From an uncultured Selenomonadales bacterium (GTDB taxonomy: Bacteria; Bacillota; Negativicutes; Selenomonadales; Selenomonadaceae): a stretch of 64,000 nucleotides of DNA. How positions within the stretch are numbered: the first letter of the stretch is position 1; each line of letters opens with the position of its first letter. Shown here piece after piece: positions 1 to 64,000 of this stretch. The translations under genes and the position numbers were made by a program. The stretch lies in the NCBI GenBank assembly GCA_900315155.1, contig OMYB01000008.1:1-64000 (forward strand). The letters are read 5' to 3'. The notes beneath the pieces were generated by a model. That model was given only the letters and a program-made list of their open reading frames with translations, ran no database searches and was not told the DNA's origin.

Positions 1-70
1 AGGCCTACCTCCCAGCTATGTTACTGGAAGCAGCGACAGCAGCCGCCTGATTCATTATAAAAATCTCGGG

Positions 71-550
71 TTATGGTCTTGACAAGCGTGCCATTATACT
101 GTTACGCAGGCGCTTTTCTGACATATGCTCGATGAGGTCCTTCAGTCGTTCATCCGTGAAGCGGTTTTTATCTGTCCAATTCGCATCATCAAAACTGCTG
201 AAGAGACCGCCCAGTGTTTTCTGGTTTGCGCGCTCGATGCCATTCATCGCATTGACGAGCGCCTCACCAACATTCTCCGTTTTATTCCGCACATCCAGCC
301 AATGGCATCCATTCGGTATCTGAATGATATGCATCTCCGGGAAGGCAGCGTACTCCTTGTCCCCGTCGGATTCTTTCAGTGCCTTATCGTACTCCTCATC
401 CCAGTTATCTGAGATGCGCTTATAGAACAGCAGCGGCGTGATGTAGGATTTATACTCATCCTGGTTAATCGGGCCACGCATGATATTGCATGCCTCAAAC
501 AGCCAATTATACAATTCCTGGCTGGAAATTTGATCTGTGCTATTGCTCAT
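71..550 (-). pseudogene. Type I restriction-modification methyltransferase HsdM, N-terminal fragment
   Basis: The first 140 or so residues match the HsdM N-terminal helical domain (N6-adenine methyltransferase subunit of type I systems): an opening that leads into a YNWLFEACNIMRG segment, then a TPLLFYKRISDNWDEEYD motif, and a region ending in LKDLIEHMS. After that point the frame runs into about 15 unrelated residues and stops. The whole catalytic domain with its NPPY motif, normally some 350 further residues, is missing. The fragment cannot be an active methyltransferase. It starts 5 bases after the stop of the DUF4357 gene, so both probably came from one lost type I operon. What lies beyond the break (positions 1-70) was not identified. 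Confidence 0.75.
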
Positions 551-554
551 TGTC

Positions 555-866
555 TTATTCTGTGTCCTTACTTTCCAATTCTTTTAAAGACGTGCCATTT
601 TTGTTCTTCCATGTCATTGGCCCACTCGCGCTATTGCCTAAAACGAAAACAGCCGCAGCGGATGAGCTTGAGAATAGCAAATCTTCCGTCGTCATCAGGT
701 CTTTTACCTTGCCGTCGTCAAATAGCTTTTTTCTCAATTTGATGGCTCCAGGCGTAACCGACTTTTCCGAGACATGCTCATTCACTTTCGCCCCTTTCAG
801 GACGACGAACCCTTCTGCAGTCACCTTACCATACGCCAAAACAGTCTTAGTAGAGAGAATGAGCAT
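555..866 (-). CDS. DUF4357 domain protein
   Basis: This is a 103-residue protein whose centre matches the DUF4357 domain: a GFVVLKGAKV strand, a second half with KLRKKLFDDGKV, and a C-terminal DLLFSSSSAAAVFVLGNSASG block. DUF4357 is usually found at the end of larger proteins or next to restriction-modification genes, and its biochemical role is unknown. The ATG has a good AAGGAGG ribosome site 12 bases upstream, so the gene appears to be complete as a stand-alone domain and not a truncation. It reads directly into the hsdM fragment. The association suggests a type I restriction accessory role, but this is inference only. Confidence 0.6.
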   Translation of the reverse strand: MLILSTKTVLAYGKVTAEGFVVLKGAKVNEHVSEKSVTPGAIKLRKKLFDDGKVKDLMTTEDLLFSSSSAAAVFVLGNSASGPMTWKNKNGTSLKELESKDTE

Positions 867-1320
867 GTCAGCAAAACCCCTCCTTGCTTATCCGCTTGTC
901 CCCAGGCTCGCCCTGACGATATTCTCTTTACCGTTGAATTTGCTAACCGAAGTAGTCCGTTCACGTAATTTCACGTATCGCCATAGCAGGGAAGGACAGA
1001 TACCTAAAAATCGCTACATTACCCCTTTTCAGGCCCTCAGAAGTAGTAAAACGGTAGTAGAAAAAGCCCTATCGCGTTGATTACGAGGCAACTCGTGCGG
1101 ATTTAGGAGCGCATGCAGCAGACACACGTATTCTGCCGTGGCAAACAAAAAGAACTTTGTACATTTCGGAAATCCTCCATAAACCCCGTTATTCCGCCAT
1201 GCTAAGGCGATTTTTCCATAGACATTTGTTTCAAAGACTGCCTGAAAACGGCAATAATTCCACAAATCAGCACGTATGTGATGGCCCATGAGTAGTCAAA
1301 GAGTAGTAAAATCGCACGAA
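867..1320. other. Stretch with no recognisable gene
   Basis: Between the DUF4357 gene and the next terminator no open frame has a recognisable product or a convincing ribosome site. The short frames here look random. The stretch lies inside a patchwork of gene fragments and is probably decayed mobile or restriction-island DNA. Confidence 0.5.
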
Positions 1321-1323
1321 AAA

Positions 1324-1344
1324 AGCCTCCCGAGATGGGAGGCT
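1324..1344 (-). terminator. Rho-independent terminator after the nuclease fragment
   Basis: An 8-bp stem (AGCCTCCC / GGGAGGCT) with a five-base loop is followed on the minus strand by a run of Ts. It lies 30 bases after the stop of the PD-(D/E)XK fragment. Confidence 0.75.
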
Positions 1345-1373
1345 CTATCCAATGGTTATCTTTCCCATCAGTT

Positions 1374-1790
1374 TTACAGCTGAGCAATAACCTTTTCTCT
1401 ACTCGGCAGAGGGATATTCAGCAAATCCATTGCCCTCTTAGCATCACATGGAACGGATTTCATAAGTGAACGTACATTTTCAATCATATTTAAAAGTTTT
1501 CCTTCTTCACGCCCTTCTTCACGCCCTTCTTCGCGAGCTTTTTTTTCAGCGTGTCGAATATTGGCTAAGTATGTCATATAGTTCACCCTTTCCTGTTCAT
1601 TGTGTTTAACCTCATTGACTCGATTGTCCAGTGCCTGCACAAATGGGTCCAGACTGGCAACGCCATTTACGTAATTCATGAAAGACTGCAGCTGCGGCGA
1701 GATATTCGTTCCTGTGCCCTTGGTATTCAGAATAATCTTCGTTGTCCCATCACCAAGTTCCCAAACTAGCAAAAATGTGGTCAAATTCAT
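1374..1790 (-). pseudogene. C-terminal fragment of a PD-(D/E)XK nuclease-family transposase (Rpn/TIGR01784-like)
   Basis: The frame encodes the last third of the widespread PD-(D/E)XK 'putative transposase' (Rpn-like recombination-promoting nuclease) family. Visible hallmarks are the LGDGTTKIILNTKG segment, the NYVNG segment, and the GREEGREEGRE charged tail typical of these proteins. Full members are about 300 residues and carry the nuclease core at the N-terminus, which is absent. The homology begins exactly where the res gene ends, and the first 13 or so codons of the frame are just res read in another frame. I read this as a truncated remnant that was fused to the end of the restriction operon by a deletion or insertion. 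Confidence 0.7.
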
Positions 1791-4671
1791 CCTGTGTCAT
1801 GGCGTCTTTAATTTTTTCGCGCACCACGCTCTTGGTGAAATCCAAGCGTAGATATCTGTTGCGTCCAGTAGATGTGTCCTTAACCTCGCGAATCATTTGT
1901 ATGCGGCCAAATCTTGGCTCCTCCTCGGCGTATTTTGCCAAGCCTTTAGCCTTGTACAGGCCATCGGCGTATTGCTGGCCATGCGGCTCCAAAATGTCCA
2001 CCACGTACTTTTGCTCGGTTTCCGTATCACGCCGCACTATCAAAAAATCCGGGTACATGGGTTTATCTACATTACCCATAGCATAGGGAATGCACAGTGC
2101 CCAGGAGCGTTTGACCGGATTGCGCACCCAGCAGACGAAATCCTCCCGTTGGTTTTCTTCCTCCAGCACGCCTGCTTCCCAGGTATTCAGTTTCGCCTGC
2201 CAGGTACCATATTCTTCATCGACATAAAGGTGCTTATAGTAGACCTTGCCATCTTCAGCAGAAGGATAGGTGCCACCACCGGGATTGTCCGGGAGGAGCA
2301 GGCTGTGCTTGCTCACCTTGTCACCCTGCGCCGCTATGGACTGGTATTCCTTGCGGCACCTCTCACTCAGATTCGCCAGCTTGCGCCGATTGGCATCGAG
2401 CAGGCGATGATACTCATCCCGCGCGTATCTGTACAGCGCATCCATGCAGTCCTGCTCAGCGACAAAGAGAATACAGTCGATTTTCCCGTCCTCGTCACTC
2501 AGCTCCTGCTGATAGCGGTATGCATAGGCTGTCGCATAGTTCGCACGGCCCAGTTTATGCGCGGCAGCGTCACTCTGACGTTCCACTACTCTGTTCGACT
2601 GGAACAGTTCCGCCTGGTTGGACTGCTGCAACTGCATGCCAAATGGATCATACATAAGCACGGACAGTTTCATCTGGAGGACTTGCTTTTTCAGCGCCTC
2701 ATACCGCCCTGCATCGCGAAGCCCCTGAGCATAGTCATGCACCAGCTGGAAAATATGCGCCTGGACTTTGTCGTTTGCCTCGCGGTCAACCGCGTTCGTA
2801 GTGAGCAGGGAGGCCAAGTCATGCAGGGATTTCAGATAGTTATTCACCCGCACATTGTTCACCCTGAAGGTCAAAAATGCCTGGGCGTTTATAAATGCCA
2901 ATATTTCCTCACGATTAAGCGATGCTGCCTGCACACCACCGCCATCGAAAACAGGTTGTGCGTCAAGCTCCCCAGCTTGCGGCTGTGAAGCCTCCGGGCC
3001 ATCATCAGCTATATTTTCTGGTCGTGAAACTTCCGTGGGGCCATCATAAGACACCACGGTTGGTGCTAGCCCTTGTGGCCCCGGGGCATGGTTCACTGGT
3101 GATTGGTTACCGCCGTAGGGATTAGCCGATGAGACAGACGAATTCCCCTGCGCACCATGCGACGCATTTTCTGAAGACTGCGGATTATTTTGCTCCCATA
3201 GAGATGTCTGCTGTGCTGGTGGCTGCGCAGGATGTGGCCGTCGTGTATGTACGGACATTGGCCGCGCCCGGTGCCCCATAGCTTCCTCATCAACATAAGC
3301 GGGGATTTCATCACCCTCGGCGCTTTTCAATGCGTCGACGATTTTCTGCACATTTTCCTTGTTAAAGTAGGGCAGGAACAGCTGCACTTCGTTCAACGAC
3401 TCATCCGCGTCAATGCGTGAGCCGCGCGGCGTACGTATCATGCGGCCGAGCAGCTGCGCGATATATGTCGGGTCCTGCGCCGTACGATACGACATCATCG
3501 TCTCCGCGCGCGGGCAGTCCCAGCCCGTGGAGAGGCTCTCCTTGAACAGCACAACGCGGATACTCTTATCGTCATTGATGTGCTCCTGCTCCACGTGGTG
3601 CACCGTCAGCCCATTGACGGTGATATCACCAACTGAGCCAAAGGTATGCACAACCTCGTGCTCCTGCAGTTTTTCCTCGAGCCCCTCATCGATGGTCGCG
3701 AGCATTTCGTCCAGATTCGTACGGGACAGCTTTTTGCCACTGCCTGCCTCCACCTGCACGACCAGGATAGGATGCACATTCTCATAATGGTAAGTCCGCG
3801 TATAGTTCAGCCAGTGCGCGCACTTCGACGCATACTCAGCCACGGCAGCCTGCAGCACGGCTACCGTATCATATTTCCCCGCATCCTCCGTGTAGACGAC
3901 CTTGATGCGTTCTTTTAATAGCCCGGACGAGCGCACGTCCTCCGTCTGGACGATGACTGGCGTGCGCGTACTGCGGTCGCAGCTATCCACCAGACGGTTA
4001 AAGCGCTCCGCCGTGGCGCTCATGCCCACAATCAACGGCATGGGGCGCATGTGGTGTATCTCGGTCTGAAAGCCCTTGATGAAGCGCTGCATGATAGAGG
4101 TAGCCTTGCCGGCCTCCCGGCCCTGCATGCCACGGTGTGCCTCGTCGATGATGAAATACAGCCGGTCAGACTTTTCCCGCGCCGTATTGTCGAGCGTCTC
4201 CCAAATGGTATAGGCGCGGCCGTCACCGTGCTGGGTCAGCTTACTGCTTTTCGACAGCTTCTGCGTATTCAGGAAATATATAGTTCCATCACTCAGATAC
4301 TCCTGATCAAAGGACTCCTCGTGAATTTCCACGCATTGGCTCAGGCCTATCTTGCCCGACTTGAACACGATTTTATCTCTGGACTGCGCATTGAGCGAGG
4401 GCGAATCCGAAAGCCAGACAAAAATGGCGTCCGGTTGTGGCATGTAGCCGCTCATCTCCAGGTCATACTCGCCGGCCTCGGCGCCGTAGAGGACGCTCTC
4501 TATCAACGCCGTCATGATAATCGTCTTACCGGAGCCGGTCGGAGCCTGCAGCGACACCACCTGATTGAAATCCGGCGTAGCCTGCAAATGGTAGGCGCGC
4601 AGTCCGTTGGCTACACACAGACGCAGTTCCTTGACCGCCTTTTTCTGGAAGGCAAACAAATTTTCTTCCAT
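1750..4671 (-). CDS. res: Type III-like restriction enzyme Res subunit (SF2 helicase with a variant nuclease domain)
   Basis: About 973 residues. The N-terminal half is an SF2 translocase: Walker A APTGSGKT near residue 48, a DEAH box (IIDEAHRGM) near 175, SAT motif III (MSATAERF), and a motif VI region ending in QLLGRMIRTPRG. A Pro/Gln/Ser/Asn-rich linker of about 100 residues follows, then a C-terminal domain with PDFL...VVDILEPHG, the place where type III Res proteins normally carry PD...ExK. The canonical lysine is not there. The protein should translocate on DNA and cut together with the Mod subunit encoded just upstream. The ATG at 4671 has a GGGAGG site 8 bases upstream and is preferred; a GTG at 4677 overlaps the mod stop (GTGA) and is the alternative. 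The gene ends directly against a transposase remnant. Confidence 0.85.
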   Translation of the reverse strand: MEENLFAFQKKAVKELRLCVANGLRAYHLQATPDFNQVVSLQAPTGSGKTIIMTALIESVLYGAEAGEYDLEMSGYMPQPDAIFVWLSDSPSLNAQSRDKIVFKSGKIGLSQCVEIHEESFDQEYLSDGTIYFLNTQKLSKSSKLTQHGDGRAYTIWETLDNTAREKSDRLYFIIDEAHRGMQGREAGKATSIMQRFIKGFQTEIHHMRPMPLIVGMSATAERFNRLVDSCDRSTRTPVIVQTEDVRSSGLLKERIKVVYTEDAGKYDTVAVLQAAVAEYASKCAHWLNYTRTYHYENVHPILVVQVEAGSGKKLSRTNLDEMLATIDEGLEEKLQEHEVVHTFGSVGDITVNGLTVHHVEQEHINDDKSIRVVLFKESLSTGWDCPRAETMMSYRTAQDPTYIAQLLGRMIRTPRGSRIDADESLNEVQLFLPYFNKENVQKIVDALKSAEGDEIPAYVDEEAMGHRARPMSVHTRRPHPAQPPAQQTSLWEQNNPQSSENASHGAQGNSSVSSANPYGGNQSPVNHAPGPQGLAPTVVSYDGPTEVSRPENIADDGPEASQPQAGELDAQPVFDGGGVQAASLNREEILAFINAQAFLTFRVNNVRVNNYLKSLHDLASLLTTNAVDREANDKVQAHIFQLVHDYAQGLRDAGRYEALKKQVLQMKLSVLMYDPFGMQLQQSNQAELFQSNRVVERQSDAAAHKLGRANYATAYAYRYQQELSDEDGKIDCILFVAEQDCMDALYRYARDEYHRLLDANRRKLANLSERCRKEYQSIAAQGDKVSKHSLLLPDNPGGGTYPSAEDGKVYYKHLYVDEEYGTWQAKLNTWEAGVLEEENQREDFVCWVRNPVKRSWALCIPYAMGNVDKPMYPDFLIVRRDTETEQKYVVDILEPHGQQYADGLYKAKGLAKYAEEEPRFGRIQMIREVKDTSTGRNRYLRLDFTKSVVREKIKDAMTQDEFDHIFASLGTW

Positions 4672-4673
4672 GT

Positions 4674-6773
4674 TCACGCCCTCCCTGTATTGATAGCAAA
4701 ATTACTCAGATAATCCTTGTACAACTGATACACCTGCGGGACGTCCAGCTGATGGCGGATAGAGCGGTACTCCGGCTCATAGTCCGTGACGATATAGGCC
4801 ACACGATAGTCCTGCCCGGCCATAGCCGCCACGAACTCGTGCGCGTAGCGGACATCGGTGAGGATGGCAAACTTGTTCTCCGGCAGCAAGAGGAAGTGCT
4901 CATCCGTCAGCTGCACCGGGCATTTGCCCACGGCCCCCGCCTTGAGCCACAGCACGGGCAAAAGCTTCTCCAGCTGCGTTCCCCGGCTGACGGCCGTCTT
5001 ATTGAGAAAGCCGAGATGGAAGAAGTTGGCATTGGCGGGGAAGCCGTCCGCCATCGGCCGCTCGGAGTCCAGATATTTACCCTTGAGCGGCTCACCGTTG
5101 ATATCATGCCCCTCGATGGTGCAGACCGTACGCGGCCATGTGACATAGCGAGCGATGCCGTGCGCTTCCCATTCTGCATCGCCACGTTTGATGCCCTGTT
5201 TTGCAAATGCTTTTGCTTCATCGTTTGATATTTCATTGTTCGTTGTGATAATGCAACGACGATGTCCACCATCTGATGCGTTTAGAAGATTGACAGCATG
5301 GAGGGTGGTTCCAGAACCGGCAAAGAAATCGAGAATCAGAGCATTGGGCTTGTTCTTTACGAATGGAGCGATTGTTAATTCTGTAGCATAAAATGATTTT
5401 GGAAACGAAAACCTTTTATCTCCGAATACTTTAGTGATAGTTTTGCTTCCAAATTCTGATGCAGAAAACATGGAGCCACCCCATACTGTCGTTGGGATAG
5501 ACTTCTTTGCTTTTGCATATTCTACGGTAACGGAGCCATCATCGTTGTACCCAGTGATAACAATATCACCTTTCTTGATTCGCTCCTCTTGTATATCTGC
5601 GAGATAAAGGATGGTGTATCGATCGTTACGTTTGTCGTAGCTACCAATTTTCACAAGGTTTTTTTCGATCTTTTTTTTCAGGGATGATGGCTGCATTCTC
5701 CATGTGGCTTCTGTTCCGTCCGGCCGTATGGGCCAAAAAGCTCTGTATTTTGTTGGATTTTCAACGGTATGCCAGTCAACGTCTCTAGGGATAGCCTTCC
5801 CTATGTACGCGATTTTCATTTCGTGTTCGTCGATATAAATTGGATAGAAAAGGTTTGGTCGATCTGACCGAAGCGAATTTGATCCACCGCGCAACAGACG
5901 TTCCCAACGTACATCTTCCTGCTCGTCGTGGAGATCGTTTTCATCTATGAATGTCGAATATACGCCTGTCTTCATTTCAGACGGTGCGCATTCGCCGAAC
6001 ATTACGAAAAAAGCGTATTCCTCTGCGCGCTTAAATTCATTTGTTCTGGCGACGCCATTTTTATTGATGATGATATTCACCATTTGAATCCTTGCCTCTG
6101 GGAACATGTCTTCCAACAACATCCCAAGATGCAAATATTCCTTCTCATCAATCGTCACGATGAGCACGGAATCTCTCGGATTCAGCAGCCGCTTCGCCAG
6201 CTCCAGCCGGTGCTTCATGAACGACAGCCACTTGCTGTGGCGGTACTGATCGTTGCCGTCCACATAGTTGTTGTTGTATTTCCAGTCCTTGGCCCCGGTA
6301 TTGTAGGGCGGGTCGATGTAGATGCAGTCCACCTTGCCCGCATAGGCATAGGTCAGCAACTGCAGCGCGTGATAGTTATCCGCCTCTATCACCGTATGCC
6401 AGAGGTCACTGTCCGGCGCATTTTCCACGGTATCCAACGGCTCCAGGTAGGGATAGATGGACTCGCCGAACTCGGCCGCCGTCGTGAGCTCCCGCACCGG
6501 GATAGTCGCCTGCTCCTGACCGTGGTATTTCTGGCACAGCGCCTCCCCACCCTGCATATCCAGCACGTGCCACAGGTCATCCGCATTGCCATTGCGCGCC
6601 ACGAGCGCCTCTTTCTGTACAGGCACGTCATAGAGCAGCGTACACTCCGGCAGATGCTCCTCGAACACCAGCCCGAAATGCTTACGCGCTTTCAGTTTCT
6701 TGACCTCCATGCCCAGCCGGGCACGCAGAGCGGGGTCCTTCACCTGCGCGACCAGGTCATCTATTGCTGCCAT
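4674..6773 (-). CDS. mod: Type III-like site-specific DNA-methyltransferase Mod subunit
   Basis: 699 residues. This is a beta-class N6-adenine methyltransferase: the catalytic DPPYNTG motif is at about residues 154-160 and the AdoMet-binding LDFFAGSGTT motif near 480, in the order typical of type III Mod proteins, with a target-recognition region between them. It should methylate one strand of an asymmetric site and give the system its specificity. An SD (GGAG, 8 bases) precedes the ATG. The gene is translationally coupled to res. The middle of the gene (about 5180-6130) is clearly richer in A and T than both ends, which suggests exchange of the recognition segment. The family assignment is firm; the methylated sequence cannot be predicted. 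Confidence 0.9.
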   Translation of the reverse strand: MAAIDDLVAQVKDPALRARLGMEVKKLKARKHFGLVFEEHLPECTLLYDVPVQKEALVARNGNADDLWHVLDMQGGEALCQKYHGQEQATIPVRELTTAAEFGESIYPYLEPLDTVENAPDSDLWHTVIEADNYHALQLLTYAYAGKVDCIYIDPPYNTGAKDWKYNNNYVDGNDQYRHSKWLSFMKHRLELAKRLLNPRDSVLIVTIDEKEYLHLGMLLEDMFPEARIQMVNIIINKNGVARTNEFKRAEEYAFFVMFGECAPSEMKTGVYSTFIDENDLHDEQEDVRWERLLRGGSNSLRSDRPNLFYPIYIDEHEMKIAYIGKAIPRDVDWHTVENPTKYRAFWPIRPDGTEATWRMQPSSLKKKIEKNLVKIGSYDKRNDRYTILYLADIQEERIKKGDIVITGYNDDGSVTVEYAKAKKSIPTTVWGGSMFSASEFGSKTITKVFGDKRFSFPKSFYATELTIAPFVKNKPNALILDFFAGSGTTLHAVNLLNASDGGHRRCIITTNNEISNDEAKAFAKQGIKRGDAEWEAHGIARYVTWPRTVCTIEGHDINGEPLKGKYLDSERPMADGFPANANFFHLGFLNKTAVSRGTQLEKLLPVLWLKAGAVGKCPVQLTDEHFLLLPENKFAILTDVRYAHEFVAAMAGQDYRVAYIVTDYEPEYRSIRHQLDVPQVYQLYKDYLSNFAINTGRA

Positions 6774-6821
6774 ATCGTCTACTCCCTAATGCCATCACAA
6801 GTAATCAATTCTTATATTTTC

Positions 6822-6827
6822 ATTATA
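6822..6827 (-). promoter_or_regulatory. Candidate -10 box for the mod-res operon
   Basis: A perfect TATAAT on the minus strand lies about 50 bases upstream of the mod start. No good -35 match is visible at 16-18 bases, so this may be a weak or activated promoter. Confidence 0.45.
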
Positions 6828-6872
6828 GCATGGTTCATCAGTATATTCCACGATTTATCCAACAACAAAAGG

Positions 6873-6894
6873 CGGCAGGACTCCCCGCCTGCCG
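6873..6894 (-). terminator. Rho-independent terminator
   Basis: A 7-bp perfect stem (CGGCAGG / CCTGCCG) with an 8-base loop is followed on the minus strand by CCTTTTG. It closes the small membrane-protein gene upstream of the restriction operon. Confidence 0.65.
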
Positions 6895-6986
6895 CTCACT
6901 CACACCTGGATTCGCATGTCACAAACAGCCACCCGTAAAAGCAATAAATGCTGACAGAGCAACTCCGCAAGCAGGTAACAATACTA

Positions 6987-7292
6987 TTACACCCGTCCCG
7001 CTCCCACGCAGGCCCGATACACGCCCGCGCAGAGCTTTTTCACCAGCCACCACACAAGGATAAAAGGCAGCAGCGGCAACAATATAATGCACGTCGCCGG
7101 ACCCGCCTCATTGAAGAAACCGTACGCCAGCCCCAGCAGGCCGAACAGGAAATACAGCACCCGCCACACGAGCCGCGCCACCACCACGAGCGTCAGCCAG
7201 CAGAATTTCAGCGGCAGGTACAAGCCGAGGTAAAGCGGCACGATAACCACCATCGCGCAGGCCGCAAAGACATTGCTTAGGATATTCACCAT
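6987..7292 (-). CDS. Small hydrophobic membrane protein of unknown function
   Basis: About 101 residues, almost entirely hydrophobic, with roughly three membrane segments (residues 5-25, 30-60 and 70-95) and no charged soluble domain. I do not recognise a family. The ATG at 7292 is 8 bases after a GGGGAGG site and is better placed than the GTG at 7301, which touches that site. Terminators flank the gene on both sides, so it is likely monocistronic. It lies in the accessory region between a restriction operon and a toxin-antitoxin pair. Confidence 0.55.
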   Translation of the reverse strand: MVNILSNVFAACAMVVIVPLYLGLYLPLKFCWLTLVVVARLVWRVLYFLFGLLGLAYGFFNEAGPATCIILLPLLPFILVWWLVKKLCAGVYRACVGAGRV

Positions 7293-7339
7293 GACCGGCA
7301 CCTCCCCATTTCTCTATACCTAATATTATACCGCAAAAA

Positions 7340-7359
7340 GGGCAGGTTGTCGCCTGCCC
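7340..7359 (-). terminator. Rho-independent terminator (distal copy)
   Basis: A GGGCAGG / CCTGCCC stem with a 6-base loop is followed by TTTTT on the minus strand. Confidence 0.7.
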
Positions 7360-7413
7360 CATGCAAAAGACCGTACCCGCATTGCACCAGCGAGTCCCCC
7401 ACGCACGCCAAAA

Positions 7414-7433
7414 GGGCAGACTAGCGCCTGCCC
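7414..7433 (-). terminator. Rho-independent terminator (proximal copy)
   Basis: A GGGCAG / CTGCCC stem with an 8-base loop is followed by TTTT on the minus strand. It nearly repeats the terminator 74 bases further on, giving a tandem pair behind the same gene. Confidence 0.6.
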
Positions 7434-7452
7434 CCGCAACGGTTTCACCCCG

Positions 7453-7722
7453 TCAAAACGAAATATACACGCGCCCGTCGTCGCCTTCCTGCTTGCTGGG
7501 CTTATCCTCCTTTTTCTGCTTGGCATACTTCTGCCGGTAGGGCGAGTTCCTGAACGCCACAAAGATAATCTGACCGTCCCCGCCAATCGCCGCCGTGTAG
7601 ATCACGTCATTTTTCACGTAGTGATCGCCCGTGAATACCCTTTTGATGATACGCCCGATTTCCTCGTTCGACAGGCTGGGGTAGACCGCCGGAATCACGT
7701 ACGAGACAATGCCCATCGACAT
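7453..7722 (-). CDS. Hypothetical protein, probably truncated at its 5' end
   Basis: An 89-residue frame beginning MSMGIVSYVIPAVYPSLSNE, with a basic linker (YAKQKKEDKPSKQEG) near the end. I do not recognise the family. No ribosome site precedes the ATG at 7722. The same frame stays open and protein-like for another 90 bases upstream (encoding PGGFEQADSFAYKGPWNGDF) until a stop near 7812, without an ATG or GTG. This suggests the 3' portion of a longer gene whose start has been lost next to the small membrane-protein gene. Two terminators follow it. Confidence 0.4.
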   Translation of the reverse strand: MSMGIVSYVIPAVYPSLSNEEIGRIIKRVFTGDHYVKNDVIYTAAIGGDGQIIFVAFRNSPYRQKYAKQKKEDKPSKQEGDDGRVYISF

Positions 7723-7822
7723 CTGCTGATTAAAATCGCCGTTCCACGGGCCTTTGTAGGCGAAACTGTCCGCCTGCTCGAAGCCACCCGGTGATGATAC
7801 CGAACGGCCAATTTACATGAGA

Positions 7823-8047
7823 CTACTTTTTCCCGAATATACTTGCCAACAGCAGAATACCGCCTAGAATGAGTATGCCCGGCAGAATAGCCAGCAGCAC
7901 CGATCCTATGGCACCAAGCACAGCTCCGATTGCAGCCAGCACTGCCATCACGATAGCACCATAAACGATCATACTGATTAGCCCGCTCAGCGCACCACCA
8001 CCAAAGAACCACAGAAAAAGCACGACTATTACTAATGCCGTTGCCAT
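7823..8047 (-). CDS. Small membrane protein, Ala/Gly/Ile-rich
   Basis: 74 residues from the ATG at 8047, which has AAGG 9 bases upstream; the GTG at 8056 is a poorer start. The protein is almost continuously hydrophobic, with two or three membrane segments and a short lysine tail (SIFGKK). The glycine-rich repeats (GAVLGAIGSV, PGILILGGIL) resemble small membrane peptides of unknown function. No family is recognised. A type I toxin is conceivable by composition, but it is longer than most of those and no antisense RNA promoter was identified. Confidence 0.45.
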   Translation of the reverse strand: MATALVIVVLFLWFFGGGALSGLISMIVYGAIVMAVLAAIGAVLGAIGSVLLAILPGILILGGILLLASIFGKK

Positions 8048-8129
8048 CAAAATCACCCTTGCTTATCGCTTATCTGCCGTGGCAAACGAATAGTATCCGA
8101 TACAATTTTCACGGCCCCCTTAGCAAAAA

Positions 8130-8161
8130 CCGCATGCCATCTAAGGGTTAGTGCCATGCGG
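8130..8161 (-). terminator. Terminator of hicAB
   Basis: A CCGCATG / CATGCGG stem with a long loop is followed by TTTTTG on the minus strand, 23 bases after the hicB stop. Confidence 0.65.
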
Positions 8162-8183
8162 CACATATTAGCACCATACTCCG

Positions 8184-8525
8184 TCACGATTCGGCCGCCA
8201 GCTTTTCCTCCAGTGCCTCTGTAACGACCCGATTCAGCGACTCCTGATGGTTGAGTGCATAGACGGCTGCGCGGCGATGTAATTCGGGCGTCATACGTAC
8301 GTTAAAGCTCCCCTTGTAGGCCTGCTCCGGCTGCACCCCTTCTGCCTCGCAGCTGGCCAGATAGTCATCGACTGCACCATGAAAATCCGTAACGAGTTCC
8401 TCTGCCGTGCGCCCTTCATATGATATCAACGAGCGCACGCCCAATACTTTACCATAGAAAACGCCATCTTCCGCTGCGAACTCCAGGCTGCCAGTATAAT
8501 TCTTATAACTCAACGTATTTTTCAT
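8184..8525 (-). CDS. hicB: HicB-family antitoxin
   Basis: 113 residues. The N-terminal half is the degraded-RNase-H-like HicB fold (GSLEFAAEDGVFYGKVLGV, then a YEGRTAEELVTDFHGAVDDYL helix), and the C-terminal 45 residues form a ribbon-helix-helix DNA-binding segment (FNVRMTPELHRRAAVYA...SLNRVVTEAL). HicB binds and neutralises the HicA RNase and represses its own promoter. It overlaps hicA by four bases (ATGA), so the toxin gene comes first and the antitoxin is translationally coupled to it, the standard order for this family. Confidence 0.9.
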   Translation of the reverse strand: MKNTLSYKNYTGSLEFAAEDGVFYGKVLGVRSLISYEGRTAEELVTDFHGAVDDYLASCEAEGVQPEQAYKGSFNVRMTPELHRRAAVYALNHQESLNRVVTEALEEKLAAES

Positions 8526-8779
8526 AGAAGCCCCTCCTCTGCCAGCTGGTCAATAAGCTGCTGTATCTGATAACCGAGTAACTCCTTGCGTGGATGTGGC
8601 TTGTGCAACAAGATATGTGATGAAGCGTCCTCATTAACGAACATCACACGCGAGCCACTCGTCCGACCCTTATCTGAGCGGCGATAAGAAAAATATCCCA
8701 GCAAAGTCTCCGCCTCAGCAAAAGTGAAATCCTTCGGCTTCGTCTTCAACCTTGCCACCAGTTTATCCTTTTTTCCCAC
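8522..8779 (-). CDS. hicA: HicA-family toxin (mRNA interferase)
   Basis: About 85 residues. Visible features of the dsRBD-like HicA fold are a KLVARLKTKPKDFTFAEAETLL helix region, GSRVMFVNE, and a HILLHKPHPRKEL segment holding the conserved histidine. HicA cleaves mRNA and is restrained by HicB. Two in-frame GTG codons exist; the one at 8779 has AAGGA 10 bases upstream, whereas that at 8788 overlaps the site, so 8779 is preferred. A clear sigma-70 promoter precedes the operon. Confidence 0.85.
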   Translation of the reverse strand: MGKKDKLVARLKTKPKDFTFAEAETLLGYFSYRRSDKGRTSGSRVMFVNEDASSHILLHKPHPRKELLGYQIQQLIDQLAEEGLL

Positions 8780-8800
8780 GCCAATCACTTCCTTACCACC

Positions 8801-8829
8801 AGTATATCAAATGCGCACCGAATTAGCAA
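8801..8829 (-). promoter_or_regulatory. Promoter of hicAB
   Basis: TTGCTA (-35, 8824-8829) and TATACT (-10, 8801-8806) are separated by exactly 17 bases, about 20 bases upstream of hicA. Confidence 0.7.
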
Positions 8830-9324
8830 CTAAATATAGTTGCATTTCTTCTCAAACCACGCCCAGCCGTGCTGCACGAGATTGGCGGCTGTCAGGCGCG
8901 CGTCGTAGGTGATTTCCCGGCCGAACCAGGTGGGCGGCGTGAAGGCCTGTGCCGCTTCGACACTGGGGAACTCCACCTCCGCCATGCACAGACCCTGCAG
9001 CGCGCCCTCGTATACGTCGTAGACCGCCGTCTCGCCTGTAAGCAACTGCAGCTCATAGCGCTGCTTGACCAGCATTTCGCCCTGTATGCGCTCGCGCAGG
9101 CCGGCGTAGTCCTCCGCCGTGATGGCGAACTCCTCCTCGCGCCGTACCAGGCCGCCCGCGGACTTGAACGTAAAGAAATACTGCGCATCCATGTGCCGGA
9201 TACGCAGTTCCGGCTCAAAGGACAGGTAGCCCTGCTCAATACGATGCCGGGCCGCAGCCTGTCCCAGCGGCACCGCCACCATATCCGTCACCAAAAATTG
9301 CCGTTCTATTTCCATATTCTTCAC
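8830..9324 (-). CDS. CYTH-domain protein (triphosphate tunnel metalloenzyme)
   Basis: About 164 residues. The N-terminal MEIERQFLV carries the ExExK/R-type signature of CYTH proteins, followed by the alternating charged beta-strand pattern of the tunnel (LRIRHM, FFTFKS, RREEEFAI, KQRYEL) and a late EVEFPSVEAA strand typical of the fold. Members hydrolyse inorganic or organic triphosphates (tripolyphosphatase, thiamine triphosphatase); the substrate here cannot be told. The start is GTG 9324 (AGGA 10 bases upstream) or ATG 9315. It runs up to the hicAB promoter and appears to be an independent gene. Confidence 0.8.
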   Translation of the reverse strand: MKNMEIERQFLVTDMVAVPLGQAAARHRIEQGYLSFEPELRIRHMDAQYFFTFKSAGGLVRREEEFAITAEDYAGLRERIQGEMLVKQRYELQLLTGETAVYDVYEGALQGLCMAEVEFPSVEAAQAFTPPTWFGREITYDARLTAANLVQHGWAWFEKKCNYI

Positions 9325-9470
9325 TGCATTACCATCCTGCAACACGCTAAAAAATCCAGCCGCCCGAGCTTGTCATCATCTCTTTTGCCCTCATTTTAGC
9401 TCGAAAGACTTGTGATAGCAAGAGAAACCGCTCCTGGATGATAAACAAAACGGATACCATCGGCATGTTG

Positions 9471-9492
9471 GTGCAAAATACGCATTTTGTAC
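9471..9492. promoter_or_regulatory. 22-bp inverted repeat, probable operator of the alpha-glucosidase gene
   Basis: Arms GTGCAAAAT and ATTTTGTAC flank a 4-base centre ACGC; eight of nine positions pair. It lies 12 bases upstream of a plausible promoter (TTGTCA at 9504-9509, 17 bases, TATCGT at 9527-9532) for the plus-strand glucosidase. The cognate regulator is not encoded nearby. Confidence 0.5.
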
Positions 9493-9568
9493 ACGCCGGA
9501 TGCTTGTCACGCATTTACGCTTGTTGTATCGTAAGATGTAGTATGTTAAAAATAAGGGAGGTCGCTTT

Positions 9569-11242
9569 ATGGAAGAGAAACATACCTGGTGGAAAGAAGC
9601 GGTGATTTACCAGATTTACCCGCGCAGTTTTATGGATGCCAATGGCGATGGCATCGGCGATCTGCGGGGCATCACGCAGCGCCTGCCATACCTCGCGCGG
9701 CTGGGCATCGATGTAATATGGCTCTCGCCCATCTATGCTTCGCCGAACGATGACAATGGCTACGATATCTCCGACTATCGCGCCATCATGAGAGATTTCG
9801 GCACGATGGCCGATTTTGACGCCCTGCTCGCAGCGGCACACGCACAGGGCATCAAGATCGTCATGGACCTCGTCGTGAACCACACCTCGGATGAACACCC
9901 CTGGTTTATCGAGAGCCGTAAATCCCGCACGAGCCCCTACCGCGACTACTATATCTGGCGCGACGGCAAAGACGGCCAGCCGCCCAACAACTGGGAATCC
10001 TGCTTTTCCGGCTCCGCCTGGCAGTACGACGACTCAAGCGACCAATACTACCTGCATTTATTCTCCCAAAAGCAGGCTGACCTCAACTGGGAGAATCCGC
10101 GCGTGCGCGATGAGGTCTACGATCTCATGACGTTCTGGTGCGACAAGGGTATCGACGGGTTCCGCATGGATGTCATCAGCATGATTTCGAAGGACCAGCG
10201 TTTCCCGGACGGGCCGATGAAGCCCGACGGCTATGGTGACTTCTCCCCCTACTGTATCAGCGGGCCGCGCGTGCACGAGTTCCTGCAGGAAATGAACGAG
10301 CGCGTGCTCTCCCACTACGACCTGCTCACCGTCGGCGAGGCCGCGGGCGTGACCATCGACGAGGCGAAAAAATACGCCCGCAGCGATGGCAGAGAGCTCG
10401 GCATGGTGTTCCAGTTCGAGCACGTTGAGGCGGGCAACGGGCGTGGCAGCCTTGTGGAGAAATGGACGCTCGGCAAACCACAGCTCAAAAATGTGCGTGC
10501 CATCCTCAACAAGTGGCAGACGGAACTCGCGGGGCAGGCCTGGAACTCCCTCTACTGGGACAACCACGACCAGCCGCGTGCCGTCTCCACATTCGGAAAC
10601 GACGCGCCGGAGTGGCGTGAGCTCTCCGCCAAGATGCTCGCGACCTGCCTGCACCTCATGCAGGGCACTCCCTACATCTATCAGGGCGAAGAGCTCGGCA
10701 TGACAAACACGCATTTCCGCTCGCTCGCCGACTGCCGCGACGTAGAGGAGCTCAACGCATGGCACCAGTTCGTCGAGGAGCAGAAAAAACTCAGCCCCGA
10801 AACCATGCTGGCCTGCTTCGACAACATAGCGCGCGACAACGCGCGCACGCCCATGCAGTGGGACGCGAGCGCAAATGCCGGCTTCACGGCTGGCACGCCA
10901 TGGATTGCCGTCAATCCGAACTACCCGGCCATCAACGCGGCCGCCGAGGTCAATGATCCGGACTCCGTCTTTAACTATTATCGCCAGCTCATCGCCCTGC
11001 GCCACACGCACGCGATCATCGTCTACGGCACGTTCGAACCGCTGCTCACGGACGATCCAGCCGTCTATGCATACGCCCGCCACTACGAGGGGCAGACACT
11101 CTACGTCGCCTGCAACTGGACGCAGGACACCGTCCCCTGCCCGCTTTTCGATGACAAAGCCGGCACCGAGCTCATCAGCAACTACAAAACACACGAGTCA
11201 GGCTATCTCCAGCCCTACGAGGCCCGCGCCCTCCTTGTCTGA
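9569..11242 (+). CDS. GH13 alpha-glucosidase (oligo-1,6-glucosidase type)
   Basis: 557 residues, cytoplasmic (no signal peptide). GH13 subfamily 31-type exo-enzyme: it opens WWKEAVIYQIYPRSFMDANG, has the QADLNWENP region, nucleophile Asp201 in GFRMDVI, acid/base Glu257 in VGEAAG and the transition-state Asp334 in DNHDQPR. A valine follows the nucleophile, the residue associated with alpha-1,6 specificity in this subfamily; maltases have Thr or Ala. It should hydrolyse isomaltose, panose and similar short oligosaccharides, although trehalose-6-phosphate or sucrose activity cannot be excluded. A GGGAGG site sits 7 bases before the ATG. The gene is monocistronic, closed by a strong terminator. 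It is one of the few plus-strand genes. Confidence 0.9.
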   Translation: MEEKHTWWKEAVIYQIYPRSFMDANGDGIGDLRGITQRLPYLARLGIDVIWLSPIYASPNDDNGYDISDYRAIMRDFGTMADFDALLAAAHAQGIKIVMDLVVNHTSDEHPWFIESRKSRTSPYRDYYIWRDGKDGQPPNNWESCFSGSAWQYDDSSDQYYLHLFSQKQADLNWENPRVRDEVYDLMTFWCDKGIDGFRMDVISMISKDQRFPDGPMKPDGYGDFSPYCISGPRVHEFLQEMNERVLSHYDLLTVGEAAGVTIDEAKKYARSDGRELGMVFQFEHVEAGNGRGSLVEKWTLGKPQLKNVRAILNKWQTELAGQAWNSLYWDNHDQPRAVSTFGNDAPEWRELSAKMLATCLHLMQGTPYIYQGEELGMTNTHFRSLADCRDVEELNAWHQFVEEQKKLSPETMLACFDNIARDNARTPMQWDASANAGFTAGTPWIAVNPNYPAINAAAEVNDPDSVFNYYRQLIALRHTHAIIVYGTFEPLLTDDPAVYAYARHYEGQTLYVACNWTQDTVPCPLFDDKAGTELISNYKTHESGYLQPYEARALLV

Positions 11243-11283
11243 CCCGCACCGGCACCCATAGAGATTTGTGATAGTCAACAGCA

Positions 11284-11312
11284 AACGCCCCGAGAGAATC
11301 CCTCGGGGCGTT
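11284..11312. terminator. Bidirectional terminator between alpha-glucosidase and the CAP remnant
   Basis: A perfect 11-bp stem (AACGCCCCGAG / CTCGGGGCGTT) with a 7-base loop is followed by TTTT in the plus direction. Confidence 0.85.
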
Positions 11313-11353
11313 TTGGTAAATTTACATAGGAAAACCTACTAGAAAGCGGTCAA

Positions 11354-11501
11354 TCATCTCGTTCGGAAGAGCTGCACCCAGTAGTGCTGATATTCGGAAC
11401 CAGGCTGGTTGCAATAGCCTACGCCCAGTTCCTCAAGCTGGGGATCGAGGATATTCGCGCGGTGACCGGGAGAATTCATCCACTGTGACTGCCGCTCAAT
11501 C
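11354..11501 (-). pseudogene. C-terminal remnant of a CAP/SCP-domain secreted protein
   Basis: About 48 residues match the end of the bacterial CAP (SCP/PR-1-like) domain: WMNSPGHRANIL, then ELGVGYC and a final HYWVQLF strand. The N-terminal two thirds and any signal peptide are missing. The homologous frame begins right behind the flavodoxin stop codon, so the upstream half of the gene was lost in a rearrangement there. It has no start of its own. Confidence 0.75.
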
Positions 11502-11939
11502 TCAACCTGAGATGCTGACCGCGAAATCCTCACCCAGTTTCTTGCAGGCATCCAGGTCTGCGTCCGTGGGGCCGTTTTCTACGATGAGACCTTCGTTAAA
11601 GAGTTTTGCCCCGTCGGCGCGCGTGCGCTCAGCCCAGTCGCGCATCCATTCGCCGCCGCCCCAGCCGTAGGAGCCAAACAAAGCTATGGGCACGCCCTTC
11701 AAGTGGCTTTCGGCCTCCGCGAAGAATGGCTCGAAGCTGTCTTCCTCGAGCACCTCGGCACCCATCGCGGGGCAGCCGAACAGAAAGCCCTGATAATCTT
11801 TGAGATCATCGACACCGAACTGCTCGACTTCGAAAATCTCTACGGCATTTCCGCTGTGCTCCACGCCTTCCTTTATGGCGTGCGCCATCGCGCGCGTGTT
11901 GCCGGTACCCGACCAATAAACGATTGCTACTTTAACCAT
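11502..11939 (-). CDS. Short-chain flavodoxin
   Basis: 145 residues. The phosphate-binding loop WSGTGNTRAMA (FMN) lies at residues 9-19, followed by the hydrophobic strand GFLFGCPAMG with the usual GCPAxGxE signature and the GSYGWGGGEW loop that stacks the isoalloxazine ring. This is a complete flavodoxin, an electron carrier that replaces ferredoxin when iron is short. The ATG at 11939 has GGAAG 7 bases upstream. It is the second gene after DUF3793 and shares the promoter carrying Fur-like boxes, consistent with induction under iron limitation. Confidence 0.92.
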   Translation of the reverse strand: MVKVAIVYWSGTGNTRAMAHAIKEGVEHSGNAVEIFEVEQFGVDDLKDYQGFLFGCPAMGAEVLEEDSFEPFFAEAESHLKGVPIALFGSYGWGGGEWMRDWAERTRADGAKLFNEGLIVENGPTDADLDACKKLGEDFAVSISG

Positions 11940-11970
11940 GTTGCATCTTCCTCTCAAAATCGAAGTTTCC

Positions 11971-12537
11971 TTAAACCGCCTGCACGAGTTCCGGGAATGC
12001 TGTCCCCTCGGCCAACCGTGCGCAGAACGTCCGCGTACAGCTCGCGTAGAGATCGAACAAAGCCCGCGTCTTCGCCTCGTCGGCATAGACCTTCCAGCAG
12101 CCGCTGCAGCGATACGCGTGCCCATGATGTTCCATAAAGCCGCGTACATCCGCCACAGGATAGCCTAGGAACAAGCCAATCTCATGCGGAAATGCCGTAC
12201 ACGTACAAACGCGGTGCTCGAGCTCGCCGAGCATATCGCTGAGCCTCCCGTCCACAGGATACCCCAGTGACTCCAGCAGGGCTCGTGCCTGCGGCAGATG
12301 CAGCATGCTCGATAATGCCGCTGCTCGGTAAAACAGGATCATCACGCATGTCTCGCTCTCGGCCAGCCGATACATGGAAATGCCCTTGCACTGAAAGCAG
12401 CGCTGATACGAAGCCAGCAGCCCCTCGATGTCCGCGAACGTTTTTCGTTGAAACGACAACAGGCAAGCAGGCCGCAGGCCTACCAGCAGCGGCGCACCAT
12501 GCATGCCCATGAGCCGCTCAAACCCCTCTTTATCCAA
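11971..12537 (-). CDS. DUF3793 family protein
   Basis: About 188 residues. The C-terminal half carries the DUF3793 pattern (CTCTAFPHEIGLFLGYPVADVRGFMEHHG, then YRCSGCWKVYADE). The N-terminal half has a second conserved block, YQRCFQCKGISMYRL, and several cysteines. The function is unknown; members are commonly found next to flavodoxin or iron-regulated genes in anaerobic Firmicutes. The ATG at 12573 overlaps the Fur-like site and lacks a ribosome site; the TTG at 12537 has AGAGG 8 bases upstream and is the likelier start. The stop is 31 bases before the flavodoxin ATG, so the two form an operon. Confidence 0.8.
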   Translation of the reverse strand: MDKEGFERLMGMHGAPLLVGLRPACLLSFQRKTFADIEGLLASYQRCFQCKGISMYRLAESETCVMILFYRAAALSSMLHLPQARALLESLGYPVDGRLSDMLGELEHRVCTCTAFPHEIGLFLGYPVADVRGFMEHHGHAYRCSGCWKVYADEAKTRALFDLYASCTRTFCARLAEGTAFPELVQAV

Positions 12538-12556
12538 ATGGATCACCTCTGTTAAT

Positions 12557-12612
12557 TTGAGAATTATTTTCATTCATAAAACTATTATAATGCAAATAAT
12601 TCTCATTTGCAA
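12557..12612 (-). promoter_or_regulatory. Iron-responsive promoter with two Fur-like boxes
   Basis: A near-ideal promoter (TTGCAA at 12607-12612, 17-base spacer, TATAAT at 12584-12589) is overlapped by two sites resembling the Fur consensus. TGAGAATTATTTTCATT lies at 12558-12574 just downstream of the -10, and a second site with GCAAAT / ATTTGC arms lies at 12592-12610 between the -35 and -10. Fur with iron would block the DUF3793-flavodoxin unit. The regulator itself is not in the window. Confidence 0.75.
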
Positions 12613-12631
12613 GAGGAATGCCAACAAAAAA

Positions 12632-12655
12632 CCCGTGCAGATTTCTCCGCACGGG
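12632..12655 (-). terminator. Terminator of the polygalacturonase gene
   Basis: A CCCGTGC / GCACGGG stem with a 10-base loop is followed by TTTTTTG on the minus strand. Confidence 0.8.
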
Positions 12656-12694
12656 TGAGCAAAAAACTTGCCGCCATTTGGCGTACGACACCAC

Positions 12695-14128
12695 TTAGCG
12701 TGGCCCAAGATACGGTTTTCCGTTAATGGTTACGTTCTGGTATGCGATGTTGGTCTGCGGGGTGTTTTCGCAGCGGATGGCCTGCCCGCTATAGACGTTG
12801 ACGCCTGTGAGCGTGCAGTCTTTCCACGTGAAGTCGTAGACGGGATTACGCTCGTAGGTCTCAATCGTGCCGAGCGGTTTGTGGTGCGCATTCGCCGTGA
12901 TGTTCTCGAAGTGCAGGCCGTGGATGTCGGGGGTATATCCCCCGATGTCGCCGCCGGCGTAGCCCATGTCGACGGTCATGACCGCGCGGCTGACCTGCTG
13001 GATCGTGTCGCCATAGGCGTAGAAATCCGTGAGGCCGCCGCCGCGCTGCGAGTTCGTCTTGAAGCGGTACGCCCACCGGAGGTTCGGGCTGTCCATGCGG
13101 TTGCCGATGCTGTAGACGTGGTGCACGCCGCCCGCGATTTCGCTGCCGACCGTCACACCGCCGTGGCCGTCATGGAACACGTTATTCTCGATGACGACGT
13201 TCTCCGTGGCGACGCCGACGCGGCGGCCATCGTCGTCACGGCCGGATTTGATGGCGATGCAGTCATCGCCCGTCGTAAAGCTGCAGTCCTTGATCCAGAC
13301 GTTGCGGCAGGCATCCGGATCGATGCCATCCGTGTTCGGTCCGGACGCCTGGATCGTCACGTAGTCGATGGTGACATCCTGGCAGAGCATCGGGTAAATA
13401 TTGTACATTGGCGAATCCTTGACGCGCACGCCCTTTATGAGGATGCGCTTACTCGCATACGGCCCGATGAGCACGGGGCGCAGGTAGTGCCCTTTACCAA
13501 AGACACGTTTTTCGACGGGGACATCGCTGTTGCCCATGTCCTTGAGGTTCTCGCTGTCCTCGGCTTGGCTCGGCGCACAGTTCTTCCAAAGACCAGCGCC
13601 GACCCACGGCCACCACGCCTCGCCGCTGCCGTCGATCGTGCCCTGCCGTTCCTTGCCGCTGCCCGTGATGGCGATGTTCTCTGCGCCGTTCGCGTAGATC
13701 AGCGGCGAGTAGTTATAACACTCCGTGCACTCAAACCGCGTGAGCACGATATGCTTCTCATAGTCACGCGGATGGTCGCTGAACTCGATGACGGCCCCAT
13801 CATCGAGGTGCAGTTCGACATTGCTCAGCATCGTCAATGGCCCTGCGAGGTAAAAATGTCCCACTGGCACCTCGACGACACCGCCGCCCGCATCATGCGC
13901 AGCCTGGATAGCCTGCTGGAACGCCGGCAGGTCGTCTTTCCGGTCCGCCGAAATCGCCCCATGATCCACGACATTCACGCGCACATTCTGCGGAATCGAC
14001 ACCTGCTGGATCTGTGCACTCACCGCAGCCGCCTGCTCCGGGATGCTGGCCGCATCCACACGGCACGGCATCGCCAGCACGCAGGCTACCCCTGCTAAAG
14101 CCCATAAAAAATTCTGCCTCATATCCAT
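12695..14128 (-). CDS. Secreted GH28 polygalacturonase
   Basis: 477 residues. A signal peptide (FLWALAGVACVLA, likely cleaved after VDA near residue 26) is followed by the right-handed beta-helix of GH28. Catalytic residues are all visible: Asp267 in NTDGID, Asp288 and Asp289 in TGDDC, His322 in GHGG, and the RFK substrate-binding motif further on. The enzyme hydrolyses polygalacturonate or trimmed pectin oligomers outside the cytoplasm, in this diderm probably in the periplasm. AGGAGG lies upstream of two possible ATGs (14128, 14122). It follows the alpha-galactosidase by 126 bases and has its own terminator, so it may be expressed separately. Confidence 0.9.
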   Translation of the reverse strand: MDMRQNFLWALAGVACVLAMPCRVDAASIPEQAAAVSAQIQQVSIPQNVRVNVVDHGAISADRKDDLPAFQQAIQAAHDAGGGVVEVPVGHFYLAGPLTMLSNVELHLDDGAVIEFSDHPRDYEKHIVLTRFECTECYNYSPLIYANGAENIAITGSGKERQGTIDGSGEAWWPWVGAGLWKNCAPSQAEDSENLKDMGNSDVPVEKRVFGKGHYLRPVLIGPYASKRILIKGVRVKDSPMYNIYPMLCQDVTIDYVTIQASGPNTDGIDPDACRNVWIKDCSFTTGDDCIAIKSGRDDDGRRVGVATENVVIENNVFHDGHGGVTVGSEIAGGVHHVYSIGNRMDSPNLRWAYRFKTNSQRGGGLTDFYAYGDTIQQVSRAVMTVDMGYAGGDIGGYTPDIHGLHFENITANAHHKPLGTIETYERNPVYDFTWKDCTLTGVNVYSGQAIRCENTPQTNIAYQNVTINGKPYLGPR

Positions 14129-14254
14129 ATAGCCTCCTCACGAGATATTCCACGCTTATCTTAGCACGGGACGTGAGAGAAAACTATACAAAATATTTGG
14201 CAGAATAATAAAGATATTTACGGATTACGTCTGACTCGCTTGCGTATCAAGCCC

Positions 14255-16504
14255 TTAGACCTTATGGAATACCCAGAGCCAGGCGCCGAAGTCAGCATCG
14301 ACTTTTTCGACAGTCAGTCCACTGTAAAGGAGCTCGTCACCGCCGTAGGTCCGATCCTTGAGTTCGAGGTGCTGTACGCCCGCATTATCGTGAGAAAGCC
14401 CCTGCGCCGGCCAGTAATCTGTGACGCGGTAGCCGGCTTCAGGATCAAGCCCCGCAAGGCGCAGGATGCGGATGGGGCAGGCTGGCTCGGCGAGCGTCTT
14501 GAAGTACATAAGGACAACCTCGCTGCTGTCCTCGCTGATGAATTCCCAGGCCGTCTCATTGCCTGTGCCCGCAAACGGCGTAAGCAGGCGATAGAACTTA
14601 CCGAGCTGCAGCGTGGGCCGCAGGCGCTTGTAAAGCGCGACGTGCTTACGCACCTCGGCTTTCTCCGCCTCGCTCATGCGCGTGATATCCAGCTCATAGC
14701 CGTAGCAGCCGAGCATGGCCGTGAAGGCACGCGTCTGCATGGGCGTCACGCGGCCGAGCTGATGGTTCGGCGTGACGGAGACGTGCGCGCCCATGGCAAT
14801 TGGCGGATAGACGAGACTCGTGCCGCTCTGGATGCGCTGCCGCTGCACGGCATCCGTATCATCACTGCACCAGGCCTGCGGCATGTAGTAGAACATGCCC
14901 GCATCAAAGCGTCCGCCGCCGCCCGCACAGCTCTCGAACAGGATATCCGGGAACGCGGACGTGATGCGCTCCATGACGTCATACGTGCCGAGAATAAAAC
15001 GCGTACGCGTCTCGCCCTGCCGCTCTGGTGGCAAGGTCAGAGAATGCGCCTCGGTCAAGGAGCGGTTAAAGTCCCATTTCACATAGTCGATGGGCGCCGA
15101 GCGCAGTACGGCACACACACTCTCCACGATATAATCGCGCACCTCGGGGCGCGTGAGGTCGAGCACGAGCTGGTGACGGCTAAACGAGTTTGGGTAATCG
15201 CGCACCTGCAGCGCCCAGTCGGGATGGGCACGGTAGAGCTCACTGTCGACGGAAATCATCTCCGGCTCGAACCACAGCCCGAACTTCAGCCCGCGTTTAT
15301 GCGCGGACTCGGCCACGCCCGCAAGACCGTGCGGCAGTTTCGCGAGATTGACCTGCCAGTCACCGAGCGACGTGTTGTCATCGTTGCGGTGGCCGAACCA
15401 GCCGTCGTCGAGCACGAGCATTTCGAGCCCGAGGTCTGCCGCACAGGCCGCGAGGTTGTCGATTTTCGCCTCGTCAAAGGCGAAATACGTGGCCTCCCAG
15501 TTGTTCACGAGGATGGGCCGCAGCGCACGCTGGTATTTGCCGCGCACGAGATGCTCGCGGATGAGGCGATGGAACGCCTGGCTCATGCCGTTCAGGCCTG
15601 TCGCGCTATAGCACAGCCACGCCTCCGGCGTCTGGAACGTCTCGCCCGGTGCAAGGTGCCAGTCGAATTCGAAGTCACCCAGTCCCGCCACGATGCGCGT
15701 CGTGCCAAACTGCTCCACCTCGGTGCGCAGGGCGAAGTCGCCGCTCCACACAAGGTTCACGCCGTAAACCTCACCCTGCTGCTCCGTCGTCTCGGGACGC
15801 GCCAGCGCGAGGAAAGGCGACGTCTGATGTGAGCTCATGCCGCGCCGGCTCGACATCTCCGTGACACCGCGCCCCAGAGGCTCCCGCTCCAGTGAGCGCT
15901 CCGCCGCATGCCCGCCGTAGAGCACGAGGCGATCAAAGGCATGATCGGGGAACGTCACGCAGCAGCTTGCCGCCTGCGTGAGTTCCAAGGCCTCCTTACC
16001 GCTATTCGTAAAGCGCACGGCGCGCGTAACGATGGGCAGGTCGCGGAAAATCGTATATTGCAGCTCGGCGCTCAGTTTGCCCGCCGAGTCCTGCAGCGTA
16101 AGGATCAGCGTCTCCGCCTCCTCCGCCTGCGCATACGCAGCAGGCAGCCCCGCAAGTGCCGGCTTACCCGACGTGATGGTATGGTGATCGTAGAACAGCT
16201 CCGTCACCGTCGTGCCATCGGGCAGACGCACACCAAAAGCGGGAATGCGGAAATCACCGTGTCCGCAGTCCGGGTACTCCTGCGGCAGTACATCGAGGGA
16301 AAAGGTTCTCTCATTCTCCCAGGCCGCTGGCTGCGGCGCGTTGGCACGATCCAGCGGCAGAAATGTGCGCGCGTTATCGAAATGGCGGATGCGGCGTCCC
16401 CAGTAGCGGTGCAGCAGATAGCGCCCGCGCACGAGCTGGAATACGTAGCTGATTGCGTCATTCTGCAGGTGGAAAATGCCCGTTTTTTCATCAAAGGTAA
16501 TCAT
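14255..16504 (-). CDS. GH36 alpha-galactosidase
   Basis: About 749 residues, no signal peptide, hence cytoplasmic. An N-terminal beta-sandwich precedes the barrel with VLDDGWFG, nucleophile Asp478 in VKWDFNR and acid/base Asp548 in CSDDTDA, all as in tetrameric GH36 enzymes of Firmicutes; the length also matches. It should release galactose from melibiose, raffinose and stachyose. The ATG at 16504 has AGGAGG 7 bases upstream; an upstream in-frame start lacks a site. It begins 19 bases after the lacZ stop, so the two are co-transcribed and the locus handles both alpha- and beta-galactosides. Confidence 0.95.
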   Translation of the reverse strand: MITFDEKTGIFHLQNDAISYVFQLVRGRYLLHRYWGRRIRHFDNARTFLPLDRANAPQPAAWENERTFSLDVLPQEYPDCGHGDFRIPAFGVRLPDGTTVTELFYDHHTITSGKPALAGLPAAYAQAEEAETLILTLQDSAGKLSAELQYTIFRDLPIVTRAVRFTNSGKEALELTQAASCCVTFPDHAFDRLVLYGGHAAERSLEREPLGRGVTEMSSRRGMSSHQTSPFLALARPETTEQQGEVYGVNLVWSGDFALRTEVEQFGTTRIVAGLGDFEFDWHLAPGETFQTPEAWLCYSATGLNGMSQAFHRLIREHLVRGKYQRALRPILVNNWEATYFAFDEAKIDNLAACAADLGLEMLVLDDGWFGHRNDDNTSLGDWQVNLAKLPHGLAGVAESAHKRGLKFGLWFEPEMISVDSELYRAHPDWALQVRDYPNSFSRHQLVLDLTRPEVRDYIVESVCAVLRSAPIDYVKWDFNRSLTEAHSLTLPPERQGETRTRFILGTYDVMERITSAFPDILFESCAGGGGRFDAGMFYYMPQAWCSDDTDAVQRQRIQSGTSLVYPPIAMGAHVSVTPNHQLGRVTPMQTRAFTAMLGCYGYELDITRMSEAEKAEVRKHVALYKRLRPTLQLGKFYRLLTPFAGTGNETAWEFISEDSSEVVLMYFKTLAEPACPIRILRLAGLDPEAGYRVTDYWPAQGLSHDNAGVQHLELKDRTYGGDELLYSGLTVEKVDADFGAWLWVFHKV

Positions 16505-16523
16505 ATCGGTACCTCCTCTCCGT

Positions 16524-19691
<3,168 letters not shown>

Positions 19692-19716
19692 TTATCCTAA
19701 ACAAAATCATAAAAAA

Positions 19717-19748
19717 GGCCGCTGCACAATCCTTCGTGTACAGCAGCC
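19717..19748 (-). terminator. Terminator between the symporter gene and lacZ
   Basis: A 12-bp stem starting GGCTGCTGTACA (minus strand), including G-U pairs, is followed by TTTTTTATG. It sits inside the apparent operon. Confidence 0.8.
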
Positions 19749-19815
19749 CTTCCCTGGCTTCTATGTCAGGATTGAAACTTTGAAAATATGGCTTTTATGG
19801 ATTTTGAAACAGACG

Positions 19816-21228
19816 TTACTTATTGATGTCTTCCCATTTCTCCTCGAGCTCAGCCACGATGCGGGCGTGCTCCTGCTCCGTGAGCGTGACCTTCGCGCGA
19901 TAGATGAAGCAGGAAAGGATGAGGAAGACAATCGGGATGGCGAACATGATAAGCTGGAAGTGGAACAGACCGTCAGCCGTGATGTCGGCTGCCGTAGCGC
20001 CGCCCGTCATGCCGACCCAGATGGCCACCATGCCGATGACGCCGCTGGAGATAGCACCGCCGAGTTTATCGATGAGCGGACGCACGCAGAGGCAGACCGC
20101 CTCATCGCGGTGACCGAGCTTCAGCTGGCCATACTCGACGGAGTCCGTAATCGTCATGAGAACGACGAGGAACACCAGTGGCTGCGGCAGGGCAAAGAGG
20201 CCTGCGCTGAACAGGGCCATCGGCACGCTCTTGCCGCTCATCGCGTAGCAGACGAGCGCGAATACCATGATGAAGACCGAGGCAAAGAAAAGTTTGCGAC
20301 GGCTGAATTTCGTCGTCAGAGCCGGGAACAGAGCCACGGCAGCGAGACCGATAATCGTGTTGATAACACCGAGGATGGAGAATTTCGTTGCATCACCGAT
20401 GACGTAGATGAAGTAATACAGGTTGAAGTTATTGACGACATTGATACCGAGGCCATAGACGAGATAAGCGATAGCCACCCAGAGCAGCTGGTCGTTCTGC
20501 GTGAGCACTTTAAAGACATCTTTAGCAGACGTATCCGTCTTGTTCTCGCGCAGGGCGCTGTCCTGCTCCTTCGTGCCGAGGCCGAGGATGATGGCGCCGA
20601 GCGTTGCGATACCGCCGCCGATGCAGGCGAAAGCGAACCAACCCGTCGGGTCGCCTGCGCCGCCGTTCTGGTTGACGGAGAAGAAGAGCACGACCGGCAT
20701 GACAATGACCGTGACGAGCTGGCCGCCGAACACGGAGCCGATACGGGCGATCGTAGCCGTGATTTCACGCTCATGCGAGTCAAAGGACAGAGCCGGAATC
20801 ATCGACCAGATGGCGACGTCCTTCGCGCTGTAGAAGATATCCATGATGAAATAGACGATGGCGAACAGGATGAGGTACGTCGTCGGGCTGGACATCGCGA
20901 GGCCGCGGAAATCCGTGAACAGAGCCGCGAGCGAGATAGCCGCGACGAACGCGCCCACGATGACCCAGGGCTTGAAACGGCCCCAGCGCGTCTTCGTCTT
21001 ATCGATGATGTTGCCGATAAACGGATCGACGAAGAGCTCGGCGATACGCAGGACGAGGATGATCGTCGTAACGATACCGATCATGTACTGATCGTGCGTC
21101 GTATCACCGGAATTGAACAGGTTGCTCGTGACGAAGATCATGAAATACGTAGCGAGCATGGCGTAGAACACGTCATGGCCGAACGTACCGCAAGCGTAGC
21201 AGATACGCTGCAAAGTTTTGCTATGCAT
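19816..21228 (-). CDS. GPH-family galactoside:cation symporter
   Basis: 470 residues, about 12 membrane segments. Typical GPH (MelB/LacS) features are visible: an N-terminal GTFGHDVFYAML segment, DPFIGNIIDKTKTRWGRFKPW after helix 2, and YGQLKLGHRDEA between helices 10 and 11. There is no C-terminal IIA-like domain, unlike LacS of streptococci. It sits just upstream of lacZ and the alpha-galactosidase, so lactose or melibiose are the likely substrates. A GGGGG site lies 9 bases before the ATG, immediately downstream of an unusual hairpin. Confidence 0.9.
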   Translation of the reverse strand: MHSKTLQRICYACGTFGHDVFYAMLATYFMIFVTSNLFNSGDTTHDQYMIGIVTTIILVLRIAELFVDPFIGNIIDKTKTRWGRFKPWVIVGAFVAAISLAALFTDFRGLAMSSPTTYLILFAIVYFIMDIFYSAKDVAIWSMIPALSFDSHEREITATIARIGSVFGGQLVTVIVMPVVLFFSVNQNGGAGDPTGWFAFACIGGGIATLGAIILGLGTKEQDSALRENKTDTSAKDVFKVLTQNDQLLWVAIAYLVYGLGINVVNNFNLYYFIYVIGDATKFSILGVINTIIGLAAVALFPALTTKFSRRKLFFASVFIMVFALVCYAMSGKSVPMALFSAGLFALPQPLVFLVVLMTITDSVEYGQLKLGHRDEAVCLCVRPLIDKLGGAISSGVIGMVAIWVGMTGGATAADITADGLFHFQLIMFAIPIVFLILSCFIYRAKVTLTEQEHARIVAELEEKWEDINK

Positions 21229-21240
21229 AAATTTTTACCC

Positions 21241-21297
21241 CCTGATAGGAATCGCTCCAACCGAACCGCCCTTTTTCGGTTGGAGCGTCTCCTGATA
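21241..21297 (-). repeat. Hairpin flanked by 7-bp direct repeats, between the kinase-like gene and the symporter
   Basis: A perfect 13-bp inverted repeat (CGCTCCAACCGAA, 21253-21287) with a 9-base loop is flanked by two exact copies of CCTGATA (21241-21247 and 21291-21297). No T-run follows, so it is not a normal terminator. It could be an RNA processing or stability element, or a tiny inserted element with a target duplication. Confidence 0.6.
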
Positions 21298-21319
21298 TTG
21301 ATAAGTCCTTGTGGACACC

Positions 21320-21934
21320 TTAGTCTTTCTTTGCCTGGATGGCGTCGATGTAAGCGATGATCGCATCGGCGATACGCGGCAGCGGAGCCTTCGCTGTGTT
21401 GATGACGAGATCGTAGTTCGCGCCATCGCCCCACTCCTGTCCCGTGTAGTAGTTATAGTAACGGGCGCGTTTCTTGTCCTCGCGGTCCAGTTCCTTGAGC
21501 GACTTGCCATCGTAGACATCCTTGCCGCGCATCTCACGATAGGTATCATCGGCGCAGACGAAAATATCAAAATGGTTATCCGTGTTGCGCAGGGCATAGT
21601 CCGCGCAGCGGCCGAGGAAGATGCACGGGCCGTCTTTTGCGATCTTGCGGATGACAGCCGACTCAGACATGAACATCTCCTGGCTGGACGGGCCCATGTG
21701 CGTACCGAAAGAGTGGAACGGCACAAAGCTCATGGAAAGCGGCTTGACCGCATTCTCCATCTCGAGCAGCTCCTTCTCGCTCAGGTCGTTGATGCCGAGC
21801 TTGGCCGCAGCCAGATGGACGAGCTGGCGGTCATACAACTTGACGCCGAGCTTCTCGGCGAGGATTCCTGCCAGTTCGCGGCCACCGGCACCATACTGAC
21901 GGCTGACTGTGATTACCATTTTGTTCTCATTCAT
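21320..21934 (-). CDS. Cytidylate kinase-like family protein
   Basis: 204 residues. It matches the 'cytidylate kinase-like' (Cytidylate_kin2) family: an N-terminal VITVSRQYGAGGRELA P-loop region, a central CIFLGRCADYAL block, and FDIFVCADDTYRE near the lid. The P-loop has GAGGRE where true nucleotide kinases have GxGK[ST], which is normal for this family. Its substrate is not known. It is the first gene of the galactoside locus, directly behind a promoter with two LacI-type operators, so its activity is presumably wanted during galactoside use. It is clearly not the essential Cmk. Confidence 0.8.
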   Translation of the reverse strand: MNENKMVITVSRQYGAGGRELAGILAEKLGVKLYDRQLVHLAAAKLGINDLSEKELLEMENAVKPLSMSFVPFHSFGTHMGPSSQEMFMSESAVIRKIAKDGPCIFLGRCADYALRNTDNHFDIFVCADDTYREMRGKDVYDGKSLKELDREDKKRARYYNYYTGQEWGDGANYDLVINTAKAPLPRIADAIIAYIDAIQAKKD

Positions 21935-21968
21935 ACAAGTTCCCCCTTGGCATAAATAAGTTCATTTT

Positions 21969-22081
21969 CGAAAGCGTTTTCTTTTATGCCACAAAAAAAA
22001 TATTTTTTGGATACTTTCTTGTGCGATAACGTTTTCTTTACCTACAGTCATTATTATACGCTTGCAATTAATAAAAATCAA
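21969..22081 (-). promoter_or_regulatory. Galactoside operon promoter with two LacI-type operators
   Basis: A strong promoter is visible: TTGATT (22076-22081), 17 bases, TATAAT (22053-22058). Downstream lie two near-identical palindromic sites, CGATAACGTTTTCT (22024-22037) and CGAAAGCGTTTTCT (21969-21982), which match at 12 of 14 positions and are exactly 55 bases apart. Both have the central-CG form of LacI/GalR and CcpA (cre) operators. They could bind a specific repressor, CcpA, or one each; no LacI-type gene is present in the window. Confidence 0.75.
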
Positions 22082-22153
22082 GTAGATTTTTGGATATTTC
22101 CCCTCGTTTTCAGAATTTAATACAAAGCGTTACAAAATTCCGTTTCGTACGCA

Positions 22154-22187
22154 AAAAGAGAGCCCGTATGCTTACAGGCTCTCTTTT
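22154..22187. terminator. Terminator of htpG
   Basis: A GAGAGCC / GGCTCTC stem extended by A/T pairs is followed by a T-run in both directions. It lies 43 bases after the htpG stop. Confidence 0.8.
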
Positions 22188-22229
22188 GTGACAGCATCTA
22201 TGTTTCTATATAAGGTACTTCTCTGGATC

Positions 22230-24185
22230 TTATTTTGCCATGAGCTCGGCGAGCTTCTTGGCGAACGCGACCGGATCATCCGGCATCATGCCCTCGACGA
22301 GCAGCGCCTGGTCGTAGAGCAGCCCGACGTAATCCTTGAACTCCTGGCTATCTTTGCCGTTATCATGCAGGGACTGCAGGCGCTGGAACAGCTCGTGATG
22401 CGGGTTGATCTCGAGGATGCGTCTTGCCTTGAACATCGGGTTGTCCATGCCCGAGAAGGTCTGCTCCATCGTGAGCGATGGGCCATTCTGATCGGCAACG
22501 AGGCAGACGGCGCTGGATTTCAGACGCGAAGAAACCTTGACATCCGCGACTTTATCGCCGAGGACTTCCTTGACATCCTTCATGAGGTCGTCGTTATCCT
22601 TCTGGATTTCCTCGGTCTCTTTCTTGACCTCTTGGCTCTCGGCATCGTCGAGGTCGAAGTCGCCGCGGCTGATCGACTGGAACGGCTTGCTGTCGTACTC
22701 GCGGATCGTCTCGATGCAGAACTCATCGACCGGGTCCGTGAGATAGAGAACCTCGATGCCCTTGTCGCGCAGCATCTCCATCTGCGGCAGATGCTCGATG
22801 GTCTCCTTATCCTTCGCCGTCGCATAGTATATCTTCTTCTGGCTTTCCGGCATGCGGTCGACGTATTCCTGGAACGTCACGAGCTTCTCGTCCTTCGAGG
22901 AAACAAAGAGCAGCAGGTCTTTGAGCTTGTCGACCGTGCCCTCGCCGTTGTAGATGCTGTTATAGATGCCGATCTTCAGGGATTTGCCATACTCGTTCCA
23001 GAATTTCTCATACCACTCGCGCTGGTTCTTGAGCTTCTTGCCGAGCGTCTTGAGGACGTTCTTCTCCAGCGCGCGGCCGATGACCTTGAGCTCACGGCTC
23101 TGCTGCAGGAGCTCACGCGAAATGTTCAGCGAGAGGTCCGGCGAATCGACGAGGCCTTTCATGAAGCCGAGGTAATCCGGCAGCAGGTCCTTGCACTTAT
23201 CCATGATGAACACGTGGCGGCTGTAGAGCTGCAGGCCCGGCTCATAATCCGTATGATAGAGGTTGAACGGTGCCTTTGCCGGAATGGCGAGCAGTGCCGT
23301 GTACTCGACCGTGCCCTCCGCCTTCGTGTGGAAGACCTCCATCGGATCTTCCCACTCATGGAACTGCTGCTTGAAGAATTCGTTGTACTCTTCCTGCTTG
23401 ACTTCGGACTTGTTCTTCGCCCAAAGCGGCTGCATCGAATTCAGCGTACGGAGTTCCGTGCGCTTGACTTTTTCCGCACCCTCGATGGGTTTACCATCCT
23501 TGTCTTTCGGCGTCTCCTCATACGTGAAGTTCATCTGGATCGGATAGCGCACATAGTCGGAATACTTCTTCACGAGGCCCTCGATCTTGTAGGTATCCGT
23601 GAAGTCCTCTTCGGCGCTGTCGCCATAGTATTCCTTGCCGAGCTCGATGGTGATCGTCGTGCCGCGTTTTTCCTTGTCGCACGGCTCGATCGTATAGCTG
23701 CCATCCGCGGCGGACTCCCATTTCCACCCCTGCTCCTCGCCGGCTTTGCGCGTGACGATCGTGACCTTGTCGCCGACCATGAACGCGGAGTAGAAACCGA
23801 CGCCGAACTGGCCAATCATTTCTTTGTCATCGACAGCGGCATTCTCCTCTTTTGCCTTCTTGAGCTGCTCGAGAAATGCCTTCGTACCGGACTTCGCAAT
23901 CGTGCCGATGTTCTCGATGAGCTCGTCCTTATTCATGCCGATACCGTTATCGGAAATCGTAATCGTGTGCGAATCCTTATCCGGAACGAGGAAGATATTA
24001 AACTGCTCGTCACCCTCGAGGATGTCCTTGTTCGTCAGGCTCTCGTAATGCACCTTGTCGATGGCATCCGATGCGTTGGAAATCAGCTCGCGCAGGAAAA
24101 TCTCGTGGTTCGTGTAGATGGAATGGATCATGAGGTCCAGCAGCTGTTTGGTTTCTGCCTGAAATTCATGGGTTTCTTTTGCCAT
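22230..24185 (-). CDS. htpG: Hsp90-family chaperone HtpG
   Basis: About 651 residues. The N-terminal GHKL ATPase domain shows ELISNASDAIDK, the DNGIGMNKDELIENIG loop and GQFGVGFYSAFMV; the middle domain has the SLNISRELLQQ segment, and a C-terminal dimerisation domain follows. It is a cytoplasmic ATP-dependent chaperone. The ATG at 24185 gives the conserved MAKETHEFQ start; a TTG two codons earlier lacks support. A CIRCE operator lies 47 bases upstream, so it belongs to the HrcA heat-shock regulon here. Confidence 0.96.
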   Translation of the reverse strand: MAKETHEFQAETKQLLDLMIHSIYTNHEIFLRELISNASDAIDKVHYESLTNKDILEGDEQFNIFLVPDKDSHTITISDNGIGMNKDELIENIGTIAKSGTKAFLEQLKKAKEENAAVDDKEMIGQFGVGFYSAFMVGDKVTIVTRKAGEEQGWKWESAADGSYTIEPCDKEKRGTTITIELGKEYYGDSAEEDFTDTYKIEGLVKKYSDYVRYPIQMNFTYEETPKDKDGKPIEGAEKVKRTELRTLNSMQPLWAKNKSEVKQEEYNEFFKQQFHEWEDPMEVFHTKAEGTVEYTALLAIPAKAPFNLYHTDYEPGLQLYSRHVFIMDKCKDLLPDYLGFMKGLVDSPDLSLNISRELLQQSRELKVIGRALEKNVLKTLGKKLKNQREWYEKFWNEYGKSLKIGIYNSIYNGEGTVDKLKDLLLFVSSKDEKLVTFQEYVDRMPESQKKIYYATAKDKETIEHLPQMEMLRDKGIEVLYLTDPVDEFCIETIREYDSKPFQSISRGDFDLDDAESQEVKKETEEIQKDNDDLMKDVKEVLGDKVADVKVSSRLKSSAVCLVADQNGPSLTMEQTFSGMDNPMFKARRILEINPHHELFQRLQSLHDNGKDSQEFKDYVGLLYDQALLVEGMMPDDPVAFAKKLAELMAK

Positions 24186-24231
24186 TTTCAAATCTGCCTT
24201 TCTTTATCGGAAATCTATGTTGCCAGGATTA

Positions 24232-24258
24232 TTAGCACTCTTTCTCTCCGAGTGCCAA
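24232..24258 (-). promoter_or_regulatory. CIRCE element (HrcA operator) upstream of htpG
   Basis: TTAGCACTC, nine bases, GAGTGCCAA: 17 of 18 arm positions match the CIRCE consensus. It lies between the htpG start and AT-rich promoter-like DNA. Confidence 0.9.
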
Positions 24259-24305
24259 GTCTATAACATACTATACTGCATAAAGAGCAAAAAGTCAAAT
24301 AAAAA

Positions 24306-24332
24306 GCACATCCACCATCGCGGCAGATGTGC
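24306..24332 (-). terminator. Terminator of the HPt gene
   Basis: A GCACATC / GATGTGC stem with a 13-base loop is followed by TTTTTATTT on the minus strand. Confidence 0.75.
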
Positions 24333-24358
24333 CTTCCCCTGAAATTCCGTTTTTCGCA

Positions 24359-24721
24359 TCATCCACAGATCAGGTGAATGACGGATATCGTCTCCTCGTA
24401 GCTTTCCTTCACACGGACGCCGATTTCCTTGACCTCATCCATGCTCTTCCCCGCGCGGATGGCCTGTACCGCCTCGTCAGAGACGTGGAACAGCTTCATG
24501 AGGCCGAGGTTGCCCGCCGTTCCTTTCAGCGTATGCACGGTCTTCTCCGCTTTCTCCCGGTCGCCATCCTGCAGCGACTGGCAGAAATTCTGGAACGAGG
24601 CGTCCGCCAGGAACTTGCCGAGGAATTTGTGATAGAGGGCTTTGTTGCCCATGAACCGCTCCAGGCCGGCTGCATAGTCGATGCCGGCGGCCTGAGCCTT
24701 AGCTTCCCATTCTTCTGCCAT
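24359..24721 (-). CDS. HPt (histidine phosphotransfer) domain protein
   Basis: 120 residues forming a single Hpt four-helix bundle. The phosphorylatable histidine is His63 in VHTLKGTAGNLG, the family signature. Such free-standing domains shuttle phosphate between hybrid kinases and response regulators. GGGGAGG precedes the ATG. It lies 27 bases downstream of the metal-sensor gene, but no hybrid kinase partner is encoded in the window; the two-component pair nearby is a simple NarL-type system that would not need it. Confidence 0.88.
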   Translation of the reverse strand: MAEEWEAKAQAAGIDYAAGLERFMGNKALYHKFLGKFLADASFQNFCQSLQDGDREKAEKTVHTLKGTAGNLGLMKLFHVSDEAVQAIRAGKSMDEVKEIGVRVKESYEETISVIHLICG

Positions 24722-24748
24722 AAAGCATACTCCTCCCCAAAACGATGA

Positions 24749-25072
24749 TTATTTCAGGAACTGATCGATGGCCTTGTCGAGATTCTTCAGCGCCTCGGTA
24801 TCGTTCTCCTTCACGGCATCCACGATGCAGTGCTGCATGTGATCCTTGAGGATAATCCGGCTGACGCCCTTGAGTGCACTGTCGACCGCACTGAGCTGGA
24901 TCAGGACCTCACTGCAGTCCCTCCCGCTCTCGATCATGTGCTTGATGGACTCGAGGTGGCCGATGAGGCGGCTCATGCGGTTGAGCACCGCTTTCGTCTG
25001 CGTATGGCTGTGGTGATGGCTGTGCGTGACAACCGTGCCATCCGGCATAACGTGACTATGTGTATCTGACAA
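24749..25072 (-). CDS. CsoR/RcnR-family metal-sensing repressor with His-rich N-terminus
   Basis: 107 residues. The four-helix CsoR/FrmR domain starts near residue 27 (KAVLNRMSRLIGHLESIKHMIESG). The ligands are Cys53, His78 and Cys82, with exactly the C-25-H-4-C spacing of copper-sensing CsoR. In front is a 25-residue extension with HSH and THSHHHSH clusters, which could bind further metal. No metal exporter or chaperone gene is adjacent, so the target is unknown. It is a DNA-binding repressor released by metal, most probably Cu(I); Ni/Co sensing of the RcnR type is less likely because those use other ligands. Confidence 0.85.
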   Translation of the reverse strand: MSDTHSHVMPDGTVVTHSHHHSHTQTKAVLNRMSRLIGHLESIKHMIESGRDCSEVLIQLSAVDSALKGVSRIILKDHMQHCIVDAVKENDTEALKNLDKAIDQFLK

Positions 25073-25152
25073 GACGAATTCTCCTTTTCCTGTTCTTCGC
25101 TATGTTTTCTATTCGAGACGAAGCCGCCAAAATCCTTCCTGCGGCGATAAAC

Positions 25153-26454
25153 TCATTGCTTCAGATAGGCATTGATTTCCTTCTGCAGCTTGTTGAGTGC
25201 ATTATTGTAAGGCACGGTTCCGTGGATGATGCGCGCAAGTTCCTTGTCAGCGAGCATCATCGCACCGTGATAGCGCGGGAACTTCGGCGCTGTCACGGCC
25301 TTGTCCAGGACCTGGCTGATTTTTTCGAGACTCAGCACGCTGCCGCCCGGTGCCTCATCATTGAGTTCTTGCTGTGCCGCCAGTACGACATCCCGCCGGA
25401 CGGGGAGCTCTTGCGTATGTTTCAACAGCTGCAGCTGGGTTTCCTCGTCATAGGAAAATTCCTTGAGCAGCTGCCAGGCAAGTGCTATGTGCTTCGTGCG
25501 GCTGCTGATGCCCGCCAGCGTGACCTGGACCGGAGAGCCTCCATCACCGGACGGCCCCTGCGGAAGCGGAAGGCAATCCCACTCAAAGGAACTGTATTTC
25601 TTGATGCGCCACGGATAGGGCTTATAGGCGCGGTATTCAGCAAAATTCATCGGGCGGAAGGCCACGCGGCCCATATCAAAATCCCGTGCCGTCACCTCCT
25701 GCCCATGTGCGAGAGCATGAATCTGCATCATAAGCTGTACGGATTCCTCCATGCGGTAATCCGCAAAAAAAGAGGCCCTGCCATCCTCGCGGAACGGCCG
25801 CAGCCCGTTCGTCGCCGCCGCGAGCTGCCAAGTATAGCCATAGCTGCCAAACTGGTCGAGCACACCATCGCCATCCGTATCCTTCGTCACGAGCCGGCAG
25901 ATACGCAGGAAATCCTCCCATGTCCCGGTCGTCGGCATGGGAATCCCCTCTCGCGCGAGCAGTGTCTTGTTGACGAACAGCATCGTCGGCACGCAGGATA
26001 TCGGCAGGGCATAACTTTTCCCTTGATATTGTCCATATGCAACAACTGCCGGGTAGTAGACATCGCTGTGAAAATCCTTGTCGGACGATGCGGTGCGGGA
26101 AAGGTCCATGAGCGCTCCCGATTCCGCATACCGGTTGAAATCATCCTCGGGCACAAGGAAGACATCCGGCTCCTGCCCGCCGAGGAACTGCTCGGCGAGC
26201 CACTCGGGATAGTCCTCCACCGTGATACCGCTCGTATAGACAACGCGTACCTCCGGATGCTTCTCCTCAAAACGGCGGATCGTCTCATCGAAAAAATCAT
26301 AACGGTCGCCATGCGGCACACCCCAGCGCGAACCGGCAGGAACGCCGATGCGCAGGACCGGGTGGCGCTGCTCCTGCCAAAGCCATCCCACGGCGAGAAA
26401 GAGGGCCAGGATGACGAGCAAGAAAAGAAGCCCTTTTTTCTTTGCCTGGCTCAT
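25153..26454 (-). CDS. Membrane-anchored extracellular solute-binding protein (SBP_bac_1 type)
   Basis: About 433 residues. An N-terminal membrane segment (LLFLLVILALFLAVGWLW) without lipobox or clear cleavage site anchors a family 1 sugar-binding domain (LRIGVPAG, FEEKHPEVRVVY, PDVFLVPEDDFNRY, ALPISCVPTMLFVN). It has no permease or ATPase partner nearby. Instead the ATG at 26454 overlaps the stop of the response regulator (ATGA), making it the last gene of a sensory operon. I infer a sensing rather than transport role. GGGGAGG precedes the ATG. Confidence 0.85.
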   Translation of the reverse strand: MSQAKKKGLLFLLVILALFLAVGWLWQEQRHPVLRIGVPAGSRWGVPHGDRYDFFDETIRRFEEKHPEVRVVYTSGITVEDYPEWLAEQFLGGQEPDVFLVPEDDFNRYAESGALMDLSRTASSDKDFHSDVYYPAVVAYGQYQGKSYALPISCVPTMLFVNKTLLAREGIPMPTTGTWEDFLRICRLVTKDTDGDGVLDQFGSYGYTWQLAAATNGLRPFREDGRASFFADYRMEESVQLMMQIHALAHGQEVTARDFDMGRVAFRPMNFAEYRAYKPYPWRIKKYSSFEWDCLPLPQGPSGDGGSPVQVTLAGISSRTKHIALAWQLLKEFSYDEETQLQLLKHTQELPVRRDVVLAAQQELNDEAPGGSVLSLEKISQVLDKAVTAPKFPRYHGAMMLADKELARIIHGTVPYNNALNKLQKEINAYLKQ

Positions 26455-27122
26455 GCTTCCTCCCCATTGGCTGCCATTCCTGTCTGCACAGCCCAAATGG
26501 CAAGCTGCGTGCGGTCGCGCAGGCCGAGCTTCGAGAGTGCCGAACTGAGATTGTTGCGCACTGTGCCATCGGAAAGGCTGAGCTGCGTGGCGATTTCCTT
26601 ATTGGAAAGACCGCAGCCCACGTAGTGTGCAACACGGCGCTCCGTGCGGCTGAGTTCCTCTGCGCCATGTGCATCGGTCTCGACCGACAGGTTCGACTGC
26701 GCCATCTGGGAAAAGAGCTTGACGACTTTGCCGACGATCTGCGGGTTCAGCATCGAGCCGCCCGAAACGACCGTGCGCACGGCTCCCGAGAGCTCCTGCA
26801 CCGATGCTCCCTTGAGCAGGTAACCGCTCGCACCGTATTTGAGTGCATTGTAGATATACTCATCATCGTCGAACGTCGTGAGGATGATGATGCGGACCTG
26901 CGGCCAGCGCTCCTTGACGATTTTCGTTGCCTGCACGCCGTCGAGCTCCGGCATGCGCACGTCCATGAGCACGACATCCGGCAGATTTGCCTTCATCCTC
27001 TCGAGGAGGGCGCGCCCGTTCTCCGCGAGGGCGACCACCTGCATATCCGGGTTCATGTCCAGGACGACCTTCAGACTTTCCCGGATCAGTTCCTGATCAT
27101 CCGCGATCATTATCTTTATCAT
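26451..27122 (-). CDS. NarL/LuxR-family response regulator
   Basis: 223 residues. The receiver domain has the acidic pair DD8-9, phospho-acceptor Asp54 in LMDVRMPELDG, Thr in LTTFDDDEYI and Lys in LLKGAS. The C-terminal LuxR-type HTH is LSRTERRVAHYVGCGLSNKE...LSDGTVRNNL. AGGAGG lies 6 bases before the ATG, inside the 3' end of the kinase gene with which it overlaps by 26 bases, so the pair is translationally coupled. Likely targets are the adjacent PTS genes and its own operon, by position only. Confidence 0.93.
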   Translation of the reverse strand: MIKIMIADDQELIRESLKVVLDMNPDMQVVALAENGRALLERMKANLPDVVLMDVRMPELDGVQATKIVKERWPQVRIIILTTFDDDEYIYNALKYGASGYLLKGASVQELSGAVRTVVSGGSMLNPQIVGKVVKLFSQMAQSNLSVETDAHGAEELSRTERRVAHYVGCGLSNKEIATQLSLSDGTVRNNLSSALSKLGLRDRTQLAIWAVQTGMAANGEEA

Positions 27123-28443
27123 GGAAATCCTCCTGATTCAAAGGCAGGATGGCTTTGAGCACAAAACCGCCATCGTTCCAATACCAGAGTTTGCCGTGCA
27201 GCAGCTCGAGGCGCTCCCGCATATGACGCAGGCCGAAACCCGGCTGGATATCCTCGCAGCCGACGCCATCGTCGCTCATCGAGATCGTGAGGTGGGTATC
27301 CCCCATGCCGATGACGATCATGACGTGCTTCGCATGCCCGTGCCGGTTCGCATTGGTTATCCCCTCCTGCACGATGCGGTAAATGACTTCTTCCTGATCC
27401 TCGCGCAGATGCTGCGGCCACTGCGGCGCATAGACGCGCACGGTCATGCCCGAACTCTCCGTGAATTCCGTCGCGAGTTTATCGATGGCTTCGGGCAGCG
27501 GCAGCTTCTCGAGGTCGTCTGGGCGGAGCTTCTTAACGGATCGGCGCACGTCCGTGATGCCGCGCAGCGCCGTCTCCCGGATGCGCGTGAGCTGCTTCTT
27601 CGTGAAATCCGGTGCCGCATCGATGGTTACCAGGCAGGCATCGATGCCCGCCGCAATGCCCGTGAGCGCATGGCCGAGCGTATCGTGGATCTCGCGTGCC
27701 AGACGGTTGCGCTCGCGCGTCTCCGCCAGGCGCTCCGACTCGATTGCATAGGCACGCAGCTGCTCGTTGGCCTCACCGAGCCTCTTATTGAGCTCTGCGA
27801 TGCGCTTCGTCTCCTCGTGCTTGTCTTTGACGAGCATGACCATGTAGAGCACGAAGAAGATGATATTGAGCGAGACGAAGACGTTGCGGATAGCGAGCAG
27901 GTTTGCGCGCACATTACCCGCATAATAATTGGCATAAGACTCGAACGGCACAACCGAGAGCTGGAATAGGGCGAGGTTGTAGTTCGCGACAAAAAACAAT
28001 CCCAGCATCGCCACAAGCAGGATAATCTCCTGATTCCGCCCTTCGTAGCGGTGCATCAGGTCGGCAACGACGAGCAGGACAACGCCGTCATAGGACAGGT
28101 TGATGCTGAGCATCAGGACGATACAGGCGACGATTTCCAGCGCGAACACCATGTAGCGCAGGTTCGGGTCGCGCTCATCGATGCGGCGGTAAAACCACCC
28201 GAGCCCCAGCAGAAGCAGGTAGGACAGAATCGTCCCGCCGAGCTGCGTCTCTATGGGCATGGGCAGTGCCGGCACCGAGGCCAGGAAAGTGCGGGCCGAC
28301 ATGGACAGCTCGATCTTGTACTGCGTGAGGCACATGAATCCAGAAAGCAGCAGCACAACCAGTCCATTGAATGCCAGCAGCAGGTCGTGGACGCTGCGCG
28401 GGGAGATACTGCTGCGCGCCTGGTCTTTGGTTACGGACGTCAT
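27097..28443 (-). CDS. Sensor histidine kinase (HisKA_3 type) with six membrane segments
   Basis: About 448 residues. Six hydrophobic segments fill the first 220 residues with only short loops, so there is no sizeable extracytoplasmic sensor domain. A short coiled coil follows, then the HisKA_3 dimerisation helix with the phospho-His in REIHDTLGHALTGI, and an HATPase domain (N-box ITNANRHGHAKH, DDGVGCEDIQPGFGLRHMRER). It phosphorylates the NarL-type regulator encoded next. The start is uncertain: ATG 28443 gives MTSVTKDQ; GTG 28458 or TTG 28452 are also possible because the ribosome site overlaps the preceding gene's end. Confidence 0.9.
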   Translation of the reverse strand: MTSVTKDQARSSISPRSVHDLLLAFNGLVVLLLSGFMCLTQYKIELSMSARTFLASVPALPMPIETQLGGTILSYLLLLGLGWFYRRIDERDPNLRYMVFALEIVACIVLMLSINLSYDGVVLLVVADLMHRYEGRNQEIILLVAMLGLFFVANYNLALFQLSVVPFESYANYYAGNVRANLLAIRNVFVSLNIIFFVLYMVMLVKDKHEETKRIAELNKRLGEANEQLRAYAIESERLAETRERNRLAREIHDTLGHALTGIAAGIDACLVTIDAAPDFTKKQLTRIRETALRGITDVRRSVKKLRPDDLEKLPLPEAIDKLATEFTESSGMTVRVYAPQWPQHLREDQEEVIYRIVQEGITNANRHGHAKHVMIVIGMGDTHLTISMSDDGVGCEDIQPGFGLRHMRERLELLHGKLWYWNDGGFVLKAILPLNQEDFHDKDNDRG

Positions 28444-28448
28444 AGCCG

Positions 28449-29447
28449 TCAATCCCACCCTTCCAGATTGTAGTCCCGCACATTCTCCACGGTGATCAGG
28501 TGCGTGGGGAGCTTGATATAATGCGGATAATCCTCACCGGCAAAGATGTGATAGGCCATCTCCGCCGCGATGCGGCCCGTACGGCGTGGGGACTGTCCTG
28601 CCGTTGCCGTCATGAGCCCTTTCGCAATCATTTCCTTCGTCTCCGGTACCCCATCGACGCCATAGACGCTGACATTCATAAGGCGAGCGTTGTGCTCAAG
28701 CGCAGCCATCGCGCCCATAGCTGCCGGGTCATTCAGTGCCATGACGGTATCAATCTCCGGGTGGCGGCGGAGCATCTCCTCCATAGCCGGCATGGCTTGT
28801 TCCAGCTGTCCCTCGCACTCTGCCCTGTCGACGATGACGAAGCGCGGATCTTTCGCAATAGTATCGCTGAAACCGCGGATGCGGTCGACAGCGGAACGGG
28901 CGCCGGCATGGAGCAGCAAGGCAATGTGGGCACCTTCCTGATGCTGCATCAGGTGCTCAGCGCACTGGACGCCAGCCTGATAGTTATCGGAAACCACCGT
29001 GCCAGCCACATGGTCATCATCCTGCACATCCGTATCGATGCAGATAACCGGGACGCCGGCCTCCCGCGCAATCTGCAGGGCCGGTGCCATCTCACGCCAG
29101 TCTGCCGGCGTGACGAAAAGCACCTTCACACCATCAGCAATGAGGTCGCGGATTTCCTCCTCCTGCCGCTCCGGAGACAATGCCGGATCCCGCGTGATGA
29201 GAACATCCCCATGATTTTCCACCACCGTGCGGATTTCCTCATCCACGACCTGATAGTATGGATTGTTGAGCGTCATATAGACGGCGCCCAGTTTGCGCCG
29301 ATGCTCGTACTGCTGCGCCGAGTAGTCCGCCTGCGCCAGCTGATACAGTCCCATGACGAACAGCATCAGCAGGGCAGCCGCAGCTCCCGCCCAAAAGAGG
29401 CGTTCCCTCCTTGCATCCTTTGCATTCTCCGTATCCGTGCCCGTCAC
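28449..29447 (-). CDS. Membrane-anchored sugar-binding protein (RbsB/Peripla_BP_4 type)
   Basis: 332 residues. A basic N-terminus and one membrane segment (AAAALLMLFVMGLYQLA) are followed by a class I periplasmic-binding fold: LGAVYMTLNNPYYQVVDEEI, VLFVTPADW, VPVICIDTDV and AALEHNARLMNVSVYGVDG. No ABC transporter is linked. It opens the operon of the kinase, regulator and a second binding protein, so it probably presents a sugar signal to the kinase. The start is a GTG (29447) about 20 bases after the predicted transcription start; the leader also contains a nine-codon frame ending on that GTG. Confidence 0.85.
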   Translation of the reverse strand: MTGTDTENAKDARRERLFWAGAAAALLMLFVMGLYQLAQADYSAQQYEHRRKLGAVYMTLNNPYYQVVDEEIRTVVENHGDVLITRDPALSPERQEEEIRDLIADGVKVLFVTPADWREMAPALQIAREAGVPVICIDTDVQDDDHVAGTVVSDNYQAGVQCAEHLMQHQEGAHIALLLHAGARSAVDRIRGFSDTIAKDPRFVIVDRAECEGQLEQAMPAMEEMLRRHPEIDTVMALNDPAAMGAMAALEHNARLMNVSVYGVDGVPETKEMIAKGLMTATAGQSPRRTGRIAAEMAYHIFAGEDYPHYIKLPTHLITVENVRDYNLEGWD

Positions 29448-29471
29448 CCTTTCCCGTACCGATTTGTTTTC

Positions 29472-29500
29472 ATTATACTACCATCCGGGCATGAGAAAAA
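29472..29500 (-). promoter_or_regulatory. Promoter of the binding-protein/two-component operon
   Basis: TATAAT (29472-29477) has TTTTTC 17 bases upstream as a weak -35. The -35 overlaps the T-run of the preceding PTS terminator. The weak -35 suggests dependence on an activator. Confidence 0.5.
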
Positions 29501-29522
29501 GCCCCCGCCCGGAGGCAGGAGC
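29496..29522 (-). terminator. Terminator of the PTS operon
   Basis: A 9-bp stem (GCTCCTGCC / GGCGGGGGC, two G-U pairs) with a 4-base loop is followed by TTTTTCTC on the minus strand. Confidence 0.75.
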
Positions 29523-29586
29523 TTTCTCTCACATACTACGTGATGGAAACAAAATGGATGTATGATCAACCTTTTGGGCTTCCCTG

Positions 29587-30405
29587 TCAAGCGAAAAGGC
29601 CGATAGCATAACCGACGATGCCGAGTGCGAAGAGGCCGAGGATGATGACCAGCGGGTTCGCGCCCTTCTTGAGGAAGTACATGCAGGCGAACGTCATGAG
29701 GAGAGGAACGAGGCCTGGCATGAGGCTGTCGAGGAGGCTCTGAACCGTCGTGACGACCTGCTCGCCCTGCTGGTTCGTGTAACTGGAGAGGACCATCGGC
29801 ATGTTGACCGTCGTCCACTTCGCGACGAGGGCGCCCATGACGAGAAGGCCGAGGACGGAAGAACCTTCGGTGAGGTAACGCATACGGTTGCCGCCGACCT
29901 CATTGACGAGCTCTGTACCTTTCTCATAGCCGTACTTGACGCCGAAATAGTTCGTCAGCAGGCGGATGAGGTTGAAGCCGATGAAGAAGATGAGCGGGCC
30001 GACGATGCTGCCCGTCAGGGCAATGCCTGCGCCGAGAGCGGCGAGAACCGGGCGGAGCGTGCCCCAGAAAATCGGGTCGCCGACGCCGGCCAGAGGACCG
30101 ATGAGGCCGACCTTGACGCCGGAAATCGTATCTTCACCGATTTCCGCGCCGTTCGCCTTCTTTTCCTCCATGGCGGCGATGATGCCCATGATCGGCGTCG
30201 CCAGGAACGGCTGCGTGTTGAAGAATTCGAGGTGGCGTTTGAGCGCTGCCTTGAGGTCGTCGCCCTGATAGAGCTTCTTGAGTGCCGGAATCAGCGACAC
30301 GCAGAAGCCGATTGCCTGCATACGCTCGAAGTTGAAGGAGCCGAGCAGGAAGTTCGAGCGGACAAAGATATTAAAGAGATCGCCTTTCGTTAATTTCTTT
30401 TCCAT
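29587..30405 (-). CDS. PTS mannose-family transporter subunit IID
   Basis: 272 residues. IID signature: N-terminal LTKGDLFNIFVRSNFLLGSFNFERMQAIGF, then GPLAGVGDPIFWGTLRPVLAALGAG, and a C-terminal membrane segment. With IIC it forms the membrane channel of a mannose/sorbose/N-acetylgalactosamine-type phosphotransferase system. AAGGAGG precedes the ATG. It is the last gene of the IIB-IIC-IID operon. Substrate is not predictable from sequence. Confidence 0.93.
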   Translation of the reverse strand: MEKKLTKGDLFNIFVRSNFLLGSFNFERMQAIGFCVSLIPALKKLYQGDDLKAALKRHLEFFNTQPFLATPIMGIIAAMEEKKANGAEIGEDTISGVKVGLIGPLAGVGDPIFWGTLRPVLAALGAGIALTGSIVGPLIFFIGFNLIRLLTNYFGVKYGYEKGTELVNEVGGNRMRYLTEGSSVLGLLVMGALVAKWTTVNMPMVLSSYTNQQGEQVVTTVQSLLDSLMPGLVPLLMTFACMYFLKKGANPLVIILGLFALGIVGYAIGLFA

Positions 30406-30417
30406 GACAGTTCCTCC

Positions 30418-31227
30418 TTACATGAGATCCGAATCGTCGATATCATCCAGCGCATTGCCCGTGCCGCCAGCGGCCGGACCGGCTGCCTGCGCGTTCAGCT
30501 CGCGCTGCAGGCCGCGGATGTGGAAGTAAGCACAGATCAGGCCGATAGCACCGAAACCGATGAGGTTGACCTGCGTGAACACGGCGATGAGGAAGCCAAG
30601 GAAGAAGAACGGCATGAGTGCTTTCGCATTCATCATGTTGATGACCATCGCATAACCTACGACGACGATGAATCCGCCGGAAACCTGCAGGCCGCGCGTG
30701 ATGACATCCGGAATCGCAGCGAGTGCCGCATTGACCGTATCCGTACCAGCAACGAGCGCGATGGCAGCAGCCGGAGCAGCTACGCGGATGGCCTGAAGCA
30801 AGAGGCCGCCGAGGTGGCACATCTCGATGCCGAAGCAGTTGCCCTCCGTGGCGAACTTATCTGCGAGGTGCTGGAAGAAGACGGTAATCGTACGAACGAA
30901 GATCGTGAGGACCTGGCCAGCTGCTGCCAGAGGCACAGCCAGCGCGATGCCGGCGCCGATGCTCTGATGGCCGACGATGACGAGGATGGTCGAGACGACC
31001 GATGCGAGAGCCGCATCCGGCGCCATGGCGGCACCGACGTTCATCCAGCCGAGTGCGAGCATCTCCAGCGTACCACCGAGGATGATGCCCGTCGTGATAT
31101 CGCCGAGGACGAGGCCCATGAGTGTGCACGCGACGAGTGGACGATGGAACTGGCACTCATCGAGCACCGACCCCATACCGGCGACGGCGGCGACGATGAT
31201 GACGCCCAGGAATTGTAACGATGTCAT
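30418..31227 (-). CDS. PTS mannose-family transporter subunit IIC
   Basis: 269 residues with about seven to eight membrane segments. The N-terminus has LVACTLMGLVLGDITTGIILGGTLEMLALGWMN, the classical IIC-Man sequence. It forms the sugar channel together with IID. AGGGGG precedes the ATG; the gene begins 58 bases after IIB and ends 12 bases before IID. The tail (AGPAAGGTGNALDDIDDSDLM) is acidic and cytoplasmic. Confidence 0.93.
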   Translation of the reverse strand: MTSLQFLGVIIVAAVAGMGSVLDECQFHRPLVACTLMGLVLGDITTGIILGGTLEMLALGWMNVGAAMAPDAALASVVSTILVIVGHQSIGAGIALAVPLAAAGQVLTIFVRTITVFFQHLADKFATEGNCFGIEMCHLGGLLLQAIRVAAPAAAIALVAGTDTVNAALAAIPDVITRGLQVSGGFIVVVGYAMVINMMNAKALMPFFFLGFLIAVFTQVNLIGFGAIGLICAYFHIRGLQRELNAQAAGPAAGGTGNALDDIDDSDLM

Positions 31228-31285
31228 GAAGTATTCCCCCTATTTCGTGATCTGAATCCCTTTCCTGTAATTTCCCTTTTCTCGA

Positions 31286-31777
31286 TTACACGAGGCCTTT
31301 TGCCTTCAGTGCTGCCATGACGTCGCCTTTCGGCTCGCTCGCGAGCTTGCGGATCTCGACCTCAACGCCCATGTCGAGAAGCTCGAGGATGGCTTTGACA
31401 TCATCCGGACCAACCGCTACGGCCTGGGAGATCAGCGTGTCGCCCTCTTTGTAGCACATGCCGCCGAGGTTGACGGACTTGAACGGGATACCGCCCTTTA
31501 TCGCGCGGACGACATCGCGCGGCTTCGTGAACAGGAACAGCGTCTTGAATGGCGCGTATTTCGGGTTCTTGTAAGCCTCGCAGGCCTTCTCGACCGGTAC
31601 GACGTAGCCTTTGAGTCCCGGTGGAACGACCTGCAGGAGCAGCTTCTTGCGGAGCGTGTCCTTCGCGACCTCGTCGCTGCAGCACATGATGCGGTTGCAG
31701 CCCGTGACTTTGGACCAGACCGTGGCGACCTGGCCGTGGATCAGACGATCATCGATACGGCAAAATGCGATTTCCAT
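31286..31777 (-). CDS. PTS mannose/sorbose-family subunit IIB
   Basis: 163 residues. The phosphorylated histidine is His14 in RIDDRLIHGQV, the invariant IIB-Man motif, followed by the Rossmann-like PTSIIB_sorb fold (FLFTKPRDVVRAIKGG, VNLGGM). It transfers phosphate to the incoming sugar. There is no fused or adjacent IIA domain, so phosphate must come from a IIA encoded elsewhere. AAAGGGG lies before the ATG. First gene of the operon. Confidence 0.93.
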   Translation of the reverse strand: MEIAFCRIDDRLIHGQVATVWSKVTGCNRIMCCSDEVAKDTLRKKLLLQVVPPGLKGYVVPVEKACEAYKNPKYAPFKTLFLFTKPRDVVRAIKGGIPFKSVNLGGMCYKEGDTLISQAVAVGPDDVKAILELLDMGVEVEIRKLASEPKGDVMAALKAKGLV

Positions 31778-31809
31778 GATGAATCCCCTTTCTTTTCTCC
31801 AGAAACCCC

Positions 31810-31887
31810 TGAAATGATTTCAAACAGTGGAAACTGTCTTTGTTATCTGACAATACCTATCATACACGCATATTCCATCGAAGTCAG
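31810..31887 (-). promoter_or_regulatory. PTS operon promoter and two palindromes
   Basis: A promoter-like CTGACT (31882-31887), 17 bases, TATGAT (31859-31864) points toward the PTS genes. Between it and IIB lie two inverted repeats: ACAGT-4-ACTGT (31824-31837) and the perfect TGAAATGATTTCA (31810-31822). Either could be the operator for a dedicated regulator or for the nearby NarL-type protein. Confidence 0.5.
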
Positions 31888-31918
31888 CTGAACTCTGTCA
31901 CGAATTTCTCACGCGAGC

Positions 31919-31934
31919 CATGACAAATGTCATG
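31919..31934. promoter_or_regulatory. Perfect 16-bp palindrome between divergent genes
   Basis: CATGACA-AA-TGTCATG lies between the PTS promoter and the HAD phosphatase promoter, which face away from each other. It is a candidate binding site controlling either gene. Confidence 0.4.
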
Positions 31935-31987
31935 ATTTAACCGTGAATTTATTCCGTTACTCTCTGTTTTCTGTGCTTCTTCTACGA

Positions 31988-31993
31988 TATAAT
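31988..31993 (+). promoter_or_regulatory. -10 box of the HAD phosphatase gene
   Basis: A perfect TATAAT stands 57 bases before the ATG; the -35 region is weak (TTTTCT, 15 bases). Confidence 0.45.
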
Positions 31994-32050
31994 AGAAATC
32001 AGCCAAAAACCGTCACGGTTATCCAGGGATTCCATATGGAGGGATAGAAT

Positions 32051-32872
32051 ATGAAGGATAAGAAAAAGCCGCGCATGATTTTTTCCGACATCGACGGCAC
32101 GTTCCTCACGCCGGAAAGCAAGGTCAGCCCGCGCACGGCCAAGGCTCTGCATGCGGTGCTCGGGCAGGGCATTCCATTCGCGCTCGTCTCTGCACGTATG
32201 CCTGAGGCCATCTACCCGATCACAGACCAGCTCGGCGTCACGATTCCCATCGTGAGCTACTCCGGAGCCTACGTACTCACCGAGGACGAGCAGCTGCTGT
32301 TCAGTGAGACGATGGTCCCGGAGCCCACGCACCGCCTGCTCGACGTGCTCGAAAGCGAATACGCGGACGCCGTAGTCAACTATTATGCCGGCCGCCACTG
32401 GTACGTGCGCGACCGCGAAAACGAGCGCGTGCAGACGGAAATCCGCATTACCTCGGCCCAGCCTATCGAAGGAAATTTCTCCGAACGCCTCGAAGCCGGT
32501 GAACGGCCGAACAAGATCCTGCTCATGGCGGAGCCGGCCCTCTGCGAAAGGGCCGAGAAAGACCTGGCCGCCCGTTTCCCTGAGTTTCACGTCGTGCGCT
32601 CGGCGCCCTTCCTGCTCGAAATCATGGACAAAAGCGTCTCAAAGGCCACGGGCATCGATGTGCTGCTGAAACACTACGGCATCCTGCGCGAGGATGCCCT
32701 CTCTTTCGGTGACAACTACAACGACCTCGAGATGCTCGAGGCCACGGGCACGAGCGTCGCCATGGGCAACGCCCCCGATGGCGTAAAAAAGGCCGCCACC
32801 TGCGTGACGGCCCCGAATACCGAGGATGGTATCTGGAAATATCTGAAAGACAACCATATCATCGACGCCTGA
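32051..32872 (+). CDS. Cof-type HAD sugar-phosphate phosphatase
   Basis: 273 residues. HAD motifs: DIDGTF (nucleophile and acid/base aspartates near residue 13-15), LVSARMP (motif II), NKILL with the cap's lysine region, SVSKATGIDVLL with the motif III lysine, and motif IV FGDNYNDLEML. The large C2-type cap is that of the Cof/YbjI group, which dephosphorylates sugar phosphates and related small molecules. GGAGGG lies 7 bases before the ATG. It is divergent from the PTS operon and could relieve sugar-phosphate stress, but that is inference. Confidence 0.9.
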   Translation: MKDKKKPRMIFSDIDGTFLTPESKVSPRTAKALHAVLGQGIPFALVSARMPEAIYPITDQLGVTIPIVSYSGAYVLTEDEQLLFSETMVPEPTHRLLDVLESEYADAVVNYYAGRHWYVRDRENERVQTEIRITSAQPIEGNFSERLEAGERPNKILLMAEPALCERAEKDLAARFPEFHVVRSAPFLLEIMDKSVSKATGIDVLLKHYGILREDALSFGDNYNDLEMLEATGTSVAMGNAPDGVKKAATCVTAPNTEDGIWKYLKDNHIIDA

Positions 32873-32884
32873 TGCATGAAGCGC

Positions 32885-32921
32885 AAAAAGAGGAGCCGGA
32901 TTTTCGTCCGGCTCCTCTTTT
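32885..32921. terminator. Bidirectional terminator between HAD gene and ileS
   Basis: A 14-bp stem (starting AAGAGGAGCCGGA) with a TTTTCG loop carries A and T runs on both flanks, serving two convergent genes. Confidence 0.9.
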
Positions 32922-32948
32922 CGTATCTTTCGAATCGAAGGGTAGATG

Positions 32949-35900
32949 TTATTTCACAGCCAGCGTGACCGTCTCGCCATTGATGTTCCACTCTTTTTCG
33001 TGGCCATCGAGCTGGTCGTAGACGACGTTGTCTGCGAGCGTGATATCTTTAAGGAACTGCTCCTGCTTCTTCACGATGCCTTCGAGTTTTTCGTTGCCGC
33101 TGAGGTAGACCGTGATATGATCCGTGACCTCATAGCCGTTCTCCTTGCGCATCGTCTGGACCTTGCTGATGACCTCGCGGACGAAGCCTTCCTCAACGAG
33201 TTCCGGCGTGAGCGTCGTCTCCAGCGCGACCGTGACGCCGTTGTAGCGCTGGCAGTTATAGCCCTCGGTCTGTGCCATCGTGACGTCGACATCCTCCGGC
33301 AGCAGCGTGAGGTCGCCGTCGCCCTCGAGATGGAGCACGAGCTGGCCCGTCTTATCGAGCTCTTCCTTCGCGGCATGACCGTTGACAGCCTTGAGTGCCT
33401 TCTGGACCGCGCCCATCTTCTTGCCGACCTTCTTGCCGAGCACACGGAACTGCGGCTTCAGCGTATACGTCAGGTACTCCTCCATGTCATCTTTGAAAGT
33501 AACCTGCTTGACGTTGAGCTCATCCTCGACGATCTTCTTGTAGAATTCGTCGAGAACGACCGGCGCCTTGACATACATATTGCCGATCGGCTGGCGGTTC
33601 TTGATGTTCGCCTCATTGCGCGCAGCGCGGCCGAGCACGACGATCTCGAGGACTTCGCCCATGTTCTTCTCGAGTTCTTTGTCGATATGGGCCTCGTTGG
33701 CGGCCGGATAGTCGCAGAGATGAACGGACTCCGATGCGTTTTTATCGATGCTGCGGACGAGATTCTGATAGATGGACTCCGTCATGAACGGAATCATCGG
33801 AGCAGCGGCTTTCGTCAGCGTGACGAGTGCCGTGTAGAGCGTCATATAGGCGTTGACTTTATCCTGCTCCATGCCCTTTGCCCAGAAACGCGCACGGCTG
33901 CGGCGGACATACCAGTTCGAAAGCTCATCGACAAACTGCTCGAGCGCCTTGGCGGCCTCGGTGACACGGTAGTTCGTGAGGTCGTCGTCGACATCCTTCA
34001 CCATCGTGTTGAGGCGGGAGAGGCACCATTTATCCATGACCGGCAGCTTGTCGTAGTCGAGCGTGTATTTCGTCGCATCGAAGTTGTCGATATTCGCGTA
34101 GAGCACGAAGAAGGCGTACGTATTCCAAAGCGTGCCCATGAACTTGCGCTGGCCTTCCTGGACCGCATCATCGTGGAAGCGGTTCGGCAGCCACGGTGCG
34201 CTGTTCTCGTAGAAATACCAGCGGATGGCATCGGCGCCATGCTTGCCGATTGCCTCCATCGGGTCGACGGCGTTGCCCTTCGACTTCGACATCTTCTGGC
34301 CGTCTTTATCCTGCACATGCCCCATGACGATGACGTTCTTATACGGGGATTTATGGAACAGCAGCGTCGAGATGGCCATGAGCGAGTAGAACCAGCCGCG
34401 CGTCTGATCGACGGCCTCGGAGATGAAATCCGCCGGGAACCGCTTCTCAAAGATGTCCTTGTTCTCAAACGGATAGTGCCACTGCGCAAACGGCATGGAG
34501 CCGGAGTCGAACCAGCAGTCGATGACCTCGGGGACACGGCGCATTTCCTTGCCGCACTTCGGGCATTTGATGGTCACCTGGTCAATGTACGGGCGATGCA
34601 GCTCGATGTCATCCGGGCAGTTATCGCTCATGGATTTGAGTTCCTCGATGGAACCGATGACATGGCGATGGCCGCACTCGCACTCCCACACCGGCAGCGG
34701 CGTGCCCCAGTAACGGTTGCGCGAAAGGCCCCAGTCCTGTACATGCTCCAGCCAGTTGCCGAAACGGCCCTCGCCGATGGATTTCGGGATCCAGTTGACC
34801 GTGTGGTTGTTCGCCACGAGCTCGTCCTTGACCGCCGTCATCTTGATGAACCACTCGGAGCGTGCGTAGTAGAGAAGCGGCGTATCGCAGCGCCAGCAAT
34901 GCGGATAACTGTGCGTAAACTCCGGTGCCTTGAACAGCTTGCCGGACGCCTTGAGGTCCTCGAGGATCATCGGGTCGGCTTTCTTGACGAACACGCCCGG
35001 CCATTTCGTCTCCTCCGTGAGCTCGCCCTTGCCGTTGACGAGGTTTACGAACGCGATGTCATTGGCCTGGCAGACGCGGTTATCGTCTTCACCAAAGGCC
35101 GGTGCGATGTGGACGATGCCCGTGCCGTCTTCCGTCGTGACATAGCCATCGGCCACGACGATGAACGCCTTTTTATCCTTTTGTTTTGCCACCGTTGCAT
35201 TCGCGAACGGATAGAGCGGCTCATACGATTTGCCGACGAGATCCTGGCCCTTGCATTTCGCAACGACCTGACGCTCACCTTCGACGCCCTCGAAGACAGC
35301 ATCCACGAGTGCCTCGGCGAGGATGTAGTTCTTACCGTTGACCGCGAGTTTCACATAATCGACGTCCGGGTTCACGCAGAGGGCGAGGTTGGACGGGAGC
35401 GTCCACGGCGTCGTCGTCCATGCGAGGAAATACGTGTTGTCCTCGTCCAGGACCTTGAACTCGACCATGGCCGAACGCTCCGTGACGTCCTTATACCCCT
35501 GAGCAACCTCATGCGACGACAGCGGCGTACCGCAGCGCGGGCAGTATGGGACGACCTTGTAGCCCTTGTACAGGAGTCCCTTTTCCCAGATCTGCTTCAG
35601 TGCCCACCACTCGGACTCGATATAGTCGTTCTCGTACGTGATGTATGGGTGATCCATGTCGGCCCAGAAACCGACGACGTCGGAGAACTCCTCCCACATG
35701 CCCTTGTATTTCCAAACGGATTCGCGGCACTTCTTGATGAACGGCTCGATGCCGTAGCGCTCGATCTGCTCCTTGCCGTTGATGCCGATGGCCTTCTCGA
35801 CCTCGAGCTCCACGGGCAGGCCGTGCGTATCCCATCCGGCCTTGCGCAGGACTTTCTTGCCCTTCATCGAGGCGAAACGCGGCAGCATATCCTTGATGAC

Positions 35901-36086
35901 ACGCGTGAGGACATGGCCGATATGCGGTTTGCCGTTTGCCGTCGGAGGGCCATCATAGAACGTATAGGTATCGCAGCCCTCACGCTGGTCGATAGCCTTC
36001 TGTGCGATATGGTTGTCCTGCCAGAACTGCAGGACGCCTTTCTCGCGTTCAACGAAATTGAGGTTTGTGTCTACTTTCTGATACAA
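32949..36086 (-). CDS. ileS: Isoleucyl-tRNA synthetase (eukaryote-like IleRS2 class)
   Basis: About 1045 residues. HIGH motif at residues 55-58 within GPPTANGKPHIGHVL, GWDTHGLPVELEVEK after it, the editing domain, and KMSKSKGN near residue 597. The PTANGKPHIGH form, the extended length and the C-terminal extension without the terminal zinc finger of IleRS1 point to the IleRS2 class. IleRS2 enzymes are generally insensitive to mupirocin. The frame is open further upstream, but the TTG at 36086 has GGGAGG 8 bases before it and begins the conserved sequence LYQKVDTNLNF. Expression is controlled by the T-box leader. Confidence 0.95.
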   Translation of the reverse strand: MYQKVDTNLNFVEREKGVLQFWQDNHIAQKAIDQREGCDTYTFYDGPPTANGKPHIGHVLTRVIKDMLPRFASMKGKKVLRKAGWDTHGLPVELEVEKAIGINGKEQIERYGIEPFIKKCRESVWKYKGMWEEFSDVVGFWADMDHPYITYENDYIESEWWALKQIWEKGLLYKGYKVVPYCPRCGTPLSSHEVAQGYKDVTERSAMVEFKVLDEDNTYFLAWTTTPWTLPSNLALCVNPDVDYVKLAVNGKNYILAEALVDAVFEGVEGERQVVAKCKGQDLVGKSYEPLYPFANATVAKQKDKKAFIVVADGYVTTEDGTGIVHIAPAFGEDDNRVCQANDIAFVNLVNGKGELTEETKWPGVFVKKADPMILEDLKASGKLFKAPEFTHSYPHCWRCDTPLLYYARSEWFIKMTAVKDELVANNHTVNWIPKSIGEGRFGNWLEHVQDWGLSRNRYWGTPLPVWECECGHRHVIGSIEELKSMSDNCPDDIELHRPYIDQVTIKCPKCGKEMRRVPEVIDCWFDSGSMPFAQWHYPFENKDIFEKRFPADFISEAVDQTRGWFYSLMAISTLLFHKSPYKNVIVMGHVQDKDGQKMSKSKGNAVDPMEAIGKHGADAIRWYFYENSAPWLPNRFHDDAVQEGQRKFMGTLWNTYAFFVLYANIDNFDATKYTLDYDKLPVMDKWCLSRLNTMVKDVDDDLTNYRVTEAAKALEQFVDELSNWYVRRSRARFWAKGMEQDKVNAYMTLYTALVTLTKAAAPMIPFMTESIYQNLVRSIDKNASESVHLCDYPAANEAHIDKELEKNMGEVLEIVVLGRAARNEANIKNRQPIGNMYVKAPVVLDEFYKKIVEDELNVKQVTFKDDMEEYLTYTLKPQFRVLGKKVGKKMGAVQKALKAVNGHAAKEELDKTGQLVLHLEGDGDLTLLPEDVDVTMAQTEGYNCQRYNGVTVALETTLTPELVEEGFVREVISKVQTMRKENGYEVTDHITVYLSGNEKLEGIVKKQEQFLKDITLADNVVYDQLDGHEKEWNINGETVTLAVK

Positions 36087-36146
36087 ATCGGGTTCCTCCC
36101 ATCCTCTGCACTGCGTGGATGCAGACTTGCCTTTTTGATGACAAAT

Positions 36147-36400
36147 AAAAAACCTGTACCCTAATAGGATACAGGTATAAATCTGTACAAAACCACCTAT
36201 TATCACGTGCCAGCACACGCTAGCCCTTAACGGAGGCAGGCGGCGAGGCTTACTTCGCACGTTCCGTGCACCCTTCAGCCCGCAGCTCCGGAGTGATCTT
36301 CGCATCGCCCTACTCCCCGCCGCCTCTCACCAACGCGGCTCGCTTCCGGTTTTCAGACAGATGGTACTCTCTCCATCAACGCCTTTATAGCTTTACAACC
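36147..36400 (-). ncRNA. T-box riboswitch (isoleucine) upstream of ileS
   Basis: The leader shows the stem I landmarks (GAGAGAGTACC, AGCGAGCCG) and GATCACTCCGGAGC with an ATC (Ile) specifier at 36295-36297. The antiterminator pairs TAATAGG (36196-36202) with CCTATTA (36162-36168), and the TGGT bulge that reads the tRNA ACCA end directly follows the first arm (36192-36195). The competing terminator (36152-36176, stem ACCTGTATCC / GGGTACAGGT) ends in six Ts. Uncharged tRNA-Ile should allow read-through into ileS. Confidence 0.92.
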
Positions 36401-36403
36401 GCT

Positions 36404-36432
36404 ATTGTATCACGTGCGAAAACATTTTTCAA
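36404..36432 (-). promoter_or_regulatory. Promoter of the T-box/ileS transcript
   Basis: TTGAAA (36427-36432), 17-base spacer, TACAAT (36404-36409). It is divergent from the lgt promoter 50 bases away. Confidence 0.8.
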
Positions 36433-36461
36433 CAAAAACGCGTATGGAATTTACGATTTCC

Positions 36462-36490
36462 TTCAAAAATGACCGTAAATACGCTATAAT
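36462..36490 (+). promoter_or_regulatory. Promoter of lgt
   Basis: TTCAAA, 17 bases, TATAAT (36485-36490), 30 bases before the ATG. Confidence 0.7.
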
Positions 36491-36520
36491 AAAGGACATG
36501 ATTCACGCAGGAGGCTTACT

Positions 36521-37321
36521 ATGCATCAGTATCTTTTCTACATGGGAGACTTTCCGATCCGCTCGTACGGACTCGTGCTCTCCCTCTCCATCATCCTCGC
36601 AACCGGCGTCGCCTATTTCCTCGCCAAGGCAGACGGACGCGGCTATGAGAAACATATCGTCGACCTTGGGATCTACTGCGGTGCGGCGGGCCTGCTCGGC
36701 GCGCGGCTCTGGGATGTGTTCTTCTTCGACTGGGATTATTACGGGAATCATCTCACCGAGCTCCTGAACGTCTGGCAGGGCGGCATGGCCATCCAGGGCG
36801 GTGTGCTGCTCGGCGTGCTCACCGGGGTATGGTACTCCCAGCGGCACCACCTCGACACGATCCATTTCCTCGATGTCACCTGCCCGGCCATCGTACTCGG
36901 GCAGGCACTCGGCCGCTGCGCGAACCTGCTGAACGGCGACGCGTTCGGCGCACCGACGGGCACATCCTACGGCATCGTCTATCCGGACACGACGCTCGCG
37001 CACATGACGTACGGCAGTCAGCCGCTCTGGCCCGCAGAAATCTGGGAAGGCCAGCTCGACATGGTCATCTTCGCCATTCTGCTGCTCTACCGCAGTTTCC
37101 CACATATCAAAGGACAGGCCTTCGCGCTCTACGTCATGCTCTACTCCGTCGCACGCTTCTTCCTCGAGTACCTGCGCGGCGACTACACAGCCCCGGTCCT
37201 CGGCCTCTTTCACAGCGCGCAGATGACAAGCATCGCCATGTTCACGCTCGCCCTCGCAGCCTACCTCCTGCTGCCGCTCTGGTACCGGAGGAAAAGCGGG
37301 AAAAATGGCGTCCAATCTTGA
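36521..37321 (+). CDS. lgt: Prolipoprotein diacylglyceryl transferase
   Basis: 266 residues, seven membrane segments. It attaches diacylglycerol from phosphatidylglycerol to the lipobox cysteine of prolipoproteins. Visible are FPIRSYGLVLSLS near the N-terminus, GARLWDVFF, the Lgt signature GRCANLLNGDAFG with Arg and Asn conserved, and VARFFLEYLRGD late in the protein. Two usual residues differ: the GGxxxHGG histidine is Gln (GGMAIQGG), and the Glu at the end of the signature is Asp. AGGAGG lies upstream of the ATG. Confidence 0.93.
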   Translation: MHQYLFYMGDFPIRSYGLVLSLSIILATGVAYFLAKADGRGYEKHIVDLGIYCGAAGLLGARLWDVFFFDWDYYGNHLTELLNVWQGGMAIQGGVLLGVLTGVWYSQRHHLDTIHFLDVTCPAIVLGQALGRCANLLNGDAFGAPTGTSYGIVYPDTTLAHMTYGSQPLWPAEIWEGQLDMVIFAILLLYRSFPHIKGQAFALYVMLYSVARFFLEYLRGDYTAPVLGLFHSAQMTSIAMFTLALAAYLLLPLWYRRKSGKNGVQS

Positions 37322-37347
37322 CGCACCATAACGGGAAATACTATAAT
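37318..37347 (+). promoter_or_regulatory. Promoter of the SpeD-like gene
   Basis: TTGACG (overlapping the lgt stop), 18 bases, TATAAT (37342-37347). It leaves a leader of about 70 bases before the ATG. Confidence 0.65.
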
Positions 37348-37424
37348 AAAAGGTATGAAATAAACGGAAGCGCCCCGCACGGGGTATTGGAAAAACAGAC
37401 AACGTATCGATAAAGGAGCACGGC

Positions 37425-37883
37425 ATGAAAATTTTAGCCCGTCAGCTGACGGTAGACCTCTACAACTGCAAGAACAGCAAGCTCAACGACAAGGAAGCCA
37501 TAGAAGCTACGCTCGCCAGCATCGCACAGGAACACCAATTCAAGGTCCTGCACGCCTACGCTGCCGCCATCAGCGAGGACCATTTCTGCGCGATGCTGCT
37601 CTGCCAGGAAGGGCACATCGGCGTGCACGTCTACACGGATCTCAAATACGTCGCCATCGACCTCTTCATCTGCGACGAAAATGCGAATCCCGAGGAAATC
37701 TTCCGCACGATCCGCAAATTCTTCAAGCCGGACAAGGTCCGCACGACCTTCCTCAAGCGCGGCGACTTCGGCTCGAACCGCGATGCCCGCCCGAAAATCA
37801 AGAACCGCATCGCCCCCGTCCGCCGCATCCGCAACACCGGCGCCAAAGTCGTCCGCATCCTCGCGCGCCGCAACAAAGCCTAA
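37425..37883 (+). CDS. S-adenosylmethionine decarboxylase-like protein lacking the pyruvoyl serine
   Basis: 152 residues. The first 115 follow the prokaryotic AdoMet decarboxylase (SpeD/SpeH) fold: LTVDLYNC, the block QEGHIGVHVYTDLKYVAIDLFIC, and FKPDKVRTTFLKRG. In active enzymes the block reads ESH, and the serine becomes the pyruvoyl cofactor by self-cleavage. Here it is Glu62-Gly63-His64 (codons GAA GGG CAC), so self-processing is impossible. His68 and Cys83, which assist processing and catalysis in the family, are kept in register. A 37-residue tail is strongly basic (about 13 Arg/Lys). GGAG precedes the ATG. The protein is unlikely to be a decarboxylase; function unknown. Confidence 0.8.
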   Translation: MKILARQLTVDLYNCKNSKLNDKEAIEATLASIAQEHQFKVLHAYAAAISEDHFCAMLLCQEGHIGVHVYTDLKYVAIDLFICDENANPEEIFRTIRKFFKPDKVRTTFLKRGDFGSNRDARPKIKNRIAPVRRIRNTGAKVVRILARRNKA

Positions 37884-37888
37884 AAACG

Positions 37889-37942
37889 CATACGAAACAG
37901 CCGCAGGCCCGATTCTCATCGTACCTGCGGCTTTTTTCGTAT
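37889..37942. terminator. Bidirectional terminator after the SpeD-like gene
   Basis: CAGCCGCAGG pairs with CCTGCGGCT and is followed by TTTTTT; outer arms CATACGAAA / TTTCGTATG extend the stem. It also serves the convergent ctpA gene. Confidence 0.85.
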
Positions 37943-37963
37943 GAACTGCTATGCTCTCCCGCT

Positions 37964-39121
37964 CTACTGCAGCTTGCTCTTCATCGTCTCGATGGCCTGC
38001 AGCAGCTGGGTATCGGCCGTGGCATCGGGGGCGAGTTCGACCTCGACGTCCGGCTCGATGCCTGTTCCGTCGATACAGCGGCCGTTCGGCGTGTAGTAAC
38101 GTGCGATCGTGAGCTTCAGCGCATCGTTGTGGAACATCGGGATGACGGCCTGTACGGAGCCCTTGCCGTAGGATTTCGTGCCGACGAGCGTCGCCGCTCC
38201 CGTATCCTGCAGGGCACCGGCAAGGATTTCCGATGCGCTCGCACTGTTGCCGTCGATGAGGACGACGATGGGGTACTTGTTCTCCTCGAGGTTCGAATCG
38301 TGCTCCTCCGTCGACCCGTCGCGGCGCACGACGGAGACGATGGGGCCTTTCGGCACGACGGTGCGCGCGATATCGACGCAGGTCGTGATGAGGCCGCCGC
38401 CGTTTTCGCGCAGGTCGATGATGAGGCCTTTCATGCCATCGTTCTCCAGGTTCTCCAGCGCCTCGTGGTACTCGGCCGCCGTGTGCTCCCCAAACGAGGC
38501 AATGCGGATGTAACCGATGTGATCCGTGTTCTCGAGCATCTTGCCCTTTGCCGTCGGTACCTGGATCGTGTCGCGCGTGATCGTGACGTCGAAGTCCTCC
38601 GCACCCTCGCGGTGCAGGCGGAGCACGACGTTCGTGCCCACCTCGCCGCGGATATGCTGCGCGACCTCCGTGGGATCGAACTCCGTCACGGGCGTATCAT
38701 CGACGGCGAGGATCTCATCGCCGGCCTTGACGCCGGCGCCCTCGCCCGGCGTCCCCTCGATGACGGAGATGACCGTGACCTTGTTGTCCTTGAAGCCCAT
38801 CGTGACGCCGATGCCGCCGAACGTGCCCTCCGTGTGCTGCTTCAGCCCCTCATAGGACTGCGCATTCAGGTAGACGGAATGCGGGTCACCGAGGCTCTTG
38901 ACCATGCCTGCGATGGCGCCGTCCAGGAGCGCCTGATCATCGGTCGGCTCGACGTAGCGCGCTTCGATGAATTTCTTCACGCCGAAGAAGCGGATATACT
39001 CCGCCGCATCGCCTGCGGTATGGATATTCAGCAGCCAGAAGACACCGCCTGCCGTGAGCGCCGAGCCCGCGGCCAGCGAACCGATGATGATGGCCGCCAG
39101 TTTCTTCTTGTTCAAAAACAT
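37964..39121 (-). CDS. ctpA: S41-family C-terminal processing peptidase
   Basis: 385 residues. An N-terminal membrane anchor (LAAIIIGSLAAGSALTAGGVFWLL) is followed by a PDZ domain (GGIGVTMGF...GAGVKAGDEILAVDD) and the S41 protease core, with the serine in NSASASEILAGAL and the lysine in GTKSYGKGSVQ. It acts on the outer face of the inner membrane on tails of envelope proteins or peptidoglycan enzymes. It starts 20 bases after the M23 peptidase and ends the ftsE operon. Confidence 0.93.
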   Translation of the reverse strand: MFLNKKKLAAIIIGSLAAGSALTAGGVFWLLNIHTAGDAAEYIRFFGVKKFIEARYVEPTDDQALLDGAIAGMVKSLGDPHSVYLNAQSYEGLKQHTEGTFGGIGVTMGFKDNKVTVISVIEGTPGEGAGVKAGDEILAVDDTPVTEFDPTEVAQHIRGEVGTNVVLRLHREGAEDFDVTITRDTIQVPTAKGKMLENTDHIGYIRIASFGEHTAAEYHEALENLENDGMKGLIIDLRENGGGLITTCVDIARTVVPKGPIVSVVRRDGSTEEHDSNLEENKYPIVVLIDGNSASASEILAGALQDTGAATLVGTKSYGKGSVQAVIPMFHNDALKLTIARYYTPNGRCIDGTGIEPDVEVELAPDATADTQLLQAIETMKSKLQ

Positions 39122-39141
39122 AAAGCTTACCTCTGCTGTCG

Positions 39142-40263
39142 TTACAGATAGTTATACGGCGAGACAGGCTCACCGTTTTCGCGCACCTCGAAATGGCAGT
39201 GCGGTCCTGTAGAGTTGCCCGTGGAGCCACAGTAGGCAATGGTCTGCCCCTGCCCCACGCTCTCACCGACGCTCACGGCGAGAGACTGGTTATGCCCGTA
39301 GAGTGTCGTGATGCCGCCGCCGTGGTCGATGATGACCGCGTTGCCATATCCCGAAATCCAGCCCGCATACGTGACGGTCCCACTCTGGGCCGCATGAATC
39401 GGCACGCCGTAGTCGCCGCCGATATCGAGACCGCTGTGAAAGCGCTGGTCGCCCGTGATCGGGTGCGTGCGCCAGCCGAACTCCGAGGTAATCGGGCCAC
39501 CGATTGGCCAGACCATCGCGCCGCTGCCCGAGACAGCCACATTGGAGTGACTGTTCTGAATCATGCGCGTGACCTGCTTGGATGCCGCCATGAGCTCATC
39601 GTACTGCTTATCGAACGTCGCCTTATCGGACTTCATTTTCTCGATAAGCGCCTGGCGTTTCTTGACCTTCTGCTCCATGATCTGGCGCGCATGGCGTGCG
39701 TCCTGCTCGAGCTTGCCCTGCTGCTCCTTGTCTTCCTGCAGTTCCTTTTCGGTCTGCTCGATATCCTCTTTCTCCGCCAAAACGGTCTGAACGAGATCGT
39801 AGTCCTGCTTGATGACGGTTTTCAACAGGTCCATGCGCGTGAGGAAATCCTGGAAATCCTTCGCGCCGAAGAGCACGTCGAGGTAGGAAATCTGTCCGTG
39901 GATATAGATATCGCGGATGCGCGTGCCGAGCTGTTTCTGCTTATTCGCGTAATCCTTGCGCACGGCCTTGAGCTTCACTTCGTTATCTGCGAGGCGGGAA
40001 AGCGTATCGTCGAGCGTCGCCTTTGCCTCTTTGTGCTTCGCGATGGCCTCATCGGCTTCCTGGTCGAGCACGCGTTTTTCTTCCGAGATCGTGCTGATGC
40101 GCGTCTGGAGTTCCTGGCTCTTGCGCAGGCTCTCCGCCGCCTTGTCCTCGTATTCCTTTTTCTTGTCATCCGCAGAATCGGCCCAGGCGGGGCTGACGGC
40201 ACTCAGGGCAAAGAGCCCGGCCAATCCGGCTGCGGCGAGCCGCTGTTTTGTTCTGTCCTGCAT
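39142..40263 (-). CDS. Coiled-coil M23 peptidase (EnvC/PcsB-like)
   Basis: 373 residues. Signal peptide to about residue 28 (PAWA-DSADD), a long coiled coil to about residue 240, and a C-terminal M23 domain with RFHSGLDIGG (zinc ligands His and Asp) and GPHCHFEVRENG (final HxH). The zinc residues are present, so it may itself cleave peptidoglycan, unlike EnvC. It begins 4 bases after ftsX; FtsEX complexes activate such hydrolases during division, which the operon strongly suggests here. Confidence 0.92.
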   Translation of the reverse strand: MQDRTKQRLAAAGLAGLFALSAVSPAWADSADDKKKEYEDKAAESLRKSQELQTRISTISEEKRVLDQEADEAIAKHKEAKATLDDTLSRLADNEVKLKAVRKDYANKQKQLGTRIRDIYIHGQISYLDVLFGAKDFQDFLTRMDLLKTVIKQDYDLVQTVLAEKEDIEQTEKELQEDKEQQGKLEQDARHARQIMEQKVKKRQALIEKMKSDKATFDKQYDELMAASKQVTRMIQNSHSNVAVSGSGAMVWPIGGPITSEFGWRTHPITGDQRFHSGLDIGGDYGVPIHAAQSGTVTYAGWISGYGNAVIIDHGGGITTLYGHNQSLAVSVGESVGQGQTIAYCGSTGNSTGPHCHFEVRENGEPVSPYNYL

Positions 40264-40267
40264 GCCG

Positions 40268-41155
40268 TCACACTTTCAGGAAGCGCTTGAGTGAGATGGT
40301 ACTGCCCAGAGCGCCGATAGCCATGCCCGCAAGGATAAGGGCCACGGACACGTAATTCATGAACGGATACTGCGGGATGAGCGGGAAGAACGTGAGCGTA
40401 CTGTATATCTTGCTGGCCATAGCCGCATAGAAACTGCGCAGCACGATGGCCGAAACGATGCCCCCGATAAAGCCGAGCACGATGCCCTCGAGCAGGAACG
40501 GCCAGCGGATGAACCAGTCCGTTGCGCCCACGTATTTCATGATGGCGACTTCCTTGCGCCGCGCATAGACCGTGAGGCGGATCGTATTCGAGATGATGAA
40601 CACCGTCGCGGCGGCGAGCAGGAACATGAGCGCCACGCCGAAGATGCGCAGCAGGCGCGTGATATCAAAGAGATGCTGCACGACATCCTGCCCATAACGC
40701 GCAGACTCCACGCCTTCGAAATGCTCGATGGTGTGCGCCGCGGTCTCCACCATATCCGGCTGCGTCACCGTCACCTCAAAGGAGTCCGGCAGCGGGTTCG
40801 TATCCCCCAGGGCATCGAGCAGATATTTCTGGTCGCCGAGGCGCTCGCTGAGGCGCTCTTTCGCCTCGTCGCGGCTCACGAACTTCACCGTGTCGATGCC
40901 CTGCATCTCGCGGATATCATGCTCGAGGCCGCGGCGGTCGACGTCGCTCACGCTGTCCTCGAGATAGACCGAAATCTGTACCTGCGACTCGAGCATGCCC
41001 GCCATGCGGTTGATGTTCAGCACGAGGATGAGGAACACGCCGAGCACGAACAGCGACACGGCAACCGTGCCGACCGAGGCCAGCGACATCCAGCTGTTGC
41101 GGCGCAGCGAGTGCGCCACCTCCGTGATGAAATATTCGCTGGTCCTAAACTTCAT
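40268..41155 (-). CDS. ftsX: Cell-division ABC transporter permease FtsX
   Basis: 295 residues from the ATG at 41155. Four membrane segments: one N-terminal ([21 protein letters not shown]), an extracytoplasmic loop of about 130 residues, then three C-terminal segments with [24 protein letters not shown], the coupling region typical of FtsX. It transmits FtsE ATPase activity across the membrane to the M23 hydrolase. The ATG lies within the last 11 bases of ftsE; longer frames upstream are ftsE read in another frame. Confidence 0.95.
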
Positions 41156-41831
41156 ATCCGTATACCCCCTGTGCCTGGTCACGCACGATCTGCCCGTGCT
41201 CAATCGCAATAACGCGGCGTTGCATCGTATCGACGATGGTCTTGTCGTGCGTCGCCATGACGATGGTCGTTCCCGCCTGGTTGATGCGCTGGAAAATATC
41301 CATGATATCCCAGCTCGTCTCCGGGTCGAGGTTGCCCGTCGGCTCATCGGCGATAACGATGGCCGGATCGTTCACGATGGCGCGTGCGATGGCCACGCGC
41401 TGCTGCTCACCGCCCGAAAGCTGCGATGGGAAGCAGCGGTATTTCTCGCGCAGGCCGACGATGTCGAGCACGGCATCCACGCTGCGCTGCATGAAACGGC
41501 GCGGCGCCTCGATGACCTGCATGGCAAACGCGACATTCTCAAAGACCGTCTTGTCCGGCAGCAGGCGGTAGTCCTGGAAGATGACGCCGAGCTCACGGCG
41601 CAGGTACGGCACCTCGCTGTGCTCCATGTGCACGACATCGTGGCCGTTGACCTCGAGCTCCCCCGACGTCGGCAGTTCCTCGCGCAGGAGCATCTTGATG
41701 AACGTCGACTTGCCCGCCCCGCTCGCACCGACGATAAAGACGAACTCGCCTTTCCCGATGTTCACGTTGACATGGTCGAGCGCAACCGCACCGTTCTCGT
41801 ATATCTTGGAAACATTCTTCATGGTAATCAT
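41145..41831 (-). CDS. ftsE: Cell-division ATP-binding protein FtsE
   Basis: 228 residues. ABC ATPase with Walker [11 protein letters not shown]-loop [12 protein letters not shown] (the FtsE form), signature [14 protein letters not shown], Walker [13 protein letters not shown] and H-loop ATHDK. It partners FtsX. GAGGTG precedes the ATG. It is the first gene of ftsE-ftsX-M23 peptidase-ctpA. Confidence 0.96.
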
Positions 41832-41898
41832 GAAAATCTTTTCACCTCGTTCAATGTTGCATACCCTCTATTTTATCATAGCTGGCAAAAAGAAAAAA

Positions 41899-41940
41899 GA
41901 GACAGCCTGTCTTCCGAACACACGGCGCGCAGGCTGTCTC
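41899..41940 (-). terminator. Terminator of csaB operon
   Basis: An 11-bp stem (GAGACAGCCTG / CAGGCTGTCTC) is followed by TTTTTTC on the minus strand. Confidence 0.85.
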
Positions 41941-41950
41941 TCTTGCTTCG

Positions 41951-43051
41951 TTATTTCTTTTTCTCCTCGATGAGCGAAAGGGCAATCTCTGCATTGCGGC
42001 AGGCCTTCTCGCGCAGCTGGGCGAGAAGCTTCGCGTTCTGCTCGCGGAAACTCTGCTTCGCCTGCCATTTGCGGCGCACCTCGGTCATGAGCTCGTCCAC
42101 CGTGATGTCCTGCAGGCGGCCCACAGGCTTTTCGCCGATGGAGTCGAGAAAGCGGTCGATCTTCGGATCATAGGAAATACCGATCATCGGCACGCCCATG
42201 ACGCCGGCAAAGATGAGCGCATGGAGCCGGATGCCGAGCATGAGGTCCATATTGCCGACGAGCGAAAGGAACTCCGTCGTCGTGTACTCATCCTGCAGCA
42301 CCGTACATGGCTCCTTCGTGAGCGCCGCAACAGATTCTGCCGCCTTGACATCCTCGGGGAACTGCATCGGCAGGAACACGACGCGTGCGGAAAACTCGCG
42401 CACGATCTGGTCCGATACCTCGGCGATGACCTCTTTGTAATGCGTCCAGCCCTGCCAGTCGCGCACGGAAATGCCGACGACAGGCTTCGCGCCGTCCGCA
42501 TGATAGGCGTGGAAAATCGCGCGCCCAAGTGCTTTGTCCACGGGATGAATCGCGAGCACGGGGTCCGCTGTGCATTCAATGGGCGGTTTCGTGATGCCCA
42601 TGTCGCGGAGCTCGTCGAGGGAGCCCACATCGCGCACGGTGATATGGTCGACGCGGTTGCCGATCCACCGCATGATGCGGCGCGGCAGATGGCCGCGGAT
42701 CGGGCCGATGCCCTGCGCGTAGAGCATGACGCGTACACCGGCGAGCATAGCCATAAAGATGATGGCCATGTAGTAATAGAGGCTCCTGCGGCTCGTGACA
42801 TTCTGCAGCAGGCTGCCGCCGCCGCTCAGGAGCAGGTCCGCATGCCGCAGGGCACGCCAGATGCCCAGGCCGTCCAGCCAGGAAACCGCCTCGACCCCAT
42901 GGCGTTTCGCCGTATCTTCCGGATTGGCCGAGATGACCGTGATATGAAGTTTTGGGTCAAGATCTCCGAGTACCTCCAGCATCGCTGCCAGCATGGCTTC
43001 ATCGCCTGCATTCTTCGAGCCGTAGTACCCCGATACGACAATCCTGCTCAT
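41951..43051 (-). CDS. csaB: Polysaccharide pyruvyl transferase CsaB
   Basis: 366 residues. CsaB pattern: VVSGYYGSKNAGDEAMLAAML at the N-terminus, LLSGGGSLLQNVTSRRSLYYY, AQGIGPI and a late LMLGIRLHALIFAGVMGVPMIGISYDPK. It adds pyruvate ketals to a secondary cell-wall polymer, which is what SLH domains bind in many bacteria. In Negativicutes, SLH-domain outer-membrane proteins tether the outer membrane to the wall, so this gene is relevant to that link. It starts 9 bases after DUF5693. Confidence 0.93.
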   Translation of the reverse strand: MSRIVVSGYYGSKNAGDEAMLAAMLEVLGDLDPKLHITVISANPEDTAKRHGVEAVSWLDGLGIWRALRHADLLLSGGGSLLQNVTSRRSLYYYMAIIFMAMLAGVRVMLYAQGIGPIRGHLPRRIMRWIGNRVDHITVRDVGSLDELRDMGITKPPIECTADPVLAIHPVDKALGRAIFHAYHADGAKPVVGISVRDWQGWTHYKEVIAEVSDQIVREFSARVVFLPMQFPEDVKAAESVAALTKEPCTVLQDEYTTTEFLSLVGNMDLMLGIRLHALIFAGVMGVPMIGISYDPKIDRFLDSIGEKPVGRLQDITVDELMTEVRRKWQAKQSFREQNAKLLAQLREKACRNAEIALSLIEEKKK

Positions 43052-43060
43052 GAATCCGTC

Positions 43061-45124
43061 TTACTCTCCTTTTTTCTCACTCAGACCTGCGCGTGCCAGC
43101 ACCATCTGCCAAAGCTCGATCAGCATCATGGCACCGGCGCCGATGAGGCCGCCGAGCACGATGCCGCCGATGCCGCGCATGAAGGACATGTAGACCGGCG
43201 TGCGCATATGCGCGAACGTCTCCACCATCGAGCCCTGCCCGATCGTCGCGACGAGCACGAGCGCAAAGAACACCAGCGTCGGCCACTTGCGCCAGAGCGA
43301 CATCGCCGCCAGCATGAAGGCCGGATGACCGATGAGGAGTTCCTTCGAACGCGGGCGCGCATAGAAAGCCTGCTCAAGCATCGCGCGGAAATGCAGCTCT
43401 GCCTGCGGCACCGGCATGCCCGACGTATGGCCGCTGCGCGCGACAAAGACGATGCCGGCAGCGGCGACAAACGCGAGGCCGATGAGCGTCTTGATCTTCA
43501 CGGGCATGTCGAGGATCTTCTTCAGCTGGTTCTTGACGCCCTCCGTATCATCCATGCTGCCGTCGAAGATATCGAAACGCTGCATAAAGCCGATCGCGAC
43601 GAGTACGAGCGGCAGGATGAACGTCAGCTTGATGCCGCGGAAGATGTTGAACTCGAGCAGATATTCCGTATCGGCAAGCGAGCCCGAAACATACGCTGCG
43701 CCGAAATAGGACAGCGCACCCGTACCGAGCAGAGCCACAAACGCCGAGACCACAAACATCGGGAACGAGATGTGGATGCGGTCACGCCATCTCCGCACGC
43801 AGTCGAGCTGTGCGAGCACCGCGATGGCCGGGAACAGGTTCGCACTCGCGAGAGCCGCGAGCACGCGGATCTTCGTGCCGTTCCCCATGAGCATCGGCAC
43901 GGCCGCGCAAAGGCCGAACACCAGCAAAAGCAGGGCCTGTATCCTGCGGTTCTCGTTGAGGCGCGGAATGACAAGGGACAGATAGAGGACGACCGCCGCC
44001 GCAACGCCGAGCATGACGAGGGCACGCAGATATTGGGACGGATAGAACGCCTGGAACGTGCTCGCTGGGCCGATCGTGAATCCATGTGCGACCAGTTTGT
44101 CATGCGTGTCGCGGAAATATTTCATATTCGTCTCCATGAGGCTCATGTTCGGAGACGGTTTATCGTAGATGCGCAGCAGATCGATTCGGATATTGCGTTC
44201 CATATCCGTGTTCGACCAGCGCTCGACAGCCGTATCGATCTTAAGTTTCGGCTGCTCATCCTTCGGGATAGAATACAACCGTGCGATGCGGTCGTAGCCG
44301 AGGTCCTTCGACACGACCTCCAGGCCAGTCTGCGGGTAGAATTTCAGCTGCGTCACGGCTTCGATGAGGCCGAGCGTGATGTTGCGCTCCTTCATGTTGT
44401 CGATCGTTGGCTTCATCGTCTTCGGTGCACCGAGCATCTCCTTGCCAGAGAATACGATCTCCGAAATGCGGAAGCCGTCCATGCGCTCGAATACGGCGTT
44501 GACATCGTCTTCCGTGCAGTCTTCATAGTTGCTCGGACGGGCGAGCACGTAGAAGCCAGCATCGTTGACCTTCTGCATCTCGTCGGTCGGCATGCCCATA
44601 TTCATCTTGAGGAAGCTCTCGTAATGCGCCTTGACGGCGAGGACTTCTTCCCCGCCGACGTTCATGCGCGTGACGCGGTCCTGTCCGAGGCGGCGTACGA
44701 TATCTTCCTTGAGCTCTTTCCATGTCTGCGCATCGTGACCCGTGACGTAGATCTCCGTGCCGACGATCTTACCATCCGCAGCGAGCTGGCGCCAAGCCGG
44801 GTCCGAGAGGGAGCCATCATGATAGGACTTCAGGATATCGCTGCCCGCGACAGCCGAGGCCTTGCCGTTCTTGTTGAGCTTCGTGAACGTCGTCTCGTAA
44901 ACGGCGAGCGACGTAATGCCCGCTTCCTTCGCCTGGCGCAGGACTTCATCCTCCGGCAGGCCCTCGCGCATGGCGAGTTCCTGCAGGCTCTCGTAGTCGA
45001 TGGCGAGATCGACCTGATGGTTCGCCACCTCCACCGCATGGCGCTGCCCGCTGATGACGAGCGCCGCCACGAGGCCGATGACGATCACCAGCACGAGAAA
45101 CGGATTATACCGGAACTTTTTCAT
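43061..45124 (-). CDS. DUF5693 family membrane protein
   Basis: About 687 residues. One N-terminal membrane segment (PFLVLVIVIGLVAALVISG), a soluble extracytoplasmic region of about 340 residues, then nine or so membrane segments. The pairing with csaB is typical of Firmicutes and Negativicutes, and the domain is known as DUF5693; its activity is unknown. The topology (large periplasmic domain plus polytopic tail) would suit a role in export or modification of a wall polymer. ATG 45124 has GAGGAG upstream; longer frames have no ribosome site. Confidence 0.85.
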   Translation of the reverse strand: MKKFRYNPFLVLVIVIGLVAALVISGQRHAVEVANHQVDLAIDYESLQELAMREGLPEDEVLRQAKEAGITSLAVYETTFTKLNKNGKASAVAGSDILKSYHDGSLSDPAWRQLAADGKIVGTEIYVTGHDAQTWKELKEDIVRRLGQDRVTRMNVGGEEVLAVKAHYESFLKMNMGMPTDEMQKVNDAGFYVLARPSNYEDCTEDDVNAVFERMDGFRISEIVFSGKEMLGAPKTMKPTIDNMKERNITLGLIEAVTQLKFYPQTGLEVVSKDLGYDRIARLYSIPKDEQPKLKIDTAVERWSNTDMERNIRIDLLRIYDKPSPNMSLMETNMKYFRDTHDKLVAHGFTIGPASTFQAFYPSQYLRALVMLGVAAAVVLYLSLVIPRLNENRRIQALLLLVFGLCAAVPMLMGNGTKIRVLAALASANLFPAIAVLAQLDCVRRWRDRIHISFPMFVVSAFVALLGTGALSYFGAAYVSGSLADTEYLLEFNIFRGIKLTFILPLVLVAIGFMQRFDIFDGSMDDTEGVKNQLKKILDMPVKIKTLIGLAFVAAAGIVFVARSGHTSGMPVPQAELHFRAMLEQAFYARPRSKELLIGHPAFMLAAMSLWRKWPTLVFFALVLVATIGQGSMVETFAHMRTPVYMSFMRGIGGIVLGGLIGAGAMMLIELWQMVLARAGLSEKKGE

Positions 45125-45137
45125 CGTATCTATCTCC

Positions 45138-45833
45138 TCATTCCTGCTGCGGCCGTTTCGCCGTGACGACGATGGAGCCGTCACGCTGCTGCACATCCTC
45201 GATGCGCATGCCGAGCGGGATCTTGTCTGCTTTTACGAGCGTGATATTGCCGAACATATCGCCCAGCTTTGCCGTGCCGATGCGCGCGTTCTTGACCGCG
45301 AGGCGCGTCATATCAAAATAAATGCCTCCGCGGTCACCGACAACCCGGCCCTCGAGCTCCACGTCGGCCATGCGGCCGAGGATCTTCGTCTGCCCCGTGA
45401 TAAGCACCGTATCCGGCTGGATCGTCACCTGCACATTTTCGAGCTTGTCGGCTTTACTGGCCAGTACCTCGCGAAGATTATCCTGGCTGATGACGCCGCG
45501 CATCGTAAGGCTGTCCGCCCGGCGCAGCTTTCCATCATCGTGCAGCAGCAGGGCCGGCATGTCGACAAAGATATGCTCTCCATCCAGCGTGACCTCACTG
45601 AGGCGCACATCGCCCGCTTTCGCCTGATGCGCGATGACATGAAGCGTATCGATCTGTCCCAGGCCGAGGGCAAATGAAGGGCTCGAGCTCATCTCCACCT
45701 GAACGTCATTCGTGGCCAGACGATCGACGAGCTTCGTCTTCAATGTGGCCGAAGCCAGCCAGGGTACGAGCATGACGCCCGATACCGTTATTATTATGAA
45801 GAACAAGGAAAGAATAGTCAAGACTTTTCGCAA
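45138..45833 (-). CDS. DUF2993 (LmeA-like) lipid-binding domain protein
   Basis: About 231 residues. One N-terminal membrane segment (VLTILSLFFIIITVSGVMLVPWLA) and a DUF2993 domain of the BPI/LmeA-like type with repeated amphipathic strands (VQVEMSSSPSFALGLGQIDTLHV, VELEGRVVGDRGGIYFDMTRL). Such domains sit outside the membrane and may bind lipids. TTG 45833 has GGAGGG 6 bases upstream; a longer frame lacks a site. It starts the operon DUF2993-DUF5693-csaB and lies just behind the prfB terminator. Confidence 0.75.
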   Translation of the reverse strand: MRKVLTILSLFFIIITVSGVMLVPWLASATLKTKLVDRLATNDVQVEMSSSPSFALGLGQIDTLHVIAHQAKAGDVRLSEVTLDGEHIFVDMPALLLHDDGKLRRADSLTMRGVISQDNLREVLASKADKLENVQVTIQPDTVLITGQTKILGRMADVELEGRVVGDRGGIYFDMTRLAVKNARIGTAKLGDMFGNITLVKADKIPLGMRIEDVQQRDGSIVVTAKRPQQE

Positions 45834-45854
45834 GGACGTCCCTCCACGGAAAAA

Positions 45855-45872
45855 GGCCTCCGAAAGGAGGCC
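45855..45872 (-). terminator. Terminator of prfB
   Basis: A GGCCTCC / GGAGGCC stem with a 4-base loop is followed by TTTTT on the minus strand. Confidence 0.85.
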
Positions 45873-45896
45873 CCACACCTGCTCGAAACGCAGGAA

Positions 45897-47003
45897 TCAG
45901 ATTTCATGATTTGCCTTGGCTGCGAGGTATGCGCGGATGAACGGGTCGAGCTCGCCATCCATGACGGCCTGGACATTACCGGTCTCTTCCCCCGTACGGT
46001 GATCCTTGACCATCGTGTACGGCTGGAAGACGTAGGAGCGGATCTGGCTGCCCCACTCGATTTTCTTCTGGTCGCCTTCGAGCTTGGCGAGCTCCGCTTC
46101 CTTCTTTTCCTGCTCGAGCTCAAAGAGCTTCGCACGCAGCATCTTGAGGCACTGTTCGCGGTTCTGCAGCTGCGAGCGCTCGTTCTGGCACTGCACGACG
46201 ATGCCCGTCGGCTCATGCGTCATGCGCACGGCCGAAGACGTCTTGTTGATGTGCTGGCCGCCGGCGCCGGATGCGCGGTACGTATCGACGCGGACATCGG
46301 CCATGTTGATATCGACCTCGACGGCGTCGTCGATCTCCGGCATGATATCGCAGGCCGAAAACGACGTGTGGCGGCGCGCATTCGCATCGAACGGCGAGAT
46401 ACGCACGAGGCGGTGGATACCCTTCTCGGACTTCAGGAAACCGTAGGCATTGTGCCCCTTGATAAAGAGCGTAGCGGACTTGACGCCGGCCTCATCGCCC
46501 GGCAGCAGGTCTGCCGTCTCGACGGTGAATCCATGACGTTCCGCCCAGCGGCCGTACATGCGCAGCAGCATCTGCGTCCAGTCCTGCGCCTCCGTTCCGC
46601 CCGCACCAGCGTGGAGCGTGAGGATGGCGTTGTTCGCATCATAGGGTCCGGAGAGCAGTACCTCGAGCTGAAGCGCCTCGAGACCATCCGTTACCTTCTG
46701 GATCGCCTCTTGGATCTCTTCTTCCATGTCCGCGTCGTTTTCCTCGGCGGCCATCTCATAGAGCGTTTCCGCATCTTCATACTGCTCGACGAGTTTCTTG
46801 TACTTATCGACGCTGATCTTGACGTCGTTCAGTTCCTGATTGATCTTCTGGGCTTTTTCACTGTCATCCCAAAAGCTGGGCTCGCCCATCTTGTACTCGA
46901 GCTCAGCGATTTTTTCTTCTTTTGCCGGCACCTCGAGGGAAATCTCCATCTGATCGAGTTTCTCTTTCAGTTCACCGAGCTGGGGTTTCAAATCTTCCAG
47001 CAT
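45897..47003 (-). CDS. prfB: Peptide chain release factor 2
   Basis: 368 residues. It has the RF2 stop-codon motif SPF (RISPFDANARRHTSF) and the GGQ catalytic loop (RASGAGGQHINKTSSAVR), and recognises UGA and UAA. The reading frame is continuous from MLEDLKPQL; the place where many bacteria have the +1 frameshift site (CTT TGA C) reads CTC GAG. So the usual autoregulatory frameshift is absent. It follows secA in the common hpf-secA-prfB order. Confidence 0.95.
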   Translation of the reverse strand: MLEDLKPQLGELKEKLDQMEISLEVPAKEEKIAELEYKMGEPSFWDDSEKAQKINQELNDVKISVDKYKKLVEQYEDAETLYEMAAEENDADMEEEIQEAIQKVTDGLEALQLEVLLSGPYDANNAILTLHAGAGGTEAQDWTQMLLRMYGRWAERHGFTVETADLLPGDEAGVKSATLFIKGHNAYGFLKSEKGIHRLVRISPFDANARRHTSFSACDIMPEIDDAVEVDINMADVRVDTYRASGAGGQHINKTSSAVRMTHEPTGIVVQCQNERSQLQNREQCLKMLRAKLFELEQEKKEAELAKLEGDQKKIEWGSQIRSYVFQPYTMVKDHRTGEETGNVQAVMDGELDPFIRAYLAAKANHEI

Positions 47004-47068
47004 GCTGCTTTGTCGGGCTCCTTTCGCCTAAAAATCTATGGAAATCTACGGAGATATCCCCTGCCGGG

Positions 47069-49606
<2,538 letters not shown>

Positions 49607-49680
49607 ACAAACTCAACTCCTCACATTCATAGTATCACTACCTTACAATCTTATCAGACCGCCTGCCATAAGTCAAACAA

Positions 49681-49710
49681 AGCCTCCCCCGGCAGGTGCC
49701 GGGAGAGGCT
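49681..49710 (-). terminator. Terminator of hpf
   Basis: A long stem (AGCCTC then CCGGC against GCCGG then GAGGCT) is followed by TTTG on the minus strand. Confidence 0.75.
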
Positions 49711-49741
49711 TCCAAACTTCCGTATGAACTTGTCCTGGGGC

Positions 49742-50290
49742 TCAGTTGCCCGACTCGATCAGGCCGTAGTTGCCGTCCGTGCGGCGATAAACGACGTTGA
49801 CCTCCTCGGTCTCGGAATCGCGGAACACGAAGAAGTTATGGTTCAGGAGGTTCATCTGCATGATGGCTTCCTGTACATCCATCGGTTTCACGACGAAGCG
49901 TTTCGTCTTGACGACCGGATACTCCTCGCTCGCATCGCGCTTATCCGCGAACGGCACATCGTCCTGGAACATCTCTGCCTTCAGGCCGCCATTGCGGAAG
50001 CGGCGAGCCAGTTTCGTCTTCTGCTTATGGATCTGGCGCTCCAGTTTCTCGACGACGAGATCGATAGACGTGTACATATCCATCGTAGCTTCCTCGCCGC
50101 GAAGCAGGATGCCTCCCTGTACCGGTACCGTGACCTCGACGATATGACGGCCTTTCGTCACCGTGAGCAGCACCGTGATTTCACCGACCTTATCGAAGTA
50201 CTTCGTGACCTTGCCGACGCGTTTCTCCACGTACTCGCGCAGGGACGGAGTGATCTCGATGTTCTTGCCTCTTACCGTGAATGTTGCCAT
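49742..50290 (-). CDS. hpf: Long-form ribosome hibernation promoting factor
   Basis: 182 residues. N-terminal HPF domain (FTVRGKNIEITPSLREYVEKRVGKV, then the beta-alpha fold to residue 100) and C-terminal dimerisation domain (PVVKTKRFVVKPMDVQEAIMQMNLLNHNFFVFRDSETEEVNVVYRRTDGNYGLI). The long form makes 100S ribosome dimers in stationary phase. ATG 50290 has GGGGA 8 bases upstream. Confidence 0.96.
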   Translation of the reverse strand: MATFTVRGKNIEITPSLREYVEKRVGKVTKYFDKVGEITVLLTVTKGRHIVEVTVPVQGGILLRGEEATMDMYTSIDLVVEKLERQIHKQKTKLARRFRNGGLKAEMFQDDVPFADKRDASEEYPVVKTKRFVVKPMDVQEAIMQMNLLNHNFFVFRDSETEEVNVVYRRTDGNYGLIESGN

Positions 50291-50401
50291 AAGACACATC
50301 CCCTTTCTATTTTATACTGTTTATATTCGGCACCTCACAGGGAATCCCTTCTTTTTCCACGAGAAAAAAGAAGTTTTGCGGACAAAATCGAAAAGAAAAA
50401 T

Positions 50402-50422
50402 ACCTCCCCGCTGCGGAGAGGT
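50402..50422 (-). terminator. Terminator of the amino-acid ABC operon
   Basis: An ACCTCCCCGC / GCGGAGAGGT stem is followed by ATTTTTC on the minus strand, 21 bases after the ATPase stop. Confidence 0.75.
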
Positions 50423-50442
50423 AAAAAATCTATCCTAGGGAT

Positions 50443-51151
<709 letters not shown>

Positions 51152-51165
<14 letters not shown>

Positions 51166-51817
51166 CGGTTGCGAACCTCCTCTCGAGATATGCGACAAAG
51201 CGGGAAATCGTAAGCGTCATGACCAGGTAGATGATCGCAACGCTGATCCAGATCTCCAGCGAGCCATACGTCTTCGCGATGATGAGCTGGCCGCGGCGCG
51301 TGAGCTCCTCAAAGCCGATGACCGACACGAGGGAGGAGTCTTTCAGCAGGGCGATGAACTCGTTGCCCAGCGGCGGGATGACGCGCTTGAACGCCTGCGG
51401 GATGATGATGTAGCGCATCGTCTGCGTCCACGTCATGCCCAGGGAGCGGCCGGCCTCCATCTGCCCATTATCGATGGACTGGATACCGGCACGGAAAATC
51501 TCAGCGACATAGGCGCCGGAGTTGATACCGCAGGCGCCGACGGCTGCGACATACGGATCGACGCGCTGCCCCGTCAGGACCGGCAGCGCGAAATATACGA
51601 GGAAAATCTGAACGAGCAGCGGTGTGCCGCGGAAGAAATCGACGTAGACGGCCGCGAGAAACCGCAGCAGCCGCACATGCGAGATGCGCGCAATGCCGAC
51701 GAAGAGACCGATGAGAACACCAACGGCCACGGACATGGCCGTGATCTTGATGGTCACGCCCGCGCCGACGAGCAGCAGCGGGAAGGAATTGACGACCAGA
51801 TCCCAGTTGAATTGCAT
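51152..51817 (-). CDS. Polar amino-acid ABC transporter permease
   Basis: 221 residues, five membrane segments of the HisM/GlnP family, with [19 protein letters not shown] and the coupling loop [33 protein letters not shown]. It acts as a homodimer because only one permease gene is present. It follows the binding-protein gene, from which it is separated by a partial terminator hairpin. Confidence 0.94.
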
Positions 51818-51860
51818 GAGCCTTCACCTATTCTATACGATCGGATAAAAACGGAAATAC

Positions 51861-51889
51861 CGCCTGCCCCAGGGAGGGGCCGGCGGTCT
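51861..51889 (-). terminator. Partial terminator inside the amino-acid ABC operon
   Basis: ACCGCC pairs with GGCGGT around inner CCCC/GGGG, followed only by ATTTCC. It probably trims transcription so that the binding protein is made in excess. Confidence 0.55.
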
Positions 51890-51906
51890 TTATCGAAGTT
51901 CCGCGA

Positions 51907-52689
51907 TTATTTCTTCTCGCCGAACCATTTTGCGAAGATCTTGTCGTACTCGCCGTTCTCATGGAGTTTCTTCAGGGCCTCGTTGACCTGCTTCTGCAGT
52001 TCTGCGTTGTCCTTGCCCATGGCGATGCCATAATCCTCAGCCGTGAGTTTCTCTTCGAGAGCCTTCACGCCCGTAGCGCCGGACTTCTGGATGTAGTAGT
52101 CGTTGACCGGACGGTCATTGACGACAGCATCGACGCCGCCAGCCTTGAGCTCCATGAAGCAGTCTGCCGGCGTGTTGAGCTCTTTGACCTCAACGCCCTC
52201 GATCTTCTTGACCTCTGCGGCGCTCGTCGTGCCGATCTGGACAGCGACTTTCTTGCCCTTCAGATCCTGGAACTTCTTGATGCTCTCCTCGTTATCGCGG
52301 ACGACCATCGTGAGGCCGGACTGATAATACGGATCGGAGAACAGGACGCTCTGCTTACGCTCATCGTTGATCGTCATGCCGGAGATGATGACATCGACAT
52401 TCTTAGCCTGCAGCGCCGGGATGAGGCCATCAAAGCTGATGTTCTGGATCTCGACCTCTCTGCCCATTTCCTTGCCGACGGCACGGATGAGGTCCATATC
52501 AAAGCCCTGATAGTCTTTCTGGCTCTCCTCCTGGAACTCGAACGGTGCGAAGTCGATGGAGGATGCAACCTTCAGCGTCTTAGCGCCCGACGAGGAAGAG
52601 CTGGAGCCCGAACCGCCGCCGCAGCCGGCCAGTGCAGCGACTGCGAAGCTCATAGCAGCCACTGCTGCGAGGATTTTTTTGAATTTCAT
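51907..52689 (-). CDS. Polar amino-acid ABC transporter substrate-binding lipoprotein
   Basis: 260 residues. Signal peptide with lipobox LAGC (acylated Cys23), a Ser-rich linker, then an SBP_bac_3 domain: FAPFEFQEESQKDYQGFDMDLIRAVGKEMG, FDGLIPALQAKNVDVIISGMTINDERKQSVLFSDPYY. The Arg in the ligand pocket (NDER) fits an alpha-amino acid such as glutamine, but the ligand is not determined. First gene of the binding protein-permease-ATPase operon. Confidence 0.94.
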   Translation of the reverse strand: MKFKKILAAVAAMSFAVAALAGCGGGSGSSSSSSGAKTLKVASSIDFAPFEFQEESQKDYQGFDMDLIRAVGKEMGREVEIQNISFDGLIPALQAKNVDVIISGMTINDERKQSVLFSDPYYQSGLTMVVRDNEESIKKFQDLKGKKVAVQIGTTSAAEVKKIEGVEVKELNTPADCFMELKAGGVDAVVNDRPVNDYYIQKSGATGVKALEEKLTAEDYGIAMGKDNAELQKQVNEALKKLHENGEYDKIFAKWFGEKK

Positions 52690-52729
52690 CGTTTTTCCTT
52701 CTCTCTAAAAAATGATCCAAATTCTAGAC

Positions 52730-52819
52730 AAAGGAGCCCGAGACAACAGCCCGGGCTCCTTTGCTCGTTACATGCTATTATTATAGCACGCATTTATGTA
52801 TATGCAAGTTCTTTGCATA
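52730..52819 (-). promoter_or_regulatory. Promoter, operator palindrome and early hairpin of the amino-acid ABC operon
   Basis: TTGCAT (-35, 52802-52807), 16 bases, TATAAT (-10, 52780-52785). The -35 lies inside a perfect palindrome TATGCAA-5-TTGCATA (52801-52819), a likely operator. About 10 bases after the expected transcript start comes an 11-bp perfect hairpin (AAAGGAGCCCG / CGGGCTCCTTT, 52730-52762), which may also terminate the zinc-ribbon transcript coming from upstream. Confidence 0.65.
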
Positions 52820-52847
52820 AATATTTTCTATGTATACACGACGGCTC

Positions 52848-53141
52848 TTAGGCGCGGCGATGCTTCTGGAAGCAGTCACGGCAATAAACCGGGCGGTCAT
52901 TTTTCGGCTCGAACGGAACTTCCGTCTCTTTACCGCAGTCTGCGCAGATCACTTTGTACATCTGGCGCTGCTCACCGCCGCTGGCACCTTCGCGGGCGCG
53001 TTTGCGTTTCTCGCGGCAGTCACGGCAGCGGGCCGGAGCGTTCTCGAAGCCCTTCTCTGCGTAGAACTCCTGCTCACCGGCAGTCCAGATGAATTCCTTG
53101 CCACAGTCTTTACATACGAGTGTCTTGTCTTCAAAAGCCAT
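52848..53141 (-). CDS. CxxC-x17-CxxC zinc-ribbon protein
   Basis: 97 residues with two zinc ribbons: CKDC ... CRDC, and CADC followed by exactly 17 residues and CRDC. This is the CxxC-x17-CxxC family found in anaerobic Firmicutes; function unknown, nucleic-acid binding often assumed. The middle is very basic (CREKRKRAREGA). ATG 53141 has AAGGGG upstream. It has a strong promoter and a 100-base structured leader, which points to regulated or high expression. Confidence 0.8.
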   Translation of the reverse strand: MAFEDKTLVCKDCGKEFIWTAGEQEFYAEKGFENAPARCRDCREKRKRAREGASGGEQRQMYKVICADCGKETEVPFEPKNDRPVYCRDCFQKHRRA

Positions 53142-53281
53142 AAGAAAAATCCCCTTAAAATAAGTATGACGGTTAACGGTTATCAGGTGTCCCACTTCCA
53201 CATACATGTAACGTAACCCGTAACCGTATCCGAAAAAGAACATCTAAATAGTATTATATCGAAAATCCTTGCGAAAATCAA
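53142..53281 (-). promoter_or_regulatory. Promoter and structured leader of the zinc-ribbon gene
   Basis: A strong promoter, TTGATT (53276-53281), 17 bases, TATAAT (53253-53258), is followed by a leader of about 100 bases. The leader has an imperfect 14-bp inverted repeat (ACGGTTAACGGTTA at 53169-53182 on the plus strand against TAACCCGTAACCGT at 53214-53227) that would enclose a 31-base loop. Confidence 0.6.
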
Positions 53282-53308
53282 GTAATTCTATACAAATTTC
53301 TTATTTTT

Positions 53309-55036
53309 TCATCGTAGGCAATAATCCTGCCATATGTCCCTATATGCCTGCTCCAACTCCCGCATGTATTGCTTGGCATCCATGAGGGCGGATTTCTCGA
53401 CCTGGCGGCGCAAGGCTCCATGGTAGGCCTGGATAAGCTTCGGCGAGCGTCCGAGCTGCACGGCGCGGCGCACGTAGTTCACGTCGTTCTCCATGAGCAG
53501 CTCTTCCACGCCCGCATTCTTGAGGATTGACGCGCCGAACCGCGCGCCGTGTGTGCGGCCACGCATGCTGACGACCGGCACGCCCATGTAGAGCGCCTCG
53601 CACGTCGTGAGTCCGCCCGGATACGGTGCCGTATCGAGCGCCACATCGATATCGTGATACTGCTCGAGGTAGTCGGGGCTGTACGGGCGCAGCTCAATGC
53701 GCGAAAGGTCGAAGCAGAGTTTCTTCATGCGCTCCTTCACGATGGCGCAGCCGGACGGCACGCTGCAGATCTTTCCCTTGATGACGAGCTTCGAATCCTT
53801 CACCGCATCGAGGATACCGCGCCAGAGCAGCAGCAACTCATCCGTGACCTTATTGAAATCGTTGAAACAGCCGAACGTCACGTATCCTTTGTGGATGGAT
53901 GGCGCCTCGACGCCGGCCGGCGGCATGTGGTGCACGACCTGCGGCGCATAGCAGAGATGCGAGTGCGGCAGGCGCAGGATCTTTTCCGTAAAGCCCGCCT
54001 CCGCTTTTTCATCCCCCGCTGGCAGGCACACCGCGTCCGAAAGGAAATAATCGACGGTCCCGAGCCCCGTCGTGTTCATGTAGCCGATACCCGAAATCTG
54101 GATGGGCGCCGGCTTATACGTGAGAATCGGCAGGCAGGAATCCTGCGTATGCCCAGAAAGGTCAAAGAGGATGTCAATCTGGTCCTCGGCGATGAGCCGT
54201 GCTGCCGTACGCGGAGCGCGTCCCTGGATATTACGCCAGTTCACGCGGTTTCGCTGGAGCCGCTTCGTTACCGCATCATGCTTTCCCGTCGCATAAACAT
54301 AGACGGAGAAATGGCTCTTATCGTAGTCCCGCAGCAGCGGCTCGACGAAATTCGCCACGGCATGCTCGCGGAAATCCGGCGAGACATAGCCGATGCGGAG
54401 CTTTTTGTCCGGGATTTTCGCCGCCGCATCATGGACGTATGGCTTGACCTCAAGCAGCTCGTTATAATGCTCCGCCATGGCGCGGCTCTCCCGCACAGCG
54501 TGCTCACGGTAGTTCTCCATAAAGAGCGACTTGCTGTAGAGGTCCGCCCGCTGCAGGGGATCTGCTGCCATGTCCGCGCAAGCGCGGATATCCTGTGCAG
54601 CGAGTTCCGGCTGCGCCGCGAGGTAGCGCGCATCGGCCAACCAGCCATGCACCTTCATGAGGATGCCCGCAATCGTCGCGTAGTAAGCATCTGACGGATC
54701 AAGTGCCGAGAGTTTATGCTCCCCATCGCGTACGACAGCCTGCAGCTCCGGCAGGCATACATCGAGCTGAAACCGTTTGGCCGCGATGCCCCCCTGGATA
54801 AGCCGTGCACGCAGGTGCTGCGGATGCTCGCGCAGGATTTCGTCGACAAGGCTCTCCGCCTCATCGAGTGCGCCGCTGTAGAGAGCGGCCTCCGCCATGA
54901 CGGCCGCCCCTTCGAGCTTCGTGCGCGCATCCTTTTCCCATAGTTCCCGCGCACAGGCCCTCATGCCCTGCGGATTGCCCTCGGATGCAAATTTATCGGC
55001 CAGATTCAGCCAATTCACTGTTTCTTCCGCCATCAT
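53309..55036 (-). CDS. OGT/SPINDLY-like glycosyltransferase (GT41)
   Basis: 575 residues. An N-terminal helical repeat (TPR-like) region of about 190 residues is followed by a GT41 catalytic domain: LRIGYVSPDFREHAVANFVEPLL with the conserved His, IDILFDLSGHT, PAPIQISGIGYMNTTGL, VTFGCFNDFNKVTD and DVALDTAPYPGGLTTCEALYMGVPVVSM...GARFGASIL. It should transfer a sugar from a UDP donor to Ser/Thr of protein targets or to an Asn in the HMW1C manner. Starts on the stop of the preceding gene (TGATG). Confidence 0.9.
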   Translation of the reverse strand: MMAEETVNWLNLADKFASEGNPQGMRACARELWEKDARTKLEGAAVMAEAALYSGALDEAESLVDEILREHPQHLRARLIQGGIAAKRFQLDVCLPELQAVVRDGEHKLSALDPSDAYYATIAGILMKVHGWLADARYLAAQPELAAQDIRACADMAADPLQRADLYSKSLFMENYREHAVRESRAMAEHYNELLEVKPYVHDAAAKIPDKKLRIGYVSPDFREHAVANFVEPLLRDYDKSHFSVYVYATGKHDAVTKRLQRNRVNWRNIQGRAPRTAARLIAEDQIDILFDLSGHTQDSCLPILTYKPAPIQISGIGYMNTTGLGTVDYFLSDAVCLPAGDEKAEAGFTEKILRLPHSHLCYAPQVVHHMPPAGVEAPSIHKGYVTFGCFNDFNKVTDELLLLWRGILDAVKDSKLVIKGKICSVPSGCAIVKERMKKLCFDLSRIELRPYSPDYLEQYHDIDVALDTAPYPGGLTTCEALYMGVPVVSMRGRTHGARFGASILKNAGVEELLMENDVNYVRRAVQLGRSPKLIQAYHGALRRQVEKSALMDAKQYMRELEQAYRDIWQDYCLR

Positions 55037-55731
55037 CAGACCTCCGGATGAAGTTCGCTCCCATATTCCTTGAGGAAAGCTTTCTGATATTGCTTATACT
55101 CCCGCGCCAATGGCTTTTCCTTCGGGCAGTGGATGCACCAGAAATCCTGCTCCTGGTTCGGCACGACCACGCGGCAGCCGCGCCGCTGCATCTCCTTGCA
55201 CATCGACGTGTCGTAGAGATGCCAGCCTGTGAAGAGATCCGCGCGCCACGGCACATCATACTGCGTCGCCAGGATGAGCCCATCGACCGCCTCGACCTCC
55301 TGATAGGGGCCATCCGGCTCCATGCAGTGCGAATCCACGACGCTCTCCGGCTCGCAGGCATGCAGCACGCGGCCATACGTGCGCATGCCATCCCACCAGA
55401 CCCCCGTGCGCGGCAGGCACCGGCAGCCGATGACGCCGACAAGTCCGATGGTCGGATCCGCGAAAAGCTTCAGCAAATCGGCCACATAATCCTTGTTCAC
55501 GATGAGCGTGTCCTGATGCAGGTAGACCTTGTATTTCGCATCGGACTGCGCCTGAGCCTGCGCATAGCCGGAGCACATCGACGGTGCGCCGCGCACGGGA
55601 ATATATTCTGCGGTAAAGCCGTCCGGTATATACAGGCTCTCGAGATAGAGTCGGCATTCGCTGTACCATTCCTCGCTGTTCACGCAGGTGATGAACGCCA
55701 CTTTCTGCGCGTCGAGTTCTTTTTCAGGCAT
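55036..55731 (-). CDS. Glycosyltransferase-like protein (GT2/GT-A type)
   Basis: About 231 residues. AFITCVNSEEWYSECRLYLESL, an APSMCSGYAQAQAQ segment, then YKVYLHQDTLIVNKDYVADLLKLF with a D-type metal-binding position and VGVIGCRCLPRTGVWW. It resembles short GT-A transferases annotated Glyco_tranf_2_5. The conserved ends EQDFWCIHCPKEKPLA are unusually Cys-rich. It overlaps the methyltransferase gene by 8 bases and the next gene by one, so the three are coupled. Confidence 0.75.
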   Translation of the reverse strand: MPEKELDAQKVAFITCVNSEEWYSECRLYLESLYIPDGFTAEYIPVRGAPSMCSGYAQAQAQSDAKYKVYLHQDTLIVNKDYVADLLKLFADPTIGLVGVIGCRCLPRTGVWWDGMRTYGRVLHACEPESVVDSHCMEPDGPYQEVEAVDGLILATQYDVPWRADLFTGWHLYDTSMCKEMQRRGCRVVVPNQEQDFWCIHCPKEKPLAREYKQYQKAFLKEYGSELHPEV

Positions 55732-56650
55732 CTTCTCCATCCCCTTCCTGACTCTCCATTGGCATAGCTGGCGTCTCCCACTCCTGCTCGGCGATGGCCA
55801 TGGCCCGCACCTCTGCCTCATGCCCCGGTGATGTACTGGCCAGGTTCCCGTAGAACTGCTCGATATGAAATACGGCCTCATGCACGAACTGCGCGGTGTA
55901 CTCCGGAAACAGCCCGATGCGTGCATAAAGCGTCCAGAACGACTCGGCAGACTGCTCCGGCTGCACCCCGTACTCGATGCGGTGCAGCAGGCGCGAGAGC
56001 TCCGTGCGCTGCTCCTTCGTATACATGGATTTCAGCAGCGAAAGCTCTGGCATAGACCGGTCGGCCTTGACGAGCCAGAACTCCGTCTCGAGGTCATCGT
56101 GCAGGTTGTCAAAGCCAGCCTGCACGTAGGCCTCGATGAGCCCATCCGGGGCCTTGCGCACCTGCGGGCGCATATGCACATTCTTGTAGTACGAAGCATA
56201 GAGCAGTTTCTGGAACTCCGGCTTTGCAAACAGTTTGGACCCCACGTGGTAATAATGCCCCTCCATGAGGTTCCGGATCTCCGCCCAGAAGCGGATGTTG
56301 CGAAAGCTCGTCAGCCACGAGCCCGTCTCACGCAGATACTGCGAGAACCCCGCCGCGATATCCTGTGCATTGCCTGCCCGCTCGAGGGCGAGATCCGAGA
56401 GGATGTAGTCAAACGACCCCCGTGGGAAAGGCAGAGGCTCGGAAAGGTAGTCACAGCGCACACCCTCGAAATCCACGGCCGCATATTTTGCCAGGTGGTC
56501 GTCATCCTCCGCCACGGCATAGAGATGCGCGAGTGGGAACATCCGGCGGAGCTCCGGCAGATAGCTGAGGCTCTCGACGACGAGGATATCGAGCGGCAAT
56601 TCCGCAGGCTTTAGGAACTGTAAGAGTTCCGGCTTGATTTTCTCGGGCAT
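55724..56650 (-). CDS. SAM-dependent methyltransferase-like protein of a glycosylation cassette
   Basis: 308 residues. Residues 20-110 resemble a class I methyltransferase core, with LDILVVESLSYLPELRRMFP in place of the usual glycine-rich motif I and LPFPRGSFDYILSDLALER as the motif IV region; the C-terminal half is not recognised. Motif I lacks GxGxG, so activity is uncertain. First gene of the three-gene cassette leading to the GT41 enzyme. Confidence 0.6.
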   Translation of the reverse strand: MPEKIKPELLQFLKPAELPLDILVVESLSYLPELRRMFPLAHLYAVAEDDDHLAKYAAVDFEGVRCDYLSEPLPFPRGSFDYILSDLALERAGNAQDIAAGFSQYLRETGSWLTSFRNIRFWAEIRNLMEGHYYHVGSKLFAKPEFQKLLYASYYKNVHMRPQVRKAPDGLIEAYVQAGFDNLHDDLETEFWLVKADRSMPELSLLKSMYTKEQRTELSRLLHRIEYGVQPEQSAESFWTLYARIGLFPEYTAQFVHEAVFHIEQFYGNLASTSPGHEAEVRAMAIAEQEWETPAMPMESQEGDGEDA

Positions 56651-56677
56651 GGCTCATCCTCCTTCCCCAGTAAAAAA

Positions 56678-56701
56678 GGCCGCACAAGATTTTGTGCAGC
56701 C
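56678..56701 (-). terminator. Terminator of smpB
   Basis: A GGCTGCACAA / TTGTGCGGCC stem is followed by TTTTTTAC on the minus strand, six bases after the smpB stop. Confidence 0.85.
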
Positions 56702-56706
56702 TGCAG

Positions 56707-57177
56707 TTATCTCTGGCGCTCTTTGAGAGCGCGTTCGATATCGCGCTTGGCCGCTTTCGTCCGCAGGTCCTGGCGCTTGTCATAGTTGTGCTTGCCCGAG
56801 GCAAGCGCGATTTCCATCTTGGCCCGGCCGCGCTTGAAGTATACTTTCAACGGGATAATCGTATATCCCTTCTCGCGCGTCTGGCCGAAAAGCTTGAGGA
56901 TTTCGGCCTTGTGCATGAGCAGCCTGCGCGGGCGCAGGGGATCGTGGTTGAAGATATTTCCCTGCTCATAGGGACTGATATGCATATGATCGACGAAAAT
57001 CTCGCCGTTCTTGATGTAGGCATAACTGTCCTTCAGGTTCGCGCGTCCGGCGCGCAGGGATTTGACCTCCGTGCCCTGGAGCTCGATGCCTGCCTCGAAC
57101 GTCTCATGGATGAAATAATCATGCCTGGCCTTGCGGTTTTCGCAGGCAATCTTGATGCCTGCATTCTTCTTTCCCAC
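56707..57177 (-). CDS. smpB: SsrA-binding protein SmpB
   Basis: 156 residues. It has [50 protein letters not shown] and the basic C-terminal tail [24 protein letters not shown] that enters the decoding site. It delivers tmRNA for trans-translation. GTG 57177 has AAGGAGG 7 bases upstream; TTG 57183 is too close. ssrA is not next to it. Confidence 0.96.
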
Positions 57178-57212
57178 TGCCAAGCCTCCTTCCTATCCGA
57201 TGGCGCACACGG

Positions 57213-59858
57213 TCAGCCCTTCGCGTTGCCCGTGCTGCCCTCTGTCTTGCGATGGCCGCGGCGCTCCCGGTTCGGAGCCTTGCGCGGCTTCTCTGCCGCA
57301 TGCGTGTCCTCATGCGATTTATGCTCATGGTATCCCGGCGGGTCCGGCCAGACGGCCTTGTTGAGGCCCGTCACATGGACGTGATGGTAGTCGTCGCGGT
57401 CCTTGCGGTCCTCCTTGGCATTCCGGCCGCCGTCTTTGCGCGGGCCTCGGTGATGCTCTTCGCGCTTCGGCAGTTTCTCGCCCGATGCGCCACGGCGGCT
57501 CTTGCCGCTGCGATGATGTTTCGGATGCTCCGAGGACTCGCGTGCCTCCGAGAACGCTTCGGCGAGAATGGACATCGCACCGCTGTCACCCCCGCGGCTG
57601 CGGCGGCTGCGGTCGCTGCGGCGTCCGCCTTTGCCGCCCTTATCCTCTTTCTTATCGCCGGCCGGCTTCGACGGCTTGCGGCCGCCGCGCGTTGCGTTGC
57701 GCATCGCCACCGGATCGTACGCGCCGTTGCCTTTGAGCACGAAGTCGAGGTTGCGTTCCTCGATGTTCGCGCGTACGAGCAGGACTTCGACCTCATCGCC
57801 GAGGCGGTAGCGCTGCTGCGTCTTTTCGCCGACCATGGCAAACTGCTCTTCCTTGTACTCGTAGAAGTCGTTCGTCATCGTGGAGACATGCACGAGGCCC
57901 TCGACGCCGTTGTCGAGCTCGACAAAGATGCCGAACGCCGTGACGCCCGAAATGATGCCCTTGAACTCCTCGCCCACGAACTGCGCCATGTACTCGATCT
58001 TCTTGATGTCCGTCGTCTCACGCTCCGCCTCAATAGCGATACGCTCGCGCTCCGAGGCATGATCCGCGATTTCCGGCAGCAGCTCGCGGAGCTTCTCCTG
58101 CCGTGCCATCGGGATGGAGCCCGTCGCAAACGACTCGCGCAGCAGACGGTGCACGATGAGGTCCGGATAGCGGCGGATTGGCGAGGTAAAATGCGTGTAA
58201 TAACGCGCAGCGAGGCCGAAGTGGCCGAGGCTCTCCGGCGAATAGCGGGCCTGCTGCATGGAGCGCAGGGCCACCGTGGAGAGCAGACGCTCTTCCGGCT
58301 TGCCCTCGACCTTCGAGAGGACATTCTGGATATCCATCGGCTTGACCTGACCGTTTTCATCCGCGCGGACAAAGAGGCCGAAAGCGGCGAGCACGTTGTT
58401 CAGGCGCTCGAGCTTCTCGTCGTTCGGCTGCTCATGCACGCGGTACATGAACGGCTGATGCTTCGTATCCATATGGCGCGCCACGGTCTCATTGGCGATG
58501 AGCATGCACTCCTCGATGATCGACTCGGCCAGCGAGCCCACGCGCTTGATCAGGGCAATCGGATGTCCCTGCTCATCGAGCTTGACCTTGACTTCCGGAA
58601 TCTCGAAATCGATGGAACCGCGGTGATGGCGTTTCGCTTTGAGCACATCGCGCAGCTCGCTCAGCGTTTCAAGCATGCCCTGGATATCGGCGTTATCCGA
58701 TACATACGGCTCCTCGTGATCGACGAGGACCTTGTTGACGATGTTATACGTCAGGCGGCGGTGCACATGGATGACCGTCGGCACGATCTCATAGCTCGTG
58801 ACCTCGCCCTGCGGGGAAATCTGCATCTCGCAAGCCATGGAGAGGCGGTCAACGCCCGCATTCAGTGAGCAGATGCCGTTCGAGAGCTCCTTCGGCAGCA
58901 TCGGGATGACGCGGTCGACGAGGTAGACGCTCGTGCCGCGCTCGCGAGCCTCTCGGTCGAGCGGCTCGTTCTCGCGCACATACCAGCTGACATCGGCGAT
59001 GTAGACGCCGAGGAAATAGGAACCATCCGCATTCTTCTTCGCATAGACACCATCATCGAGGTCCTTTGAATCATCGCCATCAACGGTGACGATGGGCAGA
59101 TCGCGGCGGTCGCGGCGGCCCACATACTCCTCGGGGCTCGGGTTCTCCTCGCAGGCCGTTGCCGCGGCCTGCACATCCTCGGGGAACGTCTCCGAGAGCT
59201 CGTACTCCTTCATGACGGACAGGATGTCGACGCCCGGATCGCCCTTCATGCCGATGACTTCGACGATCTTGCCCTCGGCATTGTGGCGGCCCGTCGGCCA
59301 CTTCGTGATCTCGACGACGACCTTGCTGCCCGTCTTGGCCCCGCGCATGGCCTTCGGCGGGATGAAGACATCGCTGTTGAGTTTCGTGTTATCCGGCGTC
59401 ACAAAGCCGAATTTCTGGCTCTTTTCGAACGTGCCGACGATTTTCTCGTTGGCGCGCACGAGGATGCGGAGGATCTCGCCCTCATTTGAGCGGCCCGGCT
59501 CCGTAGCCGGCGTCACGCGGGCGACCACGCGGTCCCCATGCATGGCGGAGTTCAGATTCACGCCCGGTACGAAAACATCGGTCTCATCCTCGCTCTCGCG
59601 CACGTCCGGAACGATGAACCCGAACCCCTTAGCCGTCATCGACAGCTTGCCGACGACGAGGTGCATGCGCGCCGGCGTGCCGTAGAGGTCGCTGCGGTTC
59701 TTGATGACTGCGCCTTCCTCCTCGAGTGCCTCGAGCGCAGCAGGGAACTCGACCTGCTCTTCCGGCGTGAGGTTCATAGCCTCAGCGAGGTCCTCTGCCA
59801 GCAGCGGCTTATAGGCCTCCGTGCGCATGTAGGTTAAGATACGTTCTTTCAAATCCAT
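57213..59858 (-). CDS. rnr: Ribonuclease R
   Basis: 881 residues. Winged-helix N-terminus, cold-shock domains (GKLSMTAKGFGFIVPD, FEKSQKFGFVTPDN), RNB catalytic domain with IVTVDGDDSKDLDDGVYAKK (the acidic metal-binding residues) and an S1 domain (FKGIISGVTAFGIFVELDNGVEGLVHVSTM). A final tail of about 170 residues is low-complexity and rich in Arg, Lys, His and Gly. It degrades structured RNA 3' to 5'. Lies between the esterase and smpB, the common order. Confidence 0.96.
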   Translation of the reverse strand: MDLKERILTYMRTEAYKPLLAEDLAEAMNLTPEEQVEFPAALEALEEEGAVIKNRSDLYGTPARMHLVVGKLSMTAKGFGFIVPDVRESEDETDVFVPGVNLNSAMHGDRVVARVTPATEPGRSNEGEILRILVRANEKIVGTFEKSQKFGFVTPDNTKLNSDVFIPPKAMRGAKTGSKVVVEITKWPTGRHNAEGKIVEVIGMKGDPGVDILSVMKEYELSETFPEDVQAAATACEENPSPEEYVGRRDRRDLPIVTVDGDDSKDLDDGVYAKKNADGSYFLGVYIADVSWYVRENEPLDREARERGTSVYLVDRVIPMLPKELSNGICSLNAGVDRLSMACEMQISPQGEVTSYEIVPTVIHVHRRLTYNIVNKVLVDHEEPYVSDNADIQGMLETLSELRDVLKAKRHHRGSIDFEIPEVKVKLDEQGHPIALIKRVGSLAESIIEECMLIANETVARHMDTKHQPFMYRVHEQPNDEKLERLNNVLAAFGLFVRADENGQVKPMDIQNVLSKVEGKPEERLLSTVALRSMQQARYSPESLGHFGLAARYYTHFTSPIRRYPDLIVHRLLRESFATGSIPMARQEKLRELLPEIADHASERERIAIEAERETTDIKKIEYMAQFVGEEFKGIISGVTAFGIFVELDNGVEGLVHVSTMTNDFYEYKEEQFAMVGEKTQQRYRLGDEVEVLLVRANIEERNLDFVLKGNGAYDPVAMRNATRGGRKPSKPAGDKKEDKGGKGGRRSDRSRRSRGGDSGAMSILAEAFSEARESSEHPKHHRSGKSRRGASGEKLPKREEHHRGPRKDGGRNAKEDRKDRDDYHHVHVTGLNKAVWPDPPGYHEHKSHEDTHAAEKPRKAPNRERRGHRKTEGSTGNAKG

Positions 59859-59884
59859 ATTTTTCTCCGTTTTCCGTTCTTCCG

Positions 59885-60649
59885 TTACTCTTGTTCTTCT
59901 TTATCGCCTGCATCGTCCTGCAGGAACGCAGCTGCCCGGGCAAAGACCTTGTCCCTCTCGTCTGCGAGTGGAAGAAGGTGGCCGGAATGTTCCAGCCAAA
60001 AAATCTCCTTCTGAGAACCGGGCAGGTGGTTGTAGATGTAGACGGCACTTTTCGGATCTGCCGTATGATCGTTGCGGCTCTGCATGATGAGGCAGGGGGC
60101 CTGAATGGTCTCGATGCATCCCTTCGTGGCCTCGATGACATCGACGAGCTCATGCACCGAGATCAGCGGCATCTTGCGATACGTATGGTTCGCGGCCGGC
60201 GGCACATCCTTCAAGCGGCGCCGTGCTTTCGGCACGAAAAGTCCCGCCGATACGGTGCGCGGTGGCAGGAAATCAATGCCCCGCTCCTTTGCGATAAAGA
60301 TGGGCGCCGCCAGCGTGACGACCTTCTCTACGGGATACTCCGAGGCCGCGAGCATCGCGAAAAGAGCCCCCATCGAATGACCGATCACGCTGATGCGCTC
60401 GCACGCACCGCTGAGGATAGCCATACCGTCGCGCACGGAGTCCATCCAGTCCTCCCATGTCATATGGGACATATCCTCAGCCGTCGTACCATGACCAGCC
60501 AGGCGCACACCGAGCACCGTAAAGCCCTGCTCATGCAGATACTCGCCCATGAGCAGCAGTTCGGCCGGCAGCCCCGTGAAGCCGTGAATCAAAAGGACCC
60601 CATGAGGACCGCCCGGCATGAAAAATGGCTCTGCGCCAGGCAGAATCAT
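59885..60649 (-). CDS. Alpha/beta hydrolase, carboxylesterase/monoacylglycerol-lipase type
   Basis: About 254 residues. HGFTG oxyanion region near residue 25, nucleophile in GHSMG, acid in SRNDHTAD and base in EHSGHLLPL. It resembles Bacillus Est30 carboxylesterase, which sits in the same gene order between secG and rnr. ATG 60649 has GAGAGG 9 bases upstream; no signal peptide. Confidence 0.9.
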   Translation of the reverse strand: MILPGAEPFFMPGGPHGVLLIHGFTGLPAELLLMGEYLHEQGFTVLGVRLAGHGTTAEDMSHMTWEDWMDSVRDGMAILSGACERISVIGHSMGALFAMLAASEYPVEKVVTLAAPIFIAKERGIDFLPPRTVSAGLFVPKARRRLKDVPPAANHTYRKMPLISVHELVDVIEATKGCIETIQAPCLIMQSRNDHTADPKSAVYIYNHLPGSQKEIFWLEHSGHLLPLADERDKVFARAAAFLQDDAGDKEEQE

Positions 60650-60758
60650 AAACAAGCACCTCTCTCATACGGCTGCATCCATTGCATCCACAGCGTGCAG
60701 CCCATGAAAACGAAAACGTCCCCTGCCCTGGAGGACAGAGAACGCTTCCGTTACCGTT

Positions 60759-60989
60759 TCAGTTTGTCATACGGGCAATCACGATGGTGATAACAGCAAA
60801 AGCGATCGCGAGCACGACCGTCACACGGGCCAAAAGCGCATCCATGCCGCGGGCTTTACTGGAAAACACCGTATCCGCACCGCCGCCGAGTCCGCCCATG
60901 CCAGCGGATTTCGCTTCCTGCCCCAGGACTGCTGCGATGAGCGCAATGCAGACCAGCGCATCGATTATCATCAAAATGGTCAGTAACAA
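60759..60989 (-). CDS. secG: Preprotein translocase subunit SecG
   Basis: About 76 residues, two membrane segments separated by the SecG loop GLGGGADTVFSSKARGMDALL. TTG 60989 gives MLLTILMIIDALV, spaced 9 bases from AAAGGA; GTG 60998 overlaps the site. Membrane component of SecYEG. Confidence 0.93.
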   Translation of the reverse strand: MLLTILMIIDALVCIALIAAVLGQEAKSAGMGGLGGGADTVFSSKARGMDALLARVTVVLAIAFAVITIVIARMTN

Positions 60990-61026
60990 AACAGCCACTC
61001 CTTTACAACCAGGTTAATTACATTTC

Positions 61027-61056
61027 ATTCTACCATAGATGTGGCGTTTTGTGCAA
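61027..61056 (-). promoter_or_regulatory. Promoter of secG-rnr-smpB
   Basis: TTGCAC (61051-61056), 18 bases, TAGAAT (61027-61032), immediately before secG and at the guaA 3' end. Confidence 0.6.
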
Positions 61057-61059
61057 TAT

Positions 61060-62631
61060 TTATTCGAACTCAATCGTCGCAGGCGGTTTACCCGTGCAAT
61101 CGTAGAGCACGCGATTGACGCCTTTGACCTCGTTGACGATGCGGCTCGTCGTGCGCTGGAGGACTTCCCACGGGAGCTGGGCGCTCTCCGCCGTCATGAA
61201 ATCGCTCGTCATGACCGCGCGCAGGGCGATGGCGTAATCATAGGTACGGCCATCCCCCATGACGCCGACGGAGCGCATATTCGTGAGCGCGGCGAAATAC
61301 TGACCGAGCTCTTTATCGGCACCGGCCTTCGCCACCTCCTCGCGGTAAATGGCATCGGCTTCCTGCACGATTTTGACCTTTTCCGCCGTCACATCGCCGA
61401 TGATGCGGATGCCGAGGCCCGGGCCCGGGAACGGCTGACGGTTGACGAGGTAGTCCGGCAGGCCGAGCTCGCGTCCGACCTCGCGGACCTCATCCTTGAA
61501 GAGCAGGCGCAACGGCTCAACGATTTCCTTGAAATCGACATAGTCTGGCAGACCGCCGACATTGTGGTGCGACTTGATCGTCGCGGAGTTGCCAAGACCG
61601 CTCTCGATGACATCCGGATAGATCGTGCCCTGCACGAGGTAATCGACCGCGCCGATCTTCTTTGCCTCATCCTCGAAGACGCGGATGAATTCCTCGCCGA
61701 TGATCTTGCGCTTCTGCTCCGGATCCGTCACGCCTTTGAGCTTGGCATAGAAGCGGTCCTGCGCGTTGACGCGGATGAAGTTCAGGTCATACGGACCCTC
61801 CGGGCCGAATACGGCAGCGACCTGATCGCCCTCGTCCTTGCGCAGCAGGCCGTGGTCGACGAAAACACAGGTCAGCTGCTTGCCGATGGCTTTGGAGAGC
61901 AGCACGGCTGCGACCGAGCTGTCGACGCCGCCCGAAAGTGCGCAGAGCGCACGGCCGCTGCCGATCTTCTTTTTCAGCGCAGCAACCGTCTTCTCGACGA
62001 AATCGCCCATCTTCCAGTCGCCCTGGCAACCGCAGACATCGTAGACGAAATTCCTGAGCATGGTCTTGCCCTGCTCCGTGTGCATGACTTCCGGATGGAA
62101 CTGCGTCGCATAGAGTTTTTTCTCTGCGTTCTCCATGGCCGCGACCGGGCAGACCGGCGTATGTGCCGTGACATGGAAGCCTTCCGGTGCCGCGGCGATG
62201 TAGTCCGTATGGCTCATCCAGCAGATGGTTTTCTCATCGACATGCTGGAACAGCAGGGAGTCTTTGGCATCGACCGTGACCTCGGTCTTGCCATACTCAC
62301 TCGTCGGAGCCGTCTCGACCCTGCCACCGAGCAGATGCGCCATGAGCTGCGAGCCATAGCAGATGCCGAGCACCGGGATGCCGAGACGGAACAGTTCCGG
62401 GCTGCAGGTCACGGAGTCTGCCTTGTATACGCTGTTCGGGCCGCCCGTCAGGATGATGCCCTTCGGTTTCATGGTCCGGATCGCATCGAGCGGCAGCGTA
62501 GACGGATGAACCTCGCAGTAGACGTGGTCCTCGCGCACGCGGCGGGCGATGAGCTGATTATACTGGCCGCCGAAATCCAGGACGAGGATCATCTCATTCG
62601 ACGTATCGGCATGATTGACAAGAGTGCTCAA
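61060..62631 (-). CDS. guaA: GMP synthase (glutamine-hydrolysing)
   Basis: 523 residues. N-terminal class I amidotransferase with nucleophile Cys in GICYGSQLM and [12 protein letters not shown]-PPase domain with P-loop [15 protein letters not shown]-terminal dimerisation domain ending [10 protein letters not shown]. It makes GMP from XMP. The TTG at 62631 has GGGAGG 9 bases upstream; an upstream ATG has no site. No purine riboswitch is visible in the 86 bases upstream. Confidence 0.96.
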
Positions 62632-62688
62632 TTCGTATTTCCTCCCTATGCAGTTACATAAAAGCTTCACGTAAAAGTATAACATAAT

Positions 62689-62713
62689 AGCTCCCCCAAA
62701 AGAAGGGAGAGCT
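62689..62713 (-). terminator. Weak terminator of recX
   Basis: An AGCTCTCCC / GGGGGAGCT hairpin is followed by ATTATGTT on the minus strand; the weak T-run suggests leakiness into guaA. Confidence 0.5.
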
Positions 62714-62717
62714 ATAT

Positions 62718-63251
62718 TTATTCGTTTTCTGCTGTATATGCATCGACGGCGGCGCGGAGGGCGCTGCTGTCATAGCCGTTGCGGTAGAGGCTCGCCAGCA
62801 TCTTCTGACGGTCCGCAGACGGCTTATATTTGAGCGAAAGGGCGCGCAGGGCTGCTGCCTTTTCCCGCTCGTAGGTATCGTCTGGAATGCAGCTGTGGAT
62901 GAGCTCACGGTCAAAGCCGCGCTGCTGGAGCTTCAGGCAGATCTGCCGCACAGAGCTCCGGCTCTCATTGTAGAGGAACGCGAACTGGCGCCGGCAGGCA
63001 TCCGCATCGTTGAGGTAATGTTTCTCGACGAGGCGCGCGATAGCCGCATCGATTTCGCCTTCCTCATATCCTTTGCGCGCGAGTTTCTCGCGGAGCTTCG
63101 CCTCACTCTGCTCCTGTCTTGCCAGCAGGTCGACGGCGTACATGAGCGCCGTCTTCTGCGGTTTGCGCGGCTTTCTCGCCTGGCGGGTGGAACGGGATTC
63201 CTCCTCGTCATCTGCCCTATGGCTCATCGGATAGTTTTTATACCGCATCAT
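62718..63251 (-). CDS. recX: RecA regulatory protein RecX
   Basis: 177 residues. RecX three-helix repeats: [52 protein letters not shown], then [21 protein letters not shown], then [33 protein letters not shown]. It modulates RecA filaments. It begins 15 bases after recA, so the two are co-transcribed. Confidence 0.95.
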
Positions 63252-63266
63252 GCGATTCCCACTGCC

Positions 63267-64000
63267 TTATTCTTCCGGTGCATCGACAGCAGGCTCTGGC
63301 TGGGCAGCCATCTCTGCCATCTCCTCGTCCTCTTCGGAGTCGAGCAGTTTCGTGCGGATCTTCGCCTCGATCTCGGCGGCGAGCTCCGGCTGGTCGCGCA
63401 GGGCCTGCTTGGCGTTCTCCTTGCCCTGGCCGAGGCGCGCACCCTCATAGGAGAACCAGGCACCGCTCTTGTCGATGATATCCATGTCGACGCCCATATC
63501 GACGAGGCTCGAAAGCTTCGAGACGCCCTCGCCGTACATGATATCGAACTCGCAGGTGCGGAACGGAGGAGCGACCTTGTTCTTGACGACCTTGATGCGC
63601 GTGCGGTTGCCGAGGACCTCCTGGCCCTGCTTGATCTGATCGATGCGGCGCACGTCGAGGCGTACGGACGAGTAGAACTTCAGCGCACGGCCGCCCGTCG
63701 TCGTCTCCGGATTGCCGAACATGACGCCGACCTTCTCGCGGATCTGGTTGATGAAGATCGCAACGCAGCGGGATTTCGAGATGATACCCGTGAGCTTGCG
63801 CATGGCCTGGCTCATGAGGCGGGCCTGCAGGCCGACGTGCGAATCGCCCATGTCGCCTTCGATCTCGGCTTTCGGCACGAGGGCTGCGACCGAGTCAACG
63901 ACGATGATATCGATGGCGCCGCTGCGCACGAGTGCATCGACGATATCGAGGGCCTGCTCGCCCGTATCCGGCTGGGAGATGAGCAGGTTGTCGATGTCAA
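63267..64000 (-). CDS. recA: Recombinase RecA, C-terminal part (cut by window edge)
   Basis: About 243 residues to the end of the gene; the 5' part lies beyond the window. The frame enters at [24 protein letters not shown] and contains Walker [16 protein letters not shown], the L1/L2 loops ([36 protein letters not shown]) and an acidic C-terminus. Strand exchange and LexA coprotease activity are the known functions. Confidence 0.97.

Follow-up and report, generated by a model that had tools for sequence, protein, structure and literature searches.

A class-wide, tail-bearing SpeD family of Negativicutes, without the pyruvoyl-forming serine in Selenomonadaceae, is best read as a pseudoenzyme

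We analysed a stretch of 64,000 nucleotides from an uncultured Selenomonadales bacterium (the window), in which a short gene lying behind lgt encodes a SpeD-like protein with a basic C-terminal tail. Reading the open reading frame, we find an ATG start at 37425 and a TAA stop at 37881-37883, which give a product of 152 amino acids. The features of the locus, with the evidence for each, are the following.

37318 to 37347, forward strand: sigma-70-like promoter TTGACG-18-TATAAT, overlapping the end of lgt (promoter scan and sequence)
37412 to 37418, forward strand: Shine-Dalgarno-like AAAGGAG, 6 nt 5' of the ATG (sequence)
37425 to 37883, forward strand: tailed SpeD-like gene, 152 amino acids plus stop (Pfam, NCBIfam, 1TLU alignment; orthologues)
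37425 to 37769, forward strand: SpeD-fold core, residues 1-115 (AlphaFold models; 1TLU, Z 17.2)
37611 to 37613, forward strand: GGG codon for Gly63, at the site of the pyruvoyl-forming serine (1TLU alignment; invariant Gly in 84 genes)
37770 to 37880, forward strand: conserved basic tail, residues 116-152 (class-wide conservation; predicted structure; net charge)
37899 to 37939, no strand assigned: terminator-like inverted repeat AGCCGCAGG...CCTGCGGCT followed by T6 (read from the sequence)

An earlier, sequence-only reading of this DNA had given the gene its own promoter behind lgt. The promoter-like site bears this out, matching the consensus at 11 of 12 positions, where shuffled sequences lead us to expect 0.3 such sites, and overlapping the lgt stop codon. 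The inverted repeat sits between the SpeD-like gene and a convergent S41 peptidase gene; having a loop of 16 nt, beyond the limits of our terminator scan, it was found by reading the sequence. An Rfam search returned no RNA or riboswitch at the locus. Many orthologues (L007, L012, L025 and others) have GTG or TTG as their start codon, a possible sign of low or controlled expression.

Searching Pfam, we found that residues 8-113 of the window protein match AdoMet_dc (E 6.7e-25). The NCBIfam equivalog TIGR03330, which has a cut-off of 75.65 bits, scores the protein at 81.2 bits, enough for automated annotation to call it adenosylmethionine decarboxylase. This equivalog lets through a sequence that lacks the pyruvoyl serine, and many Negativicutes genomes are therefore probably misannotated with AdoMet decarboxylase.

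A gapless alignment to the SpeD of T. maritima (1TLU) places His68 and Cys83 in register, and Glu62 and His64 likewise. Pfam, TIGR03330 and this alignment thus agree with the earlier claim that the SpeD/SpeH fold is kept. The self-cleavage site had been read as Glu62-Gly63-His64, and the alignment sets exactly these residues opposite Glu-Ser-His. With Gly63 at the position of Ser63, the pyruvoyl cofactor cannot form by the known route, as had been proposed. The window protein also carries Cys55, Ile49, Thr71 and Asp72 instead of Ser55, Phe49, Pro71 and Glu72, which we take to be AdoMet-facing or processing residues in characterised enzymes. Because the defining serine was tested for and is absent, the window protein, judged by its sequence, does not count as a functional member of the AdoMet decarboxylases.

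A missing serine, taken alone, might also come from a pseudogene in decay or from misreading of the GGG codon. We found orthologues in 181 of 189 Selenomonadaceae genomes, nearly always in single copy. Residue 63 is Gly in all 84 distinct genes, through 27 GGG, 25 GGT, 20 GGA and 12 GGC codons; residue 64 is His in all 84, and His68 and Cys83 are each present in 80. The median pairwise dN/dS is 0.08 (57 pairs), and column entropy is 0.5-1.1 bits in the tail (residues 101-151) vs 2.4 bits in core residues 21-50. Since Gly63 is invariant, is written with four synonymous codons and lies in a gene with this low dN/dS, we conclude from the alignment that Gly63 itself is under purifying selection in Selenomonadaceae. 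A sequencing error at GGG, which the earlier reading had allowed for, is nowhere indicated and is ruled out by the 84 genes and their four Gly codons. Decay is contradicted by the purifying selection, by retention across the class and by the synonymous variation at the Gly codon; the frameshifted tail of one relative (L198) speaks for it, and we find decay or error hardly credible. In contrast to its close relative L197, L198 (genome G028) shifts frame in the tail, past about residue 106; this reflects either a faulty assembly or an unusual case of tail loss.

Searching the whole class with a profile that includes the tail, we obtained matches, mostly full length, in 237 of 250 sampled Negativicutes genomes. 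Among about 290 genomes from the other classes of this phylum, the matches listed end at profile position 113-126, which is the natural end of ordinary SpeD. The listed matches that pass position 126 do so only through stop codons, and none of those listed from the other classes contains the tail without internal stops. In some families the tailed form occurs beside an ordinary short SpeD (L095-L102), and this coexistence marks the tailed form as a separate lineage. Phage and plasmid collections contained no good relative; transmission thus looks vertical, and a mobile origin was rejected on the same ground. A few near-complete genomes (G202, G280) are without the gene, which is therefore not essential everywhere.

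The tail follows the consensus KPxKxKTTxIKRGDFGSxxDMKPKxKxxxAPLRRVRNTGAKVxKxLxR, with a T, R112, G113 and P123 (window-protein numbering) invariant in the representative set. The family is recognised by a SpeD core followed by a basic tail with RGDFG-x3-D(M/I/A)-(K/R)-P-K, and the window protein carries both; its basic tail of 37 residues (116-152) is present as first described. The median net charge is +12 for the tail (about 48 residues, from residue 104) vs -5 for the core. A tail of this charge could have RNA, DNA, membrane or an acidic protein as its partner. It resembles no known domain in Pfam (no match better than 0.11) and has no credible match in the PDB, and when 21 genomes were searched with a profile of the tail alone, no second carrier turned up.

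We then compared position 63 over the class sample. Ser occupies it in 32 tailed rows and Gly in 55, the rest having Cys, Ala, Thr, His, Phe or Val. Ser63 is found in the deepest tailed branches and in five ordinary SpeD outgroup rows, so Ser is likely ancestral. A quick tree with many weak branches, built with column 63 excluded, requires nine Ser/non-Ser changes. Forcing all non-Ser rows into one clade was rejected (p-AU 2.6e-6); a shared Ser-to-Gly origin for Selenomonadaceae and families f2, f5, f17, f6 and f10 was not (p-AU 0.495). On these trees the serine has been lost more than once in the tailed family, and Selenomonadaceae and the families just named could share one Ser-to-Gly event. 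Within Selenomonadaceae Gly63 stands in 84 of 84 genes, but Glu-Gly-His is not a single clade across the class. Residues other than Ser and Gly (Cys, Phe, Thr, Val or Ala) stand at position 63 in L173, L183, L184 and L188 (f25), L158 and L186 (f35), and L167, L174 and L175 (f4). A Cys or Thr there could in principle still undergo the acyl shift, and the deep-branching members with Glu-Ser-His could still be able to process.

Other active-site residues change along with the serine. Phe49 is retained in 9 of 66 rows without Ser63 vs 21 of 32 with it, Pro71 in 43 of 66 vs 32 of 32, and Glu72 in 17 of 66 vs 22 of 32; because the rows are related, p values for these differences come out too small. 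His64, His68, Asp79, Arg112 and Pro123 are kept in the rows without Ser63. Over the whole class sample, His64 is almost invariant and an aromatic residue is kept at 70. As far as the alignment tells, the enzyme pocket has decayed, whereas the scaffold, the histidine-aspartate cluster and the tail have not.

The sequence-only reading had offered a non-enzymatic paralogue or an enzyme with new chemistry. The frame was right, and its non-enzymatic half fits much better. The word paralogue does not fit a family that is spread over Negativicutes and is defined by its tail, not by Glu-Gly-His; the gene is no local paralogue. A non-pyruvoyl chemistry, using the cavity or His64, His68 and Cys83, could explain why His64 is almost invariant and Cys83 frequent. 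It would also suit those Selenomonas-like genomes that have SpeE and no serine-bearing SpeD as a source of decarboxylated AdoMet. However, Cys83 is gone in 34 of 98 rows, position 63 tolerates seven residues besides Ser, and the protein is retained in genomes without SpeE. We consider such chemistry very unlikely, and the tailed protein probably has a non-catalytic job.

We also checked the polyamine genes of the same genomes. In the window genome (completeness 99.8%), the SpeD-like gene is the sole PF02675 match. The second SpeD with Glu-Ser-His and the speE that the earlier reading had envisaged were looked for in this genome, and both are absent: there is no PF01564 match for SpeE and no TIGR03331 match for a class 1a SpeD. 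Carboxynorspermidine decarboxylase (NspC) likewise has no credible match there, the best reaching 29 bits where the cut-off is 409. Of the 250 Negativicutes genomes, 166 carry a class 1a SpeD and 201 a SpeE, and the tailed protein persists whether or not these are there. The near-complete genomes G173, G174, G184 and several of f15 have it and neither SpeE nor another SpeD. Going by gene content, the tailed protein is independent of SpeE.

These counts bear on whether the tailed protein might, in the manner of a prozyme, activate a catalytic SpeD of its own cell. In trypanosomes the prozyme, itself a dead AdoMetDC paralogue, activates its partner in this way (PMC5201418, PMC6221367), and a class 1a SpeD is available in the 166 genomes just mentioned. 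In the window genome, G173, G174, G184 and several f15 genomes, however, the tailed protein is the sole PF02675 member and there is no speE, so activation of this type is not its general role. It could operate in some lineages; as an account of the family it strikes us as highly improbable.

In three Selenomonas-like, near-complete genomes (L206, L208, L212; genus g22), SpeE adjoins an arginine decarboxylase of the AAT fold, and in L212 also a carboxyspermidine-dehydrogenase-like gene. We found no serine-bearing SpeD, class 1a or 1b, in these genomes.

The gene neighbourhood varies by lineage. Reading the translated sequences ourselves, we identified lgt, CobT-like, FabK-like, flavoprotein, RecD2-like, rubrerythrin and carbonic anhydrase genes as neighbours, with no conserved operon across the lineages compared and no operon link to polyamine genes. 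Only in the window's own genus and in Selenomonas-like genera does lgt adjoin the gene. Polyamine linked to peptidoglycan is true of the class in general (PMC10628300). The earlier reading had built on this link, and it fares poorly here: with varying neighbours and only local lgt adjacency, the peptidoglycan-polyamine argument is unsupported by gene context. In genus g11 (cluster c1, with L061 and 43 further loci), a protein of roughly 690 amino acids is encoded after the gene and reads like two CobT-like domains in tandem.

Building AlphaFold2 models from 40 and 72 relatives, we obtained mean pLDDT values of 84 and 86, with about 90-97 in the core and 56-80 in the tail. The tail is predicted to form a strand (124-129/130) and then an amphipathic basic helix at about 138-149. 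The best fold match is 1TLU (Z 17.2, rmsd 2.0 Å over 117 residues), and the S63A non-processing mutant 1TMI matches the model core with Z 17.0. Two human domains, the N-terminal one of spermine synthase (3C6K) and the C-terminal half of AdoMetDC, follow with Z about 11-12; being AdoMetDC-like domains without the cleavage site, they are a precedent for the fold as a non-catalytic module.

On our best reading, the tailed protein is a SpeD pseudoenzyme, conserved and non-pyruvoyl, that depends on its tail to function. More specifically, a Negativicutes-specific, SpeD-derived family would work without the pyruvoyl cofactor, its core serving as a scaffold and its basic tails serving an anionic partner, which we give about an even chance. 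The core would be a folded scaffold, probably dimeric as in T. maritima SpeD, that presents the tails to this partner; the old active-site cavity may still bind a small ligand, and control by such a ligand is possible. The exact conservation of the tail (the T, R112, G113, P123 and RGDFG..DMKPK) points to a specific macromolecular site and favours RNA or the ribosome over membrane. RNA or the ribosome is thus the most likely partner; the alternatives are a membrane surface and a protein. The moderate pLDDT of the tail (56-80) and the uninformative gene context are points against this explanation.

If the partner is the membrane, the protein would be a peripheral membrane or envelope protein, anchored at the inner membrane face by its amphipathic basic C-terminal helix. 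The final helix has a hydrophobic moment of 0.44 vs 0.28 in shuffles, and tails often end in sequences resembling K-V-F-K-F-L-S-R. Among the genomes and matches listed, the family is found only in a diderm class, and lgt adjoins the gene in Selenomonas-like genera. Yet lipid binding needs no strong sequence-specific conservation of the mid-tail, lgt adjacency is not conserved, and some long, lysine-rich tails (f4, f25, f35) show no clean helix. We judge this membrane role unlikely.

A more specific form of the pseudoenzyme explanation, and the idea of the earlier reading, is a ligand sensor: the old cavity would bind AdoMet, polyamine or a related amine and so switch the action of the tail on nucleic acid or protein. 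Retention of His64, His68, Asp79 and the aromatic residue at 70 without catalysis would suit it, and the dead prozyme paralogue has putrescine bound between its sheets (PMC5201418). It is weakened by the decay of F49, P71, E72 and S55, by persistence of the protein with and without speE and class 1a SpeD, and by the failure to find a riboswitch or an operon link to polyamine genes. We hold it doubtful, though less so than the membrane role.

As a tentative history, an ancestral tailed SpeD may have gained a regulatory role in binding RNA, ribosome or membrane, its activity then being lost several times in parallel, and the class may now depend on a second role of the SpeD fold that needs no catalysis, as an amine- or AdoMet-responsive regulator. 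The gene is near-universal in Negativicutes, the class of Selenomonas, Veillonella and Megasphaera, and curated equivalog models call it AdoMet decarboxylase. Since that label falls on a protein unable to make its cofactor by the known route, predicted polyamine pathways of gut and rumen Negativicutes would be partly wrong. The natural series from Glu-Ser-His to G, A, C, T, V or F at position 63, with one constant tail, makes it testable how an enzyme family abandons catalysis, and makes the retained function of tailed SpeD testable as well. If the tail does bind RNA or ribosomes in response to amine or AdoMet, this would be a new kind of regulator.

In the open literature searched, we found no description of a serine-less SpeD in Negativicutes and no class-wide family of dead SpeD proteins. 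Compared with class 1b SpeD/SpeH (T. maritima 1TLU/1VR7; 1TMI), the window protein shares the fold, His64, His68 and Asp79, and Cys83 is common to both. Unlike them, it lacks Ser63 and Ser55, has an altered AdoMet pocket, carries a conserved basic tail and occurs in a genome without a SpeE partner. SpeDA and SpeDC are SpeD-derived arginine and ornithine decarboxylases, homologues that likewise moved away from AdoMet decarboxylation and often occur without SpeE (PMC10407285). They are enzymes that form the pyruvoyl group from Ser63 (PMC10407285), whereas the window protein has no such serine and is excluded from being one of them. The SpeD-SpeDC fusion of Victivallis vadensis also includes a bacterial SpeD-type domain that lost the self-cleavage residues (PMC10407285), but it is one fusion protein, while tailed SpeD is a stand-alone, class-wide family. 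The trypanosomatid prozyme resembles the tailed protein as a dead AdoMetDC homologue kept by selection (dead here to judge from the missing Ser63), but is the obligate partner of an active AdoMetDC, which the window protein does not have. The 3C6K domain and the C-terminal half of human AdoMetDC are, like it, AdoMetDC-like domains without the cleavage site; they differ in being parts of larger proteins, with 10-18% identity and no polybasic tail. The predicted tail strand (124-130) does have a counterpart in the C-terminal half of human AdoMetDC.
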